A stretch of DNA of 64,000 bases from Gammaproteobacteria bacterium (lineage in GTDB: Bacteria; Pseudomonadota; Gammaproteobacteria; Pseudomonadales; Azotimanducaceae). The first letter of the stretch is position 1, and each line of letters opens with the position of its first letter. Both the position numbers and the translations under genes were made by a program. The notes beneath the pieces are model-generated. The model saw nothing but the letters and a program-made list of their open reading frames with translations. It made no database searches and was not told the origin of the DNA. The stretch is taken from NCBI GenBank assembly GCA_026708185.1, contig JAPOVK010000053.1:62001-126000 (forward strand), read 5' to 3'. Below are positions 1-64,000 of the stretch, piece by piece.

Positions 1-840
1 TTGCAGCAGACTGGCGAGTCCCTGGCGGGTCGAATCAGCTATCTCGACCTGACGCCGTTCACGCCCTTGGAAGTGGAAGCGGATCGAGCGGCGCGCGAGC
101 GCCTCTGGCTGCGCGGCGGATTCCCGATGAGCTACCTCGCGCCCGACGACGCCGCAAGCCTGGCGTGGCGCCGCGACTTCATCCGTACCTACCTGGAACG
201 CGACGTGGCGGCGTTCGGCCCCCGCATCCCCGCGACCGCCTTGGAGCGACTCTGGACCATGCTGGCGCACCGGCAAGGCCAGTTGCTCAATGCATCCGCC
301 TTGGCCCATGCGCTCGACGTCAGTCCGCAGTCCGTGACGCGCTATGTCGATCTCCTGGTCGACCTGCTACTGGTCCGGCGCCTGTCGCCTTACGTCGCCA
401 ACGTCTCCAAGCGCCTCGTGAAGTCGCCGAAGGTCTATGTGCGCGACAGCGGCCTGGTTCACGCACTGCTGGGCATCCCCACGCTGCAGGCGTTGGCCGG
501 CCATCCCGTCGTCGGCCAAAGCTGGGAGGGTTTCGTGATCGAGACGCTGGTCAGCGCGACTCCGTGGCCCGCCACGGCGTGGTTCTATCGAACGAGCGGC
601 GGTGCCGAAATCGACCTGGTCGTCGAGTTCGCCTCCCACGAGACTTGGGCCGTCGAGATCAAGCGATCCCTCGCCCCGAAAGTCACCCGTGGCTTCCACA
701 CGGCGTGCGCCGATCTGACGCCGGCGAGGGCGTTCGTGGTGTACGCGGGGGACGAGCGGTTTCCGATGGCACGAAGCATCGAAGCGATCGGGGTCGTGGA
801 ACTCGCGACCATGCTCGCCGAGCGAGCCGACGCGCCGTAG
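1..840 (+). CDS. C-terminal part of an AAA-type ATPase with DUF4143 domain (5' truncated by window)
   Basis: The frame is open from the first base, so the true start and the N-terminal P-loop ATPase domain lie upstream of the window. The visible 279 residues match the C-terminal half of the 'ATP-binding protein, DUF4143' family: a region ending in a winged-helix-like segment (around SALAHALDVSPQSVTRYVDLL), then a PD-(D/E)XK-like fold. That fold shows a G-AEIDLV segment (residues about 200-207) followed by AVEIKRS (about 216-222), the usual DUF4143 D and E-x-K positions. The biological role of the family is not firmly known. No partner gene is visible, since a 360-base spacer separates it from the next gene. 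Confident on family, not on function. Confidence 0.75.
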   Translation: MQQTGESLAGRISYLDLTPFTPLEVEADRAARERLWLRGGFPMSYLAPDDAASLAWRRDFIRTYLERDVAAFGPRIPATALERLWTMLAHRQGQLLNASALAHALDVSPQSVTRYVDLLVDLLLVRRLSPYVANVSKRLVKSPKVYVRDSGLVHALLGIPTLQALAGHPVVGQSWEGFVIETLVSATPWPATAWFYRTSGGAEIDLVVEFASHETWAVEIKRSLAPKVTRGFHTACADLTPARAFVVYAGDERFPMARSIEAIGVVELATMLAERADAP

Positions 841-1201
841 CCGCACGGAAACGCGAGTCGCGGCCGGGCAGGTTCTCGAGCCCGCGTAGTCCCGGATCGG
901 CTGCACGGTCACTCGGCATGGTCAAAAGCGAACGCCCGCAGTTCGCTTGCGAACACCGGCCTTGCGCCAGATGCGTCAGTCGAGATGGACTCATGCCTTC
1001 CATGAAACAAATGCCAAAGGGAGCGTAGCGACCGTCGGTGGTTGTTGCATGGGAGGTCGGCGTGGCCTTGGGCCGGAGGCGGACCCGCGCACAGCGCAGC
1101 GAAGCGCGGGTCAGGCCCTGGGGCGCCCCCGACAGGGAATCAGCGCCGTGGCACGGCATTGGCATGTGCAGGTCATAGCTGACGACCGAGGAACACTGTC
1201 G
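841..1201. other. intergenic spacer with two hairpins
   Basis: No convincing gene is seen here. It contains a perfect 6-bp hairpin GTTCGC-TT-GCGAAC at 941-954, partly shared with an overlapping AGCGAAC/GTTCGCT pairing just upstream, and a 9-bp hairpin GACCCGCGC/GCGCGGGTC at 1082-1112. A GAGGA ribosome binding site lies 9 bases before the ATG at 1202, which favours that start over the in-frame start at 947, whose extra 85 residues look like untranslated spacer. Confidence 0.5.
1082..1112. repeat. hairpin with 9-bp stem, possible member of the double-hairpin repeat family
   Basis: GACCCGCGC at 1082-1090 pairs with GCGCGGGTC at 1104-1112, with a 13-base loop containing GCGAAGCG-like sequence. 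It resembles the hairpins at 14.3, 18.9, 40.3 and 41.5 kb in style, but the second hairpin is not clear here. No T run follows, so it is not an obvious terminator. Confidence 0.4.
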
Positions 1202-3697
1202 ATGGCACAGGCATCTCTCATAGACCTCCGCCAAGCCGCCCGCAGCCTCGCTCGCGCGCCGGGATTCACGACCGTGGCCGTGCTCACGCTCGGGGTTGGC
1301 CTTGGGCTCGCGACGGCGATCTATGCGGCGCTCAAACACCTGGTCATCGATCCGTTGCCGTTTCCCGACGCGGATCGACTGATGGTGCTGCTGAGCGAGG
1401 TGCCCGGTTCCGGGACGGACGACGTATGGGGCGCCTCGACCACCCAGTTCTTCCATTTCCGTGACAACGCCGAAGCGCTTGAGGAAATCGGCGTGATGCG
1501 AGGAATGGTTCCGGTTGATGTATCGATCGGTGGTATCGAGATGCGCCTCGGGGTCATGCTGGCCTCGGCGAGCGTGAAGCGCATGATTGGTGCACACGCC
1601 ATCCTCGGTCGCATGTTGACCGACGCCGACGATCAGCCGGGCGCACCGATCACGGCGGTTCTGAGCGAGGGCTTTTGGCGCACGCAGTTGGGCGCCGATC
1701 CGGATGTCGTGGGGAAGGCGCTCAGCGCGCAACTCGGCTCGGAGTCACGCCTCGTCGAAGTCGTCGGCGTCGTCGCAGCGACGGGCAGCGAGTGGTTCGA
1801 CACGCCGGATGCCTGGTGGCCGAACCAGTTGGATCCGGCCGGCCCGCACTACAACCAGCACGACCTGTTCCTGGTCGCGAAACTCAAGCCTGGCGTGGCG
1901 GCGGAAGCGGCGCAGGCCGAGGCGGACGGCATGACCGACCAGTTCGCGGATGTCTATCCGGACGTCTACGGGACTTTCGAAGTGGAAGGCGGCGAGATCG
2001 ATTTCATGGAACAGTTCGGGTTCCGCAGCCGCTGGAACCCTCTCAAGGACTACCTGGTGGGCAAAGCCTCCGCGCCGTTGTGGATCGCCCAAGGTGCCAT
2101 CGTTCTGCTGCTCGTCGTCGCATGGGTGGCCATCGCGAACCTGTTCCTCGCGCGCGTCGAGACCCAGCGGCCGGAGATGGCCGTGCGCACCGCGATTGGT
2201 GGGGCCCGCGGCGCCGTTGTGCGGCAGCTTGCTTGGACGAGCACGTTGATCGTTGGTGCGGCGTGGCTGGTCGGCTCAGGGCTTGCCTGGTGGCTCGCGG
2301 AGACCTGGGAGGTCGTGGACCCAATCGACGTCCCCGGCGCGGACGACGTTGGGGTCGACGGCGGCATCCTGGGGTCGGCGGCGGCGGTCGCGTTGCTGCT
2401 GGTATTGTCCATGGTGGCGACAGGCGTGTGGCGATTGCGCGACGTGGCGGCGCACCTGACGGACGCCGGTCGAGGCGCGACATCGAGCCGAACGCGCCAA
2501 CGCGCGCGGTCGCTCTTGATCGTGGCGCAGGTCGCCTTGGCGTTCGTGCTGCTGGTCGGGGCGGGCCTGTTGCTGTCGAGCTTCCGCAACCTCGTGGTTG
2601 CGGATCCGGGCATCGATCCGGATGGCGTGTTGAAGGCGGATCTCGTCCCGGATAACGACGTTGGCGACGGCTGGTGGCCGCTCCTGAAGGAAATGCAGGA
2701 AACGGTTGCGGCCTTGCCGGGGGTCAGCGTGGTTGGCGCGGCGGGAACCTTACCGTTCGAGCGCGGCGCCTTCGGCTGCGTGGCCCAGCAATTCGAGGAT
2801 CCGGCGGTGGTCGCTCGTCTCAATGCGTCGGACAAGTCGTTTTGTGGCGTGCAGGATTTCGTCATGCCGGGTTATTTCGCTGCAACCGGCATACCCGTGC
2901 TGCAGGGCCGCACATTTACGATGGCCGACTTCGACGACCTTTCCGCGCGCAGCGCTGTGGTGAGCCGCTCGTTTGCCGACAAGTTCTTCCCGGGCCAGAG
3001 TGCGGTCGGCAAGCGGCTATCGTCCTATGGCTGGGACTGGTTCACGATCGTCGGTGTGGTGGGCGACATCCATGCCAGGTCGGTGGCGGATCTGCCGACG
3101 CCACATGTCTACTACCCGCTGTCCGGGATTCCAGAGGAGGCGGGTTGGGATCCGCTCCCCGTGGCACTGGTGGTGCGAACGGAACTGCGCGAACCGGAAT
3201 CCCTGGTCCCAACGCTGCGCCGCACGATCGCGACGCTGGATCCGGACATCGCCATGACGGACGCCGAGCCGCTGTCGGCACTCGTCGAGAGGTCGACGAG
3301 CCAGGATCGCTTCATGGCGGCGCTACTCGGCTTTGCCGCGGCTGCCGCGCTCATGCTCGCCGTGGTCGGCCTGTACGGCATCGTCAGCTACCTGGTCGCC
3401 AGGCGCACCCACGAGATCGGGTTGCGTATGGCCCTCGGCGCTGTGCCTCGCGGCGTGCGGCGGATGATGGTGGTGGCTTCGCTGAAGCTCGTTGCTGTCG
3501 GCCTCGCCGTCGGCCTGGCGGTGAGCTTGAGCCTCGCCGGCGTGCTCCGCGGCCTGCTGTTCGGGGTCACACCGACCTCTCCGGCGGTCTACGCTTCCTG
3601 CGTGGTCGTGTTGAGTCTGGCCGCCGGGCTTGCCGGGTGGGTTGCGGCTGGCCGCGCTTCCCGGATCACCCCGATGGACGCGTTGCGGGTGGAATGA
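1202..3697 (+). CDS. ADOP-type (MacB/FtsX duplicated) ABC permease 1
   Basis: 831-residue permease of the 'acidobacterial duplicated orphan permease' (ADOP) type, built from two tandem MacB_PCD + FtsX units. The N-terminus RQAARSLARAPGFTTVAVLTL is the family signature. A first transmembrane helix (about 20-40) is followed by a large periplasmic domain, a block of three helices around residues 290-430, a second helix and periplasmic domain from about 440, and three helices at the C-terminus ending in ...ARRTHEIGLRMALG and PMDALRVE. MacB-type permeases are mechanotransmission components that need a cytoplasmic ATPase; none is encoded next to this gene. The start is chosen at ATG 1202 from the GAGGA site 9 bases upstream and family alignment. 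It is followed by a regulator and kinase gene, suggesting regulation by that pair. Substrate unknown. Confidence 0.85.
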   Translation: MAQASLIDLRQAARSLARAPGFTTVAVLTLGVGLGLATAIYAALKHLVIDPLPFPDADRLMVLLSEVPGSGTDDVWGASTTQFFHFRDNAEALEEIGVMRGMVPVDVSIGGIEMRLGVMLASASVKRMIGAHAILGRMLTDADDQPGAPITAVLSEGFWRTQLGADPDVVGKALSAQLGSESRLVEVVGVVAATGSEWFDTPDAWWPNQLDPAGPHYNQHDLFLVAKLKPGVAAEAAQAEADGMTDQFADVYPDVYGTFEVEGGEIDFMEQFGFRSRWNPLKDYLVGKASAPLWIAQGAIVLLLVVAWVAIANLFLARVETQRPEMAVRTAIGGARGAVVRQLAWTSTLIVGAAWLVGSGLAWWLAETWEVVDPIDVPGADDVGVDGGILGSAAAVALLLVLSMVATGVWRLRDVAAHLTDAGRGATSSRTRQRARSLLIVAQVALAFVLLVGAGLLLSSFRNLVVADPGIDPDGVLKADLVPDNDVGDGWWPLLKEMQETVAALPGVSVVGAAGTLPFERGAFGCVAQQFEDPAVVARLNASDKSFCGVQDFVMPGYFAATGIPVLQGRTFTMADFDDLSARSAVVSRSFADKFFPGQSAVGKRLSSYGWDWFTIVGVVGDIHARSVADLPTPHVYYPLSGIPEEAGWDPLPVALVVRTELREPESLVPTLRRTIATLDPDIAMTDAEPLSALVERSTSQDRFMAALLGFAAAAALMLAVVGLYGIVSYLVARRTHEIGLRMALGAVPRGVRRMMVVASLKLVAVGLAVGLAVSLSLAGVLRGLLFGVTPTSPAVYASCVVVLSLAAGLAGWVAAGRASRITPMDALRVE

Positions 3698-3766
3698 GCC
3701 CCCAGGAGCGGCGCGGAAGGACGCCCGGCACTACACTCGTGCAAGCCCGCCCTTAAGGAGACCCCG

Positions 3767-5119
3767 TTGGCCGATCGCATTCTGGTCGCGGACGATCAGG
3801 CTGACGTCGTTGACGCGCTGCGCCTGCTGCTGAAGAGCGCGGGATTCGCGGTCCAGGCAGCGGATTCGCCAAGAGCCGTGCTGGCAGCCGTTGCCGGTCG
3901 CGAATGGGACTGCGTGCTGATGGACCTCAACTACACGCGGGATACGACGTCGGGGACGGAAGGCATGGACCTCCTGCGCTCGTTGCGCGAAGTCGACGCC
4001 ACCTTGCCCATCGTGACTATGACCGCCTGGGGCAGCGTCGAGGGCGCCGTGGAGGCCATGCGCCGCGGTGCCGGCGACTACATCGAGAAGCCTTGGGACA
4101 ACCAGCGGCTCGTGGCGACGCTGAAGACGCAGATCGAGCTGGGCCGTGCGCGACGGCGGGGCCAGCGGCTAGCGGACGCCAACCGCCGCGAGGAACTCGT
4201 CGGGGACGACGACTTCGTCGCGACGTCGCCGGCTATGCGCCCGGTGCTGGAGTTGATCGCGAGCGTCGGGCCGTCGGATGCCAACGTGCTGATCACCGGC
4301 GAACACGGCACCGGCAAGGAAGTCGTCGCGCGACGTCTGCACGCGGTGTCGCGACGGGCGGGCCAGGCGTTGGTGACGGTGAATGCCGGTGGCTTCAGCG
4401 AGGGTGTGTTCGAGAGCGAACTCTTCGGCCATGTCCGGGGCGCGTTCACGGACGCCAAGACCGACCGGGCGGGCTGCTTCGAACTGGCGCATGAAGGCAC
4501 GTTGTTCTTGGACGAGATCGCCAATCTGCCGTTCGCGCAGCAGGGCAAGCTCCTGCGCGCCCTGGAGAACCGCGAGATCCAACGCGTCGGTTCCACGAAA
4601 GTGCGCAAGGTGGATGTCCGGGTGATCTCGGCGACCAACGCGGACATCGCGCAGGCGGTCGCCGAGCGGGCGTTCCGCGAAGATCTGCTGTACCGGCTGA
4701 ACACGGTGGAGATCCACTTGCCGCCACTCCGCGAGCGCCCGGAGGACATCCGCGAACTCGCCAACCGGTTCGTCACCCGGGAGGCCGCACACTACGACAA
4801 GGCGTTGGACGGGTTCAGCGACGAGGCCCTGGACGCACTTGCCCGACATGCGTGGCCCGGCAACGTGCGCGAACTGCAGCACGCGGTGGAGCGCGCCGTG
4901 CTGGTCGCCCGCGGCGCCGTGGTGTCCGCTCAGGACCTCGGGCTTCGCGCACCAAGCGGCGAGCCGAACCTCACCGCGATGACGCTCGCCGAGGCCGAGC
5001 GCGTGCTGGTGCAGAAGGCGCTGGACCGCCACGCCGGCAACGTGACGCACGCGGCGCAGGATCTCGGTGTCAGCCGGGCTGCGCTGTATCGGAAAGTCGA
5101 GCGCCACGGTCTGAAATGA
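3767..5119 (+). CDS. NtrC-type sigma-54-dependent response regulator (GAFTDA variant)
   Basis: 450 residues with three domains: a receiver (about 1-120, acidic pair DD9-10, phosphoacceptor D53 in LMDLNYT, K in YIEKPW), an AAA+ domain (Walker A GEHGTGKE near 178, Walker B LFLDEIAN near 248) and a Fis-type helix-turn-helix at the end (AAQDLGVSRAALYRKVE). The loop that contacts sigma-54, usually GAFTGA, reads GAFTDA near residues 224-229. The start is TTG 3767 with an AAGGAG site 6 bases upstream. Its stop overlaps the ATG of the histidine kinase (ATGA), so the two are translationally coupled and form a two-component pair. Its likely targets are the neighbouring permease genes, by family context; this is inferred. 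Confidence 0.9.
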   Translation: MADRILVADDQADVVDALRLLLKSAGFAVQAADSPRAVLAAVAGREWDCVLMDLNYTRDTTSGTEGMDLLRSLREVDATLPIVTMTAWGSVEGAVEAMRRGAGDYIEKPWDNQRLVATLKTQIELGRARRRGQRLADANRREELVGDDDFVATSPAMRPVLELIASVGPSDANVLITGEHGTGKEVVARRLHAVSRRAGQALVTVNAGGFSEGVFESELFGHVRGAFTDAKTDRAGCFELAHEGTLFLDEIANLPFAQQGKLLRALENREIQRVGSTKVRKVDVRVISATNADIAQAVAERAFREDLLYRLNTVEIHLPPLRERPEDIRELANRFVTREAAHYDKALDGFSDEALDALARHAWPGNVRELQHAVERAVLVARGAVVSAQDLGLRAPSGEPNLTAMTLAEAERVLVQKALDRHAGNVTHAAQDLGVSRAALYRKVERHGLK

Positions 5120-6309
5120 ACGGTTTCAGGCTGCGGCCGCTGGTCTTGGTGTTGGCGGTTGGCTTACCCGGCACGCTGGCAGCGCTGGCATTGCTTTGGA
5201 CCGGAGCCCATTCCGAGGCGCTGCGCTGGGCGTTGAGCGCAGCCTTGCTCCTAGCTTGGTTCGCCGGGGCCTTCTTCCTGCGAGCTCAGATCCACCGGCC
5301 CCTGCGCACCGTGTCGAGCATGCTGGCGGCACTGCGCGCCGGCGACTACTCGATTCGTGCCCGACACGCGGGCGCAAGCGACCCCCTGGCGCTCGTGTTC
5401 ATGGAGATCAACGCGCTGGAGGAGCAGTTTCGTGAACAACGGTTAGGCGCGGTCGAGGCCCAGAACGTCCTGCAGCGCGTCCTGGCCGAGATCGACGTGG
5501 CGGTGATGGCCTTCGACCAAGGCAATGCGTTGCGGGTGGTGAACCGTGCCGCGGAGCGCCTGCTGGGCGATACCGAGGCCCGGCTCCTCGGCAGAACGGC
5601 GACCGAGCTGGGTATCAATGAAGCGTTGGAGAGCGACGCCCCGCGGACGATGGCCCGCAGCGAGCCGACCGGCCCGCGGCACTGGCAGGTGCGCCGGAGC
5701 GTGATTCGTCAGCAGGGAGAACGTTTGACGCTGGTCGTCATGACCGACCTCGAACGCACGTTGCGGGACGAGGAACGCCAAGCGTGGCGGCGACTCGTAC
5801 GCGTGCTCAGCCACGAGATCAACAACTCGTTGACGCCGATCAAGTCGATCACGGCCAGCGTGCAGGATCTGATCAGCCGGGCGGGCACGACGGACTGGGC
5901 CCAGGATGCGCAGAACGGCTTGGCGATCGTCGCCACGCGCGCGGAGTCGCTGCGCCGCTTCCTCGCCTCCTATGCGCGGCTCGCCCGCCTGCCGCCCCCT
6001 AGTCGGACCGACGTCGACGTGGAGACGTGGGTCCGGCATGTCACGGGCTTGGAGACGCGCCTGCAAGTGACCGTGCGGGACGGCGAGTCCATACGCGTCC
6101 CGGCGGATCGCGATCAGCTCGACCAGGCGCTCATCAACTTGGTGGCGAACGCCGTCGACGCGACGTTGCAGACAGGCGGCGGTGTCGAGGCCTATTGGCG
6201 TCGCGAGGGACGCAACGTCGTCGTGACCGTCGACGACGAGGGCCCCGGACTCGCGGACGGAGGCAACCTGTTCGTGCCGTTCTATACGACCAAGCCGGGA
6301 ATTGTGTAG
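5116..6309 (+). CDS. NtrY-like sensor histidine kinase, truncated at the 3' end
   Basis: 397 residues start in an ATGA overlap with the response regulator. Visible in order: two transmembrane helices (about 5-25 and 35-54), a HAMP-like linker, a PAS-like domain (about 115-200), the dimerisation/phosphoacceptor helix with H-box SHEINNSLTPIK (His near 233), the N-box NLVANAVDA (near 341), G1 box DEGPGL (near 374) and F-box FVPFYTTKPG (near 386). The frame then stops within three codons. The G2 box (GSGIGL-type) and the last 50-60 residues of the ATPase domain are missing, so the protein should not bind ATP properly. The break coincides with the left edge of the 6.3-9.6 kb block of unrelated DNA. 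Either a broken gene or an assembly join. Confidence 0.85.
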   Translation: MNGFRLRPLVLVLAVGLPGTLAALALLWTGAHSEALRWALSAALLLAWFAGAFFLRAQIHRPLRTVSSMLAALRAGDYSIRARHAGASDPLALVFMEINALEEQFREQRLGAVEAQNVLQRVLAEIDVAVMAFDQGNALRVVNRAAERLLGDTEARLLGRTATELGINEALESDAPRTMARSEPTGPRHWQVRRSVIRQQGERLTLVVMTDLERTLRDEERQAWRRLVRVLSHEINNSLTPIKSITASVQDLISRAGTTDWAQDAQNGLAIVATRAESLRRFLASYARLARLPPPSRTDVDVETWVRHVTGLETRLQVTVRDGESIRVPADRDQLDQALINLVANAVDATLQTGGGVEAYWRREGRNVVVTVDDEGPGLADGGNLFVPFYTTKPGIV

Positions 6310-6367
6310 CACAGTGCACACCCCGGCCCGCAGTCCCCGCCTCGCCTTCCCCGGCAGTATCCTTCGC

Positions 6368-6379
6368 GGCGCTAACGCC
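6368..6379. promoter_or_regulatory. GCTAACGC-type operator-like motif upstream of the 6394 gene
   Basis: GGCGCTAACGCC contains the 9-mer CGCTAACGC. The exact reverse complement GCGTTAGCG occurs at 8183-8191, and an 8/9 match (TGCTAACGC) at 8080-8088. All three sit in front of genes of the inserted block. A shared regulator-binding site is an inference. Confidence 0.35.
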
Positions 6380-6393
6380 ATGAAGGACGCTCG

Positions 6394-6756
6394 ATGCACA
6401 AATCGTCACGGGCCATTGCGCTCGGCGTGGTGGCCGGTGGGATCACGACAATGGTAGAGGAATACACCGCGCAGCACCTAGTCGGGGTCGCCGCCATTGC
6501 TGGCGGGCTTGCCGCCTACTTCGCATCCCTGTTCCTGGAACAGTGGCAGAACAGGCGAAAGGCCCCCGAGCCGCAACATGCGACTTCCGTCGAAGACCCG
6601 GAGTGGGAGACCGTCTCCTACCACGGCGAGACCGGGTACGCTCCGTCGGACGCCCTTCGATCCAGCGTGTACGGCAAGCGGTTCCCGCACACCGTCAGGA
6701 ACAAGCGTACCGGGGAGACCAAGGTCATCCCGCACCCCTCTGCCGGGGCGGGCTAG
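6394..6756 (+). CDS. small unknown protein with N-terminal membrane segment
   Basis: 120 residues; not recognised. A hydrophobic stretch AGGITT...LVGVAAIAGGLAAYFASLFL (about 13-49) suggests one or two membrane helices, followed by a basic, then polar soluble tail (PEWETVSYHGETGYAPSDAL). An AAGGA ribosome binding site lies 6 bases before the ATG. It converges on the next minus-strand gene, sharing the CTAG of both stops. Size and layout would fit a phage-type small membrane protein such as a holin-like or inner-membrane accessory, but there is no sequence evidence for that. First gene of the inserted block. Confidence 0.6.
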   Translation: MHKSSRAIALGVVAGGITTMVEEYTAQHLVGVAAIAGGLAAYFASLFLEQWQNRRKAPEPQHATSVEDPEWETVSYHGETGYAPSDALRSSVYGKRFPHTVRNKRTGETKVIPHPSAGAG

Positions 6757-6989
6757 TAGACTTGGCGTAGCTCCCTGAGCGAGACGGCCTCCACGACGAT
6801 CAGCACGGCCTCTTCGAGAGTGTCTGGGCCGTCGAGGCCCTTGTCCATGTAGCGCAGCCGGTGCGCAAGGTCCATCATGCCGTCAACGTCCCGCTGGTTC
6901 ATGGTTACGTGGACTTCCCTGGCAGGGGGTCCTCCGGTGTTGACTTCGCCCGGCATGGTCGGGTCGTCGGGGGTGCGGATAGTGGACAT
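6753..6989 (-). CDS. small unknown protein
   Basis: 78 residues, unrecognised. A proline-rich N-terminus (STIRTPDDPTMPGE) is followed by an amphipathic helical segment rich in Leu/Val (DTLEEAVLIVVEAVSLRELRQVY). A GAGGA site lies about 8 bases upstream of the ATG on the minus strand, supporting expression. It is the last gene of a three-gene minus-strand run (7920 to 6753) with short spacers. No membrane segment or known motif. Confidence 0.5.
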   Translation of the reverse strand: MSTIRTPDDPTMPGEVNTGGPPAREVHVTMNQRDVDGMMDLAHRLRYMDKGLDGPDTLEEAVLIVVEAVSLRELRQVY

Positions 6990-7016
6990 GAAAGGTTCCT
7001 CTGTCGTTGGTTCCCG

Positions 7017-7289
7017 CTACTTGACGGGTACGGGATTGGGGTGTAGCTGCCGCTCCATCGACTCGCGCCCCCGATCCCGGCGCACCACTTCGACCGCCTC
7101 GTCTATCAGACCGCCAACGTCGATTTCGCGCCCTAGCGGATCGGGCAGTCGAAGCGTCACCTTGTGAACGTCGCCGCGCCTGGACGCCTCGGAGTCCGCC
7201 ATCGTCACGACAACCTCCGCGCTCTCCACCGAGACCAGCACGGACTTGAGTGTCAGGTCGGGCATGTACGGTTCGCCTAGTCTCTCCAT
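7017..7289 (-). CDS. small unknown soluble protein
   Basis: 90 residues beginning MERLGEPYMPDLTLKSVL. The upstream extension of the frame is discarded because AGGAG lies 7-8 bases before the ATG at 7289. The body alternates beta-type (VLVSVESAEVVVTMAD; VHKVTLRLPDPL) and helical segments (GGLIDEAVEVVRRDRG), suggesting a small alpha/beta fold. It overlaps nothing but sits 10 bases from the end of the upstream gene at 7300, so the two are probably cotranscribed. No family recognised. Confidence 0.5.
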   Translation of the reverse strand: MERLGEPYMPDLTLKSVLVSVESAEVVVTMADSEASRRGDVHKVTLRLPDPLGREIDVGGLIDEAVEVVRRDRGRESMERQLHPNPVPVK

Positions 7290-7299
7290 TCTCGTTCTC

Positions 7300-7920
7300 C
7301 TATTCGATTGGTTCGTCGTCGTAGTGCGGCAATGTGATCGGTTCGAGCGGGTATCCGTCGTCCTCGCCCCGGTACGCTCTCCCGCGAGCGCGCCTTGCGG
7401 CCCGGTAGTCGTCCAGCGCGTCCTGCGCCATTTCGTCAAGCACGGCCTGTGTCGCCGCCATGCGGTCCCGGAAGGGCTGGAAGTGCGCCTCGATCTCTTC
7501 GGGCCTGATGTACGGCTCGGGTTGCGGGGGCGGCGCAGCCTGGGCCTTGGCCCGCTGCCATGCGATCACTTGCCGACGCCAGTCCCGCTCGTCGAAGCAG
7601 AACGTGAGGAAGGTGAACGCGGTCAGTTCGCTCCCCGGCAGACCGGCGGCTTCCATCCGCCATACGGTGTCGAGCATTTCGAGAGCGTCGGTGGTGTCGG
7701 TCACCTCCACCCACTCCGATCCCGTTGCGGGCGACTTGCCGTAGAGCGGCGGCGCTTCGGAGTCGTCGGTCAGACAGGCCAGCGAGAGAAGGTCCCGCGA
7801 CTCCGTAGGGAAGGCCAGGAACACGCCGTTGACCGCGCGTTGCGTCCACCCGCCCTGCTGGACGGTCTCGCCCCACGACACTCCCGCAGCCAGCACCAGA
7901 ACCCAAGGCGCGACCCGCAT
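7300..7920 (-). CDS. secreted unknown protein of the inserted block
   Basis: 206 residues with a signal peptide (MRVAPWVLVLAAGVSWG-ETV), so it is probably exported to the periplasm. The mature part has a beta-rich N-terminal half (GWTQRAVNGVFLAFPTES; two cysteines, in SLACLTD and TFCFDE) and a charged helical C-terminal half. The earlier in-frame start at 7989 would bury the signal peptide, so ATG 7920 is preferred. It heads a minus-strand run of three genes and is divergent from the 8264 gene across a 343-base control region with hairpin and operator-like motifs. No known family. Confidence 0.55.
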   Translation of the reverse strand: MRVAPWVLVLAAGVSWGETVQQGGWTQRAVNGVFLAFPTESRDLLSLACLTDDSEAPPLYGKSPATGSEWVEVTDTTDALEMLDTVWRMEAAGLPGSELTAFTFLTFCFDERDWRRQVIAWQRAKAQAAPPPQPEPYIRPEEIEAHFQPFRDRMAATQAVLDEMAQDALDDYRAARRARGRAYRGEDDGYPLEPITLPHYDDEPIE

Positions 7921-8057
7921 GTCGAATCTCCCGGCTCGCGGGTCTTGACACGCCGTTTTCCGATTGGCAGAGTCGCGCCCGCGCCCCATAGGGGTGCAAA
8001 CAGCCGGGGAGCGAGCCGCTGGATTTCACGGTCAAGAGGCTCCCGCCCCCGGCGCTT

Positions 8058-8081
8058 CAACGGCCCGATGCCGGGCCGTTG
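8058..8081. repeat. perfect 10-bp hairpin in divergent control region
   Basis: CAACGGCCCG at 8058-8067 and CGGGCCGTTG at 8072-8081 are perfect complements with loop ATGC. No T tract follows on either strand, so it is more likely a protein-binding palindrome or attenuator than a terminator. It overlaps the GCTAACGC motif that starts at 8080. Confidence 0.5.
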
Positions 8082-8191
8082 CTAACGCCGTGGAAACGCC
8101 AGGGTTCCCGCCCTTTCGCCCCTAGGGGCTGTTGTATCGGACAGGCGACCCGGCCCCGATGGGCCGAGTGGCGTTGGATACGGCGTTAGCG
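8079..8191. promoter_or_regulatory. pair of inverted GCTAACGCCGT motifs between divergent genes
   Basis: GCTAACGCCGT (8081-8091) and its reverse complement ACGGCGTTAGC (8180-8190) face each other about 90 bases apart in the spacer between the minus-strand gene starting at 7920 and the plus-strand gene starting at 8264. A third copy precedes the 6394 gene. The arrangement resembles paired operators of a regulator acting on both transcripts; this is inferred. Confidence 0.4.
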
Positions 8192-8209
8192 GGGCGCATT
8201 AGGAACCCC

Positions 8210-8238
8210 TTGAGCGGCGTTGTCAAACTGTTTATGAT
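8210..8238 (+). promoter_or_regulatory. sigma-70-type promoter for the 8264-8748 genes
   Basis: TTGAGC at 8210-8215 and TATGAT at 8233-8238 are separated by 17 bases, followed by the start codon at 8264 with a GGAG site at 8251. The -10 box matches 5/6 and the -35 box 4/6 of consensus. It lies just downstream of the GCGTTAGCG motif (8183-8191). Confidence 0.5.
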
Positions 8239-8263
8239 CGTTCGATTCACGGAGACCGCCCCC

Positions 8264-8434
8264 ATGAACAAGCGGCAGTTCGACCGTACCCCCAGACGCG
8301 AAGTTACCAAGTCCGACGTGCTGGCGGCGCTGGAAAGCGTCCTGCTGGCCCCCAGGGACGACGACTCCCGCGACCCGAAGCCGGACAGGGCGGACCGCGA
8401 CACGCCCTACAGGCTCGACAGAAGGGCTCCGTGA
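8264..8434 (+). CDS. small basic unknown protein
   Basis: 56 residues, MNKRQFDRTPRREV..., highly charged with no hydrophobic stretch. The start at 8264 is chosen because of GGAG about 9 bases upstream and the promoter at 8210-8238; the longer frame to 8132 reads through that promoter. Its stop overlaps the GTG of the next gene (GTGA), so both are translationally coupled. A DNA- or RNA-binding role would suit the charge pattern, but nothing specific is recognised. Confidence 0.45.
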   Translation: MNKRQFDRTPRREVTKSDVLAALESVLLAPRDDDSRDPKPDRADRDTPYRLDRRAP

Positions 8435-8748
8435 AGCTCGTCCCGACCGTCGTCCTGCTGTTGCTGGCGGGCTGCGCCACCCAGGCCGAGAGGGAGGCCG
8501 CAGCCGCGAAGGCGCGCGCCGAATGGGAGGCGTGCGTTGACGAACACATGGAGACGGCGTACGCGATGCACCGGTTGTTCGGCGGGGACCCCTTCTCCGC
8601 CACGGTCGTGGGCGAGGCCCTCGGCAGGATGGTCGCGCAGGAGTGCGGCTCCGGCGGACTGGACGGAACGGAGAGGACCGCGTACATTCTTCGGCGCGCA
8701 GAGGTAGTGGAGGCGGATCACGCTGCGCAGCGAAAAGAGTCGGAGTGA
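8431..8748 (+). CDS. small lipoprotein
   Basis: 105 residues starting at GTG 8431 in an overlap with the preceding stop. The N-terminus is a lipoprotein signal with lipobox LLAGC (Cys at about residue 15), followed by an alanine/glutamate-rich helix and a short domain with two cysteines (EACVDEH and AQECGSG) that might form a disulfide. Likely anchored to the outer or inner membrane on the periplasmic side. Phage Rz1-like spanins are also small lipoproteins overlapping another gene, but the partner here lacks a membrane helix, so that comparison is weak. Function unknown. Confidence 0.55.
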   Translation: MKLVPTVVLLLLAGCATQAEREAAAAKARAEWEACVDEHMETAYAMHRLFGGDPFSATVVGEALGRMVAQECGSGGLDGTERTAYILRRAEVVEADHAAQRKESE

Positions 8749-8841
8749 ACCTGGGCGCTTGACTCCCCCGGCATGGTATGCTGGACTACGCAACGGCGGT
8801 TCGGAGCTTGCCACCCGGATCGCGGGCCTTGAGAGGTCGGA

Positions 8842-8932
8842 GGCCAGTGCGGGATTCGAACCCGCGACGTGCCTGCTTCAGGGGCACCCAGGATTGCCAA
8901 CCTGGGGCATTCGACCGCTCTGCCAACTGGCC
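8842..8932 (-). tRNA. class II tRNA (Ser-like) with 8-nt anticodon loop
   Basis: On the minus strand: acceptor stem GGCCAGT/ACTGGCC (7 bp, 8926-8932 with 8842-8848), TG at positions 8-9, D stem GCA/TGC with a Ser-type D loop, anticodon stem CCAGG/CCTGG (8901-8905 with 8888-8892), a long variable arm with stem GTGCC/GGCAC, and a perfect T arm GCGGG-TTCGAAT-CCCGC. The anticodon loop is eight bases (TTGGCAAT) where seven are normal. Removing one C would give a tRNA-Ser(GGA)-like loop. CCA is not encoded (TCCG follows) and the discriminator would be T, unusual for Ser. Either a frameshift-suppressor type tRNA or a pseudo-tRNA carried by the inserted block. Confidence 0.8.
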
Positions 8933-8947
8933 CGAAGCATAGAGTCT

Positions 8948-8988
8948 AGCCCCGGTCTCCCGTCAAGGGAACCGGGGCTTTCTCTTTC
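8948..8988 (+). terminator. strong intrinsic terminator
   Basis: AGCCCCGGT (8948-8956) pairs with ACCGGGGCT (8971-8979), and the stem extends inward by TCCC/GGGA with one bulged base, leaving loop GTCAA. It is followed by TTTCTCTTT. It would end plus-strand transcripts, for example of the 8264-8748 genes. Confidence 0.7.
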
Positions 8989-9008
8989 CGGGGCGTTTGA
9001 CGCCGCGT

Positions 9009-9037
9009 TTGACGCCGCCTTTCCCGTCCCTTAGAGT
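9009..9037 (+). promoter_or_regulatory. near-consensus sigma-70 promoter, copy 1 of duplicated module
   Basis: TTGACG (9009-9014), 17-base spacer, TAGAGT (9032-9037). A second TTGACG occurs 12 bases upstream at 8997-9002. Start of the first promoter-hairpin module. Confidence 0.55.
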
Positions 9038-9042
9038 CCTGC

Positions 9043-9116
9043 CCCGGCTCCCGACGCCACGGGCCGTTTCCCCGGCGACCCCCCGTCCCCAGGGCGGCAT
9101 CGAACCGAGGGAGCCG
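9043..9116 (+). ncRNA. possible structured RNA, module copy 1
   Basis: Immediately after promoter copy 1, CGGCTCCC (near 9045-9052) can pair with GGGAGCCG (9109-9116). The segment ends with GGCATCGAACCGAGGGAGCC (9096-9115), which recurs exactly at 9335-9354. No ORF with a ribosome binding site is seen. Could be the leader of a longer transcript rather than a discrete RNA. Confidence 0.3.
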
Positions 9117-9248
9117 ATCCGCCTTCGGGGGGAGGGCGACGGACTCCGGCGCGGGACGGGTCATCCGTGTCCTGCGGTTCGGTCGGCGTTGCGGGTAAGC
9201 CCCACTGCCAGCGTCGGCCTTCCCGCGCCGGGGTTCGTCCTTTCCCCG

Positions 9249-9276
9249 TTGACTCCGCGCCGCCCGCCCGTAGAAT
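9249..9276 (+). promoter_or_regulatory. near-consensus sigma-70 promoter, copy 2 of duplicated module
   Basis: TTGACT (9249-9254), 16-base spacer, TAGAAT (9271-9276); each box matches 5/6. It is followed by the same CCCCGGCTCCCG element as copy 1 and could drive the 9381 gene. Confidence 0.6.
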
Positions 9277-9277
9277 G

Positions 9278-9354
9278 CGCCCCGGCTCCCGAGGCTGCGG
9301 GCCGTGCGGACCCGTCAATGCTCGACTCGCCCACGGCATCGAACCGAGGGAGCC
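9278..9354 (+). ncRNA. possible structured RNA or leader, module copy 2
   Basis: GGCTCCC near 9284 is complementary to GGGAGCC at 9348-9354; the 20-base end GGCATCGAACCGAGGGAGCC is identical to copy 1. The hairpin ends 26 bases before the ATG at 9381, so in this copy the structure could act as a 5' leader of that gene. Confidence 0.3.
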
Positions 9355-9380
9355 TCTTCCCGCCCCTGCCGAGGAACGCG

Positions 9381-9581
9381 ATGAACGTCAGACCCGAAGC
9401 GCAGCTTGCCGCCATCCAGGGTACGCTGGCGTCCCTGGAGACAGCCGTTGCCGATCTGCGCATGGAGATCGAGGAACTGAAACGGCGAGCCGCCGAGGCC
9501 GACAGGCGGTGGCAACTGCTCAGATCGTTCGACAGCTACCGGGAACTGCACGCCCGGCTCGCGGACACGGGGGAGGTCTAG
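9381..9581 (+). CDS. small coiled-coil protein
   Basis: 66 residues. A GAGGAA site lies about 5 bases before ATG 9381. Residues about 10-45 (AIQGTLASLETAVADLRMEI, then EELKRRAAEADRRW) have a heptad pattern of Leu/Ala/Ile, a likely coiled coil. No other motif. It is the last gene of the inserted block and sits downstream of promoter copy 2 and its hairpin. A small structural or regulatory protein is possible; function unknown. Confidence 0.5.
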   Translation: MNVRPEAQLAAIQGTLASLETAVADLRMEIEELKRRAAEADRRWQLLRSFDSYRELHARLADTGEV

Positions 9582-9592
9582 CGCAACCCTAG

Positions 9593-9721
9593 ACTTCCTC
9601 CGGCACGTTCGACGACGGCGCGACCGTCTGCATGGTGACCCACGACCCGCGCTATGCCGACCTGGCGGAGCGCACGGTGCATCTGTTCGACGGGCGGATC
9701 GTGGACGAGGAAAGCGGTTAG
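9593..9721 (+). pseudogene. C-terminal remnant of an ABC transporter ATPase (MacB/LolD type)
   Basis: The frame from 9593 to the TAG at 9719-9721 reads DDGATVCMVTHDPRYADLAE then RTVHLFDGRIVDEESG, the H-loop (THD) and C-terminal strand of a MacB/LolD-class ATPase. The Walker A, Q-loop, signature and Walker B regions are absent, and upstream sequence belongs to the inserted block. It lies 38 bases before ADOP permease 2, the expected place for the ATPase of that system. It has no usable start of its own, so it is non-functional as assembled. Confidence 0.8.
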
Positions 9722-9759
9722 TCGGCACGGTCCGGTTCGAAAGGGGACGAATAGACCGG

Positions 9760-12159
9760 ATGGCACGTTTTCAGTTCGCCCTGTCGTGGCGGCTGGCGCT
9801 CCGCCATTTCGTCAAGTCGCCCGGCTCCTACCTCTACGGCGCCGTGACATTGGCGTTGGGCTTGGGAAGCGCCACGCTGCTGTTCTCGCTCGTGCAGGGC
9901 CTCACGGCGCCGCTGCCCGTACCGAACGGCGAGCACGTCTTGCGCGTGGTCGTGGTGGATCCGGTCCGCAGCCACGCGCACGTCACGATCGACGACTTCC
10001 GTGCCTGGCGGTCGCATGCCGGGTCGTTCGAGAGCATCGCTGCGGTCGCCGTAGCCGAACGCAGAGTTGACATCAAGCGGGGCGACTTCCTGGCGCGGGT
10101 AGCGCACACGACGGCCGACGTGTTTCCGCTCCTTGGGGTCGAGCCGGTGCTGGGCCGATGGCCGACGGAAGCCGACGGCACCACGATCGCCATCGGCGAG
10201 GATCTGTGGACGACGACGTTCGAGCGCGACCCCGCGATACTCGGCCGGGAGGTCCGCCTGGACGACGAGGTCGCCGTCGTCGTCGGCGTGATGCCGAGCG
10301 GCTTCCGGTTCCCCTACAAGCAGGACATCTGGCAGGTGGTCGCCTGGGACTCGGTCCGGCTGGCCAACGGCGAGGTCGTCAGCCGGCTGAAGCCCGGCGT
10401 CTCGCGGGCGGCGGCGAGCGATGAGTTCACCGAGCTGATGCAGGCCGCGCGCACCGACCGCGAGGGCATCGCGGCGACCGCGACCGCACGCTTGATCGGG
10501 TTCACGGAAGAGCGGGGAGACCGGGAAGAGTACGCGGTTGGTATCGCACTGCTGTTGGTCGTGCTGGGACTGGTGTTGCTTTCCTGCTCGAACGTCAGCG
10601 CCCTGTTGCTGGAACGCAACCTGGCCCGGACGCGAACGCTGGCATTGCACCAGGCCCTAGGCGCGAGGCCGGCGCAAATCGCGTTGCAGATCCTGGTCGA
10701 GGCGTTGTTGGTCGGCGGCCTCGGCGGGATGCTTGGCGCCGCTGTCGCGCATGTGGGTCTGCGGTTCCTGATGACAACGTTGGCCGACAATCTCAGTTAC
10801 TACTGGACGCGGCTGGAGCTTGATGTGGCGTCCGTCGGATTCGCCAGTGCACTGAGCCTGGTCGTTGCGCTGGTGTGCGGCGCCTTGCCGGCCTGGCGAG
10901 CGGTCGGGACGGACGTAGGGCGAACCTTGGCGGAACAGGCCGAGGCGGTACAGGGCTCGCGCCGGACGCCGGTGTCCTGGATCCTGGTCAACGCGCAGAT
11001 GGCGTTCGCCGTCGCCGTGGTGGTGGCGGCCGTTGGGCTCGCCACCATCGTCGTGCAGAAGCCCTGGGAGGTCGACTTGGCGCCCGAGTTCGCGGGAGAC
11101 CGCGTCGTCTCGGCGCTGATTGTTTTCGAGGAGGATGCGGTCGACGCACCACGTGTCGAGGTGCTCCAGCGGCTGCAGGAACGGGTGCGCGCACTCCCGG
11201 GTGTGCAATCCGCGACCGTCAGCGTGGGCGACTGGCGAGCCCGGGTCGGTAGATTCGGTCTGCGCCGCGTCGCTTTTGGCGACGAACCGTTCGGCGACGA
11301 CCGGGGCGTGCCCATCCTCTACATCACCCCCGGCTTTATCGATACCTTCGAGATCAGCCTAGTCGAAGGGCGTCCGTTCGACGCCCGCGACATGGGATCG
11401 GACACCGGGACACCCGACGTTGCCATCGTGACCGAGGAATTCGTCCGCGAACGATTGCCGGACCAGGCAAGCGTTGGTCGCCGCATCCGGGTGGATCAGG
11501 GCGGCGGCCGCGAACGGGCATTCCGCATCGTCGGCGTCGTGTCGAACCTGGCGGTGACCGAAGACCACCGGCGGAACCCGGTCGAGCACGTGCTGCTCCC
11601 GGTTGCGACAACGGATGCCCGTACGTTCCAGCTCACGGCGCGAACCGCAGGGGTGACGGGGATCGATGCCCAGGTCGAGCGGATCGTCCGCGATACGGCT
11701 CCGGGGGTCGCGACGGTCGCCTATTCGTTCGACGAGTCCATGCGGCAATTCAACGACTACCTCGGACGTATAACCGAGACGTTGGGCGTGCTGGCGATCC
11801 TCGGCGGCAGCGGTTGCCTAGTCGTCGTCGCGATCGGGATCTACGGACTGGTCGCCTTCGAGGTGCGCCAGCGGCGCGGCGAGTACGCCGTGCGCTTAGC
11901 ACTGGGTGCGCGCGCCCAGCGGCTGCTATGGCTGGTAGTGCGCCGGGTCGGCCTGCTGGTCGTGCCGGGCACGGTTCTAGGCTTCGTGTTCGCCGGGGTC
12001 GGTTCCCCCCTGATGCGCGCGGTGGGTGGCCAGGACATCGACGTCGTACCGGTCTTCGTTGCGGTGTTCGCGTTGTACGCCGTCGTCGTCGCGGTGGCAG
12101 CCGGCGTGCCCACGCTCAGGGTTGTGCGAGCCAACCCGGCTCGCGTGTTGAACGGCTGA
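9760..12159 (+). CDS. ADOP-type (MacB/FtsX duplicated) ABC permease 2
   Basis: 799 residues with the same two-unit architecture as the permease at 1202-3697, but clearly diverged: N-terminus WRLALRHFVKSPGSYLYGAV, first helix about 25-45, periplasmic domain, three-helix FtsX block about 260-390, a second helix near 410, second periplasmic domain, and C-terminal helices with FEVRQRRGEYAVRLALGARA. It follows the remnant ATPase by 38 bases, the usual order in MacB-like operons. As with other ADOP permeases the substrate is unknown. Its cognate ATPase is destroyed here, so activity would need an ATPase in trans. Confidence 0.85.
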   Translation: MARFQFALSWRLALRHFVKSPGSYLYGAVTLALGLGSATLLFSLVQGLTAPLPVPNGEHVLRVVVVDPVRSHAHVTIDDFRAWRSHAGSFESIAAVAVAERRVDIKRGDFLARVAHTTADVFPLLGVEPVLGRWPTEADGTTIAIGEDLWTTTFERDPAILGREVRLDDEVAVVVGVMPSGFRFPYKQDIWQVVAWDSVRLANGEVVSRLKPGVSRAAASDEFTELMQAARTDREGIAATATARLIGFTEERGDREEYAVGIALLLVVLGLVLLSCSNVSALLLERNLARTRTLALHQALGARPAQIALQILVEALLVGGLGGMLGAAVAHVGLRFLMTTLADNLSYYWTRLELDVASVGFASALSLVVALVCGALPAWRAVGTDVGRTLAEQAEAVQGSRRTPVSWILVNAQMAFAVAVVVAAVGLATIVVQKPWEVDLAPEFAGDRVVSALIVFEEDAVDAPRVEVLQRLQERVRALPGVQSATVSVGDWRARVGRFGLRRVAFGDEPFGDDRGVPILYITPGFIDTFEISLVEGRPFDARDMGSDTGTPDVAIVTEEFVRERLPDQASVGRRIRVDQGGGRERAFRIVGVVSNLAVTEDHRRNPVEHVLLPVATTDARTFQLTARTAGVTGIDAQVERIVRDTAPGVATVAYSFDESMRQFNDYLGRITETLGVLAILGGSGCLVVVAIGIYGLVAFEVRQRRGEYAVRLALGARAQRLLWLVVRRVGLLVVPGTVLGFVFAGVGSPLMRAVGGQDIDVVPVFVAVFALYAVVVAVAAGVPTLRVVRANPARVLNG

Positions 12160-12287
12160 CTCCGGGAGCCGACAGCCGCATACGTTCAGGATAGGCCCCG
12201 GACACCGCGCCACGATGGCATCCGCCCTCCGGAGCATGATCCTCTCGAGTTGTGCCCGGGCGATGAGAACGCGTTCGAGCAGGAGCA

Positions 12288-12797
12288 TCACGGCTCGTCG
12301 GTGAACATGTCCTGTATCTCCGACTCACCCATGCGGTCAAAGTCATCCGGCACGACGACTTGGCCTACGAGAAAGCCTTGGCGGCTTGACGCCCCATCCC
12401 TGATGGCGGCGAGGAACTCGCGTGGGCTGACGACAGCGATGCCATGGCAGAGCTCTGGGGGGAAGTGCTTCAGATTGCCGGTGATCAGGTAGTCGACCTT
12501 CGCTGCAACAGCGACTTCCAGGAACGGCTGGTCGCCAGGATCAGGTAGCGTGGTGTCCAAGGGGGTCGCCGCTAACCGAAGGCCGTTGGTCGACAGACGT
12601 GCGAGCACGGTCTCAACACCGTCCAACGGCAAGGACAGCCGAGGCCGTGTGAGTACATCCCGATACTCGGCAAGGACTCGTCCGTCAAAGCAAACGCGAT
12701 GCGCGCCTGAGCCAACGAGATCGACCACCGTCGCCGGCAGTCCATGGGGCGACAGCAAGCCCGACACCAGAACGTTGGTGTCCAAAACGACCCTCAC
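12288..12797 (-). CDS. PIN-domain toxin (putative VapC-like ribonuclease)
   Basis: 169 residues starting MRVVLDTNVLVSGLLS, the first PIN-domain acidic motif (D6), with a second conserved acid in AEYRDVL and later DPGDQPFLEVAVAAKVDYLITGN carrying the third and fourth acidic positions. This is the 'putative toxin-antitoxin system toxin component, PIN family' (COG1569-like). These are Mg-dependent RNases blocked by the cognate antitoxin. It overlaps by 4 bases with the Phd-type gene encoded just upstream (12794-13081), the standard antitoxin-first order. The C-terminus is longer than minimal VapC. Confidence 0.85.
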   Translation of the reverse strand: MRVVLDTNVLVSGLLSPHGLPATVVDLVGSGAHRVCFDGRVLAEYRDVLTRPRLSLPLDGVETVLARLSTNGLRLAATPLDTTLPDPGDQPFLEVAVAAKVDYLITGNLKHFPPELCHGIAVVSPREFLAAIRDGASSRQGFLVGQVVVPDDFDRMGESEIQDMFTDEP

Positions 12798-13081
12798 GGA
12801 CGTCGGGCGGCGCGAGAGTCGGCGATTTCGGCGTTGATCTCGTCGAGGGACAGTTCGGCAGCACCGGTTTCCCGCGCTCGTTCCCGGATCGACGCTATGG
12901 CCTGCAATGCGTCTGCTTGTCGCAGCGCTTCAAGGGTCCGGTCGAAGGTCTCTGGGGATGTGGCCACAAGAAACGCGATGGGTTTGCCGTTGGAGGTGAC
13001 GACCATGTGCCGTTGAGTGCCCAGGGCGTCCCAAACCGCGGCGGATCGACCTCGGAGTTCTCGGACGCTGATGAAGTCCAT
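12794..13081 (-). CDS. Phd/YefM-type antitoxin
   Basis: 95 residues. The N-terminus MDFISVRELRGRSAAVWDAL and MVVTSNGKPIAFLVA are the conserved Phd/YefM DNA-binding core; the C-terminal half (RQADALQAIASIRERARETG) is the helical toxin-binding tail. It lies first in the operon and its stop overlaps the toxin start. Such antitoxins autorepress by binding palindromes near the promoter; the upstream spacer has GTGTACACGACTGTGTAC (near 13097), which contains the palindrome GTGTACAC, a good operator candidate. Confidence 0.85.
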   Translation of the reverse strand: MDFISVRELRGRSAAVWDALGTQRHMVVTSNGKPIAFLVATSPETFDRTLEALRQADALQAIASIRERARETGAAELSLDEINAEIADSRAARRP

Positions 13082-13095
13082 GGCTTCTGGCTCCT

Positions 13096-13114
13096 GATGT
13101 GTACACGACTGTGT
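13096..13114. promoter_or_regulatory. GTGTACAC palindrome upstream of the Phd/PIN operon
   Basis: TGTGTACACGACTGTGTAC carries the 8-base palindrome GTGTACAC and a second GTGTAC half repeat, about 15 bases upstream of the antitoxin ATG at 13081 (minus strand). It is a plausible autorepressor site for the Phd-type antitoxin. Confidence 0.4.
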
Positions 13115-13237
13115 ACTCGATTGGCGTTACGAAGTCAAGGCGTCGTCGGCGTTCGGCTATGACATGGCTCCAGACGCGGAAAAGCACAAGGACTCTACGA
13201 GCGCGGCGCGCCCCTCGCCGGAAGCTCAATACGACGG

Positions 13238-14215
13238 TCAGACCCGCCCGCACACGATCCCGTTGCGGATCGCCGGTTGGCCGTCTTCCGTGACGGTCCT
13301 GAACAACACCCGCTTCTCGGACTCTCCTCTTGCGAGGGGTTCCCCCTCGCGCTCCCCGGCTGAGGGCTTTCTTCTTGCGAGGGGTTCCCCCTCGCGCTCC
13401 CCGGCTGAGGGCTCCGTCTCCTCCGCGAGCGCCTCGACGGCGATGGTCGTGTCCATCAGCACCATCGCGCGCAGTTGGCCGCAGAGCCGGGTGATGCGCG
13501 TGGCGTCGCCGTCGAAGCAGCGGTTGATCACCACGCTCAAGGACATGGCCTTGGTCGCGCTGCCGTGCAGGATGATGCCGGGCAAGCCGGCGGCCAAAGC
13601 GACGCTGGGCTCGGTGTGGATCGGGTTGTATATCTGCGCGCATTCCGTGTACTGCTGCGCGGCATGCAGGGCGACGGGGACCTCCTCGCGCCAGAGCGGG
13701 GCCCCGGCGGGCGCGGACACCTCGGGCCACGGCGGTTCCTCGTCGAGGATGGCGGCGGGTCCGGCCAAGGTCGCGCCGCGGGTGATGCCGTTGTAGTAGA
13801 GCTCCGCGATCAGCTCGCCGTTGCTGGCGGTCATGCGGTAGCGGTCGACGTTGTATACGCCGGGGCCGATTTGGCGCATTTGGATGGTCTTGCCCTGCGT
13901 GGTGACCGCCTCGCCGGTCCGGAACGGCCGGTGGATCGTCAAGTCGGTGGAGGCGTGCACGCCGTACGGCGCGGCGCGGGGATTCGGCTCCTGGTCGGGC
14001 CGGAAGCGGCTGGGCCATTGCAGGGCGAAGGCGATGCCCGGGTGGACGGTGACGCCCCCCGGTGCGAGGTCGTCGAAGTACGCGGGGTTGGCGTCGTTGA
14101 CGGCGGCCGCGTAGGCCATGGCGTACCGCGTGTCGATCAGCGTGGTCTTGGCGATGGAGTTCAGGCCGATGCCGTCGGTGCTGAGGACTCCGGGTCCGGT
14201 CTCGCTGCTCGACAC
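13238..14215 (-). CDS. MaoC-like (R)-hydratase/dehydratase family protein with internal palindromic-element insertion
   Basis: About 325 residues. It resembles double-hotdog MaoC-type proteins: an N-terminal hotdog (AMAYAAAVNDANPAYFDDLA...VTVHPGIAFALQWPSRF) and a second hotdog with the hydratase motif YNPIHTEPSVALAAGLPGII then LHGSATKAMSLSV. Such enzymes hydrate or dehydrate 2-enoyl-CoA substrates. The start is taken at GTG 14215 (AGGTGA upstream); the longer frame enters the repeat at 14.33 kb. Odd feature: near residues 267-297 the protein contains two 15-residue copies of EPSAGEREGEPLARR, coming from a palindromic repeat inserted in frame before the last strand (RVLFRTVTEDGQPAIRNG). The fold probably tolerates it as a surface loop. 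Confidence 0.75.
   Translation of the reverse strand: MSSSETGPGVLSTDGIGLNSIAKTTLIDTRYAMAYAAAVNDANPAYFDDLAPGGVTVHPGIAFALQWPSRFRPDQEPNPRAAPYGVHASTDLTIHRPFRTGEAVTTQGKTIQMRQIGPGVYNVDRYRMTASNGELIAELYYNGITRGATLAGPAAILDEEPPWPEVSAPAGAPLWREEVPVALHAAQQYTECAQIYNPIHTEPSVALAAGLPGIILHGSATKAMSLSVVINRCFDGDATRITRLCGQLRAMVLMDTTIAVEALAEETEPSAGEREGEPLARRKPSAGEREGEPLARGESEKRVLFRTVTEDGQPAIRNGIVCGRV
13327..13413. repeat. two tandem copies of the SAGEREG palindromic element inside the MaoC-like gene
   Basis: Each copy has the core GCGAGGGG-TT-CCCCCTCGC followed by GCTCCCCGGCTGAGGGCT on the plus strand. Cores begin at 13332 and 13377, a 45-base period, an exact multiple of three. The minus strand reads the peptide PSAGEREGEPLAR in both copies. 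The same element occurs at 49.7, 52.0 and 57.4-57.7 kb. Confidence 0.85.
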
Positions 14216-14324
14216 GGCTTCACCTGTTTCGAAACGACCGGGCGATGCTAACACCCGCCCGGGCATTCGGCGCTCGCCCTTATCGCCATGATGGCACGCC
14301 GTTCGCATGTCTGACATGAAAGAC

Positions 14325-14369
14325 GCGACCGCTTCGCGGTCGCCCCGAGAATTCGCTGCGCGAATTCTC
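14325..14369. repeat. double-hairpin (BIME-like) repeat, copy at 14.3 kb
   Basis: Hairpin 1 is GCGACCGC-TTC-GCGGTCGC (14325-14343); hairpin 2 is GAGAATTCGC-TGC-GCGAATTCTC (14347-14369). It lies between the MaoC-like gene start and ADOP permease 3. Almost the same pair recurs at 41537-41584. Two adjacent hairpins of this type resemble REP/BIME elements. Confidence 0.8.
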
Positions 14370-14471
14370 CTGGCGGCGAGGCGGCGGCGACCGCCAGGCA
14401 AGAAGCCCCGTGTTTGTTTCAGGCGAGCCCGCCGATCCAAAGGCGGATGTCTCGCGAAGGAGGAAAAAGGC

Positions 14472-16979
14472 GTGAGTGTCGCGATGTCTCGTTGGCTCTT
14501 GGAGCTACGCCAGGCCCTGCAAAGCTTGGCGCGGACGCCGGCGTTTACCGCCACGGCGGTGCTGACGCTCGGCGTGGGCTTAGGTGCGGGCGCCGCCACA
14601 TACACGCTGGTCAGGGACATCGTCCTCGATCCGTTGGGCTATCCGGATGCCGAGAGGCTGGTCGTGCTGCGCAGCGAGGTGCCGGGGGTGGGCGCGGGCG
14701 CCGAGTGGCAGGCTTCCTTCGCCCAGTACTACCAGTTCCGCGACAACGCCCGGGCGTTGGAGGGAATCGGTCTCTACGGGACAGTGGGAATGAACGTCGA
14801 TACGCCGAATGGTGCGGATCGCGTGACGGCCGTCATCGCCAGTGCGGACGTACAGGAGTTGATCGGCACCCGGACCGTGCGCGGCCGCTCCCTGTTGGCG
14901 GCGGACAACATGCCCGAGGCTCAGAACGTGGCGTTGATCTCGCGCGGCTATTGGCAGCGTCGCTTCGGTGGCGATCCCGACGTCGTCGGCAAGACACTCG
15001 GGATCAGCCAGTATGCCGACGTCTTGGGTTCGCCCGACGCCCCCTACGAAATCGTCGGAGTGCTCGCCCCGGATGCGGGCCTGCCGGGTATGCGCGGTGC
15101 CGACGCCGACCGGGCGGACGTCTGGCTGCCGGTCCGCCTTGACCCGACGCCGAGCGGCGGGCACTCGTGGAGTCTGCTCGCCAAGCTCGCTCCCGGCGTT
15201 TCGCTGATCGAGGCGCAAGCCGAACTGGACGGACTGACGCGAGGACTCGTCGACAGCTACCCCGACCTCTACTCGGAAGGGCTCTTCGAGAACTACGGCT
15301 TCCGAACACGGGCGCACGATCTCCGGTCGTTCGTCGTGGGCCCGGTCGCGCGCAACTTGTGGCTGATCCATGGCTGTGTCGTCCTTCTCTTGCTGGCCGC
15401 CGTTGTCAATGTCGCCAGCCTGTTCCTGGTCCGCGCGGAAGCGCGCCGCGGCGAAATGGACGTCCGGCTCGCTCTCGGGGCCAGGCGTCTGGGGATCTTT
15501 CGGCTGTTCGCTGGGCTTAGCGTCATGGTGGCGCTGGCCGGGGGAGCGCTGGGCCTGCTCGCTGGTCATTGGGCGGTGGCGTGGACGACGCTCAAGTCCT
15601 GGCAGATTCCGCGAATGGACCAGGTCGCTTTCGACGGGGGCGTCTTTGTCGTCGTCTTCGGCTTTGCGTTGGCCGTCGCTCTAGTGCTGGCCGGCTATTG
15701 CGCGTGGCGGGTGGACGGCCCCGGCTTGGCCGGTAGCGGGCGCAGCCTGCGCGGCGCGGTGCGCGCCGGCCAACGCCTGCGCTCCGCGATGACCGTGGCC
15801 CAGGTGTCCGTGTCCTTGGTTCTCGTGGTGGCCGCGTTCCTGATGATCGAGAGTTTCCGCAACCAGTACCGCATGGATACCGGGATCGAGGCTGCCGGCG
15901 CGGTGACGATCAAGACTTTCCACGATCGTTCGGACATGTCGGGGTGGTGGCCGTTCGTCAAGGAGGTCACCCGGCGGATCGACGCCCTGCCAGGGGTCAC
16001 GGCGGTCGGTGCGGCGACCGCCGTGCCCTTCGCCCGATTCACAGGGCACGGATGTACCCAGCAGGGATTCGACGATCCCGCCGTCCACGCGCGCGTCGAA
16101 GCCGAGGGCCTCACCTACTGCGCGGCGCAGGCCGTGGCGACGCCCGGCTACTTCGAGGCCACGGGCATTCCGATGATCCGCGGCAGAGGCTTTGCCGACG
16201 CGGACCTGGACAACCCGTCGGACGGCGTCGTCGTGGTCAGCGCGGCCTTCGCGTCGCGCTTCTGGCCCGGCGAGGATCCGCTGGGCAAGCGCGTCTCGCC
16301 GTACGGCGGGAAGACGTACTGGTATCGCGTGATCGGTGTGGCGGGCGACGTGTACCGGGGCTCCGTCCGGGAGGAGCCGCACAACCTGATCTACTACCCG
16401 TTGGCGCCGATCCCCGGTGATACGGGGTGGTACTTCTCGGGGATCGACTTCGTCGTGCGCGCCGATCTGCCGGAACCGGGCGTACTCGTTCCCGATGTTC
16501 GTCGCCTGATCGGGGAGATCGATCCGTCCGTCGTCGTGGGCGAGGTTTGGACCTTGGCCGCGCTGGTGGACCGCTCCATGGAGCACCTCGGCTTCACTTT
16601 GGCGGTCGTATCCGCCGCAGCCGTTGCCACGCTGGGGCTCGCGGGGCTTGGCCTGTATGGCGTCGTCGCCTACCTGGTCGCCCGCCGGACCAGCGAGATC
16701 GGGTTGCGCATGGCGCTTGGCGCGAGCCCCGGTCGAGTCCGCGGCATGGTCATCGCTCACTCGGTGAAGCTCGTCGCTCTCGGTTTGGCGATCGGCTTGG
16801 TTGTCAGTCTTGCCGCGACCACGGCGTTGCGCAGCTTCGTGTTCGGCGTAACGCCGTCGAATCCGACGGCGTACGTCATCGCCCTGCTCCTGGTGACGGC
16901 GGTGGCCGCATCCGCAAGCTGGCTTGCGACCCGAAATGCCGCCCGGGTCACGCCGATGGACGCCTTGCGGACGGAGTGA
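14472..16979 (+). CDS. ADOP-type (MacB/FtsX duplicated) ABC permease 3
   Basis: 835 residues, closest in this window to permease 1 (both share LQSLARTPAFTATAVLTL-type N-termini, DAERLVVLRSEVPG, and ARRTSEIGLRMALGA plus PMDALRTE at the end). Architecture: MacB_PCD helix and periplasmic domain, FtsX three-helix block, then the same again. The start is GTG 14472, placed by AAGGAGG 8 bases upstream; an in-frame ATG at 14484 is the alternative. No ATPase gene is adjacent. Substrate unknown. Confidence 0.85.
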   Translation: MSVAMSRWLLELRQALQSLARTPAFTATAVLTLGVGLGAGAATYTLVRDIVLDPLGYPDAERLVVLRSEVPGVGAGAEWQASFAQYYQFRDNARALEGIGLYGTVGMNVDTPNGADRVTAVIASADVQELIGTRTVRGRSLLAADNMPEAQNVALISRGYWQRRFGGDPDVVGKTLGISQYADVLGSPDAPYEIVGVLAPDAGLPGMRGADADRADVWLPVRLDPTPSGGHSWSLLAKLAPGVSLIEAQAELDGLTRGLVDSYPDLYSEGLFENYGFRTRAHDLRSFVVGPVARNLWLIHGCVVLLLLAAVVNVASLFLVRAEARRGEMDVRLALGARRLGIFRLFAGLSVMVALAGGALGLLAGHWAVAWTTLKSWQIPRMDQVAFDGGVFVVVFGFALAVALVLAGYCAWRVDGPGLAGSGRSLRGAVRAGQRLRSAMTVAQVSVSLVLVVAAFLMIESFRNQYRMDTGIEAAGAVTIKTFHDRSDMSGWWPFVKEVTRRIDALPGVTAVGAATAVPFARFTGHGCTQQGFDDPAVHARVEAEGLTYCAAQAVATPGYFEATGIPMIRGRGFADADLDNPSDGVVVVSAAFASRFWPGEDPLGKRVSPYGGKTYWYRVIGVAGDVYRGSVREEPHNLIYYPLAPIPGDTGWYFSGIDFVVRADLPEPGVLVPDVRRLIGEIDPSVVVGEVWTLAALVDRSMEHLGFTLAVVSAAAVATLGLAGLGLYGVVAYLVARRTSEIGLRMALGASPGRVRGMVIAHSVKLVALGLAIGLVVSLAATTALRSFVFGVTPSNPTAYVIALLLVTAVAASASWLATRNAARVTPMDALRTE

Positions 16980-17081
16980 CAGCGCGGAGGCTTGTCTCGA
17001 CCTCGTGGGCACCGTGCCAGTTGACTGGCGGGCTTGGCTGCCGTAGGTTCTTACGCCTGTCTTACGTTGAGGCGGACCCGC

Positions 17082-17333
17082 ATGCCAATGACGAGAATGT
17101 CGAGTAAGGGCCAAGTGGTGATCCCGCGGGAAATCCGAGCGGCGCACGCTTGGACCCCGGGTCTGGAGTTCGAGGTCGAGGACCGGCCCGAGGGCGTGTT
17201 GTTGCGCCCCCGGACGCCGTTCCCTCGGACGAGTGTTTCCGATGTCGTTGGCTGTACCGGATATGCTGGCCCCCGCCGCTCGTTGACGGAGATGCGCCGC
17301 GCCACCCCGCCCGGCCAGGTTGAGGCAACTTGA
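17082..17333 (+). CDS. AbrB/MazE-type antitoxin
   Basis: 83 residues; RMSSKGQVVIPREIRAAHAW then TPGLEFEVEDRPEGVLLRP is the SpoVT/AbrB swapped-hairpin DNA-binding domain. The C-terminal tail (DVVGCTGYAGPRRSLTEMRR) is the toxin-wrapping segment typical of VapB. Start ATG 17082. Its stop overlaps the TTG start of the PIN gene (TTGA). It is predicted to neutralise that toxin and autorepress the operon. Confidence 0.85.
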   Translation: MPMTRMSSKGQVVIPREIRAAHAWTPGLEFEVEDRPEGVLLRPRTPFPRTSVSDVVGCTGYAGPRRSLTEMRRATPPGQVEAT

Positions 17334-17728
17334 TCGCTGTCGACACGAACGTGGTCGTTCGTGTGCTCACGAACGACGATCCCGAACAGGCAGCGGCCGT
17401 GGCAGCGTTGCTGGAAGGGGAGACCGTTTACCTCCCCTTGTCGGTGGTGCTGGAGACGGAATGGGTTCTGCGCAGCGTCTATGGCCTTGATCGCGGAGTC
17501 GTCGTCAGTGCGCTACGACGTTTCCTAGGCATCCCGACGGTCACGGCGGAATCAGCCGGGAGGCTCGGTCAAGCCCTGGCTTGGTACGAGGAAGGGTTCG
17601 ACTTCGCGGACGCACTGCATCTGGCGAGCGCGTCCGAGGCGGGGGCTGATCGGTTGGCCACGTTCGACGGGAGGTTCCGTCTGCTGGCGGCAGAAAGCGT
17701 GACCGCCGTGACTCTGATCCGGCCCTGA
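17330..17728 (+). CDS. vapC: PIN-domain toxin VapC
   Basis: 132 residues, typical VapC length: MIAVDTNVVVRVLTNDDPEQ with the first Asp at position 5, an internal Glu (VLETEWVLRSVY), and FADALHLASASEAGADRLATFDG carrying the C-terminal acidic residues. VapC toxins are site-specific RNases (tRNA or rRNA targets in studied cases). Start TTG 17330 overlaps the antitoxin stop, so expression is coupled. This is a different pair from the Phd/PIN pair 4 kb upstream. Confidence 0.88.
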   Translation: MIAVDTNVVVRVLTNDDPEQAAAVAALLEGETVYLPLSVVLETEWVLRSVYGLDRGVVVSALRRFLGIPTVTAESAGRLGQALAWYEEGFDFADALHLASASEAGADRLATFDGRFRLLAAESVTAVTLIRP

Positions 17729-17836
17729 GAGCGGGGCTCGTCTCTAAGGTGGGCAGGTGGTAGTTGGACAAGCGAAAGTGGCCAGTATCCTGAACACGAC
17801 GGCTCGAATGTGGCCGCCATCGCGCCGCGCTAGCAG

Positions 17837-18895
17837 TTGGCCGGGGCAGTGACCAGCTACTTCATCCGCCGCTTCCTACTCATCGTGCCGACCTTCATCG
17901 GCGTGACGATCCTGGTGTTCGCGGTCACAAGGCTGGTGCCGGGCGGCCCGATCGAACGCATGCTCCAGGAGGCGGCGATGGCCGGCGCGGATGTCGCCGC
18001 CTCCACGAGCGGTTTCGCCGGCCACGGCGCGAGCTCGCTGTCCGACGACCAGATCGATCAACTGAAGGCGTATTACGGATTCGACAAGCCCGTGATCGTG
18101 GGCTATGCCGAATGGTTGGGCAAGGTCGTCCGACTCGATCTCGGCACGTCCACGCGCTACTCGGAACCGGTCTGGGACACCATCAAGGATCGCTTCCCGA
18201 TCTCGATCTTCTACGGGGTCACCACGCTGATCCTCACATACAGCGTGTGCATCCCGCTCGGCATCGTCAAGGCCATCCGCCACAAGACGACGTTCGACAA
18301 CCTGACATCCGCGGTGGTGTTCTTCGGCTACGCGATTCCGGGCTACGTGGTCGCGATCGCGCTCTTGACCGTGTTCGCCGGCAACCTGGGGTGGTTTCCC
18401 TTGAGCGGCTTCGTCAGCGACGACTTCGACGACCTCGGCACGCTCGGCAAGATCGGCGATGTCGCCTACCACGCCGTCCTGCCGCTGATCGCCTACCTCG
18501 CCGGCAGCTTCGCCGTCACGACCATGCTGATGAAGAACTCGCTCATGGACAACCTGGCGGCGGAGTATGTGCGCACCGCCATCGCCAAGGGCATGGCGTT
18601 CCGCCGCGCGGTGTTCGCACACGCCTTTCGCAACAGCCTGGTGCCGATCGCCACCTCGTTCGGGAACAACATCACGTTGATCGTCACCGGGTCCTTCCTG
18701 ATCGAGCAGATCTTCAATATCGACGGCTTCGGCCTTCTCGGCTGGGAGTCGCTGGTCGAGCGCGACTACCCGGTGGTGATGGGCATCCTCGTGATCTCGT
18801 CGCTCTTGTTCATGATCGGCAACATCCTGTCGGACATCTGCGTGGCGCTGGTCGATCCCCGGGTGAAGTTCGGCAGCGGCGAGGCGTCGCAATGA
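17837..18895 (+). CDS. peptide-type ABC transporter permease (YejB-like)
   Basis: 352 residues, OppB/DppB/YejB family: start RRFLLIVPTFIGVTILVFAV is the first helix, a periplasmic loop with YGFDKPVIVGYAEWLGKVVR, then the BPD_transp_1 core with five more helices and the EAA-loop RTAIAKGMAFRRAVFAHAFRNSL that docks the ATPase. The EAA loop and FLIEQIFNIDGFG are conserved in the family. A GTG at 17849 is an alternative start that would give MTSYFIRRF, closer to family N-termini. The stop overlaps the next permease start (ATGA). First gene of a six-gene coupled operon. Confidence 0.9.
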   Translation: MAGAVTSYFIRRFLLIVPTFIGVTILVFAVTRLVPGGPIERMLQEAAMAGADVAASTSGFAGHGASSLSDDQIDQLKAYYGFDKPVIVGYAEWLGKVVRLDLGTSTRYSEPVWDTIKDRFPISIFYGVTTLILTYSVCIPLGIVKAIRHKTTFDNLTSAVVFFGYAIPGYVVAIALLTVFAGNLGWFPLSGFVSDDFDDLGTLGKIGDVAYHAVLPLIAYLAGSFAVTTMLMKNSLMDNLAAEYVRTAIAKGMAFRRAVFAHAFRNSLVPIATSFGNNITLIVTGSFLIEQIFNIDGFGLLGWESLVERDYPVVMGILVISSLLFMIGNILSDICVALVDPRVKFGSGEASQ

Positions 18896-20001
18896 TCGCG
18901 AAGGCCGGAAGCCTTGTCGGGAGAACGCGTAGCGTTCTCGATCGCGTCGCGCCAGCGACGCGCCTCAATCCGCTGACCATCAAGCAGTGGCAGCGGTTCA
19001 AGTCGATCCGTCGGGGCTACTGGTCGGCCATCGGGCTCGGCATCGCGCTGCTTCTGTCGGCGGGGGCGGAGCTCTTGGTGAACAGCCGGGCGCTCGTCGT
19101 CTCCTACCAGGGCGACTGGTACTTCCCGACTTACGGGGACTACATCCCAGGGCGGACCTTCGGACTCGACTACGACTACGAGACGAACTATCGGGAACTC
19201 AAGCGGATGTTCTCAGCCAGCAGTGCCGGAGACTGGGTGCTGATGCCGCCGGTGCCCTACGACGCCTTCGAGAACGACCTCGAGGCCGGCGTCTATCCGC
19301 CGTATGCGCCATCAGTGGCAAGCCGCCACTTCCTCGGCACGGACACGACCGGTCGCGACGTCGTCGCTCGCCTCGTCTACGGCTTCAGGCTCGCCTTCAC
19401 GTTCGCGGCGATCCTCCTGGGCTGCAACTTCGTCATCGGCATCGCCATCGGCTGTGCGATGGGGTTCTGGGGCGGCGCGTTCGATCTCCTGTTCCAGCGC
19501 GTGATCGAGATCCTGAACAACGTGCCGTTCCTGTACGTCATCATGATCGTGGCCAGCGTCATCGTGCCGGGCTTCTGGACGCTGATGGCGGTCATGGTGT
19601 TCTTCGGCTGGACGGGCATGACCTGGTACATGCGCACGTCCACCTACAAGGAGAAGTCGCGGGAGTACGTGCTGGCGGCACGGGCACTCGGGGCGTCGAG
19701 CAAGCGCCAGGTCGCGAGCCACATCATCCCGAACACGATCTCCGTGATCGTCACGTTCATCCCGTTCTCCATCGCGAGCGGGATCACCGCGCTCACGGCC
19801 ATCGACTACCTTGGCTTCGGCCTGCCGCCGCCGACGCCGAGCTGGGGCGAACTGCTCTCGCAGGGTACGCGGCATCTCGAGTCGCCGTGGATCGGCGGTT
19901 CCGTGGTCGTGGCCATGGTGCTGGTATTGTTGATGGTGACCTACGTCGGGGAAGCCGTCCGCGAAGCGTTCGACCCCAAACAGTTCACCTACTACGAGTA
20001 A
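18892..20001 (+). CDS. peptide-type ABC transporter permease (YejE-like)
   Basis: 369 residues, OppC/YejE family. The N-terminus holds one helix (about 42-60, YWSAIGLGIALLLSAGAEL), a long periplasmic segment with GDWYFPTYGDYIPGR and FLGTDTTGRDVVARL (typical of YejE), then the BPD_transp_1 core with the EAA loop AARALGASSKRQVASHIIPN. Odd feature: codons 10-24 (GRTRSVLDRVAPATR) coincide with a double-hairpin repeat at 18921-18962, so the extreme N-terminal cytoplasmic tail is partly repeat-derived. ATGA overlap with the upstream permease. Confidence 0.9.
   Translation: MIAKAGSLVGRTRSVLDRVAPATRLNPLTIKQWQRFKSIRRGYWSAIGLGIALLLSAGAELLVNSRALVVSYQGDWYFPTYGDYIPGRTFGLDYDYETNYRELKRMFSASSAGDWVLMPPVPYDAFENDLEAGVYPPYAPSVASRHFLGTDTTGRDVVARLVYGFRLAFTFAAILLGCNFVIGIAIGCAMGFWGGAFDLLFQRVIEILNNVPFLYVIMIVASVIVPGFWTLMAVMVFFGWTGMTWYMRTSTYKEKSREYVLAARALGASSKRQVASHIIPNTISVIVTFIPFSIASGITALTAIDYLGFGLPPPTPSWGELLSQGTRHLESPWIGGSVVVAMVLVLLMVTYVGEAVREAFDPKQFTYYE
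18921..18962. repeat. double-hairpin repeat inside the coding start of the YejE-like gene
   Basis: Hairpin 1 GAGAACGC-GTA-GCGTTCTC (18921-18939) and hairpin 2 CGCGTCGC-GCCA-GCGACGCG (18943-18962). Hairpin 1 matches the first hairpin of the 40.3-kb copy, which ends in a different second hairpin. Located 30 bases into the gene, it may also affect translation. Confidence 0.8.
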
Positions 20002-20023
20002 GTCTCTCGACGGAGGAGGCGAC

Positions 20024-21937
20024 ATGGCAAGGACTTCGATGGTCTACAGGGGTATCGCCATCATGGGACTGGGCGCCCTGGCGGCATGTCAGGGCGAGGT
20101 CGACGAAGCACAGTCGGAAGCGGCCAGCCGCGTCGCCGTGTTGCCGCCGATCGAGGTCGCTGAAGGCGACGGACTGCCCGATGAGCTTCCCGCCGGCCTG
20201 GTGTGGGAGACCAACGATACGGATCCGACATTTGCATCGCCGGACGCCAAGCGCGGCGGGACGTTCCGCACCTCCATGCTGTCGTTCCCGCTCACCATCC
20301 GTCGCGTCGGCCCGGACTCCAACGGGTCCTTCGCCGGACCGCTCCGCTACAACCAGTTGGGTCCGGTGACGTACCACCCGAATACGCGACGGCCGATCCC
20401 GTCGCTGGCGACGCATTGGGCGTACGGGCCGGACGGGCGCAGCCTCTACTACCGGCTGAATCCCAAGGCGCGCTGGTCCGACGGGGTGCCAGTCACCGCC
20501 GACGATTACATCTTCGCGGTCAAGTTCATGCGCTCCAAGCAGATCGTCGCGCCCTGGTACAACAACTACTACACCGAGCGCATCCGCGACGTGAAGCGCT
20601 ACGACGATCACACCATCGGCATCCAGGGCGCCGACCCGAAGCCGCTGCACGAGATGCACTACCAGTACGCCTTCGGCCCGGTACCCAAGCACTTCCATGA
20701 ACCCCGCATGACGGAGGACTGGGTGCAGGCGACGAACTGGGAGATCGAGCCCAATACCGGCCCCTACCAGATCAGCAAGGTCGACAAGGGCAAGACCATC
20801 GAGATGAGCCGCAAGGCCGACTGGTGGGCGAACGACGAGCGCTACTTACGGCACCGCTTCAATCCCGACAAGATCCGCTACCGGGTGATCCGCGAACTCA
20901 ACGTCGCCTACCAGCACTTCGTCAAGGGGGAGCTGGACACCTTCGGCCTGGTGCTGCCGCTTTATTGGCACGAGAAGGCGCGCGGTCCCGAATACGACGC
21001 CGGCTATATCGCGAAGTACTGGTTCTACAACGACCTCCCAGTGCCCTCGGCAGGGATGTACCTGAACACCGAGAATCCGATCCTTGCCGATGCGCGCGTC
21101 CGCTTCGGCCTCGCCCATGCGATGAATTTCGACCGCGTCATCGAAACCGTCCTTCGCGGCGACTACGACCGGATGCCGACCTTTCAACTCGGCTTCGGCG
21201 ACTACGACAACCGGCTGATCACGGTGCGCGAATTCGATATCGACAAGGCCAACGCCTACTTCGACGACGCCGGGTATTCCGAGCGCGGCGGCGATGGCAT
21301 CCGGGTGAGGGATGGGCAGCGGCTGTCTCTGCGCGTGACCTACGGTGCGCCGCACCACACGGAACGACTGGTCATACTCCGCGAGGAGGCTCGCAAGGCC
21401 GGCGTGGAACTGGAACTGCAACTCCTGGACGGATCGAGTTCCTTCAAGACCATGCAGGAGAAGAAGCACGAGATCGCGTGGATGTCCTGGGCATCGCAAG
21501 GCTTGTCCCCACGCTACTGGGAGCACTTCCACTCGGCCAACGCCGGCAAGCCGCAGACCAACAACCTCGCCAACCACGCCAACCCGGAGATGGACGACCT
21601 GATCATGTCCTTCCGGGCGTCGTCCGACCTCGAGGAGCGAATCGCGCTCGCACATCGACTGGAGCAGATGGTCCACGACGCGGGAGTCGTGATCCCGACG
21701 TTCCAGGTGCCGTATACGCGCGAAGGCGCGTGGCGCTGGGTCAAATTGCCCGAGTGGCTCGGGACACGCACCACCGGTGCGCTCTTCAACCCGCATCGGC
21801 TGTCCGCGGGCATCTTCTCGAGCGGCGGGCTGTTCTGGATCGACGAGGCCGAAAAGGAGCGCACGCTCGAAGCGATGGACGAGGGCATGGCGTTCGAACC
21901 CTTGGCAGTCATGAACATCGACTACCGGGCCGACTGA
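20024..21937 (+). CDS. peptide-type ABC substrate-binding lipoprotein (SBP family 5, YejA-like)
   Basis: 637 residues. The N-terminus MARTSMVYRGIAIMGLGALAAC ends in a lipobox (LAAC), so it is a periplasmic lipoprotein. The body is a family 5 extracellular solute-binding protein: TFRTSMLSFPLTIRR, LNPKARWSDGVPVTADDYIF (signature region), then the lobe with ISKVDKGKTIEMSRKADWWA and a final domain with LEQMVHDAGVVIPTFQVPY. It resembles YejA, which binds oligopeptides and microcin C-like compounds in E. coli; the actual ligand is not known. GGAGG lies just before the ATG. Confidence 0.88.
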   Translation: MARTSMVYRGIAIMGLGALAACQGEVDEAQSEAASRVAVLPPIEVAEGDGLPDELPAGLVWETNDTDPTFASPDAKRGGTFRTSMLSFPLTIRRVGPDSNGSFAGPLRYNQLGPVTYHPNTRRPIPSLATHWAYGPDGRSLYYRLNPKARWSDGVPVTADDYIFAVKFMRSKQIVAPWYNNYYTERIRDVKRYDDHTIGIQGADPKPLHEMHYQYAFGPVPKHFHEPRMTEDWVQATNWEIEPNTGPYQISKVDKGKTIEMSRKADWWANDERYLRHRFNPDKIRYRVIRELNVAYQHFVKGELDTFGLVLPLYWHEKARGPEYDAGYIAKYWFYNDLPVPSAGMYLNTENPILADARVRFGLAHAMNFDRVIETVLRGDYDRMPTFQLGFGDYDNRLITVREFDIDKANAYFDDAGYSERGGDGIRVRDGQRLSLRVTYGAPHHTERLVILREEARKAGVELELQLLDGSSSFKTMQEKKHEIAWMSWASQGLSPRYWEHFHSANAGKPQTNNLANHANPEMDDLIMSFRASSDLEERIALAHRLEQMVHDAGVVIPTFQVPYTREGAWRWVKLPEWLGTRTTGALFNPHRLSAGIFSSGGLFWIDEAEKERTLEAMDEGMAFEPLAVMNIDYRAD

Positions 21938-21943
21938 CGCGCC

Positions 21944-22923
<980 letters not shown>

Positions 22924-22927
<4 letters not shown>

Positions 22928-23940
22928 ACACGGATCACCAGCCGCTGCTCCAGGTCCGCGGGCTGACCAAGCACTTCCCTGTGCGCGGCGGGGTATTCCT
23001 GCGCACGGTCGGCCAGGTGCATGCAGTGGACGGCGTTTCCTTCGACCTCGACGTCGGCGAGACCCTCGGCTTGGTGGGCGAATCGGGTTGCGGCAAGAGC
23101 ACGGTCGGCAAGACCCTGCTCAGGCTCTACCAACCGACGGCCGGCAAGGTGCTTTTCGAGGGGCAAGACGTGGTGACGATGAAGCGGCCGGAGTTGCGGC
23201 GGCTGCGACGCGACATCCAGATCGTGCTGCAGGATCCGTTCGAGTCCCTGAATGCGCGCCACACGGTGGGCAAGATCCTCGAGGAGCCGTTCGTCATCCA
23301 TCGGCTCGGAACGCCCGTCGAGCGTCGACGCTGGGCGGCGGAGTTGTTGGAACGGGTCGGGCTCGAAACGGCGGCCGCCAATCGTTTCCCCCACGAGTTC
23401 TCGGGTGGCCAACGCCAGCGCATCGGTATCGCCCGCGCGATCGCGCTGCGGCCCAAGCTCATCGTCTGCGACGAGGCGGTCTCCGCGCTCGACGTCTCGA
23501 TCCAGTCCCAGATCCTCAACCTGCTCCTGGACCTGCAGCGCGAGATGAACCTCGCGTTGATTTTCATCGCCCACGACTTGGCCGTGGTTAAGCACATCTC
23601 TGACCGGATCGCCGTCATGTACCTCGGTGAAGTCGTGGAGACAGCGGCCGCGACCGACGTTTATGCGGCGCCGCGGCACCCGTATACGCAAGCGCTGATC
23701 TCGGCTATCCCGGCTCCCGATCCGACAGCGCGGATCGACCGCATCGTCCTCGAAGGCGACGTGCCGTCCCCGATCGATCCACCCCGCGGTTGCCGGTTTC
23801 ACACGCGATGCCGGTACGCGCGCGACGACTGCCGACACATCAAGCCTGCGCTCGAATCCGTGGCTGGCGGCGCGTCGGTCGCGTGTCACTATTGGGAGAG
23901 CGTCTCGGACGCCCAGCCACTCGGAGGCCTGGCCACATGA
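22924..23940 (+). CDS. peptide-type ABC transporter ATPase (DppF/OppF-like)
   Basis: 338 residues starting at GTG 22924 in overlap with the previous stop. Walker [11 protein letters not shown]-loop [14 protein letters not shown] (OppF-type), signature [14 protein letters not shown], Walker [16 protein letters not shown]-loop AHDLAV, and the C-terminal [15 protein letters not shown] motif. Pairs with the DppD-like ATPase as a heterodimer on the two permeases. Coupled by ATGA to the metallo-beta-lactamase-fold gene. Confidence 0.92.
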
Positions 23941-24890
23941 ACCTCGGGATTCGCCCCTTCACGCACGGTCTGCAAGACGTCGGGCAGCGGTGCTATGCCT
24001 GGATCCAACCCGACGGCGGCTGGGGCTGGAGCAACGCCGGACTGGTCGTCGATGGCGATGAGAGCCTGCTCGTCGACACCCTGTTCGATCTCAAGCTGAC
24101 GCGCACGATGCTCGCCGGCATGCGCGATGCGGAGCCGGCGGCGACACGGGCGTTCGACAAGCTGGTCAATACGCACGCCAACGCCGACCACTGCAACGGC
24201 AACGAGTTGGTGGCGGAGGCCGAGATCATCGCATCGAAGGCGACGGCCGACGAACTTGCCGCGGAGAGTCCGGACCGCCTGGCCATTCTGATGCGCCAAG
24301 CCCCGAATATGGGCGAGACCGGCGAATTCCTGATCGAGGCGTTCAGCGCCTTCGACTTCGAGGGGATTACGCAAACGCTGCCGACGACGACGTTCGAGTC
24401 CGATTTCGAGACGCGCGTCGGCGACAAGCGGGTCGTTCTCAAGCAGGTGGGGCCGTGTCACACGACTGGCGACATCCTGGCCTACGTGCCCGACGAGGCG
24501 CTGATCTACACCGGCGACATCCTGTTCATCGAGGGCCATCCGATCCTGTGGGTGGGCCCCGTGGGGAACTGGATCGCTGCCTGCGACTACATGCTCGATC
24601 TCGCCGTCGACATCGTTGTGCCGGGGCACGGTCCGATCACGGACAAGCGCGGTGTTCGCGCCATGCGCGACTACCTGGTCTACGTCCACGACGAAGCCAA
24701 GTCGCGCTTCGACGCGGGCATGTCCATCTATGACGCCGCGATGGACATCTCGCTGGCCGACTACGACTCGTGGGGCGATGCCGAGCGCATCGTGGTCAAC
24801 GTCGCGACGCTCTACCGCGAGTTCGGCTCGACCGAGCGCGCGGCGAATCCCTTCGAGTTGATGGCGAGGATTCGCAAGGAGCGGCGCTGA
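23937..24890 (+). CDS. metallo-beta-lactamase-fold hydrolase coupled to the ABC operon
   Basis: 317 residues. The metal motif is THANADHCNGN, i.e. H-x-N-x-D-H instead of H-x-H-x-D-H. Further ligands are visible in GPCHTTGDI (third His), YTGDILFIEGHP (bridging Asp) and VVPGHGPITD (last His). The start is ATG 23937, overlapping the ABC ATPase stop, so it is cotranslated with the importer and probably acts on imported or related substrates. The substituted ligand is seen in some MBL subfamilies; the substrate is not predictable. Confidence 0.85.
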   Translation: MNLGIRPFTHGLQDVGQRCYAWIQPDGGWGWSNAGLVVDGDESLLVDTLFDLKLTRTMLAGMRDAEPAATRAFDKLVNTHANADHCNGNELVAEAEIIASKATADELAAESPDRLAILMRQAPNMGETGEFLIEAFSAFDFEGITQTLPTTTFESDFETRVGDKRVVLKQVGPCHTTGDILAYVPDEALIYTGDILFIEGHPILWVGPVGNWIAACDYMLDLAVDIVVPGHGPITDKRGVRAMRDYLVYVHDEAKSRFDAGMSIYDAAMDISLADYDSWGDAERIVVNVATLYREFGSTERAANPFELMARIRKERR

Positions 24891-24903
24891 AGACCCACCG
24901 GGC

Positions 24904-25086
24904 TCAGTCGTTGCCGGTCAGTTCCGTAAGGATGTGTCTCGCTAGCCGATCCTTGATCTCTCGATGCCTCGGTACGGGCTGGGACACACCGGTCGACGGG
25001 TTTCTGTACCAGTCGTGCTTCGCGCCGTGGCGAACCAGCACACAACCTGCTTCATTGATCTTCTTGACCAATGCGGTGCGCTTCAC
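24904..25086 (-). CDS. hicA: HicA-type toxin
   Basis: 60 residues, the usual HicA size, with a double-stranded RNA-binding-like fold: KRTALVKKINEAGCVLVRHG, the catalytic His in GAKHDWYRNP, and VPRHREIKDRLARHILTEL. HicA is a ribosome-independent mRNA interferase inhibited by HicB. Its start overlaps the HicB stop by 4 bases. Order here is hicB then hicA, the less common order. Confidence 0.88.
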   Translation of the reverse strand: MKRTALVKKINEAGCVLVRHGAKHDWYRNPSTGVSQPVPRHREIKDRLARHILTELTGND

Positions 25087-25298
25087 GCAACCGCTAACTC
25101 GGCCACCTTGCGGAGGCCTGGCAGTGTGCCACTCGTGATGTCTGCGTAAAGGTCGCGGAGGTGGTCGTGGAGGTCGTCGAGGCTATCGCCTTGCGTCCAG
25201 TAGTCGGGGTAGTCCTGCAAGTAGCCCAGCCAAGCTCCTTCTTCCTCCCAGTACACGACCTTGACCGTGCGGAGATCCGATTCGGTCTGGTCTGGCAT
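25083..25298 (-). CDS. hicB: HicB-type antitoxin (short form)
   Basis: 71 residues: VKVVYWEEEGAWLGYLQDYP and the following DYWTQGDSLDDLHDHLRDLY form the degraded RNase H-like domain of HicB. The usual C-terminal DNA-binding domain is absent, so autoregulation through this protein is unlikely unless a start or domain was missed. Precedes and overlaps hicA. Confidence 0.85.
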   Translation of the reverse strand: MPDQTESDLRTVKVVYWEEEGAWLGYLQDYPDYWTQGDSLDDLHDHLRDLYADITSGTLPGLRKVAELAVA

Positions 25299-25436
25299 GT
25301 CGTCGCCTCGAGATGAATGTAGCCGAAGAGCATGTCGGCATCATAACCAACGTCAGCTACCGTGGCGACGGAACAGTAACCGGCCAGCCGGTTCGACGGA
25401 GATGGCCAACGGTGCCCACACTGCGTCCCGCATGAG

Positions 25437-26336
25437 TCAACCCGAGCGGATCAGCCGTTGGACGAGGTTCCGGCGGAACGCCGGCAGGTCACGCCAGCCG
25501 AGCGCAGCGTTGACGGGGCGACCGTCCGCGGCTTCGTAAGTCAGCCCGTCGTCGCGCACCGCCAAGGGGATGGTCTCCATCTCCAACAGATCGTCGGCGA
25601 ACGCTAGGTAGACCGCCACCGTGTCGAACAGCGTCGTGCTGCGCTGCTCGGCCAGTTGGGGGCGGTTCAAGGCCGCCGCCCACGCCCGATAGTTGGCCAA
25701 CAGCGCACGTGCGAGCGGCGTGTCGGCATCCCGAACGGCGGTGTACTCGTCGTCCTCGAGGGTCACGATTCCGCAGGTGTCGAGCGGTGTGATCGTGATC
25801 GGCCAGGGGGCTGCCAAAACGGTTCGGAAGGCGGCGACGTCTTCGAACACGTTGTATTCGGGCACCGGCGTTGGGCTTCCGCGGTAACCGCTCCGTACTG
25901 CGCCGTGCATGCCGACGAACCGTGCGCGGGTGGCGATTTGCGGTGCGAGGCGCAAGGCGTGGGCGGTCGTGCTGGCTGGTCCGATGCACAGCACCGTGAC
26001 GGGTTCGGGCGAGGCCATGATGGTGTCGACCATGAGTTCGGCGCCACCGGTTCGGTAGGGGCCGGCGTAGTCCGATTCCGCGTAGTCGTCGAGCCACGCC
26101 GCCTGGCCGCGACGGTTCTCCGCAAGTTGGCCGTCGCCCGTTCCTTCCGCGACCGAGACGTCTTCGCGACCGGCGACGGCGAGGGTTTTCGCGGCCAGCA
26201 AGGCGCGATAGCGGGTGTCGCCGTGGCTGGTCACCACGGCCTCGAGTTGGAGTTCGGGCGAGTTGAGCAGCATGGCCAGCGCCCACGTGTCGTCGATGTC
26301 CGTGCCGATGTCGGTGTCGAGGATGACGGGTATCAA
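25437..26336 (-). CDS. inosine-uridine-type nucleoside hydrolase
   Basis: 299 residues starting LIPVILDTDIGTDIDDTWAL (TTG start). The N-terminal DTDIGTDIDD motif (D-x-D-x-x-x-D-D) binds the catalytic Ca ion and is diagnostic of the IUNH family, which cleaves the N-glycosidic bond of ribonucleosides. LCIGPASTTAHALRL and EYNVFEDVAAF are further conserved motifs. The TTG at 26336 has AGGAG 8 bases upstream and overlaps the M48 gene stop; the longer upstream frame overlaps M48 coding and is not real. Likely cytoplasmic. Confidence 0.85.
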   Translation of the reverse strand: MIPVILDTDIGTDIDDTWALAMLLNSPELQLEAVVTSHGDTRYRALLAAKTLAVAGREDVSVAEGTGDGQLAENRRGQAAWLDDYAESDYAGPYRTGGAELMVDTIMASPEPVTVLCIGPASTTAHALRLAPQIATRARFVGMHGAVRSGYRGSPTPVPEYNVFEDVAAFRTVLAAPWPITITPLDTCGIVTLEDDEYTAVRDADTPLARALLANYRAWAAALNRPQLAEQRSTTLFDTVAVYLAFADDLLEMETIPLAVRDDGLTYEAADGRPVNAALGWRDLPAFRRNLVQRLIRSG

Positions 26337-27805
26337 TTCTCTAGCTCCTGCCTTGCCTCCAGTTCCGTACGCAGGTCGATGATCCTCTGGTCGAGCCGCG
26401 CCAGCAGCCGGCGCTCGCCGTCGTGGACCAGCCGCCGGGCGTAGTCCAAGTGCTGGATGGACATCCGGAACGCGCCGACGCGCGCGAAGTACTCGGCGCG
26501 GGCGCGGTGTACGGCGACCGTGTTGCCGGCGAGACCCTCGGTTTCCGCGAGCAGTTCCCAGACGTCGACGTCGTCGGGATTGACCCGGGTGTGCCGCCAC
26601 AACACGTCCGCCGCGTCGCCATGTCGCTCCGCGGCGTTGAGGGCCTCGGCGTACAGGTAGGTCAACGGTTCGTTGTCAGGGTTGATTGCGAGTTCGCGGG
26701 TGAGGAGGCCGATGGCCTCGTCGGTGCGTCCGGCATCGGTCAGGATCTCCGCGAACGACGCGGTCATCAAAAGGCTCTCGGGGTGGTCGCGGTGCAACAG
26801 CCGGGCCGCGTCGGCGGCGTTTTCGTGCTGGCCGTCCCGCGCCAGGGCCAGCGCGATGGCGTACTTGTCGACGGTGCTGCGGCCGGAACGCGCAGTCGCC
26901 TCGGCCAGTGCGCGCCTTGCGGACTGCGCGTAGCGGGTCTGCGCCCGTACCCGCATGAGTTGGTAGTCGAGAGCCGGCGCCACCGTCTTGTCCTCGAAGC
27001 GCTCGGCCTGGTCCTTGGCGTCGGAGATCCGGCTCTCGGTCAACGGGTGTGTGAGCAGAAACTCCGGCGGCCTGTCCACGAATCGGTAGGCACGTTGCAT
27101 GCGCTCGAACATGCGTCCCATGCCGTCCGGGTCGAGCCCGGCATTGACCAGCGTGTTGAGACCGATGCGGTCGGCCTCCTGCTCGCGGCTGCGGCTGAAG
27201 CGCAGCCCCTGGTCGGCGATCAGCGCCTGGGTGCTGGCTGCCGCAGCCATACCGGCCTCGCCGCCACCGGCGGCGGCGATGATCACCGAGGCCAATAGGC
27301 CCGCGAGCATGAGCGGCGTCATCGCCCGTTGCTGTTCGATCCCGCGTGCGTAGTGGCGTTGGCTCAAATGGGCCAACTCGTGGGCGACCACGGACGAGTA
27401 CTCGGACTCGTCCTGGGCGTGCAGGAACAGGCCGAGGTTGATCCCGACGATGCCGCCGGGGACCGCGAAGGCGTTGATCTGCGGGCTGTCGATCAGCACG
27501 GTGTTCAACGCCGCTTCGGTCAGGTCGGACTTCTCGGCGAGGCGGAAGACGTTCAGGCGCACGTAGTACTTGAGGATCGGGTCTTCGACCGTCGGCGCAC
27601 CCGCGCGGATCTGCATCAACGCGGCCCGTGCGAGTTCGCGCTCGGCCGCCGGGGAAACGATGGCCGACGAGCCGTCCCCGAGAGCGGGCAGATCAGCGGC
27701 GCCGGATCGGTCGCCGGCGGCGATCGCAAGGACGCAGACTAGAGCCAGTGGCGCTCGCATGGGTTGGGCGCAGCCCCAATAGCGGCTTAGAAGTGGCCTG
27801 ATCAT
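26333..27805 (-). CDS. bepA: BepA-like periplasmic M48 metalloprotease with TPR domain
   Basis: 490 residues. Signal peptide near the N-terminus (RAPLALVCVLAIAAGDRSGAA), M48 protease with zinc motif HELAH (about 142) and second ligand region SREQEADRIGL, then TPR-like helical repeats (KYAIALALARDGQHENAADA; EPLTYLYAEALNAAERHGDA). BepA is a periplasmic chaperone/protease that supports LptD and BAM substrates at the outer membrane. The start at 27805 could instead be ATG 27760. It heads the conserved bepA-tusA-perM-dapA-bamC region, but on the opposite strand. Confidence 0.85.
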   Translation of the reverse strand: MIRPLLSRYWGCAQPMRAPLALVCVLAIAAGDRSGAADLPALGDGSSAIVSPAAERELARAALMQIRAGAPTVEDPILKYYVRLNVFRLAEKSDLTEAALNTVLIDSPQINAFAVPGGIVGINLGLFLHAQDESEYSSVVAHELAHLSQRHYARGIEQQRAMTPLMLAGLLASVIIAAAGGGEAGMAAAASTQALIADQGLRFSRSREQEADRIGLNTLVNAGLDPDGMGRMFERMQRAYRFVDRPPEFLLTHPLTESRISDAKDQAERFEDKTVAPALDYQLMRVRAQTRYAQSARRALAEATARSGRSTVDKYAIALALARDGQHENAADAARLLHRDHPESLLMTASFAEILTDAGRTDEAIGLLTRELAINPDNEPLTYLYAEALNAAERHGDAADVLWRHTRVNPDDVDVWELLAETEGLAGNTVAVHRARAEYFARVGAFRMSIQHLDYARRLVHDGERRLLARLDQRIIDLRTELEARQELEN

Positions 27806-27875
27806 AGTACGCTTCGACCGCGCGGCGCAGTTAGGCGTTCAGCGTCTCGCGCGGGCGGTGTGCCATAATCGCCCC

Positions 27876-28127
27876 ATGCCCAACGATGTACCCCACCGGG
27901 CTTCAGCGCGCCTCGACGCGACCGGCCTCAACTGCCCGATGCCGCTCCTGAAAGCCAAGAAGGCGTTGAACGAACTCGCTCCCGGCGATCGGCTCGAGGT
28001 GATTGCCACCGACCCGGGTTCCGTGCGCGATTTCCGCGTCTTCTCGGAGCAGAGCGGCCACGCGCTCTTGGTCTCGCGCCAGGAGGATGACCGCTATTAC
28101 TACCTGTTGCAGAAAGCGTCCGCGTAA
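27876..28127 (+). CDS. TusA/SirA-family sulfur carrier protein
   Basis: 83 residues with the family CPxP motif in LNCPMPLLKAKKAL; the Cys is the sulfur-carrying residue. VIATDPGSVRDFRVFSEQSG and the C-terminal strand complete the two-layer alpha/beta fold. In Pseudomonas the matching gene (remembered as PA1006) links to molybdenum enzyme activity; by analogy this may deliver sulfur for cofactor or tRNA modification. Start ATG 27876; an in-frame GTG at 27858 is the alternative. Confidence 0.88.
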   Translation: MPNDVPHRASARLDATGLNCPMPLLKAKKALNELAPGDRLEVIATDPGSVRDFRVFSEQSGHALLVSRQEDDRYYYLLQKASA

Positions 28128-28166
28128 GCCGCGCGCCGCGCTCGAGGGCATTCGTCCGAGCGGACC

Positions 28167-29246
28167 ATGAAATTCGTCGAGGTCATCAGCGGCTGGATCA
28201 ACCGCTATTTCTCGAACGAGGAAGCGATATTCCTGGTCATCTCCATCGTGGCCGGACTGCTCGTCGTGGTCTTCCTGGGCACCGTGCTCGCACCGGTGCT
28301 CACCGGGCTCGCGTTCGCGTTCTTGCTGGAAGGCACGGTTGCGCGGCTCGCGGGCTGGCGCATACCCCGGCTGCTGGCGATCTGCCTCGTGGAGGTGCTC
28401 TTTCTCGGCGTGTTGATCGCGCTGGTCGTCGGCATCCTGCCCGTGGTGTGGGCGCAGCTCGGCGATCTCGTCAACGCGTTGCCGGGTGCGATCGAGGGGC
28501 TGCGGGACTTTGCGACCGAACTGTCGCGCAGGTATCCCGACGTGTTCTCGGAGACCGCGGTGGACGACTGGTCGGCGACGTTGAACCAGCAGGCGACGGA
28601 ACTCGGCGCCGCCGTGGTCCAAGGCGTTCTGGGTCAGTTGCCGAACGTCCTCGGCGTGTTGATCTTCTTGATCCTGACGCCCATTGCGCTGTTCTTCTTC
28701 CTCAAGGACAAGGATCTGCTGTTCCGGGGCCTCAAAGTCCTGTTGCCGCGGCGTCGCCGCCTACTGGGCCGAATCGGTGCCGACATGGGCGTGCAGATCG
28801 CGAACTACGTCCGTGGCAAGCTGATCGAGATCGTCATCGTGGCCGTCGTGACCTACATCACGCTGTCGCTGCTGGGCCTGAACTACGCGGCACTCCTGGC
28901 CCTACTCGTGGGGCTCTCCGTGCTTGTACCGTATGTCGGCGCGGCGGTCGTCACCATCCCGGTGGCTGCGGTCGGGTTGCTGCAATTCGGATGGACCGTC
29001 GACTTCCTGATCGTGATGGCCGCCTACGCGATCATCCAGGCTCTGGACGGCAACGTCCTGGTGCCGCTGCTGTTCTCCAAGGCCGTCAACCTGCACCCGA
29101 TCTCGATAATCTTGGCGGTGCTGGCATTCGGCGGCATTTGGGGGGTCTGGGGCGTCTTCTTCGCGATCCCCCTGGCGACTTTGATCAAGGCCATCTACAA
29201 CGCGTGGCCGAATGTGCCGGCCGAGTCGGCGGAACCGATCGCATGA
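28167..29246 (+). CDS. AI-2E/PerM-family membrane transporter
   Basis: 359 residues with about seven to eight transmembrane helices: one pair near 22-70, one near 72-98, a cytoplasmic helical segment (WAQLGDLVNALPGAIEG), then a run from 160 to 340 including LIFLILTPIALFFFLKD and the conserved VPYVGA and ALDGNVLVPLLFSKAVNLHP motifs of the PerM/TqsA family. Members include AI-2 exporters and Na/H antiporters, so the substrate is not assignable from sequence. Confidence 0.88.
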   Translation: MKFVEVISGWINRYFSNEEAIFLVISIVAGLLVVVFLGTVLAPVLTGLAFAFLLEGTVARLAGWRIPRLLAICLVEVLFLGVLIALVVGILPVVWAQLGDLVNALPGAIEGLRDFATELSRRYPDVFSETAVDDWSATLNQQATELGAAVVQGVLGQLPNVLGVLIFLILTPIALFFFLKDKDLLFRGLKVLLPRRRRLLGRIGADMGVQIANYVRGKLIEIVIVAVVTYITLSLLGLNYAALLALLVGLSVLVPYVGAAVVTIPVAAVGLLQFGWTVDFLIVMAAYAIIQALDGNVLVPLLFSKAVNLHPISIILAVLAFGGIWGVWGVFFAIPLATLIKAIYNAWPNVPAESAEPIA

Positions 29247-29288
29247 CGTTCTCTAACGCGCCACGAAGGGGCGCGCCGCGCCCGAAGC

Positions 29289-29320
29289 GCGCGCCGGCCC
29301 GGCGCTGACGTCCGGCGCGC
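29289..29320 (+). repeat. GC-rich hairpin between PerM-like and dapA genes
   Basis: GCGCGCCGG (29289-29297) pairs with CCGGCGCGC (29312-29320) around a 14-base loop. No T run follows (GAATTC...), so an intrinsic terminator is not clear. Confidence 0.4.
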
Positions 29321-29366
29321 GAATTCAGTACCATTCGAGTCCTCTTTTCTCCCGACCGGGGGCACC

Positions 29367-30260
29367 ATGTCGCAGGCGACGGACGATCTGAGGGGCAGCC
29401 TCGTAGCATTGGTCACACCGATGGCCGAAAGCGGGGCGGTGGACTGGGCGGCGCTCGACGGCCTAGTCGACTGGCACTTGGCGTCGGGCACCAACGGCAT
29501 CGTCCCGGTCGGGACCACGGGCGAGTCGGCGACGCTCACGCATGCGGAGCATAAGCAGGTCATCGAGGCGGTCGTGCGGCGCGTGGATGGCCGCGTGCCC
29601 GTTGTTGCGGGCACCGGGGCCAACGCCACCGCGGAAGCCGTCGAACTGACCATCGCGGCCAAAGGCGACGGCGCTGACTACGGCCTGTCGGTGACGCCGT
29701 ACTACAACAAGCCGACGCAGGAAGGCCTAGTTCGACACTACGGCACGATTGCCGAGGCCTGCGACCTACCCCTCGTGCTCTACAACGTGCCACCGCGTAC
29801 GGCTTGCGACATGCGTGCCGAGACGGTCGCCCAATTGGCCGAAGTGGACAGCATCGTGGCAATCAAGGAAGCCTGCGGCGACGCCGCTCGGGTGCGCGAG
29901 ATCAAGGCGCTGGTACCGGACGACTTCGTCTTGTTGTCCGGCGAGGACGCACAGACGCTGACCATGGTCGGCTATGGCGCCACGGGCACGATTTCCGTGA
30001 CGGCCAACGTGCTCCCGGCCCAGATGGCCGAATTCTGCAAGGCGTTCCTCGACGGCGACGAAGCCAAGGCGGCGGAACTCGACGCGCGCCTGCAGCCTAT
30101 CCACGACATCCTGTTCTGCGAGACGAGCCCGATTCCCGCCAAGTGGGCACTCGGAGCCATGGGGCGGATCGACAGCGGCATCCGCCTGCCGCTCGTGGAA
30201 CTCACTGAAGCGTCGCAGGTCGAAGTGCGTCGACGGTTGGAGGTTGTGGGCGCCCTGTGA
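29367..30260 (+). CDS. dapA: 4-hydroxy-tetrahydrodipicolinate synthase
   Basis: 297 residues, normal DapA length (TIM barrel). Key sites: GTTGES (T50, T51), LYNVPPRT (catalytic Tyr139) and AIKEACGD (Schiff-base Lys167). It condenses pyruvate with aspartate semialdehyde in lysine/diaminopimelate synthesis in the cytoplasm. Its stop overlaps the bamC GTG (GTGA), so bamC is translated by coupling, as in other gammaproteobacteria. Confidence 0.95.
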   Translation: MSQATDDLRGSLVALVTPMAESGAVDWAALDGLVDWHLASGTNGIVPVGTTGESATLTHAEHKQVIEAVVRRVDGRVPVVAGTGANATAEAVELTIAAKGDGADYGLSVTPYYNKPTQEGLVRHYGTIAEACDLPLVLYNVPPRTACDMRAETVAQLAEVDSIVAIKEACGDAARVREIKALVPDDFVLLSGEDAQTLTMVGYGATGTISVTANVLPAQMAEFCKAFLDGDEAKAAELDARLQPIHDILFCETSPIPAKWALGAMGRIDSGIRLPLVELTEASQVEVRRRLEVVGAL

Positions 30261-31348
30261 GGACAATCCTGGCGGCGACGCTTGTCGTCCTCGCATTGGC
30301 GGGGTGCCGCTACATGCGCGACGACAGAGGCCTGTTCGTCGATGCCCGCGACGACTACCTCGATGCGGAGCCCTCGAAACCGTTGGAGGTTCCGGAGAAC
30401 TTGAGCGGTATGAGCATCGAGGACTCCTGGCCGATCCCTGACCTCGCCAACCCGAACGTTGCCGCCCGCTTGTATCCGAAGCGCGTGCCGCGCCCCGATG
30501 TGCTCGTCGGCCGCGAATTCGACGCTGTGAGGATCCAGAAACTCGGCGCCCGCTCCTGGGTTGTGCTCGGCGACTCCCCCGCGCAGGTCTGGCCGCAGGT
30601 GAAGCAGTTCCTCGCCGACAGCGGCGTGGGAATCGGGAGCGAGGATCCGCCGGAGGGTCTCATCATGAGCGAATGGATCGTCGTTCGGGACGACGACTAC
30701 GACGACGTCGTGCGCGCCGCGATTCGCGATGGCCGGGCCAAGCACGTCGAGGGCGGTGGTGCCGCCATCGAACCGGGTCGCGACCGTTTGCGGTTTCGCG
30801 TCGAGCGGGGCATCCGCCGCGGCTCGTCGGAGGTGCACCTCGCGCACGTGCGCGCGATCGGGCTGGCCGACGAGGAGTCGCCCGCGATCCCGGCGGTGGA
30901 AACGGAGGTGATCACCAAGCTCGCGGAGTACTTCGCCGCGGGCATCACGGACGGCGCCGTGTCCATGGTCGGCCGCGAGATCGCCGCCCGCAGCAAGGCG
31001 GAGATCGTCAAGGACGCGAGCGGTTACCCGTCGCTATACCTCAACATCGACTTCGACCGAGCGTGGGCCACGGTCAGCCAAGCCCTGGAGCGCGCCGAGG
31101 TCGTCGTGCAGGATGCCGATGTGACGGGGGCGGTCGTGCGCGCGGTGTTCCCGACCGCGGGGCGCAGGGGCTGGTTGAAGCGCATCGTTCCCGGCGGCGA
31201 GACCGGTGTCAATGCACGCGTGGTCATCCGCGTCGAAAGGGACGGGGACGACCGGGTCGTGATCAGGGTCGAAGAGCCTGACGGCGGCCGGACCCTACCC
31301 GAGATTGCCGAGGAGGTCCTCATCACGGTGCGTGCATTCGCGGCGTAG
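30257..31348 (+). CDS. bamC: outer membrane protein assembly factor BamC
   Basis: 363 residues. N-terminal lipoprotein signal with LALAGC (Cys17), then the unstructured N-terminal region that binds BamD (YLDAEPSKPLEVPENL) and two helix-grip domains (VWPQVKQFLADSGVGI; FDRAWATVSQALERAEVVV). BamC is an accessory lipoprotein of the BAM complex that inserts beta-barrel proteins. The GTG start at 30257 is supported by its overlap with dapA. Confidence 0.93.
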   Translation: MRTILAATLVVLALAGCRYMRDDRGLFVDARDDYLDAEPSKPLEVPENLSGMSIEDSWPIPDLANPNVAARLYPKRVPRPDVLVGREFDAVRIQKLGARSWVVLGDSPAQVWPQVKQFLADSGVGIGSEDPPEGLIMSEWIVVRDDDYDDVVRAAIRDGRAKHVEGGGAAIEPGRDRLRFRVERGIRRGSSEVHLAHVRAIGLADEESPAIPAVETEVITKLAEYFAAGITDGAVSMVGREIAARSKAEIVKDASGYPSLYLNIDFDRAWATVSQALERAEVVVQDADVTGAVVRAVFPTAGRRGWLKRIVPGGETGVNARVVIRVERDGDDRVVIRVEEPDGGRTLPEIAEEVLITVRAFAA

Positions 31349-31371
31349 ACGGTACTCGGAACCGGTACGGT

Positions 31372-33765
31372 ATGTGCTCCAACGGATTGGTGCGTCCTTG
31401 GTCGATGGCCGCGCTGCTCATCGTGTCGACGGGTGCGGCCGCGGACTCGTTGACCCCGTCACCGCCGGATCCGGAAGTCGCAACGCGTTCTCTCGCCCGC
31501 TACGAGGTGGTCTTCGAGGGCGCATGGACCCTGCAAAGCACGCCTGGCGGGGTCCCGTCCAGCGCCCACTTCACGTCGCTGATCGGCGGTATCCACGACG
31601 ACCAAGTGGTCTTCCTGGAGAACGGCGAACGCGCCAGCCTGGGTGTCGAGTACATGGCGGAGCTAGGGCTGACGCAGCACCTGGCCAACGAGGTGCTTGC
31701 GGCGGGCGCCGTTGTTCTCCACCGCGCGGGCGACATTCGCCCAGAGGGGATGGGGGTGTTCGATGCGGTGGAACTCTCCACGGACAGTCCCCGCGTCACC
31801 CTGACCACGATGGTTGCGCCGAGCCCGGACTGGTTCGTGGGCGTCTCCGGCCTTTCCCTGCTCGACCCCGACGGGCAGTGGGTCATGTCGAGGACGGTGA
31901 ACCTGTATCCCTGGGATGCGGGAACCGAGGACGGCAGCGAGTTCTCCCTCAACAATCCGGAGACCTCGCCGCAGGGAGTCATCACGAGCCTGCGCGGCCA
32001 GGGCAAGTTCACGACGGAACGCATCGCGTCGCTGTCGTTCACGCTGCAGTCGGTGTTGCCGGCGGAGGGTGGTCCGGAGATCATCGAGGAGTTCGGGGCG
32101 CGGACGTTGGTCGCGGGCGCCCAGGCGCCTGTAGACATGGGCGCGCATTTCCGGGACGAGTTCGGCGGAACGCTCGACTACACCGCTCATTCGTCGGACT
32201 CGGAAGTGGTCTCCGTGTCGGTTCGGAACGACCAGTTGTGGCTAACCGCGATCGCGCCAGGTTCCGCGATGGTCACCGTCCGCGCGGTCGACGCCGAAGG
32301 GGACGGTGCGACGCAAGTGTTCGCCGTACAGGTCACCGGGGCGCACCGCGTCTGGGTGTTCCCGGCGGCCGACGATGCCGACGGGCGACAGGGCTTCGTG
32401 CGCACGATCAACGCCTCGCCGGCCGATGCCGTCGTGTCGGTCCTGGCGATCGACGAACTCGGCCGCGAATATGGACCCGCGACGTTCACCGTCCCTGCGG
32501 GCGCCGCCGTGCAGTTCAACTCGACCGACCTCGAAGACGGTGAAGGCGCGTTTGCTGATGGCTTGGGGCGGGGAATGGGGACGTGGCGTCTTGAACTCGA
32601 GAGCGACGCGGACATCGAGGTTCGGTCGTACCTCCGCACCCGGCCGGACGGGTTTGTGACGCCGATGGCTGGTGCCGCCCCGCGAATCGGAAACGTGCAT
32701 CGCGTGGCGTTCTTCAACCCGGGCAGCAACACCGAGCAGGTCAGCGTTTTGCGGATCGTCAACGCGGGGCCTGACGATGCTGCGGTGACCATCGGCGGCG
32801 TGGACGACGCGGGAGACGCGGCCGATGCGGCGATACAGACCACGGTCGCTGCCGATCGCACGATCGAGATCTCTGCCGCCGATCTCGAGAGCGGCGCGGG
32901 TCTCACCGGCGCACTGGGGGACGGCGAAGGCAAGTGGCGGCTGACGGTTACGTCGACCCAGCCGGTAACCGTGCTGAGTCTCTTGGAAACTTCAGGCGGC
33001 CACCTCGCAAACCTATCGGAAGTTCCAGTACGGCCTCTTGCCGGCGATTCACATCCGGTCTGGACGTTTCCCTCGGCGAGCGATCCCTTGGCGCGGCAAG
33101 GTTTCGTTCGGGTCATCAACCATTCGGACGTAGGTGGCGACGTGACCATTGAAGCCATCGACGACGTCGGCAACACATACGACCCATTGACCCTGCGCGT
33201 CGACCCGGGCGCGGTTGCGGCGTTCAACTCCGAGGACGTCGAAGGGGGCGAGCCCGAGAAGGGTCTGATCGGGAGCACGGGCCCCGGCGTTGGCGACTGG
33301 CGCCTCGTCCTGACGAGCGAACTCGACATCGAAGTGCTGCCTTACATCCGTACTTCGGACGGTTTCGTGACGTCGATGCACCGGGTCGCACCGTCGGCGT
33401 CGGGTCGCCACCGGGTGGCGATCTTCAACCCGGCCAGCAACCCCAACCAGTTGAGTCGCCTGCGCATCATCAACCCGGGCACTGAACCGGCTGCGGTCGT
33501 CATCGCGGGCATCGACGACAATGGCAGTCGCTCGGCGGCGAGTGTCGAGGCCGATATCCCGCCCGGCGAGGTCCGGGAACTCAGGTCCGCCGCACCGACG
33601 CGCATGGGTGTTGTGCTCGTGCCGAGTGGACTGGAAGACGTCTTCGGGGACGGCCAAGGGAAATGGCGGCTCGATTTGGACTCCCCAACACCGATCACCG
33701 TCGTGAACCTGCTGGCGAGCCCGACCGGGCACCTGACGAACCTGTCGGCCGCTAAAGCGCCGTAA
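31372..33765 (+). CDS. exported spondin-domain protein with four alternating repeats
   Basis: 797 residues. N-terminal signal peptide (MAALLIVSTGAAA from residue 12), then a spondin_N-like domain about 35-240 (RYEVVFEGAWTLQSTPGGVP; HFTSLIGGIHDDQVVFLENG), an Ig-like segment about 245-320, and four about 110-residue repeats of two alternating kinds: type A (VWVFPAADDADGRQGFVRTI at about 325 and VWTFPSASDPLARQGFVRVI at about 565) and type B (HRVAFFNPGSNTEQVSVLRI at about 443 and HRVAIFNPASNPNQLSRLRI at about 678). Each repeat ends in WRL(E/T/V/D)L(E/T). No C-terminal anchor is seen, so secretion or surface exposure is likely. The role is unknown; an adhesive or extracellular function is inferred. 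Confidence 0.8.
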   Translation: MCSNGLVRPWSMAALLIVSTGAAADSLTPSPPDPEVATRSLARYEVVFEGAWTLQSTPGGVPSSAHFTSLIGGIHDDQVVFLENGERASLGVEYMAELGLTQHLANEVLAAGAVVLHRAGDIRPEGMGVFDAVELSTDSPRVTLTTMVAPSPDWFVGVSGLSLLDPDGQWVMSRTVNLYPWDAGTEDGSEFSLNNPETSPQGVITSLRGQGKFTTERIASLSFTLQSVLPAEGGPEIIEEFGARTLVAGAQAPVDMGAHFRDEFGGTLDYTAHSSDSEVVSVSVRNDQLWLTAIAPGSAMVTVRAVDAEGDGATQVFAVQVTGAHRVWVFPAADDADGRQGFVRTINASPADAVVSVLAIDELGREYGPATFTVPAGAAVQFNSTDLEDGEGAFADGLGRGMGTWRLELESDADIEVRSYLRTRPDGFVTPMAGAAPRIGNVHRVAFFNPGSNTEQVSVLRIVNAGPDDAAVTIGGVDDAGDAADAAIQTTVAADRTIEISAADLESGAGLTGALGDGEGKWRLTVTSTQPVTVLSLLETSGGHLANLSEVPVRPLAGDSHPVWTFPSASDPLARQGFVRVINHSDVGGDVTIEAIDDVGNTYDPLTLRVDPGAVAAFNSEDVEGGEPEKGLIGSTGPGVGDWRLVLTSELDIEVLPYIRTSDGFVTSMHRVAPSASGRHRVAIFNPASNPNQLSRLRIINPGTEPAAVVIAGIDDNGSRSAASVEADIPPGEVRELRSAAPTRMGVVLVPSGLEDVFGDGQGKWRLDLDSPTPITVVNLLASPTGHLTNLSAAKAP

Positions 33766-33768
33766 CGA

Positions 33769-36700
33769 TCATGTGGCGATCAGCTTCGCCGCGGCCGCCA
33801 GATCGGCGGTCCCGTAGGCAGCGCTGGCCACATCCCTGCGGCGCCCGCGTCTGAAGTCCTCGCGGATCATCACCAAGGCGGGCACGACGAATAGGATCAC
33901 CACGCTCGCGAACACGATCCCCGTTGCCAAGCTCACGGCCATCGGGATCAGGAACTGCGCCTGCGTGCTGGTCTCGAACAGCATCGGCGTCAGACCCAGC
34001 GCGGTGGTCGCGGTGGTCAGGAAGATCGCGCGGAAACGGTGCCGGGCAGCGGCCACGATGGCTTCCGCCACGGGCACGTCCAATTCGCGGCGGAACCGGT
34101 TGTAGCGGTCGATCATCACCAGCGAGTCGTTCACCACCACGCCGGAGAGCGCCACCATGCCGAAGATCGAGATGAACGAAAGGTTGTAGCCGAGCAGGTA
34201 GTGGCCGACCACCGCCCCGGCGGCGCCGAGCGGCACGCCGACCAGGATGATGAACGGCTGTGCGTAGCTGCGCATTTGCGCTGCGAGAAGGACGAAGATC
34301 ACCAGCAGGGCGACGAAGGTCAGGTTGCCGAGTTGGCTCAAGTCCTGCTGCTGTTCGCGGCCGAAACCGGCCTGAGTGGCCTGCAAGCCCGGGTACCGGG
34401 CCTTCAGCTCCGGCAGGATCGTGCCCTGGACGATCGCGTTGACCTCGCCGGGGGTGGCCACCTCCGTATCGACGTCCGCCGACACGGTGACGATTCGCAA
34501 CCCGTCGATGCGGTCGATGGAGGAAAAACTGCGCGACTCGGTGACCCGGGCCACGGCGGACAGCGGCGCCTCGGCCCCGTCCGCGAGCCGGATGCGGACA
34601 TTGAAGAAGTCGCTCGAACTGCGGCGTTGTTCCTCCGGGTAGCGCACCATGACCTTGAGTTCGCTGCGCCCCCGCTGGATACGTTGGACCTCATCGCCAA
34701 AGAAGTTGCGCCGTAGCTGCCGGGCGATGTCCGCAGGCGTGAGTCCCGCCGCTTCGCCGGCGGCGGTCAATTCGATGTCGTATTGCCGCTTGCCGAGGCT
34801 TTGGGAGTCCTGGATCTCGTAGAGGGACGGAATGCCTCGATAGCGTCGCTTGAGTTCCTCGACGGCCTCGGTGAGCGTGTCGGTGTCCTGATGGGTCAGT
34901 TCGTACTCGACGTCGGCACCGGGGCCGAAGAACTCGGCGACGTAGGAGAGCCGTTCCGTCCCGGGGATGTCGCCCACCTTCTGTCGCCAGACGCGCTCAA
35001 GTTCGCCAGCCGACAATGTCCTTAAGGGTTCGTTGTTGAGTTGGATCTGGATCGATGCGATGTTGTTGGATGCGTTGAGCCGGCTGCCGCCCTCCGGGCC
35101 GCCGCCGGTATTGATGCTGCCGCCGATGGTCGCGCTGATGGAGCGGAAGGACGTCCCGCCCACCTCCTCGTTGGTGGCATAGGCGGCATCGACCACCTTC
35201 TCGGCCGCGGCGCGGGTGACCTCGAACGGCGTACCGACCGGGAATTCGATGTCCGCGCGCATCCGGTTCGACTCCAGTTCCGGGAAGAATATGAACCGCA
35301 CGACGCCGAAGAACAGCATCGCCAAGGCGACCAACAACAGCGCAACGCCGCCGAGCAAGGTCCAGTAACGGTGCCGGACGGCGGCGGCAATGGCGGTGAC
35401 GAGGATGTTGTCGCGGAAGTGTTTGACACCGGCGCTGACCTTGGCCTGGAAAACATTCAGCGGCCAGCCGCTCCACGGGCGCCCGTGGGACAGGTGCGCC
35501 GGCAGGATGAAGAACACCTCGATCAGCGACATGGTCAGCACGGTGATCACCACCACGGGCACGACGCCTAGGATCTGACCGAACGTCCCCGTGACGAACA
35601 GCAAGGGCGCGAACGCCGCCATTGTGGTAAGGACGCCGATCGTCACCGGGCCGCGGACGCCGAGCGCGCCCTTGATGGCGGCCGCGGGCCCCTGGCCGCC
35701 GGCTTCCTGTTCGGCGACGATGTTCTCGCCCACCACCACGGCGTCGTCCACGACGATGCCGAGCACGATGATCAGCGCGAACAGCGACACCATGTTGATG
35801 TTGACGCCGAAAAAGTCGAAGAACAGGAAGGCGCCGAGAAAGGAGATCGGCACGCCCATGGCGACCCAGACCGCCAGGCGCAGGTCGAGCATGACGAAGA
35901 GGAACAGGAACACCAGCGAGAATCCGAGCACGCCGTTGCGGACCAGCAGGTTGATGCGGTCTTCGAGAACCTCGGTCTGATCGTCCCAGACCTCGATGTC
36001 GATGCCGGGCGGCGGCTCGAAGTCGGCGAGCATGGCCTTGATCTCTTCGGCGATCAGCAGCACGTCTTCCGCTTCGGATTTCTGCACGCGCACGAAGACG
36101 CTCTGACGGCCGTTGTATTCGTTGATGAGGTCGGTGTCGACGAAGCCGTCGCGGATGTTCGCCACGTCGCCCAGGCGAAGGATGGAACCATCGGGCAGGG
36201 CGCGCAGCACGATGTCCCGGAACTCGTCGCCGCGCACGCGCTTGGTGTTCGTGCGCAGCAGCAGGTCGCCGGCTTCGGTGCGCAGTTCGCCTGAGGCAAG
36301 GTTCAGCGAGGACAGCCGTACCGCGTTGGCGACCTGCCCGATCGACAGGTCGTAGCGACGCAGATCCTCTTCGCGAACCTCGATGGCGATTTCGTAGTCG
36401 CGCGCGCCGAGCATGCTTACGAGCGAGACCGTGGGCAAGGCGAGCAGCGCCTCCTCGAGCATCTCCGCGCCGCGCATCAACTCGATCTCGGGGAGTTCGG
36501 TCGACACCACGAGAGACATGACGTCACTCAAGTTCTCCGCGCGCACGATGTCGGCCTGTTCGGCGTCCTCGGGCGGGAAATCCGCCAGCCGGTCGACGGC
36601 TGCCTCGATGTCGTCGCGCACGCGCATCGCGTCGACGAAATCCTTCAGTTCGGCGGTCACCGTGCCCAGGTTTTCCGACGCCGTGGAGAGCACGCGGTCG

Positions 36701-36978
36701 ATGCCATCGATGCCGAAGATGGACTCCTCCACACGGCGGGTGATGCCTTCCTCCACTTCGGTCGGCGTGGCGCCGGGGTAGGTCACCGTGACGCGGATTT
36801 GGCCCGGGTCGATGGTCGGGAAGATCTGCGCGGTCAGCCGCAGGCCCGCGAGCAGGCCGCCGACGAGCATGAGCCCCATCATCAGGTTGGCGGCGACCGG
36901 ATTGTTGGCGAAATAGCCGATCAATCCCTGGCCGGTGGCGATCGGGGGCAGTCGCCCGACGCTCTGGACTTCGCTCAC
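33769..36978 (-). CDS. RND-family efflux pump inner-membrane permease (AcrB-like)
   Basis: 1069 residues, full length for a HAE-1-type RND pump with about 12 transmembrane helices and two large periplasmic loops. TM1 lies near residue 30 (NPVAANLMMGLMLVGGL); proton-relay acidic pair in TM4 appears as GIVVDDAVVVGENI; a conserved lysine-bearing helix occurs later. Secretes small compounds or drugs with a periplasmic adaptor and an outer membrane channel. The upstream adaptor gene overlaps by 4 bases (36975-36978), so the two form an operon; no TolC-like gene is in the window. Substrate unknown. Confidence 0.93.
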   Translation of the reverse strand: MSEVQSVGRLPPIATGQGLIGYFANNPVAANLMMGLMLVGGLLAGLRLTAQIFPTIDPGQIRVTVTYPGATPTEVEEGITRRVEESIFGIDGIDRVLSTASENLGTVTAELKDFVDAMRVRDDIEAAVDRLADFPPEDAEQADIVRAENLSDVMSLVVSTELPEIELMRGAEMLEEALLALPTVSLVSMLGARDYEIAIEVREEDLRRYDLSIGQVANAVRLSSLNLASGELRTEAGDLLLRTNTKRVRGDEFRDIVLRALPDGSILRLGDVANIRDGFVDTDLINEYNGRQSVFVRVQKSEAEDVLLIAEEIKAMLADFEPPPGIDIEVWDDQTEVLEDRINLLVRNGVLGFSLVFLFLFVMLDLRLAVWVAMGVPISFLGAFLFFDFFGVNINMVSLFALIIVLGIVVDDAVVVGENIVAEQEAGGQGPAAAIKGALGVRGPVTIGVLTTMAAFAPLLFVTGTFGQILGVVPVVVITVLTMSLIEVFFILPAHLSHGRPWSGWPLNVFQAKVSAGVKHFRDNILVTAIAAAVRHRYWTLLGGVALLLVALAMLFFGVVRFIFFPELESNRMRADIEFPVGTPFEVTRAAAEKVVDAAYATNEEVGGTSFRSISATIGGSINTGGGPEGGSRLNASNNIASIQIQLNNEPLRTLSAGELERVWRQKVGDIPGTERLSYVAEFFGPGADVEYELTHQDTDTLTEAVEELKRRYRGIPSLYEIQDSQSLGKRQYDIELTAAGEAAGLTPADIARQLRRNFFGDEVQRIQRGRSELKVMVRYPEEQRRSSSDFFNVRIRLADGAEAPLSAVARVTESRSFSSIDRIDGLRIVTVSADVDTEVATPGEVNAIVQGTILPELKARYPGLQATQAGFGREQQQDLSQLGNLTFVALLVIFVLLAAQMRSYAQPFIILVGVPLGAAGAVVGHYLLGYNLSFISIFGMVALSGVVVNDSLVMIDRYNRFRRELDVPVAEAIVAAARHRFRAIFLTTATTALGLTPMLFETSTQAQFLIPMAVSLATGIVFASVVILFVVPALVMIREDFRRGRRRDVASAAYGTADLAAAAKLIAT

Positions 36979-38258
36979 CCTTCACCTCGGGGCGCATCGC
37001 CGAATCGGCCCCGCGCCTCGCTGCCGATGTCTACCGGCAGTCCCGCTTCCGCACCCGGAACGGCGCCGAGCACCACGCCGTCCTTGTAGTCGAAGGCGCC
37101 GACCACCCAGCCCTCTGCACTGTTGCCGAGGGTACGGGGCACCACGGGCTCGAGAACGCCTTGTGCAACAACCCAGACGCTGCGGTTGATCTGTTCGGCG
37201 GCTGGCGGCAGTACGAACGTGCGTTCAACAGCGGGGCCGTCGACGACGACGTCGACGAACGTGCCGGGTGGCGGCGGACTGGTCTCGGGGCCGAATCGGA
37301 GATAGAGCTGGGCAAAGCGGGTGCGCTCGTCGAGTTCCGCCGAGACGCGCTCGACGGTGGCTTCGATGCTGTCCGAGTCGGCGCGGACCGTGGCGCTGCG
37401 CCCGATGGCCGGGTCGATGCGTTCGAGCTCGTCCGCCGCGATCGGCACGACGACCTCGAGGGCATCGAAAGCGAAAGCCCTGCCGAACGACTGCCCGGCA
37501 AGAAGCACTTGACCCACCTCCGCGGTCGACTCGGTGACGCGGCCGTCGAAGGGCAACGAGAAGCTGGTTCGCCTGAGGTTCAGGGCCGCGATTTCGCTGC
37601 GCGCCTGGGCTCCCGAGAGTTGCGCTCGTGCCTGGGCGATCTGCGGAATGCGTGCGACCAGCGGAGGCACGTCCTCGTTGGGATGCAGCAAAGCGTAGTT
37701 CGCCCGTGCGGCATCGCTTTCGGCGCGTTGCAGCATGAGGGTCGACTGCGCCGCCGCGATGTCCGCCCGCGCCTGGTCGAGGGCGAGTTCGAAGTCGCGC
37801 CGATCGATGACCAGGAGTTGCTCGTCGGCGGCGAACGTGCCGCCAGCGCGCAAGGCGGGGGAGATCGACACCACGCGTCCGCCGACTTGGGGTGTCAGGG
37901 CCACGTAGTTGCGGACATTCACGGTGCCTGTGGCGTCGACCTCGATCGTGGTCGGCGACGCCAGCGGACGGACGATGTTGACGATCGGCAACGGGTCGTC
38001 CTGCATATTCGCGAACGCAGGCGGGGCGCCCGCGTCGCGACCGGGTGCGCGGGCGTAGAGAAACACTGCGACGATGATGGCGAGGACGACGACGATCTGG
38101 ATGGGGCCGATCCAGCGGCGGCGCTTGGACGTGGCTTCCCCGGAGTCGGCGTGCGCCTCGGCGTCGACGGCCACCGGGCGCTTGGCGGGCTCGTCCCCCA
38201 TGGAGGGCTCGACTGCCGGCGCGGTTGCCGCGCCGCGTTTGCGGAACAGTCTTGCCAT
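36975..38258 (-). CDS. RND efflux periplasmic adaptor (membrane fusion protein)
   Basis: 427 residues. Cytoplasmic N-tail, one helix (IQIVVVLAIIVAVFLYARAP, about 52-71), then the adaptor layout: lipoyl half (IEVDATGTVNVRNYVALTPQ), long alpha-hairpin (QARADIAAAQSTLMLQRAES then DAARANYALL), second lipoyl half and beta-barrel (FSLPFDGRVTESTAEVGQVL). It links the RND permease to an outer membrane channel. Gene order adaptor then permease with a 4-base overlap. Confidence 0.92.
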   Translation of the reverse strand: MARLFRKRGAATAPAVEPSMGDEPAKRPVAVDAEAHADSGEATSKRRRWIGPIQIVVVLAIIVAVFLYARAPGRDAGAPPAFANMQDDPLPIVNIVRPLASPTTIEVDATGTVNVRNYVALTPQVGGRVVSISPALRAGGTFAADEQLLVIDRRDFELALDQARADIAAAQSTLMLQRAESDAARANYALLHPNEDVPPLVARIPQIAQARAQLSGAQARSEIAALNLRRTSFSLPFDGRVTESTAEVGQVLLAGQSFGRAFAFDALEVVVPIAADELERIDPAIGRSATVRADSDSIEATVERVSAELDERTRFAQLYLRFGPETSPPPPGTFVDVVVDGPAVERTFVLPPAAEQINRSVWVVAQGVLEPVVPRTLGNSAEGWVVGAFDYKDGVVLGAVPGAEAGLPVDIGSEARGRFGDAPRGEG

Positions 38259-38281
38259 CGTCCGGCTCCGGGTTACGGACC

Positions 38282-39448
38282 TCAGTCGGGCAGCCCGAGA
38301 ACGCGTTTGGCGATGATGTTGCGCTGAATCTCCGAACTGCCGCCTTCTATGGAGTTGGCCTTGGAGCGCAGCCAGGCGCGGGTCGAGCCGCGTTCCCCGC
38401 CGTTGAACCCGTCGCCAGCCCAGCCGAGGCCTTGGACGCCGAGTATCGACATCAAGAGGTCATTGCGCTTCATGTTCTGCTCGGTGCCGTAGAGCTTGAA
38501 CATCGAGGACAGGAAACTCGGCGCCTTGGAACTGGTCGCTTCCTCGAAGGAGCGGCGGATCGTGAGCTGGTAGGCCTCGTCGCCGATCCGCTGGTCGATG
38601 ACGCGGTCGCGAACGGCGTGATCGGCGATGCGACCGCCGTCTTCGCCGGCGTACTCCTTCGCCCACTCATCGATCGTCTTGGCCTTCTGGCGCGTGCCGC
38701 CGCGGCCACCGATGGAGCTGCGCTCGTATTGCAGCAGGCGTTTGCCCACCGTCCAGCCCTCGCCGGGCTTGCCGATCAGGTGGCGTTTGGGGACGCGGAC
38801 GTTGTCGAAGAACGTCTGGCAGAACTCGGAGGAGCCGCTGATCAGTTCGATCGGGGACACGGTGACACCCTCGGTGTCCATATCCAGCACGAGGAAGGAG
38901 ATGCCCTCGTGCTTCGGTGCCTTGGGATCGGTCCGCACCAGGCAGAAGATCCAGTCCGCGCCATCGGCCCCGGAGGTCCAGATCTTGGAGCCGTTGACGA
39001 CGTAGTCGTCGCCGTCCTCGACCGCGCGCATCTGCAGGCTGGCGAGGTCCGATCCGGCTCCCGGCTCGCTGTAGCCCTGGCACCAGCGGATGTCGCCGCG
39101 GGTGATCGGCGGCAAGTGCTCACGACACTGCGAGTCGTTGCCGAACTCGATGATCGCGGGACCGATCATGGTCAGGCCGTGGCCGGACAGCGGGGCCGGG
39201 GCGTTGATGCGGCGCATCTCCTCGTCGAGGACCATGTTCTCGGCCACGCTCAAGCCGCCGCCACCGTATTCCTTGGGCCACATCGGCGCCGTCCAGCCGC
39301 GCTCCGCCATACGGTCCAGCCACAGCTTGGTGTCCGGATTGGCGTATACGGCCTTGCGACCGCCCGCCGTGTAGCCACCCATGCCCCGGCGCAAGCTGTC
39401 CGGGCAGTTGTCGTCTAGCCAGGCTCGCGCCTCACCACGGAAATCCAT
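38282..39448 (-). CDS. acyl-CoA dehydrogenase family protein
   Basis: 388 residues from ATG 39448 (GAGAGG 8 bases upstream; two upstream in-frame ATGs exist). FAD-dependent acyl-CoA dehydrogenase: N-terminal helical domain, middle beta domain with CQGYSEPGAGSDLASLQ, C-terminal helical domain ending GGSSEIQRNIIAKRVLGLP, the family C-terminal signature. It oxidises acyl-CoA thioesters and feeds electrons to ETF. The gene overlaps the end of the metallophosphoesterase by about 17 bases on the same strand. Substrate chain length cannot be judged. Confidence 0.9.
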   Translation of the reverse strand: MDFRGEARAWLDDNCPDSLRRGMGGYTAGGRKAVYANPDTKLWLDRMAERGWTAPMWPKEYGGGGLSVAENMVLDEEMRRINAPAPLSGHGLTMIGPAIIEFGNDSQCREHLPPITRGDIRWCQGYSEPGAGSDLASLQMRAVEDGDDYVVNGSKIWTSGADGADWIFCLVRTDPKAPKHEGISFLVLDMDTEGVTVSPIELISGSSEFCQTFFDNVRVPKRHLIGKPGEGWTVGKRLLQYERSSIGGRGGTRQKAKTIDEWAKEYAGEDGGRIADHAVRDRVIDQRIGDEAYQLTIRRSFEEATSSKAPSFLSSMFKLYGTEQNMKRNDLLMSILGVQGLGWAGDGFNGGERGSTRAWLRSKANSIEGGSSEIQRNIIAKRVLGLPD

Positions 39449-40232
39449 TGCCATATCCTCTCGTCTCGTCTTTGTCGTCCGCATCCCAGTCCGTCACCTG
39501 CCGGCTCGAGACTTCGACCCCGGCCTCGGGACAGAGCGTGACGACGGCGACCTTGCCGCCTCCCGCTCCCGCGTAGTGCGCCACCGGCGAGCCGCAGTAG
39601 TAGGCCTTGGTCGAGCCTTCGCTGTGATCCGCCCAGACGTGGATGTGGCCGAGCGCCAGGTAGTCGAAGCCGGATGTCTCGATCTCCTCGCGCGTGATCG
39701 GTGACGAACCCTGGTCGATGCGCTCGTCGACCACCTGGCCATGTGCCATCCCGACGTTCCAATGACCGTCGTGGCGGTCCGGGGACCCGTCCAAGGGGTA
39801 GTTCTCCGGCGCATGTTCGAACATGGCGCGGCCCCAGACCGTGACGCCGAGGTCCTTGAGATTGACGCTGGTACCGCCGTGCGCCATCAACCCGTGGACG
39901 TGCTCGCCGGCGGCATCGAAGTCGAAGCGGTTCCACACCGAGGTGGCGTCGTGGACGTCGTGGTTGCCGGGCAGCATCACCACCTGGCATTTGCCCGGTC
40001 GCAGCCGGGCGAACTGCCGGTAGACGAAATCGATGTTGGTGTCGTCCACGCGGTTGTTGTCGAACAGGTCGCCGGCGATCAGCAGGAGGTCCGCGTTCAC
40101 TTCGAGGGCGGTGTCGAGGACGCCGGCGAATGCGCGCTCGGCGCGGCTGCGGAAACCGTCGACGGGCGTCGACGTGCCGTTGCTGTCCAGGTGCACGTCG
40201 GACGTGTGGACGATTTTGAGTTGTCTTTGCAC
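39432..40232 (-). CDS. SbcD-like metallophosphoesterase
   Basis: 266 residues, calcineurin-like phosphoesterase: TSDVHLD (motif I, D-x-H), IAGDLFDNNRVDD (motif II, GDLFD), LPGNHDVHDA (motif III, GNHD) and MAHGQ plus LGHIHVW (motif V, GHIH). SbcD-type nucleases act with SbcC, but no sbcC is adjacent and the protein is shorter than SbcD, so a stand-alone phosphodiesterase is equally possible. Overlaps the acyl-CoA dehydrogenase start. Confidence 0.85.
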   Translation of the reverse strand: MQRQLKIVHTSDVHLDSNGTSTPVDGFRSRAERAFAGVLDTALEVNADLLLIAGDLFDNNRVDDTNIDFVYRQFARLRPGKCQVVMLPGNHDVHDATSVWNRFDFDAAGEHVHGLMAHGGTSVNLKDLGVTVWGRAMFEHAPENYPLDGSPDRHDGHWNVGMAHGQVVDERIDQGSSPITREEIETSGFDYLALGHIHVWADHSEGSTKAYYCGSPVAHYAGAGGGKVAVVTLCPEAGVEVSSRQVTDWDADDKDETRGYGNGFPW

Positions 40233-40300
40233 GAGCGGTGTCTGGTTGCCCCAAAAGAGCGCCTAATCCAAAAGTTCCAGCTTACATCCTTATACTGACG

Positions 40301-40345
40301 GGAGAACGCGAAGCGTTCTCCAACGAGTCGCCGCTAGGCGACTCG
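40301..40345. repeat. double-hairpin repeat at 40.3 kb, possible terminator
   Basis: Hairpin 1 GGAGAACGC-GAA-GCGTTCTCC (40301-40321) and hairpin 2 CGAGTCGCC-GCTA-GGCGACTCG (40324-40345), just after the nitronate monooxygenase stop on the minus strand. Same design as copies at 14.3, 18.9 and 41.5 kb. Confidence 0.8.
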
Positions 40346-40346
40346 C

Positions 40347-41489
40347 TCACTCGTCCACGGCGTCGGTGAGGCGTTCGACGGCGCCGGCGAAGTCCTCCAT
40401 GAAGTCGTATACGACCGTGCGTGCGGAAACCGTCTCGTTCATCAGCCCAACGCCTTGGCCGACGTAGTAGTTGACCAGTTGCTTGGCACCGGCATGGTCG
40501 GACTGCGCCAGCTGGTTGATCTTGCGGAACGCGGCACCCGCGAGCACGCCTTGCAGCGGCATCGGCAACGGATCCGGTGCCTCATCGGCGGTCCAGGCGT
40601 CGGTCCAAGCGGACTTCAGCTGCCGCGTGTACTTGCCGGTGCGGCTGCGCGAGCGCACCGTTTGCCGCGAATTGGCGGCGAGCATCTTCTCCTTGACCAC
40701 GGGCAGCGTCTCCGCCTCAGCGGTGGTCAGCCATACCGAGCCAGTCCATACGCCCGCCGCACCCATGGCCATGCAGGCAGCCATCTGCCGCCCGGTGACG
40801 ATGCCACCGGCGGCGAGGATGTGGGACCCGTTGTCCTCGTAAGGCCGCAATGCCTCGAGCACTTCCGGCAGCAACACCATGGTGGAGACTTCGCCGCAGT
40901 GGCCGCCCGCTTCCGTGCCTGCGACGATGATGACGTCGACGCCGGCCTCGGCGTGCTTGATCGCGTGCTCGCGGGCGCCGGCCAGTGCGCCGACCTTGGC
41001 ACCGTGGGCGCGAGCCCGGTCGAACATGAACCCGGGCGGCACGCCAAGCGCGTTCACCACCATCTTGACGGGGTGCGCGAACGCGGCGTCGAGGATCTTG
41101 CTCGCGCCGACCTCGCGCATGTTGTCGCCGAGGCCCTCGCGCACCGTGCTCTCCCACAGGTCGGCGGTGTCGATGTCGTGTTCCGCGAGCATGTGCTCGA
41201 TGTAGGCCTTGTGCTCGGCGGGAATGCGCTCCTCGAGTTCGGCTGCGGTCAGCGCCTGCGCCTTGCTGTCCATGCTGGTGGGGACCAGGAGATCGACGCC
41301 GTAGGGCTTGCCGTTGACGTGGTCGTCGATCCAGGAGAGCTCGATGTCGAGCGTCGCCGGGGAGTGCCCGGCCGCCCCGAGAACGCCGAAACCGCCGGCG
41401 TTGCTGACCGCCGCGATGACGTCACGGCAGTGGCTGAACGCGAACAGTGGAAACTCGATGCCGAGTTCGTCGCACAGGCGCGATTGCAT
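40347..41489 (-). CDS. nitronate monooxygenase/2-nitropropane dioxygenase family protein
   Basis: 380 residues. FMN-dependent TIM barrel: N-terminal SRLCDELGIEFPLFAFSHCR, phosphate-binding region AAGGIVTGRQMAACMAMGAA, and EAGGHCGEVSTMVLLPEVLE with the typical catalytic His. The family oxidises nitronates or acts as an NAD(P)H:quinone-type oxidoreductase. The start ATG 41489 is used because the upstream frame runs into the repeat at 41.5 kb. A TAG-free, AT-rich terminator-like stretch is not seen, but the hairpin repeat follows its stop. Confidence 0.88.
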   Translation of the reverse strand: MQSRLCDELGIEFPLFAFSHCRDVIAAVSNAGGFGVLGAAGHSPATLDIELSWIDDHVNGKPYGVDLLVPTSMDSKAQALTAAELEERIPAEHKAYIEHMLAEHDIDTADLWESTVREGLGDNMREVGASKILDAAFAHPVKMVVNALGVPPGFMFDRARAHGAKVGALAGAREHAIKHAEAGVDVIIVAGTEAGGHCGEVSTMVLLPEVLEALRPYEDNGSHILAAGGIVTGRQMAACMAMGAAGVWTGSVWLTTAEAETLPVVKEKMLAANSRQTVRSRSRTGKYTRQLKSAWTDAWTADEAPDPLPMPLQGVLAGAAFRKINQLAQSDHAGAKQLVNYYVGQGVGLMNETVSARTVVYDFMEDFAGAVERLTDAVDE

Positions 41490-41536
41490 CCGGTGTGGCC
41501 CTTCCTCCCGTGGGGGCGGCGATTCTAGCAAGGAAC

Positions 41537-41584
41537 GCGACCGCTTCGCGGTCGCCCGCAGAATTCGCTGCGCGCGAATTCTGC
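41537..41584. repeat. double-hairpin repeat at 41.5 kb
   Basis: Hairpin 1 GCGACCGC-TTC-GCGGTCGC (41537-41555), identical to hairpin 1 at 14.3 kb; hairpin 2 GCAGAATTCGC-TGCGC-GCGAATTCTGC (41558-41584). It lies between the divergent nitronate monooxygenase and alcohol dehydrogenase genes. Confidence 0.82.
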
Positions 41585-41662
41585 CTAAGTCGTGCCAGCT
41601 TGCCTTGGAGCGTGGCGGCGTACCAAACTCCGGGAACGCCAACCAACGCCTAAGGAATCGCC

Positions 41663-42760
41663 ATGAGCACGCCCGCCCGCGTCGTCGTCTGCCCCCAGGA
41701 ACAGGCGCCGCTTGAAGTCCAGGAAATCGACCTCCCCGACCCCGGTCCGACGCAGGTCGTCGTCAGGCAGTTCGCGTCCGGCATCTGCCATTCCCAACTC
41801 CACCAGATGCACCGTCAGCGACGCCGGCCGACGCTGCTCGGCCACGAGTCCACAGGTGTCGTCATCAAGAAGGGAACCGATGTCTCGCACCTCGACGAGG
41901 GGGACATCGCCCTAGTGACATGGGTCCCCCGCGACGCCGGCAACGCCACGTCGCAGCCGTCGGCCGCCACGTTGGACATCGCCGGCGGGACGGCCGTGTC
42001 GCAGAACGTCTTCACCTGGGCCGACCACACGATCGCCGACGAGCAGTACGTGGTCAAAGCGCCGGCCGATATCGCCCGCGACGTGACGTCGATCATCGGC
42101 TGCGCCGTGATGACCGGCGCTGGCGCCGTCGTGAACACCGCCAACGTGCAGGCGGGCGACTCGGTCGCGATCTTCGGCGTTGGGGGCGTGGGCTTGTCGG
42201 CCGTGGTCGGCGCGAAGATGCGCCGTGCCGACCCGATCATCGCCGTGGACCTCGACGAGACGAAGCTCGAGTTCGCCAAGCGGTTCGGCGCCACACACGG
42301 AATCAACGCCTCGAAGGTCGACGCGGTCGAGGCGATCCACGCCATGACCGGGAATCCGAACCAGACGATGATGGGTGGTCGACCTGTCACCGGCGTCGAC
42401 TTCGCCTTCGACTGCATCGGCCTCAAGGTCACGATGGAGCAGATCGTCCCGGCCTGCCGCGGGGGCCACTTCGGCGTCTGCCAGGGCGGCACGGCGGTGC
42501 TCGTGGGCGTGCCGAGTACCACCGTCGAGTTGAACGCCGGCGAGATCCTCGGCCAGGAGAAACAGTTCCGCGGCTCCATCGGCGGCTCGTGCTCGCCGGA
42601 CCGCGACTTCCCCATGTTTCTCGATTGGCATGCCCACGGCGACTTGGACCTCGAGTCGCTGGTGACCGAGCGCTACGCGATCGACGACATCAACGAGGCG
42701 ACGACGGCGTTGGAGGAAGGTCGGATCAGCGGCCGGTCGATCCTCACGTTCGACTCCTAA
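41663..42760 (+). CDS. zinc-type alcohol dehydrogenase superfamily protein
   Basis: 365 residues, medium-chain dehydrogenase fold: N-terminal catalytic domain with GICHSQLHQMHR (zinc Cys), LLGHESTGVV (zinc His), and NAD-binding Rossmann GVGGVGLSAVVGAK followed by IIAVDLDE. It lacks the four structural-zinc cysteines seen in most class III enzymes. Oxidises an alcohol with NAD(P). Followed 12 bases later by the glycosidase-like gene. Confidence 0.88.
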   Translation: MSTPARVVVCPQEQAPLEVQEIDLPDPGPTQVVVRQFASGICHSQLHQMHRQRRRPTLLGHESTGVVIKKGTDVSHLDEGDIALVTWVPRDAGNATSQPSAATLDIAGGTAVSQNVFTWADHTIADEQYVVKAPADIARDVTSIIGCAVMTGAGAVVNTANVQAGDSVAIFGVGGVGLSAVVGAKMRRADPIIAVDLDETKLEFAKRFGATHGINASKVDAVEAIHAMTGNPNQTMMGGRPVTGVDFAFDCIGLKVTMEQIVPACRGGHFGVCQGGTAVLVGVPSTTVELNAGEILGQEKQFRGSIGGSCSPDRDFPMFLDWHAHGDLDLESLVTERYAIDDINEATTALEEGRISGRSILTFDS

Positions 42761-42771
42761 AGTCTGGGCAC

Positions 42772-44126
42772 GTGCGGTATCTGCTGCTCGATTCCCGGAT
42801 CGTGGAGGACGCGCGGAACGCGGAACTCACCCTGGGGACCATCGAGAAGCATGGCGCCAATCCACTGTTCGGCGAAGACAGGGCGTGGGAGCAGCGCTTC
42901 GACAACCTCTACGCCAACGTCCTCTACGACGACGAGGAGGAGATCTACAAGTGCTGGTACAGCCCGTTCGTGGTTGACCAGTCGTCACGGGGGATGACCC
43001 TAGGCCAGCGCCGGCAACTGAAGTATCGCCCGCCGCGCAACCGGGAAATGGCGATCTGCTATGCGACGTCCAAGGACGGTTTGGCTTGGGACAAGCCGGA
43101 ACTGGGCATTGTCGAGTACGACGGCAGCAAGGCGAACAACATCGTCCGGGGTGGCGGAGATCAGGCACGGCAGGGAGGCCCCCATGGTTCGGGGATCCTG
43201 AAGGACCCTCGGGAACGAGATCCAAATCGACGATACAAGGCCCTCTTCAAGTCCGAAGTCATCTCGGTCGCGTTCTCGGCCGATGGCGTCCACTGGGGTC
43301 CGACCATCCCCCGCGCGCAGGCCGACAGCAGCGGAGATACCCACAACAACGCATTCTGGGCCCCGACGCTTGAGCGCTACGTGGCGATCACCCGCCAATG
43401 GGGCAAGCCGTTTGGCCGCCAGGTCGCAAGAACATCGAGCGCCGACTTCGTGGATTGGGAAGAGCCTCGGATCGTGCTGCAGGGACTCGACGAGAACGAA
43501 CAGACCTATGCGATGCCGGTGTTCTTCCACGGTGGCGTGTACATGGGGCTCGTCGCCGTTCACGACCAGGACGCCGACCGCGTCTGGGGAGAACTGGCGT
43601 GGTCCCCTGACACGGAAAACTGGCATCGCATCCTTCCCGGGACGCCGCTCATCCCAATGGCCTGGAGGAGGGCGACTATGACTGGGGTTGCGTATTCCCG
43701 GCGGCGCGCCCGGTCTTCCTGGAGGACGAGGTTCGGCTGTACTACGGCGGCAGCGACGGGCTCCACACGAGTTGGCGAAACGGCTTCCTCTGTTTGGCCA
43801 CGCTGCGTCCCGACGGCTTCGCCGGGTACAAGGCTTCGGACATCTCGGAGGCGGCGCTGGTCACGACAGCGGCTGTTTGCGACCCGAAGTTCCCGCTCCG
43901 AGTGTCTTCGGATGTCGCTGAAGGAGGCAAGGTCGTCGTGCGTGTCCTCGGTCAAGGCCGGCGGGTGCTAGCCGAAAGCGAGCCGTTGACGACGACCGGA
44001 TCGGATGCGCCAGTGCGGTGGCGGGACGACGGTGCCTGGGTCGCGCCCGAAATGGGAAGGGCCCGGCTCCAGTTCGCGTTTGAAGGGGCCACCGTGTACT
44101 CGTTCTCGTGGGAGGTCGCTGACTGA
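42772..44126 (+). CDS. five-bladed beta-propeller (glycoside hydrolase 32/43-like) protein, frameshifted
   Basis: Two reading frames together cover this gene. The first part runs from GTG 42772 (VRYLLLDSRIVEDARN) with propeller strands (YKCWYSPFVVD, FSADGVHWG, AFWAPTLERYVAI, GELAWSPDTENWH) and leaves the correct frame after about 43655. The second part continues in another frame from LEEGDYDWGCVFPAARPVFL to FEGATVYSFSWEVAD*. A single missing A in CCCAATGG (43653-43660) restores one frame (PNGLEEGDYDWG), so a one-base deletion or sequencing error is likely. The fold resembles GH32/GH43-type or sialidase-like propellers; the substrate is unknown. Confidence 0.7.
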
Positions 44127-44654
44127 TCAGAGCCAGCCAGCCCGTTGCAGCACGTCCCGCGCCACGTCGGTCACATGACGACCGGGTCCGTTGTCTACCG
44201 TGAAGTCCTCGATGCGTCCTGCGGCGAGGATGCCTTCGAGTTCGGTTGAGCGGGCGAGGAATCGGGGCAGGTAGATTCCCGGGTCGCGCGACCGTAGACG
44301 GTCGTGCATGGTCGCGATGGGCGCGACGAGCCGGCAGAGCACGATCTCGGCACGGGGAACAGCCTCCTCGTAGTGGGCGAGTTCGGCACGGCTCTCGATG
44401 ACGGCCGCGATCACCAACCGCTCGATGCCGGCTGTGCAGTAGTTCGCCCAGATCGACTTGAGATTCCGAAACGCCAACGCGAATCCGTGCGGGTCAGCGG
44501 GATCATGCGGGTGGATCAAGGAAAGGCCGTCGAAGTCCACGCAGGCATGGGAGACGTCAGCCTCGATGAGCAGGTCGGAGATCTCGCCCATGACCGTCGT
44601 CTTGCCGGCACCCATCGACCCCGACAGGAGCAGCACCGGTACGCGGTCGGTCAC
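44127..44654 (-). CDS. P-loop NTPase/kinase-like protein
   Basis: 175 residues. Walker A GSMGAGKTTVMG near the N-terminus, then VDFDGLSLIHPHD, resembling small kinases or ATPase regulatory proteins of the AAA/nucleoside-kinase type. No clear lid or substrate motif. Its stop directly abuts the glycosidase-like stop (convergent), and its start overlaps the CoA-transferase stop region by 4 bases, so it is probably cotranscribed with it. Function unknown. Confidence 0.7.
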   Translation of the reverse strand: MTDRVPVLLLSGSMGAGKTTVMGEISDLLIEADVSHACVDFDGLSLIHPHDPADPHGFALAFRNLKSIWANYCTAGIERLVIAAVIESRAELAHYEEAVPRAEIVLCRLVAPIATMHDRLRSRDPGIYLPRFLARSTELEGILAAGRIEDFTVDNGPGRHVTDVARDVLQRAGWL

Positions 44655-45829
44655 CGCACGATCTGCCGCGCTCGGAGGTCCGTAATCTCGTCGGCCGAGT
44701 AGCCCGCCTCACCGAGCACTTCCCGGGTGTGTTCGCCGAGTTCCGGCGAGCAGCGGAAGATCTCGGCGGGCGTCTCGGTGAAACGCCCCGGCGGTCGCGC
44801 TTGGCGCATCGGGCCGGCGATCGGGTGCTCGAACTCGAGCAAGGCGCCCATCGCCTGCACTTGCGGGTCGTGGATGACGTCGTCGCGCGGGTTGATCCGC
44901 GCGAACGGCACTTCGTTCTCTTCGAGGCGCACGGCCAGGTCGTCCGTGTCGAACTTGGCGTAGCCGGCGTTCAGCGCCTCGCTGAAGCGCTCGGAGTCGA
45001 GGCCTGCCTGGGTGCGGAAGCGCTCGTCCTCGAACAGGTTCGGCAGCTCGAGGGCGCGGAACAGCCCCGCCCATTCCGCGGCCTGCACCGGCATCGTGCA
45101 GATGTAGCCGTCGCGGGTCTGTCGGACCATGAACTCGTGCGTGCGCCGTCCGTCGTGCGGTGTCTCGTCGCCGATCAGGCTGTAGTTCAGCATGTTGTCC
45201 GGCCACAGGAAGAACAGGGCCGAGTCGAGCATGGAGATGTCGACGCGCTGGCCCTTGCCCGTGCGCTCCTTGGCGACGAGGGCCGAGGCGATCGCCTGGG
45301 CGGCCGTCATCGACGTGATCTTGTCGCAGATCAGAGAGTTGATGAGGATCGGTTTCTCGCTCGCGGGGTCGGACTGCAGCGATCCGATGCCGGAGATGGC
45401 CTGGATGATGGCATCGTAGACGCGCCGGCCGACGTAGGGGCCGGTGTGGCCGACGCCGTTGATGGAGGCGAAGACGAGCCCTGAGTTCACCGCGGCGAGG
45501 GTGTCGTAGTCGATGCCGAGACGCTCCATGACGCCGGGGCGGAAGTTCTCCATCACCACGTCCGCGGTCTCGACGAGCTTCATGAACACGGCCTTGCCTT
45601 CGTCTTCGCGCAGGTTGATGACCACGGAGCGCTTGTTGCGGTTCATCATGGCGAACGCGGCGCCGACGCCGTTGCGTTGCGTCCAGCCGGGGTTGCGCAT
45701 GAAGTCGCCCTCCGGCGACTCCACCTTGACCACGTCGGCACCCTGGTCGCCGAGGATCGAGGCGGCGATCGGTCCTGAGTAGATGTTGGTCAGGTCGAGA
45801 ACGCGGATGCCGTCGAGTGAGCCGGCCAT
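44651..45829 (-). CDS. CaiB/BaiF family III CoA-transferase
   Basis: 392 residues, class III CoA-transferase. Motifs: LDGIRVLDLTNIYSGPIAAS, GADVVKVESPEGD, catalytic Asp region RVYDAIIQAISG, and VDISMLDSALFFL. It transfers CoA between carboxylic acids, possibly supplying acyl-CoA substrates for the nearby acyl-CoA dehydrogenase. Adjacent genes: Baeyer-Villiger monooxygenase upstream (3 bases) and P-loop protein downstream. Confidence 0.9.
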   Translation of the reverse strand: MAGSLDGIRVLDLTNIYSGPIAASILGDQGADVVKVESPEGDFMRNPGWTQRNGVGAAFAMMNRNKRSVVINLREDEGKAVFMKLVETADVVMENFRPGVMERLGIDYDTLAAVNSGLVFASINGVGHTGPYVGRRVYDAIIQAISGIGSLQSDPASEKPILINSLICDKITSMTAAQAIASALVAKERTGKGQRVDISMLDSALFFLWPDNMLNYSLIGDETPHDGRRTHEFMVRQTRDGYICTMPVQAAEWAGLFRALELPNLFEDERFRTQAGLDSERFSEALNAGYAKFDTDDLAVRLEENEVPFARINPRDDVIHDPQVQAMGALLEFEHPIAGPMRQARPPGRFTETPAEIFRCSPELGEHTREVLGEAGYSADEITDLRARQIVR

Positions 45830-45832
45830 CGC

Positions 45833-47449
45833 TCAAGCCCCCGCGCTACGAAGTTCGAACCCTTCGTAGCCGTTGGCGACCACGGCGTCGCACTTCTCGA
45901 CGTAGGGCGGGAAGCCGATCAGCGGCATGAAGACCTGGGGCTTGCCGGGGATGTTCTTGCCGAGGTACCAGGAATTGCAGGTCGGATAGAGGGTCTGGCC
46001 GGCGACGGCGTTGACGTGGGCAACCCATTCGTCCTCGGCGCCGGGTAGCGCCTCGATGGCGGCGAGTCCGTGCGTCCGGAGGTGCCCCATGCAGTCGGCG
46101 ATCCACTCCACGTGCTGCTCGATCGAGGTGATCATGTTGGTAAGCACCGACGGGCTCCCGGGTCCCGAGATCATGAACAGGTTGGGAAACCCGCTGGTGG
46201 TCAGCCCGAGGTAGGTCACCGGGCCCGCCGACCATTTTTCGCTCAAGCGGAGGCCCCCTCGGCCGCGGATGTCGATGCGCAGCATGGTCCCGGTCATGGC
46301 GTCGAAGCCGGTTGCGAAGACGATGCAGTCGACGGCGTACTCCTGTCCGGCGACGACGATTCCCGCGGGCGTGATGCGGTCGATGGGGTTCGTGCGCACG
46401 TCCACGAGGTCGACGTTCGGCCGGTTGTAGGTCTCGAAATAGCCGGTGTCCAGGCACGGACGCTTGCAGCCGATGACGTTGTCCGGACAAAGCAGCTCTG
46501 CTGTGCCCGGATCGTCGACGGTGTCGCGGATGCGCCGGCGCACGAAGTCGGCTGCCGTGTCGTTGGCGTCGCGGTTCACGATCAGGTCGTTGTAGGCGCT
46601 CAGGAAGCCGAACCCGCCGCGTTCCCAACGTTGCCAGTAGTTGCGCTCCCGGTTCGCTTCTGCGTCTTGGAGTGCCGACTGGTCGTTCTTCGGAATCTTC
46701 GAGCCGAAGCCGGCCGGCTCCTTGTAGTTCCGCGCCCGAAAAGCCGGGTACTCGCCCTTGATATCGGCGACGAGGTCCGGATCGATCGGTGCGTTGCGCG
46801 CCGGGATGGAGTAGTTGGGCGTACGCTGAAACACCGTCAGGTGGCGTGCCTCGGCGGCGATGACCGGAATCGCCTGAATGGCGGACGAGCCCGTGCCGAC
46901 TATGCCCACGCGCTTGCCCTCGAAATCGACGCCTTCGTGTGGCCAGCGGCCCGTGTGATAGGTCTCGCCGCGGAAACTCGTCAGCCCCTCGAAGTCGGGC
47001 AGGTTGGTGGATGACAGGCAACCGGTCGCCAGCACGCAAAACTTGGCTGCGACCTTGAGGCCGGTATCGGTCTCGATGTCCCACTGAGCGCCGGCTTCGT
47101 CGAAGTGCGCCTTCACCACGCGGGTGTCGAAGACAATGTCGCGCTTGAGATGGAACCGGTCTGCCACGTGGTTGGCGTAGCGCAGGATCTCGGGCTGGCC
47201 GGCGTAGCGCTCCGTCCACTCCCACTCCTGCTGCAGATCGTCGGAGAAGCTGTAGGAATACTCCATGCTCTCGACATCGCAGCGCGCGCCAGGGTAGCGG
47301 TTCCAGTACCAGGTGCCACCGACGCCCGAACCGGCTTCGAACACGACCGCCTGGAACCCGGCCTGACGCAGGCGGTGGAGCATATAAAGGCCGGCGAAGC
47401 CGGCGCCGATGATGACCGCGTCGTAGCGCGGATGACTGTTCCCGGACAC
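45833..47449 (-). CDS. Baeyer-Villiger-type flavin monooxygenase
   Basis: About 538 residues from GTG 47449; the frame continues upstream to 47494 without a good ribosome site. FAD-binding YDAVIIGAGFAGLYMLHRLR, the BVMO fingerprint FRGETYHTGRWP (F-x-G-x-x-x-H-x-x-x-W-P), and NADP-binding GIVGTGSSAIQAIP. It inserts oxygen next to a ketone using NADPH and O2. Three bases before the CoA-transferase, so one operon. The substrate is unknown; cyclic or steroid ketones are family possibilities. Confidence 0.88.
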   Translation of the reverse strand: MSGNSHPRYDAVIIGAGFAGLYMLHRLRQAGFQAVVFEAGSGVGGTWYWNRYPGARCDVESMEYSYSFSDDLQQEWEWTERYAGQPEILRYANHVADRFHLKRDIVFDTRVVKAHFDEAGAQWDIETDTGLKVAAKFCVLATGCLSSTNLPDFEGLTSFRGETYHTGRWPHEGVDFEGKRVGIVGTGSSAIQAIPVIAAEARHLTVFQRTPNYSIPARNAPIDPDLVADIKGEYPAFRARNYKEPAGFGSKIPKNDQSALQDAEANRERNYWQRWERGGFGFLSAYNDLIVNRDANDTAADFVRRRIRDTVDDPGTAELLCPDNVIGCKRPCLDTGYFETYNRPNVDLVDVRTNPIDRITPAGIVVAGQEYAVDCIVFATGFDAMTGTMLRIDIRGRGGLRLSEKWSAGPVTYLGLTTSGFPNLFMISGPGSPSVLTNMITSIEQHVEWIADCMGHLRTHGLAAIEALPGAEDEWVAHVNAVAGQTLYPTCNSWYLGKNIPGKPQVFMPLIGFPPYVEKCDAVVANGYEGFELRSAGA

Positions 47450-47611
47450 TTGGCTAATGAACCCCCCATGAAGCCCCAGCGGGATTCTACACACTCGCTC
47501 GCGTTCCTACGTTGCAGGTCGTGTTAATAGAATCAATTTTCTCCCTGTCATATATTGAAATCCTTAATGTGAGGCCACAAGATGCACTCATCGACGCGAC
47601 GGAGAGAACCC
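47450..47611. other. AT-rich control region between divergent genes
   Basis: Between the BVMO start and the 47612 gene. 47521-47570 is markedly AT-rich for this window, with TTAATAG, CAATTTT and TATATTGAAA. It probably holds the promoters of both genes, but no -35/-10 pair with 17-base spacing is convincing. A GGAGAG site precedes the ATG 47612. Confidence 0.4.
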
Positions 47612-48628
47612 ATGCGTGAGGAAGTCAACCGGATACTCAAACTGGTGGAGGACGGCAAACTCACCGGCGACCAGGCCAGTGCCATGATCGATGCGCTCGA
47701 CTCGGCGGAGCGACGTTCGCGCCGGTCGGAGACGCGCCACCATGGGCGGGAGCGGCGTCATCGCCAGCGCCACGGCGGCGGTCGCGCGTTTGGCGGCCTG
47801 CTCGACGAACTCGGCCTCGACATCGGGCGCGCCGTCGAGGACGCCCTGCGCGGTGTGCGCGACGCGGGGGGGCTCGCGTACGCGTTCGGTGGCGCGGCGG
47901 GAGCCGACTGGGTCGACGACACCAACAGCGCGACGCTCGCCAAGGCGGAGCAGCCGACCGGGGACGACTACAAGGTCGAAGGAAATCGGCTGGTTGTCTC
48001 GGAACTCAGGAACCTCGACCTCAAGCAGGCCGAGTTCTGCGACAACACCATGCATGCGGCGGCCTTGCACGACGTCGAAGTGGTCAACGGTCCGCTGTGC
48101 CGCAATACGCTGCGCGGTGCCTCCCTGAAACGGGCGTCGCTCACCGCGTCGGATGTGACCGGCAACACGTTGAATGGCGCGAGCCTCAACCGCATCGTGC
48201 TGACATCGTCGGTATTCAAGGACAACAGTGTCAACGGCGCGCACGTGCGCGATTTGGACATGTCGAGCGCGGAGATCCGATCGGCGAAGATCGCCGGCTC
48301 GAAGGTCAAGGCCGTCACCCTCAGCGACGGCACCAAGCTCAGCGAGGTGAAGATCACAGGCGTCGTCGGGGAGCGGTGGAAGCTGGTGGCCAGCACGCTT
48401 TCGGGGGTGAAGTTCGCCGCGCTGACCGACGAGGCGATGCGCATCCGCGACCTCGACCTCGAGCGGGTCAATCTAACCGGCTGCGACTTCGTGGGCTGCA
48501 CCTTCGACGGGACGACGATCCGCGATGTGGATGCGGAGAACCTGCGATTCTTGGGCGTGGATTTCACCGGGATGACCATCGATTCCGTGGAACGGCTCAA
48601 AGCGCTGGCGACCGCCGATGCCGCCTGA
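47612..48628 (+). CDS. pentapeptide-like repeat protein with N-terminal SHOCT-like helix
   Basis: 338 residues. The N-terminus EEVNRILKLVEDGKLTGDQA then SAMIDALDSA resembles the short helical domain preceding many bacterial membrane-stress proteins (SHOCT/DUF1707-like). A basic linker (SRRSETRHHGRERRHRQRHG) follows. Residues about 130-330 form degenerate pentapeptide-like repeats with Leu/Ala/Asn at spaced positions (VVSELRNLDLKQAEF; TGNTLNGASLNRIVLTS; FVGCTFDGTTIRDVD), predicting a right-handed beta-helix. The start at 47612 is set by GGAGAG 5 bases upstream, replacing an in-frame ATG at 47582. It overlaps the next gene by 11 bases. Function unknown. Confidence 0.75.
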   Translation: MREEVNRILKLVEDGKLTGDQASAMIDALDSAERRSRRSETRHHGRERRHRQRHGGGRAFGGLLDELGLDIGRAVEDALRGVRDAGGLAYAFGGAAGADWVDDTNSATLAKAEQPTGDDYKVEGNRLVVSELRNLDLKQAEFCDNTMHAAALHDVEVVNGPLCRNTLRGASLKRASLTASDVTGNTLNGASLNRIVLTSSVFKDNSVNGAHVRDLDMSSAEIRSAKIAGSKVKAVTLSDGTKLSEVKITGVVGERWKLVASTLSGVKFAALTDEAMRIRDLDLERVNLTGCDFVGCTFDGTTIRDVDAENLRFLGVDFTGMTIDSVERLKALATADAA

Positions 48629-49070
48629 CCGCAACGAGCGAGGCGATGGTGGGCTGACCGTCTGCCCAGCCTGCGACGGTCGGCTCATCCCGCGGGAACT
48701 GGCCTGCAAGGACTGCGGCCTGGTCGTGCAGACGCGTTTCAAGGGCAACGAGTTCGTCGGTCTGGACGACGACAACCTGCACCTGCTGCGCATTTTCGTG
48801 GCATGCGAAGGCCGCATACGCGACATGGAACGAGCGCTTGGCGTGAGCTATCCGACCGTGAAATCGCGCCTTGCGCGATTGCGCCGCGCATTGGGCACGG
48901 TCGAACCGGTGGCCGAAACCCCGGACCCGCCGCGGGATGAACCGCCACGACGGGCTGCCCGCCGAGACCGCGAGGGTCCGGCGGCGGTGCTCGACCGTCT
49001 TGAGGCGGGGGAGATCGACTTCGAGGAAGCGCTTCAGTCGATCAAGCGAGTGTCGCAGCGCGACCGCTAG
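48618..49070 (+). CDS. DUF2089-type zinc-ribbon and HTH protein
   Basis: 150 residues. An N-terminal zinc ribbon (VCPACDGRL...CKDCGLVVQ), then a helical winged-HTH-like region (RIRDMERALGVSYPTVKSRL ARLRRALG), matching DUF2089. The C-terminal segment LDRLEAGEIDFEEALQSIKR resembles the N-terminal helix of the preceding protein, suggesting a paired function. It overlaps the preceding gene by 11 bases and converges on recQ. A DNA-binding regulator is likely but untested. Confidence 0.78.
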   Translation: MPPDRNERGDGGLTVCPACDGRLIPRELACKDCGLVVQTRFKGNEFVGLDDDNLHLLRIFVACEGRIRDMERALGVSYPTVKSRLARLRRALGTVEPVAETPDPPRDEPPRRAARRDREGPAAVLDRLEAGEIDFEEALQSIKRVSQRDR

Positions 49071-49081
49071 TGCGGTCGCGC
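49058..49081. terminator. perfect 10-bp hairpin at convergent stop codons
   Basis: GCGCGACCGC-TAGT-GCGGTCGCGC. Both stop codons (DUF2089 TAG and recQ TAG on the minus strand) lie in or at its loop. It may act as a bidirectional terminator or RNA-stabilising hairpin; no T run is present. The half GACCGC/GCGGTC matches the double-hairpin family. Confidence 0.5.
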
Positions 49082-50953
49082 GTGCGCGGCGATGACTTCG
49101 AGGAAAGCGTCAGCGTAGCGGTCGAGCTTGGCTTGACCGACGCCGTGCACCGCGACCATGGCGGTGCGCGACTGCGGACGCAGCCGAACGAACTCCTTGA
49201 GCGTGGCGTCGTGGAAGACGACGTAGGGTGGTACCGACGCGTCGTCGGCCAGGTGCAAGCGGCATTCGCGCAGCGCCTCCCAAAGCGCTTCGTCCTGAGG
49301 CGTGATCTCGAACCCGTCATCGCGGGATTTCCGTGCGGACCGCTCGCGGGCCCGGTTGGCCACGGCGTCCTCGCGCAGCGTGAGCGTTGTCTCGCCGCGC
49401 AATAGCGGGCGCGCCGCCTGGGTCAGCCGCAGCGCGCCGAACCGCGCGGCGTCGGCGAGCACGAAGCCGCCGGCGATCAACTGGCGCAACAGGGACCGCC
49501 ACTGTGTCGCGCCGATGTCCGACCCGATGCCGAAGGTCGACAGCTTGTCATGGCGATGCTGCTGCACCTTGGGCGTGTCCTTGCCGCGCAGGACGTCGAT
49601 GACGTGGCCGGCACCGAAGTACTGCCCGGTGCGCACGATGCACGACATCAGCTTTTGTGCCTCCACCGTGCCGTCGTAGGTTTTGGGCGGATCGAGGCAG
49701 ATGTCGCAGTTGCCGCACGGGTCGGCTTCTCTGCGTGCGAGGGGTGCCCCCTCGCGCTCCCCGGCTGAGGGCTCTTCGTCGCCGAAATAGCGGAGCAGGG
49801 CCGCGCGTCGACATTCCGTGACCTCGCACCAGCCGAGCAGCGTATCGAGCTTGCTGCGCTCGATGCGTTTTTGCTGCTCGCTGGCTTCGCCCTGGTCGAC
49901 TAGCTGCCGCACCCGGACGACGTCCTGCAGGCCGTAGATCATCCAGGCGTCGGCATGCTCGCCGTCGCGGCCTGCGCGACCGGTCTCCTGGTAGTACGCT
50001 TCGATGCTCTTCGGCAGGTCGACGTGTGCGACGAAGCGGACATCCGGCTTGTCGATCCCCATGCCGAAGGCGATCGTGGCGACGATGACCACGCCGTCGT
50101 CGCGCAGGAACCGGCGCTGGTTTCGGGCGCGGTCGCCGCCAGGCATGCCGGCGTGGTAGGGAAGGGCGTCGTGCCCGGCATCACGCAACGCCGCGGCGGT
50201 CGTCTCCGTCTTGCGCCTCGATAGGCAATAGACGATCCCGGGCTGGCCGCGGTGCTCGTCCATGAATGCAAGCAGCTGATCGTTGGCATTGGACTTGATG
50301 CGGACCGAATAACGGATATTGGGACGGTCGAAGCCCCTCACGAATCGAGCCGGCTTCCTCAAACGCAGCCGGTTGACGATCTCTGTGCGCGTCCGGGCGT
50401 CTGCCGTCGCGGTCAGGGCCATGCGCGGAACGCCCGGGAAGCGTTCGGCGAGGACGTCGAGGCCGAGGTAGTCCTGGCGGAAGTCGTGGCCCCATTGCGA
50501 GACGCAATGCGCCTCGTCGATCGCGAACAGCGCGACGTCCGCGCGGTCGAGGATCCGCAGCGTCTCCTCCTGCAGAAGGCGTTCCGGGGCGAGGTACAGC
50601 AGGTCCAGCCGACCCTCGGCAAGTTGACGGGTGATGTCGGCCTGCTCGTGCCAAGACACGGTCGAGTTCAGGAACGACGCGGCCACGCCGAGTTGCCGGA
50701 GTGCCGCGACCTGGTCCTGCATCAGTGCGATCAGCGGTGAAACCACCACCGCCGTGCCCGGCCGAATGAGCGCAGGGACCTGGTAGCACAGCGACTTGCC
50801 GCCGCCGGTCGGCATCAGCACCAGGCAATCGCGGCCCGCGAGCACGGCTTCGATCACCTCCGCCTGTCCGGGGCGGAAGTCGTCGTAGCCGAAAACCGTC
50901 CGTAGAGTGTTGCGGGCCTGCTCGCGCACGGCCTCGATTATAGGTGCGGGCAT
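49067..50953 (-). CDS. recQ: ATP-dependent DNA helicase RecQ with palindromic-element insertion
   Basis: 628 residues: helicase motifs LMPTGGGKSLCYQVP (Walker A), AIDEAHCVSQWGHDFR (DEAH), TGRAGRDG (motif VI), then the RecQ zinc region WCEVTECRRAALLRYFGD ... CGNCDIC, RQC wing and a C-terminal HRDC domain (FEITPQDEALWEALRECRLH). RecQ unwinds DNA in repair and recombination. Odd: between the first zinc Cys and the CGNCDIC pair lies EPSAGEREGAPLARR, an in-frame copy of the palindromic element at 49731-49776 (residues about 393-408). The residues around it keep the fold's order, so the protein may be functional. Confidence 0.93.
   Translation of the reverse strand: MPAPIIEAVREQARNTLRTVFGYDDFRPGQAEVIEAVLAGRDCLVLMPTGGGKSLCYQVPALIRPGTAVVVSPLIALMQDQVAALRQLGVAASFLNSTVSWHEQADITRQLAEGRLDLLYLAPERLLQEETLRILDRADVALFAIDEAHCVSQWGHDFRQDYLGLDVLAERFPGVPRMALTATADARTRTEIVNRLRLRKPARFVRGFDRPNIRYSVRIKSNANDQLLAFMDEHRGQPGIVYCLSRRKTETTAAALRDAGHDALPYHAGMPGGDRARNQRRFLRDDGVVIVATIAFGMGIDKPDVRFVAHVDLPKSIEAYYQETGRAGRDGEHADAWMIYGLQDVVRVRQLVDQGEASEQQKRIERSKLDTLLGWCEVTECRRAALLRYFGDEEPSAGEREGAPLARREADPCGNCDICLDPPKTYDGTVEAQKLMSCIVRTGQYFGAGHVIDVLRGKDTPKVQQHRHDKLSTFGIGSDIGATQWRSLLRQLIAGGFVLADAARFGALRLTQAARPLLRGETTLTLREDAVANRARERSARKSRDDGFEITPQDEALWEALRECRLHLADDASVPPYVVFHDATLKEFVRLRPQSRTAMVAVHGVGQAKLDRYADAFLEVIAAHARPH
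49731..49776. repeat. SAGEREG palindromic element inside recQ
   Basis: Plus strand GCGAGGGGTGCCCCCTCGC then GCTCCCCGGCTGAGGGCT. Read on the minus strand in frame as EPSAGEREGAPLAR, the same frame as in the MaoC-like gene. Confidence 0.88.
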
Positions 50954-51004
50954 TGCGAACGGGCGGCCCCAGGGGCTTTTCCGCGCGGATGAGTGGACGA
51001 TTTC

Positions 51005-51988
51005 CTACAACCGCACTCGCACCGGCGCGCTGTCCGCAGCGGACCTATACGCGGCCTCGGTGAGGCGCGCCACTTGCAGCGCGAACGTCGGCGGCTCGTA
51101 GCCGACAAGTCCGCTTCGGATGGCCTCGAAGAACGCGCCGTCCGGTGTCTGGTTGGCGATGGCCGCGGGGACCTCGACGGGCGCGTCGTTGTGCAGCATG
51201 GAACGCACCTGCCACTGGTGCAGATGCAGCACGAGCGATCCCTCGCTGCCGGCGATGGCGAGCCGCTCGTCGTGGGTGCGCGCGTTGCCGATGGTGGTGA
51301 GGGTGCCGACCGCGCCGCCGTCGAACTCGACGGCCAGGGCACCGTTGACGTCGACGGCGAAACCGGCGTTGTCGAATGTCGCGGACACGGTTGTCGGGGC
51401 GAGGCCTGTCACCCACAGCAGCGATGCCACGAGGTGGCTGCCGGTGTCCATGAACATCCCGCCGCCCGCGAGTTCGGGGTCGAGGCGCCAGCCGCCCGCA
51501 CCGGTCCAATGCTGGGTGACATAGGCCACGACGCCGCGAATGTCGCCGAGCGCCCCCGTCTTGACCAACTCGCGTGCGTAGACGAAATGCGGCATCCAGT
51601 GGCGCTGGTAGGCCACGCCGAGGGCGAGACCGCGCGTGGCCGCGAGTTCGAGCAAGTCGTGCGCATGCTCCGGCGCGACGACCATCGGCTTTTCCACCAG
51701 GACATGGAGCCCGCGCTCGAGGCAGGCGCGGGCCTGCTCGAAGTGGTCGCGATGCGGCGTGCTGATCAGCGCGGCATCCGCGCTCGTCTCGTCGAGCATG
51801 GCGCGCCAGTCGGCGGCGTAGGGGATCTCGGCGTCCGCCTTGTCCATGAGTAGCCGTGCCTGGGATTCGACCGGGTCGGCGACCGCAACGATGCGTACCG
51901 CGCCATCCCGGCGGATCCGGGGCAAGTGCGCATTGCGCATATTGCCGCCGGCACCCATCAACATCACCTTGAGTTCTCTCTGCTGCAT
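51005..51988 (-). CDS. Gfo/Idh/MocA family oxidoreductase
   Basis: 327 residues. N-terminal NAD(P) Rossmann (KVMLMGAGGNMRNAHLPRIR), LISTPHRDHFEQAR, catalytic-type lysine region HVLVEKPM, and a C-terminal beta-sheet domain with LDPELAGGGMFMDTGSHLVA (the G-G-G-x-x-x-D-x-G-x-H motif). Oxidises or reduces a sugar-like or related substrate with NAD(P). Divergent from recQ? It is on the same strand as recQ but separated by about 50 bases, and could share transcription. Substrate unknown. Confidence 0.85.
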   Translation of the reverse strand: MQQRELKVMLMGAGGNMRNAHLPRIRRDGAVRIVAVADPVESQARLLMDKADAEIPYAADWRAMLDETSADAALISTPHRDHFEQARACLERGLHVLVEKPMVVAPEHAHDLLELAATRGLALGVAYQRHWMPHFVYARELVKTGALGDIRGVVAYVTQHWTGAGGWRLDPELAGGGMFMDTGSHLVASLLWVTGLAPTTVSATFDNAGFAVDVNGALAVEFDGGAVGTLTTIGNARTHDERLAIAGSEGSLVLHLHQWQVRSMLHNDAPVEVPAAIANQTPDGAFFEAIRSGLVGYEPPTFALQVARLTEAAYRSAADSAPVRVRL

Positions 51989-52029
51989 CGAATCGCCGCT
52001 TAAGCCTTGGTTCGGGTGTAATCTACTCG

Positions 52030-52080
52030 TTTTGCGAGGGGCGAGCCCCTCGCGCTCCCCCGCTGAAGGCTCTTGCTCGC
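52030..52080. repeat. SAGEREG palindromic element abutting a ribosome binding site
   Basis: TTTGCGAGGGGCGAGCCCCT, then CGCGCTCCCCCGCTGAAGGCTCTTGCTCGC, ending directly at TAGGAGG of the LLM gene. Loop and stem differ slightly from the array copies. It is in the divergent spacer between the MocA-type and LLM genes. Confidence 0.82.
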
Positions 52081-52091
52081 TAGGAGGTGCA

Positions 52092-53015
52092 ATGAGAATC
52101 GGAATCTACGGCGGCAACGTGCGTCGCGGGAAGCCCTTGTCCTCTCTTGTGGACGAGATCGTCGAGAAGGAGCAGGAGGGTTTTTCGAGCTACTGGACGC
52201 CCCAGGTGGGAACGTTCGACGCCTTGACGATGCTGGCCCTGGCCGGCCAGGCGACGAGCAGCATTGAACTGGGGACCGCCGTCGTGCCGAGCTATCCGCG
52301 CCACCCGAGTGCCCTCGCTCAGCAGGCTGCAACGGTGAATGCGCTCTGTGGCGGGCGCCTGGTGCTTGGCGTCGGCCCGTCGCACGCTCCGGGAATCGAG
52401 GCGCTCGGCTTGGCCTACGACCGACCGGCCCGGCACATGCGCGAGTACGTCACGGTACTGAAGGCCCTTGGCGCCGAGGGTCGCGTCGACTTCCAGGGCG
52501 ACATGTACCAGGTGCGCACGGGCTTTGCCTGCCCCGACGCTCGACCGTTCACGGTGGTCGTCTCCGCCCTCGCGCCACTGATGCTGCGGGCGGCTGGCGA
52601 AGTCGCCGACGGCACGGTGACTTGGATGGTCGGCAAGAACACCATCGCCGCGAATACCGCGCCGCGGATCACGGCGGCCGCCGCCAATGCCAACCGCGAC
52701 GCACCGCGGGTCATCGTTGGCTTGCCGGTCTGCGTTCACGACGACAAGGCGCAGGCCACCGCGCGCGCGGTGCAGATCTTCCAAGGCTACGGCCAGCTTC
52801 CGAACTATCGGCGCCAGCTCGACGCGGAAGGCATCGACCAGGCCGGAGAGATCGCCGTGGTTGGCAACGAAGATGACGTGACGGCGGAGCTGGAGGCGTA
52901 CTTCGAAGCCGGCGCCACCGAGGTGATCGCGAGCGTCTACCCCGCCGGCAACGACAGCCGCGGCTCGTTCGCCCGCACCAACGCACTGCTGAAGTCGCTT
53001 GCCGCGGCCGGCTGA
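52092..53015 (+). CDS. LLM-class flavin/F420-type oxidoreductase
   Basis: 307 residues; TIM-barrel luciferase-like monooxygenase. N-terminal RIGIYGGNVRRGKPLSSLVD, then FSSYWTPQVGTFDALTMLAL and the conserved IELGTAVVPSYPRHPSALAQ and LVLGVGPSHAPGIEALGL. Close in style to actinobacterial F420-dependent enzymes (methylene-H4MPT reductase-like), but FMN use is equally possible. The start ATG 52092 has AGGAGG 4-5 bases upstream, right after the palindromic element. The upstream frame (from 51840) overlaps the MocA-type gene antisense and is rejected. Confidence 0.85.
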   Translation: MRIGIYGGNVRRGKPLSSLVDEIVEKEQEGFSSYWTPQVGTFDALTMLALAGQATSSIELGTAVVPSYPRHPSALAQQAATVNALCGGRLVLGVGPSHAPGIEALGLAYDRPARHMREYVTVLKALGAEGRVDFQGDMYQVRTGFACPDARPFTVVVSALAPLMLRAAGEVADGTVTWMVGKNTIAANTAPRITAAAANANRDAPRVIVGLPVCVHDDKAQATARAVQIFQGYGQLPNYRRQLDAEGIDQAGEIAVVGNEDDVTAELEAYFEAGATEVIASVYPAGNDSRGSFARTNALLKSLAAAG

Positions 53016-53039
53016 ACCGACACGTAAAGGGTTCATAGC

Positions 53040-55911
<2,872 letters not shown>

Positions 55912-55925
<14 letters not shown>

Positions 55926-56739
55926 TGTCGCGGTCGAGCGCAACGTCGTCGTCGCGACGGGCGGCGGGCGCGATTTGCATGCAGACGTCTATCGTCCGGC
56001 GCAGGCCAACCACGCTGGCGTGCTCATGATCCACGGTGGCGGTTGGCGCATGGGATCGAAGGACATGATGCCGCCGCAGGCGACGGCGCTTGCGAAGCAC
56101 GGCTACACGTGCGCCGCGATCGAGTACCGCCTGACCCCCGAAGCACCCTGGCCGGCGCAGATCCACGACGTCAAGGCGGCGCTGCGCTGGTTTCGCGCCA
56201 ACGCCGACGCCTTGGGGGTCGAACCAGACAGGATTGCCGTCTCCGGCAACTCCGCCGGCGGCCACTTGGCGCTCCTGCTGGCAGGTACCGTGGGCCATCC
56301 GGATTTCGAGGGCGAAGGCGGCAACCCCGGTGTGGACACGTCCGTCGCGGCGGTGGTCGCGGTCTACCCGCCCGTGCTCTTCCACATGGGCGAACGGCCT
56401 TCGGGCGCGAACGCGGCAACCGCCCTGCTCGGTGCCGACCCCGACCCGGACGACGCGGCTGCTGCGAGTCCCATCGAGACTGTGCACCGCGACTTCCCGC
56501 CGACCTTCTTCCTGCACGGCAATGCCGACCGCGTGGTGCCGGTGACTGCGAGCCTCAACATGTACCAAGCCTTGAGCGACGCGGGCGCGCGGGCCGAGAT
56601 GCACATCTACGCCGAGCAGCCGCACGGCTGGGCGCGGTGGCCGGCGTGGGTGGAGCCGACGATGGCGGAAGCGGCGGTATTCCTGGCCCGCTACGTGGTG
56701 GCCCCGGACCGTTACGCGGCACCGGACGACGCGGGATGA
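55912..56739 (+). CDS. alpha/beta hydrolase (HSL/BD-FAE-like)
   Basis: 275 residues from TTG 55912, overlapping the M16 stop by 14 bases and preceded by a G-rich site. MIHGGGW (oxyanion HGGG), the nucleophile elbow GNSAGGH (Ser), and HGNADRVVPV plus EQPHGWARW carrying Asp and His of the triad. Acts on short-chain esters or amides. Its stop overlaps the MlaA start (ATGA). Upstream in-frame starts would run into M16 coding. Confidence 0.85.
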
Positions 56740-57437
56740 CGATGTCGCGGGCAACCCTGCAGGCGTCTTTGATCGCCATCGCGCTTGCGATGTCGGCCGC
56801 CGCGTCCGAACCATCCGCAGATGGCGCCTCAGAGGCCGAGGATCCGTTGGCACCGCTGAACCGCAAGGTGCTGGCCTTGAACTACGTGCTCGATCGCGCA
56901 GTGCTCCGGCCCGCGTCGCGAGTCTATCGCCGCGTCGTCCCGGGGTTCGCCCGTACGGGGGTGCGCAACGTTCTCAACAACGTCATCGAGCCGCGAACAG
57001 TTCTGAACCAGTGCCTGCAGGGTAAGTTGGGCACAGCGGCCGCCGACGCCGGGCGTTTCATCGTCAACTCGACCCTCGGCATCGGCGGCTTGTTCGATCC
57101 GGCCACGGCGATGGGCTTGGAGCGCCACCGCGAGGACTTCGGCCAGACGTTGGGACGTTGGGGCGTCGGCACAGGGCCGTACCTCGTACTGCCGGTCATC
57201 GGCCCGTCGACGTTCCGCGACGGCGGCGCCAAGCTCGTCGACGTCGCGACCGGTCCGCTGAACGCGGTGGACGACGACGCGGTTCGTTTTGGGATCGGCG
57301 CGCTGGACCGCGTCGATGCCCGCTCCCGTCAAGAGGATCTGTCCGGCCAGTGGGGTGACGACCCCTACGTCTACCTGCGCGAACTCCACCTCGCGCGCAG
57401 GGCCGGCGAGGTCGACGACGACGTTCAGATCGAGTAG
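56736..57437 (+). CDS. mlaA: MlaA (VacJ) outer membrane lipid asymmetry lipoprotein family
   Basis: 233 residues, MlaA family: N-terminal signal (SLIAIALAMSAAASEPS), then DPLAPLNRKVLALNYVLDRA, RNVLNNVIEPRTVLNQCLQG, FIVNSTLGIGGLFDPA and FGQTLGRWGVGTGPYLVLPV, the conserved MlaA blocks. The usual lipobox Cys is not evident, so it may be soluble periplasmic or the start could be misplaced. MlaA removes misplaced phospholipids from the outer leaflet, working with MlaC and the MlaFEDB complex; those genes are not in the window. ATGA overlap with the hydrolase. Followed immediately by the palindromic array. Confidence 0.9.
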   Translation: MTMSRATLQASLIAIALAMSAAASEPSADGASEAEDPLAPLNRKVLALNYVLDRAVLRPASRVYRRVVPGFARTGVRNVLNNVIEPRTVLNQCLQGKLGTAAADAGRFIVNSTLGIGGLFDPATAMGLERHREDFGQTLGRWGVGTGPYLVLPVIGPSTFRDGGAKLVDVATGPLNAVDDDAVRFGIGALDRVDARSRQEDLSGQWGDDPYVYLRELHLARRAGEVDDDVQIE

Positions 57438-57445
57438 CGGTTCGA

Positions 57446-57671
57446 GAGCCCTCAGCCGGGGAGCGCGAGGGGGGTTCCCCCTCGCAAGCAAGAGCCCTCA
57501 GCCGGGGAGCGCGAGGGGGGTTCCCCCTCGCAAGCAAGAGCCCTCAGCCGGGGAGCGCGAGGGGGGTTCCCCCTCGCAAGCAAGAGCCCTCAGCCGGGGA
57601 GCGCGAGGGGGGTTCCCCCTCGCAAGCAAGAGCCCTCAGCCGGGGAGCGGGAGGGGCTGGCCCCTCGCAAG
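57446..57671. repeat. tandem array of five palindromic units (46-bp period)
   Basis: Units begin at 57446, 57492, 57538, 57584 and 57630; the first four are nearly identical (GAGCCCTCAGCCGGGGAGCG followed by the palindrome GCGAGGGGG-GTT-CCCCCTCGC and AAGCAA), the fifth is variant (GCGGGAGGGGCTGGCCCCTC). There are no unique spacers, so it is not a CRISPR. The same element occurs as coding copies in two genes. It could terminate the mlaA transcript or serve as a recombination hotspot. Confidence 0.9.
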
Positions 57672-57802
57672 GACCGAGGTCGATGGGCGATTTCCTACGT
57701 CACATCGCGCCCATGTCCTACGCGTATTCGAGAGATTTGCCCTGACCCCCAGGCCTTTGTGGGCTCTAACGTTGTGTTGGCGCAGCGGCCTGGGAGCCAG
57801 AC

Positions 57803-58270
57803 ATGGAGCGGACTGCGCTTGACCGTTTCGCTCACGCCGATCTGATCGAGGATCTCCTTCGCGTACTGCTGGCGAAGCGCTATCCCCGGGCCTGGCTGAA
57901 CCGGCTCGATTTCAAGTCCATGGTGCGGGTCCCCGACGCATGGGTGGCGCCGCGGTGGCGCTGCGCCGACGTGGTTTCGAGCATCCCCCTGGTGCCCGAC
58001 GGTCCGGAGCCGCAGCCGACCCACACGGTAGTCGCGGTGAGATTCGCGGCGGTCGGCGCGCCGGAGATGCATGAGCGGTTGAGCCGGCACGTGGCCCTCC
58101 TGGAGCGCGAATTCGATCGGCGAGGTGCATTCGGCGCGCCCGCGCATCCGCCGCTCGTCACCGCCGTCGTCGTTGTCGAAGGTCGCAGCGTGCCGAAGGG
58201 TCCGCGTGCCGCGAGCGCGACGCGGCGAGTCGTCCGTTGGCGACCCGGCGCGGTGCGCTTCGTGCGGTAA
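57803..58270 (+). CDS. degenerate Rpn/YhgA-like (PD-(D/E)XK nuclease family) protein
   Basis: 155 residues. The N-terminal AHADLIEDLLRVLLAKRYPR and LNRLDFKSMVRVPDAWVAPR match the Rpn/YhgA N-terminal pattern (EDL, LDFSTLE-like). In family members a D...E-x-Q/K set follows; here the Asp may remain in CADVV, but the E-x-Q position reads VAVRFAAV, so catalysis is probably lost. The C-terminal half is short (HVALLEREFDRRGAFGAPAH and then PPLVTAVVVVEG). It lies 132 bases after the palindromic array. GGGAG 6 bases before the ATG. Likely a decayed mobile-nuclease gene or a diverged derivative. Confidence 0.6.
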   Translation: MERTALDRFAHADLIEDLLRVLLAKRYPRAWLNRLDFKSMVRVPDAWVAPRWRCADVVSSIPLVPDGPEPQPTHTVVAVRFAAVGAPEMHERLSRHVALLEREFDRRGAFGAPAHPPLVTAVVVVEGRSVPKGPRAASATRRVVRWRPGAVRFVR

Positions 58271-58340
58271 CCGGCGCGCTTTGCGCCGCCCCCGCCCCCG
58301 CGTATGATCCGGGTCGTAGTCGGGTGTCCGGGAACTGGCG

Positions 58341-58652
58341 GTGGTCGATCCGGTTGACATTCATCGCATAGCCGGTGCCGCGCTTCTCGGCGGAGCGATC
58401 ATCCTGTTCGGTGCCGGTTACGCGATCCTCCACGCCCTGTCGCGCCTGTCGGGGTCCTCGGTTCTTGCCGGCTTCTCTCTGCTTTGCTACGCGGCACTCG
58501 CGGCTTGCGTTGGGGGTCTTGCGGTACTGCTGCACCTGTGGGGTCTCTGGCTGGTGCTTGTCGCGCTCATGCTGACCGGCTACTTCATTGCGCCGCGGTT
58601 CATCTGGCGCTTGTCCGAACAGGTGCACGAGGGGGATTCCAAGAAGGAGTGA
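58341..58652 (+). CDS. small integral membrane protein upstream of norC
   Basis: 103 residues from GTG 58341 with three predicted helices (AGAALLGGAIILFGAGYAIL; FSLLCYAALAACVGGLAVLL; LWLVLVALMLTGYFIAP) and a short cytoplasmic tail. It precedes norC by 3 bases and is very likely cotranscribed. No family recognised; small membrane proteins near nor genes could assist assembly of the reductase, which is inference only. Confidence 0.65.
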   Translation: MVDPVDIHRIAGAALLGGAIILFGAGYAILHALSRLSGSSVLAGFSLLCYAALAACVGGLAVLLHLWGLWLVLVALMLTGYFIAPRFIWRLSEQVHEGDSKKE

Positions 58653-58655
58653 TGC

Positions 58656-59306
58656 ATGGCTGAGCCGAGTCAGGACGAGGATCCGAGCGGACGCGAGTGG
58701 TGGGCGAGCGAGGATTTCTGGCGCAAGTGCGCGATTTTCGTGACCGCCGGCATGGCCTTCGTGCTGGTGGTGCTCACCTACCACACGCACACTGTGATCC
58801 TGGCCGGCGCGGAGTCGGGCCGCGTGCCGGCCTACTCGGTCATCAACAATCGCATCGGATACGAATTCAACGATGACCGCAACATGATGGTGCCGGTCAT
58901 CGGACCCTTGGCGCCGCTATTCGGCGAGGCGCTGAGCGAGGACGAGGCCCGCGCGCTCGTGGACCACGGCAAACTCACCGTGCAGGCGCGCAACTGCATG
59001 AACTGCCATACGCTGCTCGGGAACGGTGCCTACTACGCGCCGGACCTGACCAAGGCGTGGCTCGACCCCGGCTGGGGCAACGAAGAGGCCCGCGAGCTCT
59101 TGATGACGTTGTTTCTCAAGGACCCGGTTGCGAACGCCCGTACCTACGGCACCAACCGCCGCATGCCGAACCCGGAGCTCACCGATGACGAAGTCCGCGG
59201 GGTGATCGCGTACCTGAAGTGGATGTCCGCCATCGACACCAACGGGTTCCCCTCTGGCTTCACCGTGTTGCCCCAAGGCACTCTCTCGACTGGGAGCGAA
59301 TCGTGA
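58656..59306 (+). CDS. norC: nitric oxide reductase subunit C (cytochrome c)
   Basis: 216 residues. Membrane anchor near residue 25-47 (CAIFVTAGMAFVLVVLTYHT), then a periplasmic class I heme domain with CMNCH (about 113-117), TLLGNGAYYAPDLTKAWLD, and the Met ligand region RRMPNPELTDDEVRGVIAYL. NorC receives electrons and passes them to NorB. Its stop overlaps the norB GTG (GTGA). Confidence 0.93.
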   Translation: MAEPSQDEDPSGREWWASEDFWRKCAIFVTAGMAFVLVVLTYHTHTVILAGAESGRVPAYSVINNRIGYEFNDDRNMMVPVIGPLAPLFGEALSEDEARALVDHGKLTVQARNCMNCHTLLGNGAYYAPDLTKAWLDPGWGNEEARELLMTLFLKDPVANARTYGTNRRMPNPELTDDEVRGVIAYLKWMSAIDTNGFPSGFTVLPQGTLSTGSES

Positions 59307-60736
59307 CCGCGGGCCGAGTGGACTACGCGTCGCTGAGCGCCGGCCAACAACTTGCGGTGAAGTACTTCGTCGTGGCGATGGCGCTTTTCCTGGCGCAGAT
59401 GCTGTTCGGCCTGCTCGCGGCCTGGCAATTCCTGGATCCCGAATTCCTGTTCGGGATCGTGGATTTCAACGTCAACCGCATGGTGCACATCAACGCCATG
59501 GTGGTGTGGCTGCTCTACGGCTTCATCGGGTCGATCTTCTGGCTCGTGGAGGACGAGGCCGGCGTGCCCCTGGTCGGGTGCAAGCTCGCGAACATCACGT
59601 TCTGGGTGTTGACCGTGGCCGTCGCCATCGTGGTGGTGGTCTACCTCGTCGTGCAGAGCGGCCCGGGCGACAAGTGGACGCTGTGGTTCATCAACGAGGG
59701 CCGTGAATACATCGAGGCGCCGCGCTGGGCGGACATCGGCATCGTGCTGTGCATGGGGGCGATCTTCTACAACGTCGCGGGGACATTCGTTCGCGGCAAG
59801 TGGAGCGGCATCGCCGGGGTGCTTGTTCTCGACCTGATCGCCTTGGCCGGCCTCTACTTCGCGGGCATGTTCTACACGACCAATCTGCCGCTCGACCAGT
59901 ACTGGTGGTGGTGGGTGATCCACCTCTGGGTCGAGGCCACCTGGGAGGTGATGGTCGGCTGCATCATGGCGTGGGGGCTGATGAAGACGCTTGCCACACC
60001 GCGCCGCATCGTGACGACTTGGCTCTACATCGAGGTCGCGCTGATGTTCGGTTCGGGCATCCTGGGCCTCGGCCACCACTACTTCTGGATCGGCACACCG
60101 GAGTACTGGCTCGGCGTCGGGGGCTTCTTCTCGGCGCTGGAACCGATCCCGCTGGTGGCGATGGTGGTGCACGCCGTCTACGACGCCGGACGCCACTCGT
60201 TCCGCTCCAACAACCACCCGGCGTTGGCGTGGTTGATTGCGCACGCGTTCGGGAACTTCCTCGGGGCCGGCGTCTGGGGCTTCATGCAAACCTTGCCGCA
60301 GATCAACCTCTACACCCATGGCACGCAGTGGTCGTCGTCCCACGGCCACCTGGCGTTCTTCGGCGCCTACGTCACGATCATCGTCGCCTTCATCTACATC
60401 GCGATCCAGAAGCTGCGCGGCGACGTGTGGATGTCCGCGGACTTGCGCGGTGGCTGGCGCTGGAAGTGGTCGCTCGCCTTGCTGCACGTCGGCATGGTGG
60501 GGATGACCATCGCGCTCCTGATTGCCGGCTACGAGCAGTCGTTCGTCGAGCGCGCCGTGGGCGGTTCCACTTGGGCTGCGTACTTCGAGGGCCAGACCCA
60601 GCCGTGGTTCGTTGAGGCCATGTGGTGGCGCATGGGCTTCGGCGTCTTGATGACCGCGGGCCTCGTGATCCTGCTGGTGGACCTGCTGCGCATCGGCGCC
60701 GACGAGACCCGGACGAGCAAATCGCTCGACCGCTAA
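59303..60736 (+). CDS. norB: nitric oxide reductase subunit B (cNOR large subunit)
   Basis: 477 residues with about 12 helices. The FeB site and heme ligands of cNOR are present: WWVIHLWVEATWEV (His and Glu), GLGHHYFWIG (two His) and the second glutamate in FSALEPIPL. Heme axial histidines are in MVHINAMVVWLLYGF and the HGTQWSSSHGHLAFF region. It reduces 2 NO to N2O at the periplasmic side and forms the two-subunit complex with NorC. Start GTG 59303. No norQ or norD is adjacent; a VWA gene occurs 1.7 kb downstream. Confidence 0.95.
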   Translation: MTAGRVDYASLSAGQQLAVKYFVVAMALFLAQMLFGLLAAWQFLDPEFLFGIVDFNVNRMVHINAMVVWLLYGFIGSIFWLVEDEAGVPLVGCKLANITFWVLTVAVAIVVVVYLVVQSGPGDKWTLWFINEGREYIEAPRWADIGIVLCMGAIFYNVAGTFVRGKWSGIAGVLVLDLIALAGLYFAGMFYTTNLPLDQYWWWWVIHLWVEATWEVMVGCIMAWGLMKTLATPRRIVTTWLYIEVALMFGSGILGLGHHYFWIGTPEYWLGVGGFFSALEPIPLVAMVVHAVYDAGRHSFRSNNHPALAWLIAHAFGNFLGAGVWGFMQTLPQINLYTHGTQWSSSHGHLAFFGAYVTIIVAFIYIAIQKLRGDVWMSADLRGGWRWKWSLALLHVGMVGMTIALLIAGYEQSFVERAVGGSTWAAYFEGQTQPWFVEAMWWRMGFGVLMTAGLVILLVDLLRIGADETRTSKSLDR

Positions 60737-60826
60737 CGGAGACGTTGCGCATCGGCCATCGGGTCCGTTCGCGGCCCGCGCGGGTCTGTTGGAGCCTCAG
60801 GCCGCTCACGCATTTGCAGCTTTTCT

Positions 60827-60852
60827 CCAACATTTCGCGGCCTCAGGCGTCT
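60827..60852 (+). promoter_or_regulatory. candidate ECF-sigma promoter (AAC-N16-CGTC)
   Basis: AAC at 60829-60831 and CGTC at 60848-60851 are separated by 16 bases, upstream of the 60885-61879 genes that include an ECF sigma factor. Fits autoregulated ECF promoters (AAC at -35, CGT at -10). It lies 33 bases before ATG 60885. Confidence 0.35.
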
Positions 60853-60884
60853 CTTCATATACACAACCTGTGGGAGAAGGCGTC

Positions 60885-61115
60885 ATGCTGGCAAAAATCG
60901 TACTCATCCTCGGCGGACTGACGGGCGTATTCGTCAGCGAGATACTCGACACCGGGTATTTGACGCTCGGCTTTTCAATCATCGTATTGCTGGTCGGCAT
61001 CTTCAGCCCCGGCCGCCTAGCCGAAATGGCGATGGAGAAGCACTTTCTGCGCGGGGCGCGCCGAACGGCATCCAGGAAGAAGGAGGGAGCTTCGCCAACG
61101 GACGACGATGGTTGA
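60885..61115 (+). CDS. small membrane protein upstream of an ECF sigma factor
   Basis: 76 residues with two helices (AKIVLILGGLTGVFVSEILD; LGFSIIVLLVGIFSPGRLAE) and a charged basic tail (GARRTASRKKEGASPTDDDG). Start ATG 60885 with AGAAGG about 5-7 bases upstream; the frame from 60789 has no support. It overlaps the sigma factor start by 8 bases, so the three genes 60885-61879 form an operon. Could sense envelope stress, but unproven. Confidence 0.6.
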   Translation: MLAKIVLILGGLTGVFVSEILDTGYLTLGFSIIVLLVGIFSPGRLAEMAMEKHFLRGARRTASRKKEGASPTDDDG

Positions 61116-61650
61116 ACGAACGCGTGAATTCGCAAAGCGTTTCGACCGAGCCTATAGGATTCACCAGCAGGCGATTCATGCGTATCTCTATGCGCGCTCG
61201 GAGGACAGCGCGCTAGCCGAGGACCTGATGCAAGAGGTCTTCGCACGAGCTTGGGCACGATTCGGCGACCTGGCCCCGCTGGATGACGATCAGCAACGAA
61301 ACTGGCTGTTCGCCGTGGCCAAGAACTCGCTCGTGAGTGAGTTGCGGCGCAAACACGTTCGTAGCAAGAGATTGAGTGCGACATGGTTCGACTTGCGCTT
61401 CCCGGACAACAGCGCAGCGCACTGGGAGACATCTGATTCGGTGAGGCGGCTCGAACGGCTGATCGGACAGTTGCCGGAAGATCAGCGCACGGCGCTTGTC
61501 TTGCAGGTCGTTGGCGGCCTGACGAGTCCACAGATTGCTGCTGTACTTGAACGCCCGGCAGGTACCGTTCGCTACCTCATATCGACCGCCCGAAGCGAAC
61601 TCGCTCGAAAACTGTCCCATGACGAGGATGATCCGCATGACCGACGGTGA
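61108..61650 (+). CDS. ECF-type RNA polymerase sigma factor
   Basis: 180 residues, sigma-70 region 2 (IHQQAIHAYLYARSEDSALA then EDLMQEVFARAWARFGDL) and region 4 (QLPEDQRTALVLQVVGGLTS then PQIAAVLERPAGTVRYLIST). RpoE-like. Directly controls a regulon together with an anti-sigma; no canonical zinc anti-sigma (H-x3-C-x2-C) is adjacent, so the small downstream membrane protein may serve that role. Overlaps both neighbours. Confidence 0.9.
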   Translation: MVERTREFAKRFDRAYRIHQQAIHAYLYARSEDSALAEDLMQEVFARAWARFGDLAPLDDDQQRNWLFAVAKNSLVSELRRKHVRSKRLSATWFDLRFPDNSAAHWETSDSVRRLERLIGQLPEDQRTALVLQVVGGLTSPQIAAVLERPAGTVRYLISTARSELARKLSHDEDDPHDRR

Positions 61651-61879
61651 TTTCGCGTCTATTGTCCACGAATGGGGCCGATCCAAGCGCTTGACGCCGA
61701 GTCGTGTCCGGGCGTTGAGTCGTTCGATCCGGTATGCCCGGCTAGGTGGTGCACTTCTTGCTATTGTGGGGCTCGGCGCTCTCTTTGCCGCACAGGCGTT
61801 CGCTTTGGGCGCTGTCGCAGCCGGCGCGTCGGCCGCCGTCCTGGGCTACGGGTTGCTGTGGTATCGGTTTAGCCCCTGA
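61637..61879 (+). CDS. small membrane protein downstream of ECF sigma factor, possible anti-sigma
   Basis: 80 residues, overlapping the sigma stop by 14 bases. N-terminal soluble helix (GDFASIVHEWGRSKRLTPSR), then two helices (LGGALLAIVGLGALFAAQAF; LGAVAAGASAAVLGYGLLWY). A membrane-bound N-terminal helix that binds sigma is the expected anti-sigma design, but the protein lacks a zinc motif. Alternatively a stress-response membrane protein. Confidence 0.55.
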   Translation: MTDGDFASIVHEWGRSKRLTPSRVRALSRSIRYARLGGALLAIVGLGALFAAQAFALGAVAAGASAAVLGYGLLWYRFSP

Positions 61880-62065
61880 CCCGGGCACGGCGGCTGCGGA
61901 TCGGCGCGGGCGAGACCCGGTCGAGCAAGTCGCTCGGACGTTGAGCGCGCACGGCGAACCGTCTACCCCGGTTTGCGCTATGGGCGTTGTGCTACTCTGA
62001 CCTCGCGCTCGTCGATGGGGTTTCAGCATGCCCTGGGCGCGGTATCTGGCGCACCGAGGGAGGCG

Positions 62066-62452
62066 ATGAAGAAGTCCGAAGCTGGCAAGGAAACCCTTTG
62101 TCGCCGGTTGAATCCGGGTCTCTCCGGGCGCATCGCCGTCACTGTGCTCGCGGTGGCGAGCGTCGCTTTCCTTCCCGCCGTCACGGTCGCCCAAGGAGTT
62201 GCCGGCGATGCGGCGGCGGGCAAGGCGAAGGCGGCTGTCTGCGCCGCTTGCCATGGCCCGGCCGGCGTTTCCGTCAATCCCGCCTGGCCCAGTCTCGCCG
62301 GACAGCAACCGGTCTACCTCGCCAAGCAGATTCGCCTGTTCCGGGACGGGGTGCGCGTCGAGCCGACGATGCAGCCGTTCGTGCAGAACTTGTCGGATGA
62401 GGACATCGACGACATCGCGGCCTACTACGCGGAGCTCTCGCCTTGTCCTTGA
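62066..62452 (+). CDS. exported class I cytochrome c (c4/c5-like)
   Basis: 128 residues from ATG 62066. Signal peptide with ALAV-type helix (RIAVTVLAVASVAFLPAVTV), then a single c-type heme domain with CAACH (about 58-62), GVSVNPAWPSLAGQQPVYLA and the Met ligand in RVEPTMQPFVQNLSDEDIDD then IAAYYAELSP. A small soluble electron carrier, perhaps donating to the nor system. Strong GAGGGAGG site just before the ATG. Confidence 0.85.
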   Translation: MKKSEAGKETLCRRLNPGLSGRIAVTVLAVASVAFLPAVTVAQGVAGDAAAGKAKAAVCAACHGPAGVSVNPAWPSLAGQQPVYLAKQIRLFRDGVRVEPTMQPFVQNLSDEDIDDIAAYYAELSPCP

Positions 62453-62486
62453 GCGTTCTGCTGCTTGACGTGACCGGGTCGATCCC

Positions 62487-63959
62487 GTGGACCGAACGCT
62501 AACTCGTTTCATTGCCGCGTTGCGCAACGCGGAAGTGCGGATCTCCCCCGCCGAGACCTTGGACGCCATGAATGCCTTGGAGCTGGTCGGCTTCGCGGAT
62601 CGCGAATTCCTGAAGGACTCGCTATCCCTCGTGCTGCCGAAAACACCGGACGAGAAGGACACGTTCGAGACCACCTTCGACCAGTTCTTCTCCTTCGACG
62701 ACGTGTCGGGTCGTTCTGCAGTGGCTAGCGACGAGGAGGGCGAGGCCGGCGAAACTGGCGATGACGACGGTTCCGCCCAGGGCGAAGGTATCGGCGGCGG
62801 CAAGGGGGGTGGCAAAGCCAAGAAGGGCAAGCCCAAGCTCGCTGCCCTCGAAGAGGAAGAGGACGAGGATCTGGGTCCGGGCGAAATGGCGGAGCCGCGC
62901 TCCGAGCTCGGCCGACTGCTGATGCAGAACAGCACCGTCGAGTTGACCGTGCGCATGGCCGATGCCGCCCGCGAGGCGAAGCTCGAGGACATCCAGGTGT
63001 TCACGCAGAAGGGCCTCTATACGCGCAAGATCATGGACGCCATGGGCCTTGCCGACCTGGTCCGCGAGATTGGCGACGCGCGCCTGAGTCCACGGATTCC
63101 GGAGCGGCGTTTGGGCCAGGAGCTCAAGAAGCGCCGGGACTGGCTGCGCGAGCAGGTGCGCGACTACGTGGAGCGGCAGTTCCTTCTGCACGCCGACGCG
63201 ACGGGGCGCCGGCTGCGCGAGGAACTGCTGCAGAAGGTGAAGCTCTCCAACGTCGAGCACCGCAACTTCCGCCTGATCCAGGAGATCGTGTTTCGCATGG
63301 CGAAGAAGCTCGTCGCCCTGCACTCCAGGCGCCGCAAGGTGTTCAAGCGGGGTCAGCTCAACGTCCCGCGCACCTTGCGCTACAACATGAGCTACGACGG
63401 CTCGATCTTCGACCTGCACTGGAAGTCGGTGAAGGTGGACCGGCCGAAGGTGTTCGCCATCTGCGATGTCTCGGGATCGGTCGCGAGCTATGCGCGCTTC
63501 ATGCTGATGTTTCTCTATTCCCTCGACGAAGTCATGCCGAAAGTGCGTTCGTTCGCGTTCTCTTCGGACTTGGCCGAGGTGACGGATCTCTTCGAACGCA
63601 CCAAGATCGAGGATGCCATCGCCAAGGTGCTGCGCGACTACAGCGGCGGCTCGACGGACTACGGCCAGGCGTTCGCGGACTTCCGCAAGCTCTGCATGGA
63701 CGACGTGGACAATCGAACGACCATCGTGATCCTCGGCGATGCGCGCAACAACTACGGCGATCCGCGCACGGACATCCTGAAGGAGATGTACGACCGGTCG
63801 AAGCGCGTCATCTGGCTCAACCCGGAGTCGCGCAGCACGTGGAACGTGGGCGATGCGGAGATGCGCAAGTACACGGCCTACGTGCACCAGGCGGAGGAGT
63901 GCAACTCGCTTGTGCATCTCAACCGCGTCGTTGGCAACCTGCTGCGGGCCGTGAGTTGA
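62487..63959 (+). CDS. CoxE-like VWA-domain protein
   Basis: 490 residues from GTG 62487. N-terminal helical domain, a charged linker (EEGEAGETGDDDGSAQGEGI and a GGKGGGKAKKGK basic patch), then a C-terminal VWA domain with MIDAS DVSGSVASYARF (about 326), matching the CoxE/VWA protein class. These partner with MoxR-type AAA ATPases to activate metalloenzymes or transport. NorD is also a VWA protein, so a role with the nor cluster is possible; however NorD proteins are usually longer. The next gene starts 5 bases after its stop. Confidence 0.85.
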   Translation: MDRTLTRFIAALRNAEVRISPAETLDAMNALELVGFADREFLKDSLSLVLPKTPDEKDTFETTFDQFFSFDDVSGRSAVASDEEGEAGETGDDDGSAQGEGIGGGKGGGKAKKGKPKLAALEEEEDEDLGPGEMAEPRSELGRLLMQNSTVELTVRMADAAREAKLEDIQVFTQKGLYTRKIMDAMGLADLVREIGDARLSPRIPERRLGQELKKRRDWLREQVRDYVERQFLLHADATGRRLREELLQKVKLSNVEHRNFRLIQEIVFRMAKKLVALHSRRRKVFKRGQLNVPRTLRYNMSYDGSIFDLHWKSVKVDRPKVFAICDVSGSVASYARFMLMFLYSLDEVMPKVRSFAFSSDLAEVTDLFERTKIEDAIAKVLRDYSGGSTDYGQAFADFRKLCMDDVDNRTTIVILGDARNNYGDPRTDILKEMYDRSKRVIWLNPESRSTWNVGDAEMRKYTAYVHQAEECNSLVHLNRVVGNLLRAVS

Positions 63960-63963
63960 CGCG

Positions 63964-64000
63964 ATGAGCGAGATCACCGAACCGTCCGCCGCAGGCGGGT
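63964..64000 (+). CDS. start of an unidentified protein (cut by window)
   Basis: ATG 63964, five bases after the VWA gene stop, gives MSEITEPSAAGG and leaves the window. Too short to assign; a MoxR-type ATPase would be a common partner of a VWA gene, but the MoxR gene usually precedes, so this is only a guess. Confidence 0.4.
   Translation, partial: MSEITEPSAAGG

Follow-up and report, generated by a model that had tools for sequence, protein, structure and literature searches.

The window analysed here, a single stretch of 64,000 nucleotides, raises the question of why one short palindrome should be read as part of two unrelated proteins and also lie between genes. A preliminary description had reported two copies with a period of 45 bp in a gene for a MaoC-like hydratase and one copy in recQ, all read as EPSAGEREGxPLAR, together with an array near 57.4 kb that has a period of 46 bp. 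The repeats and their translations agree with this account, and the cores of the 57.4-kb array start at 57465, 57511, 57557 and 57603, followed by a fifth, divergent unit at 57647. Based on a comparison with related genomes, we consider the element very probably to be a non-autonomous, REP-like palindrome that is nearly confined to one genus, enters genes in frame and is filtered there by selection.

A palindromic unit of about 45 bp in one genus

The strict core of the element, GCGAGGGG-N-CCCCTCGC, occurs at eight places in the window, compared with a maximum of zero in 100 shuffles (Table 1). The two copies in the MaoC-like gene are 93% identical and spaced 45 bp apart, and the 460-aa ORF, whose true start is probably internal to the open frame, reads EPSAGEREGEPLARRKPSAGEREGEPLARG across them; the two-unit array folds at z = −2.9. 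A copy at 52034, omitted from the preliminary description, lies ∼17 bp upstream of the probable ATG (∼52092, by eye) of a gene for a luciferase-like monooxygenase. No Rfam match at the gathering threshold was found between positions 10000 and 60000. Adjoining the MaoC gene, a PIN_3 domain protein is encoded beside a short Phd-type antitoxin-like frame (12291–13082, minus strand; by eye), a possible toxin-antitoxin pair.

Table 1. Copies of the element and their host genes in the 64-kb window.
Feature	Position	Strand	Reading or match	Remark
MaoC-like hydratase ORF	13238..14620	−	Pfam	array near C-terminus
Two-unit array in MaoC-like ORF	13328..13414 (repeat span 13319–13408)	−	EPSAGEREGEPLARR/KPSAGEREGEPLARG	
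recQ, 628-aa ORF	49067..50953	−	TIGR01389, 806 bits (cut-off 640)	Pfam agrees
Single unit in recQ	49732..49776	−	EPSAGEREGAPLARR	loop between CRRAALLRYFGD and CGNCDIC
Single unit before luciferase-like monooxygenase	52030..52074 (core 52034)	−	gene: Pfam Bac_luciferase	
Five-unit array outside called genes	57445..57672	+		46-bp period

All genomes compared are draft assemblies. The genome of the window (G000, 5.13 Mb) contains 198 strict cores, and each of 15 other genomes of the genus contains between 1 and 100, so that at least one core is present in all 16 genus genomes examined. Outside the genus, a single core was detected in one of 13 genomes of the family and order (G018), which may be due to chance because a reversed control pattern also matches once there. 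Several G000 contigs start (C1, C9, C13 and C16) or end (C2 and C23) inside element arrays; the assembly may therefore be interrupted by long arrays, and the copy numbers may be too low.

The unit of ∼45 bp consists of GAGCCCTCAGCCGGGGAGC, a small stem-loop, the palindrome GCGAGGGG-N3-5-CCCCTCGC, and AAG with a few A-rich bases. In the consensus of 55 G000 units, the palindrome is preceded by GAGC and followed by AAG; this consensus is open in five of six frames and carries neither a GTAG or GT(A/G)G nor a CGTC tag at the palindrome end. As a short, dispersed palindrome of high copy number the element resembles REPs. A profile built from the 55 units gave 81 matches at 47 loci in 1.20 Mb of G000 and 105 matches at 53 loci in 0.77 Mb of the related genome G007, where the G007 stretches mainly, and part of the G000 stretches, had been picked around elements. 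All 46 multi-unit loci are arranged head to tail. Among 83 measured array periods, 66 are 45 bp, four are 66 bp, three are 42 bp, and ten are not multiples of three; the 66-bp variant, of 22 codons, shares its ends with the usual unit and encloses a larger hairpin. The preliminary description had set the 46-bp period of the non-coding array against the 45 bp found in genes, an argument that is weakened because a period of 45 bp prevails throughout, outside genes as well. The spacing is also largely kept where the sequence differs: the G014 unit has changes in both stem-loops, and core-to-core spacings within its arrays are still 45 bp in 5/5 cases, while in G009 they are 45 bp in 6/8 and 44 bp in 2/8. 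Units whose core is 19 bp are again spaced 45 bp apart; their tail is lengthened in G000, and in G014 their first loop.

Filled and empty sites in unrelated genes

Comparison of related DNA shows insertion, changes in array size and in-frame reading of the inserted sequence. The recQ unit is present in G000 alone among 15 full-length RecQs of the genus (no RecQ match was found in the sixteenth genome, G009); in the 14 others the loop is short or, in G012, longer and unrelated. Named genomes gave 80 RecQ loci, and the peptide is absent from all 76 in which the loop could be read. The named records are mostly gammaproteobacterial MAGs, whose bin names presumably point to marine sponges. MaoC homologues were found in nine of the 15 other genus genomes, and the site, readable in eight of them, lacks the insert in each. 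The preliminary view of a protein-coding palindromic element is thus borne out by in-frame insertion into unrelated genes with insert-free homologues.

At 13 sites, one of the two genomes G000 and G007 carries the element and the other lacks it. Measured between blast flanks, the net gain in the G000 recQ is 45 bp, the G007 MaoC orthologue is 87 bp shorter at the two-unit site, and three further sites within ORFs differ by 45 bp each (an esterase, an unnamed G007 ORF and a C-terminal tail). At the remaining eight, which in some cases overlap the ends of called genes, the net lengths are 42, 230, 87, 66, 88, 55, 24 and 39 bp; the last two correspond to partial elements, and the 230 bp to the five-unit array at 57.4 kb, which is missing in G007. 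Target-site duplication, as looked for in a DDE-type MITE, could be judged at the cleanest empty site, that of G007 at window position 52034 (net 42 bp), where none longer than 2 bp was seen by eye; the other sites are too diverged to judge. At one orthologous site, G000 carries two 45-type units (L027, 9463–9548) and G007 one 66-bp variant (L133, 506–572), which suggests replacement at an occupied site.

How often the element lies within genes was scored for 89 of 100 loci in the G000 and G007 stretches, the other 11 lying at the border of the sequence retrieved. Using gene calls and coding scores from a purpose-built Markov model, 35 of the 89 loci lie in an ORF that has coding flanks and continues through the element, and 54 lie outside ORFs by this criterion. 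The 35 comprise 12 within ∼15 codons of the C-terminus and 23 internal copies, from which three read-through loci in the EPSAGEREG frame (C4 27380, C34 46865 and C112 95001) were excluded for scores below threshold. Twenty of the 23 internal carriers match a family (17/20 in one scan set, plus RecQ, MaoC and SuhB), and no Pfam family was found for three; the SuhB match falls below the full-length cut-off of its model, as expected of a split match. Carriers include RsmH (three units), RlmN (two), a RluC-like pseudouridine synthase (two), HrpA (four, of two unit sizes), DsbD (three), type III pantothenate kinase (three), an alpha/beta hydrolase (seven) and SuhB (seven), as well as CysH, GspJ, RseB and a CcmI-like protein. 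The longest in-gene array thus has seven units, or ∼105 residues. In stretches from G014, G010 and G008, 5/22 loci are inside ORFs, with more than one frame used.

In SuhB, RsmH, RlmN and RecQ, alignments to solved structures halt before the insert and restart after it, and the RecQ insert (residues 393–407) appears as a gap in the alignment to 4q47. An AlphaFold2 model of RecQ (mean pLDDT 83.7) scores below 50 at residues 396–410, which cover most of the insert, and also at 155–157 and 531–547. SuhB is matched in all 16 genus genomes, with one gene per genome at E ≤ 1e-30; of four surplus matches, two are pieces of split hits and two fall on other arrays. Its site holds one unit in G000, seven in G007 and none in the 14 others. 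In several members of the genus, the loop has extra residues at the same site that are unrelated and poorly conserved (L267–L275), so that it seems generally permissive. Between G000 and G007, dN/dS is 0.125 for RecQ and, for gene segments only, 0.089 before and 0.074 after the insert in SuhB and 0.076 upstream of the insert in MaoC (stop-to-stop frames overrunning the genes gave 0.178 for SuhB and 0.173 for MaoC). These substitution ratios show purifying selection on the three host genes tested.

Reading frame, strand and depletion in genes

The preliminary description had stated that coding copies use one strand and one frame. This holds for MaoC and recQ in the window and fails beyond it: the 23 internal copies read EPSAGEREG (frame A) in 16 cases, SPQPGSARG in four, ALSRGARG in two and antisense in one, a partial element. 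Frames other than A are used in CysH, RlmN, HrpA, a DUF4892 protein, RseB and an FGE-like protein. The 12 copies near C-termini are distributed as 4, 3, 2 and 3 in the same order. As an expectation for unselected insertion we took, among the open frames, the bases favored ahead of 53 loci outside ORFs, where AA is frequent. Frame A (16/23) exceeds the expected fraction of 0.18 (p = 1e-7), and the sense strand (22/23) exceeds the expected 0.61 (p = 2e-4). Frame A is also the most hydrophilic reading, with the lowest hydropathy (−1.65). The bias of internal copies is consistent with selection on the encoded peptide; against this stands the contrast in frame A between internal (16/23) and near-C-terminal copies (4/12), which is not significant (p = 0.07).

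All 25 periods in internal arrays are divisible by three, compared with 48/58 elsewhere (p = 0.03). In line with the proposal that selection or insertion preserves the reading frame, both this difference and the excess of frame and strand over site preference speak for such an effect; the coding preference that had been supposed alongside it is contradicted by the data. Coding flanks in one frame surround only 6/40 G000 element loci versus 1024/2000 random positions, so that genes are depleted; this is the like-for-like test, since setting 23/89 against random positions mixes criteria. What remains of the role of the reading frame is that of a filter on insertions.

Mobilization, alternative explanations and known palindromes

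In the reading we consider very probable, a short block is inserted, in many cases behind AA, and the inserted unit is then amplified head to tail. The usual unit has 15 codons, and five of its six frames are open; each unit inserted in a gene can therefore lengthen the protein by 15 residues, mostly hydrophilic and probably unstructured. Insertions that keep the frame, fall in tolerant loops and use the most hydrophilic sense frame would survive, and others would be purged by selection; selection at the level of the peptide would then have caused the bias in frame and strand. The mover may be a hairpin-recognizing single-strand enzyme of HUH-like type: the preference for AA, and a single clean site that shows no long target duplication, would fit hairpin-guided single-strand transfer of the IS200/REP type.

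Matches to Y1_Tnp are present in 10/16 genus genomes, at 19 loci in all, two of them in G000. None of the 19 (1.6–3.3 kb each) contains a significant element match, the only hit being a fragment with E = 2.4, and a resident Y1 transposase or RAYT was thus rejected as mobilizer, although the drafts may lack the cognate RAYT gene. Two G000 genes are RAYT-like (L045, 11130–11885, on contig C23; L041, ∼8790–9572, on contig C13); an apparently different repeat, translated as PARWTKRGQP and similar, adjoins them by eye, and the C13 gene looks split over two frames. A longer, autonomous version was also sought: 15 extra matches to the left end in 1.97 Mb include none with cargo (by eye), three being the 66-bp variant beside known units and the rest apparently chance or degenerate. 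One 21-base stretch of the element has no exact match in viral contigs, and the 57.4-kb array has no blastn match in phage or plasmid records.

The element could still be a conventional REP moved by a RAYT (TnpA-REP) whose gene is lost, missing from the drafts or located elsewhere. It resembles REPs in size, copy number, palindromicity and clustering, and the absence of a long target duplication at the cleanest insertion site and the presence of Y1_Tnp genes in most of the genus also agree with this; set against the lack of a significant element match at all 19 Y1 loci, a consensus with neither a GTAG nor a GT(A/G)G head next to the palindrome, and the other repeat that seems to flank the G000 genes, we regard it as possible though rather unlikely. 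A function of the peptide as linker or interaction tag, spreading through a benefit to host proteins, would account for the strong one-frame hydrophilic bias and for the SuhB insert in both species. We consider it improbable, given that the host proteins have no evident role in common, nearly all examined RecQ, MaoC and SuhB orthologues have empty sites, six carriers use other frames, and more than half of the scored loci are outside ORFs.

That the carriers are decaying pseudogenes, read in frame by chance in stop-poor, GC-rich DNA, is very improbable. Read-through alone is weak evidence because five of six frames of the unit are open, but the coding flanks on both sides share one frame, family or structure matches continue on both sides of the insert in several carriers, dN/dS is 0.07–0.13 in the three genes tested, and SuhB, a single gene per genome, carries the insert in both species. 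Least credible of all is a minisatellite that arose by local tandem duplication without mobility. Differences of about one or three units at shared sites, and one versus seven units in SuhB, would suit it, and local tandem duplication is the likely route of array growth; the same sequence nevertheless occurs at many unrelated sites, with single-unit insertions where the relative is empty. An in-frame insertion of a mobile palindrome with subsequent selection remains the reading we prefer.

Coding palindromes as such are already known, and among them the element, with its long arrays inside genes, seems to form a family of its own. According to two reports (PMC3733652, PMC10969869), Rickettsia RPEs are dispersed palindromes found in frame in unrelated protein genes and also outside genes, as is the case here. 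They measure ∼150 bp, form several families and in part end in CGTC, whereas the element described here, compared by description only, is 45 bp long, has no CGTC end, forms head-to-tail arrays and belongs to a gammaproteobacterial genus. GTAG/CGTC REPs are likewise short, high-copy palindromes, mostly intergenic with some inside genes of several species, where clusters encode 43–82 aa, and some intragenic REPs have been equated with Rickettsia RPEs (Di Nocera et al. 2013, PMC3733652). Our element differs from them by the lack of a tag and of any bordering RAYT found, by its uniform head-to-tail order and by reaching as many as seven units (∼105 residues) within one gene. With the REP/RAYT systems, as outlined by Nunvar et al. 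(2010, PMC2817692), it shares a palindrome with a variable middle, often in more than 100 copies; the GT(A/G)G head and the RAYT association of those systems were not found here. The coding palindromes of Wolbachia and Methanocaldococcus and the PARCEL repeats also insert palindromic coding sequence into proteins, in lineages other than this one, a likeness of description rather than sequence (PMC2996958). In the literature searched, which included few subscription papers, neither a description of this family nor its peptide string was encountered.

A mobile palindrome unlike the described tagged REPs thus enters SuhB, RsmH and RecQ without breaking their frames, and caution is needed with annotations of these genomes, which include repeat-derived peptides. 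More speculatively, and in our view doubtful, the element may be adapted to life inside genes, with a unit of ∼15 codons held by compensating indels and a favored frame that is the most hydrophilic one. If so, it would represent selfish DNA selected for harmless translation, and would keep supplying core enzymes with 15-residue modules. Natural allele pairs, in the form of filled and empty sites and of arrays that differ in size between related species, make an old proposal testable: that new segments of proteins come from selfish palindromes.
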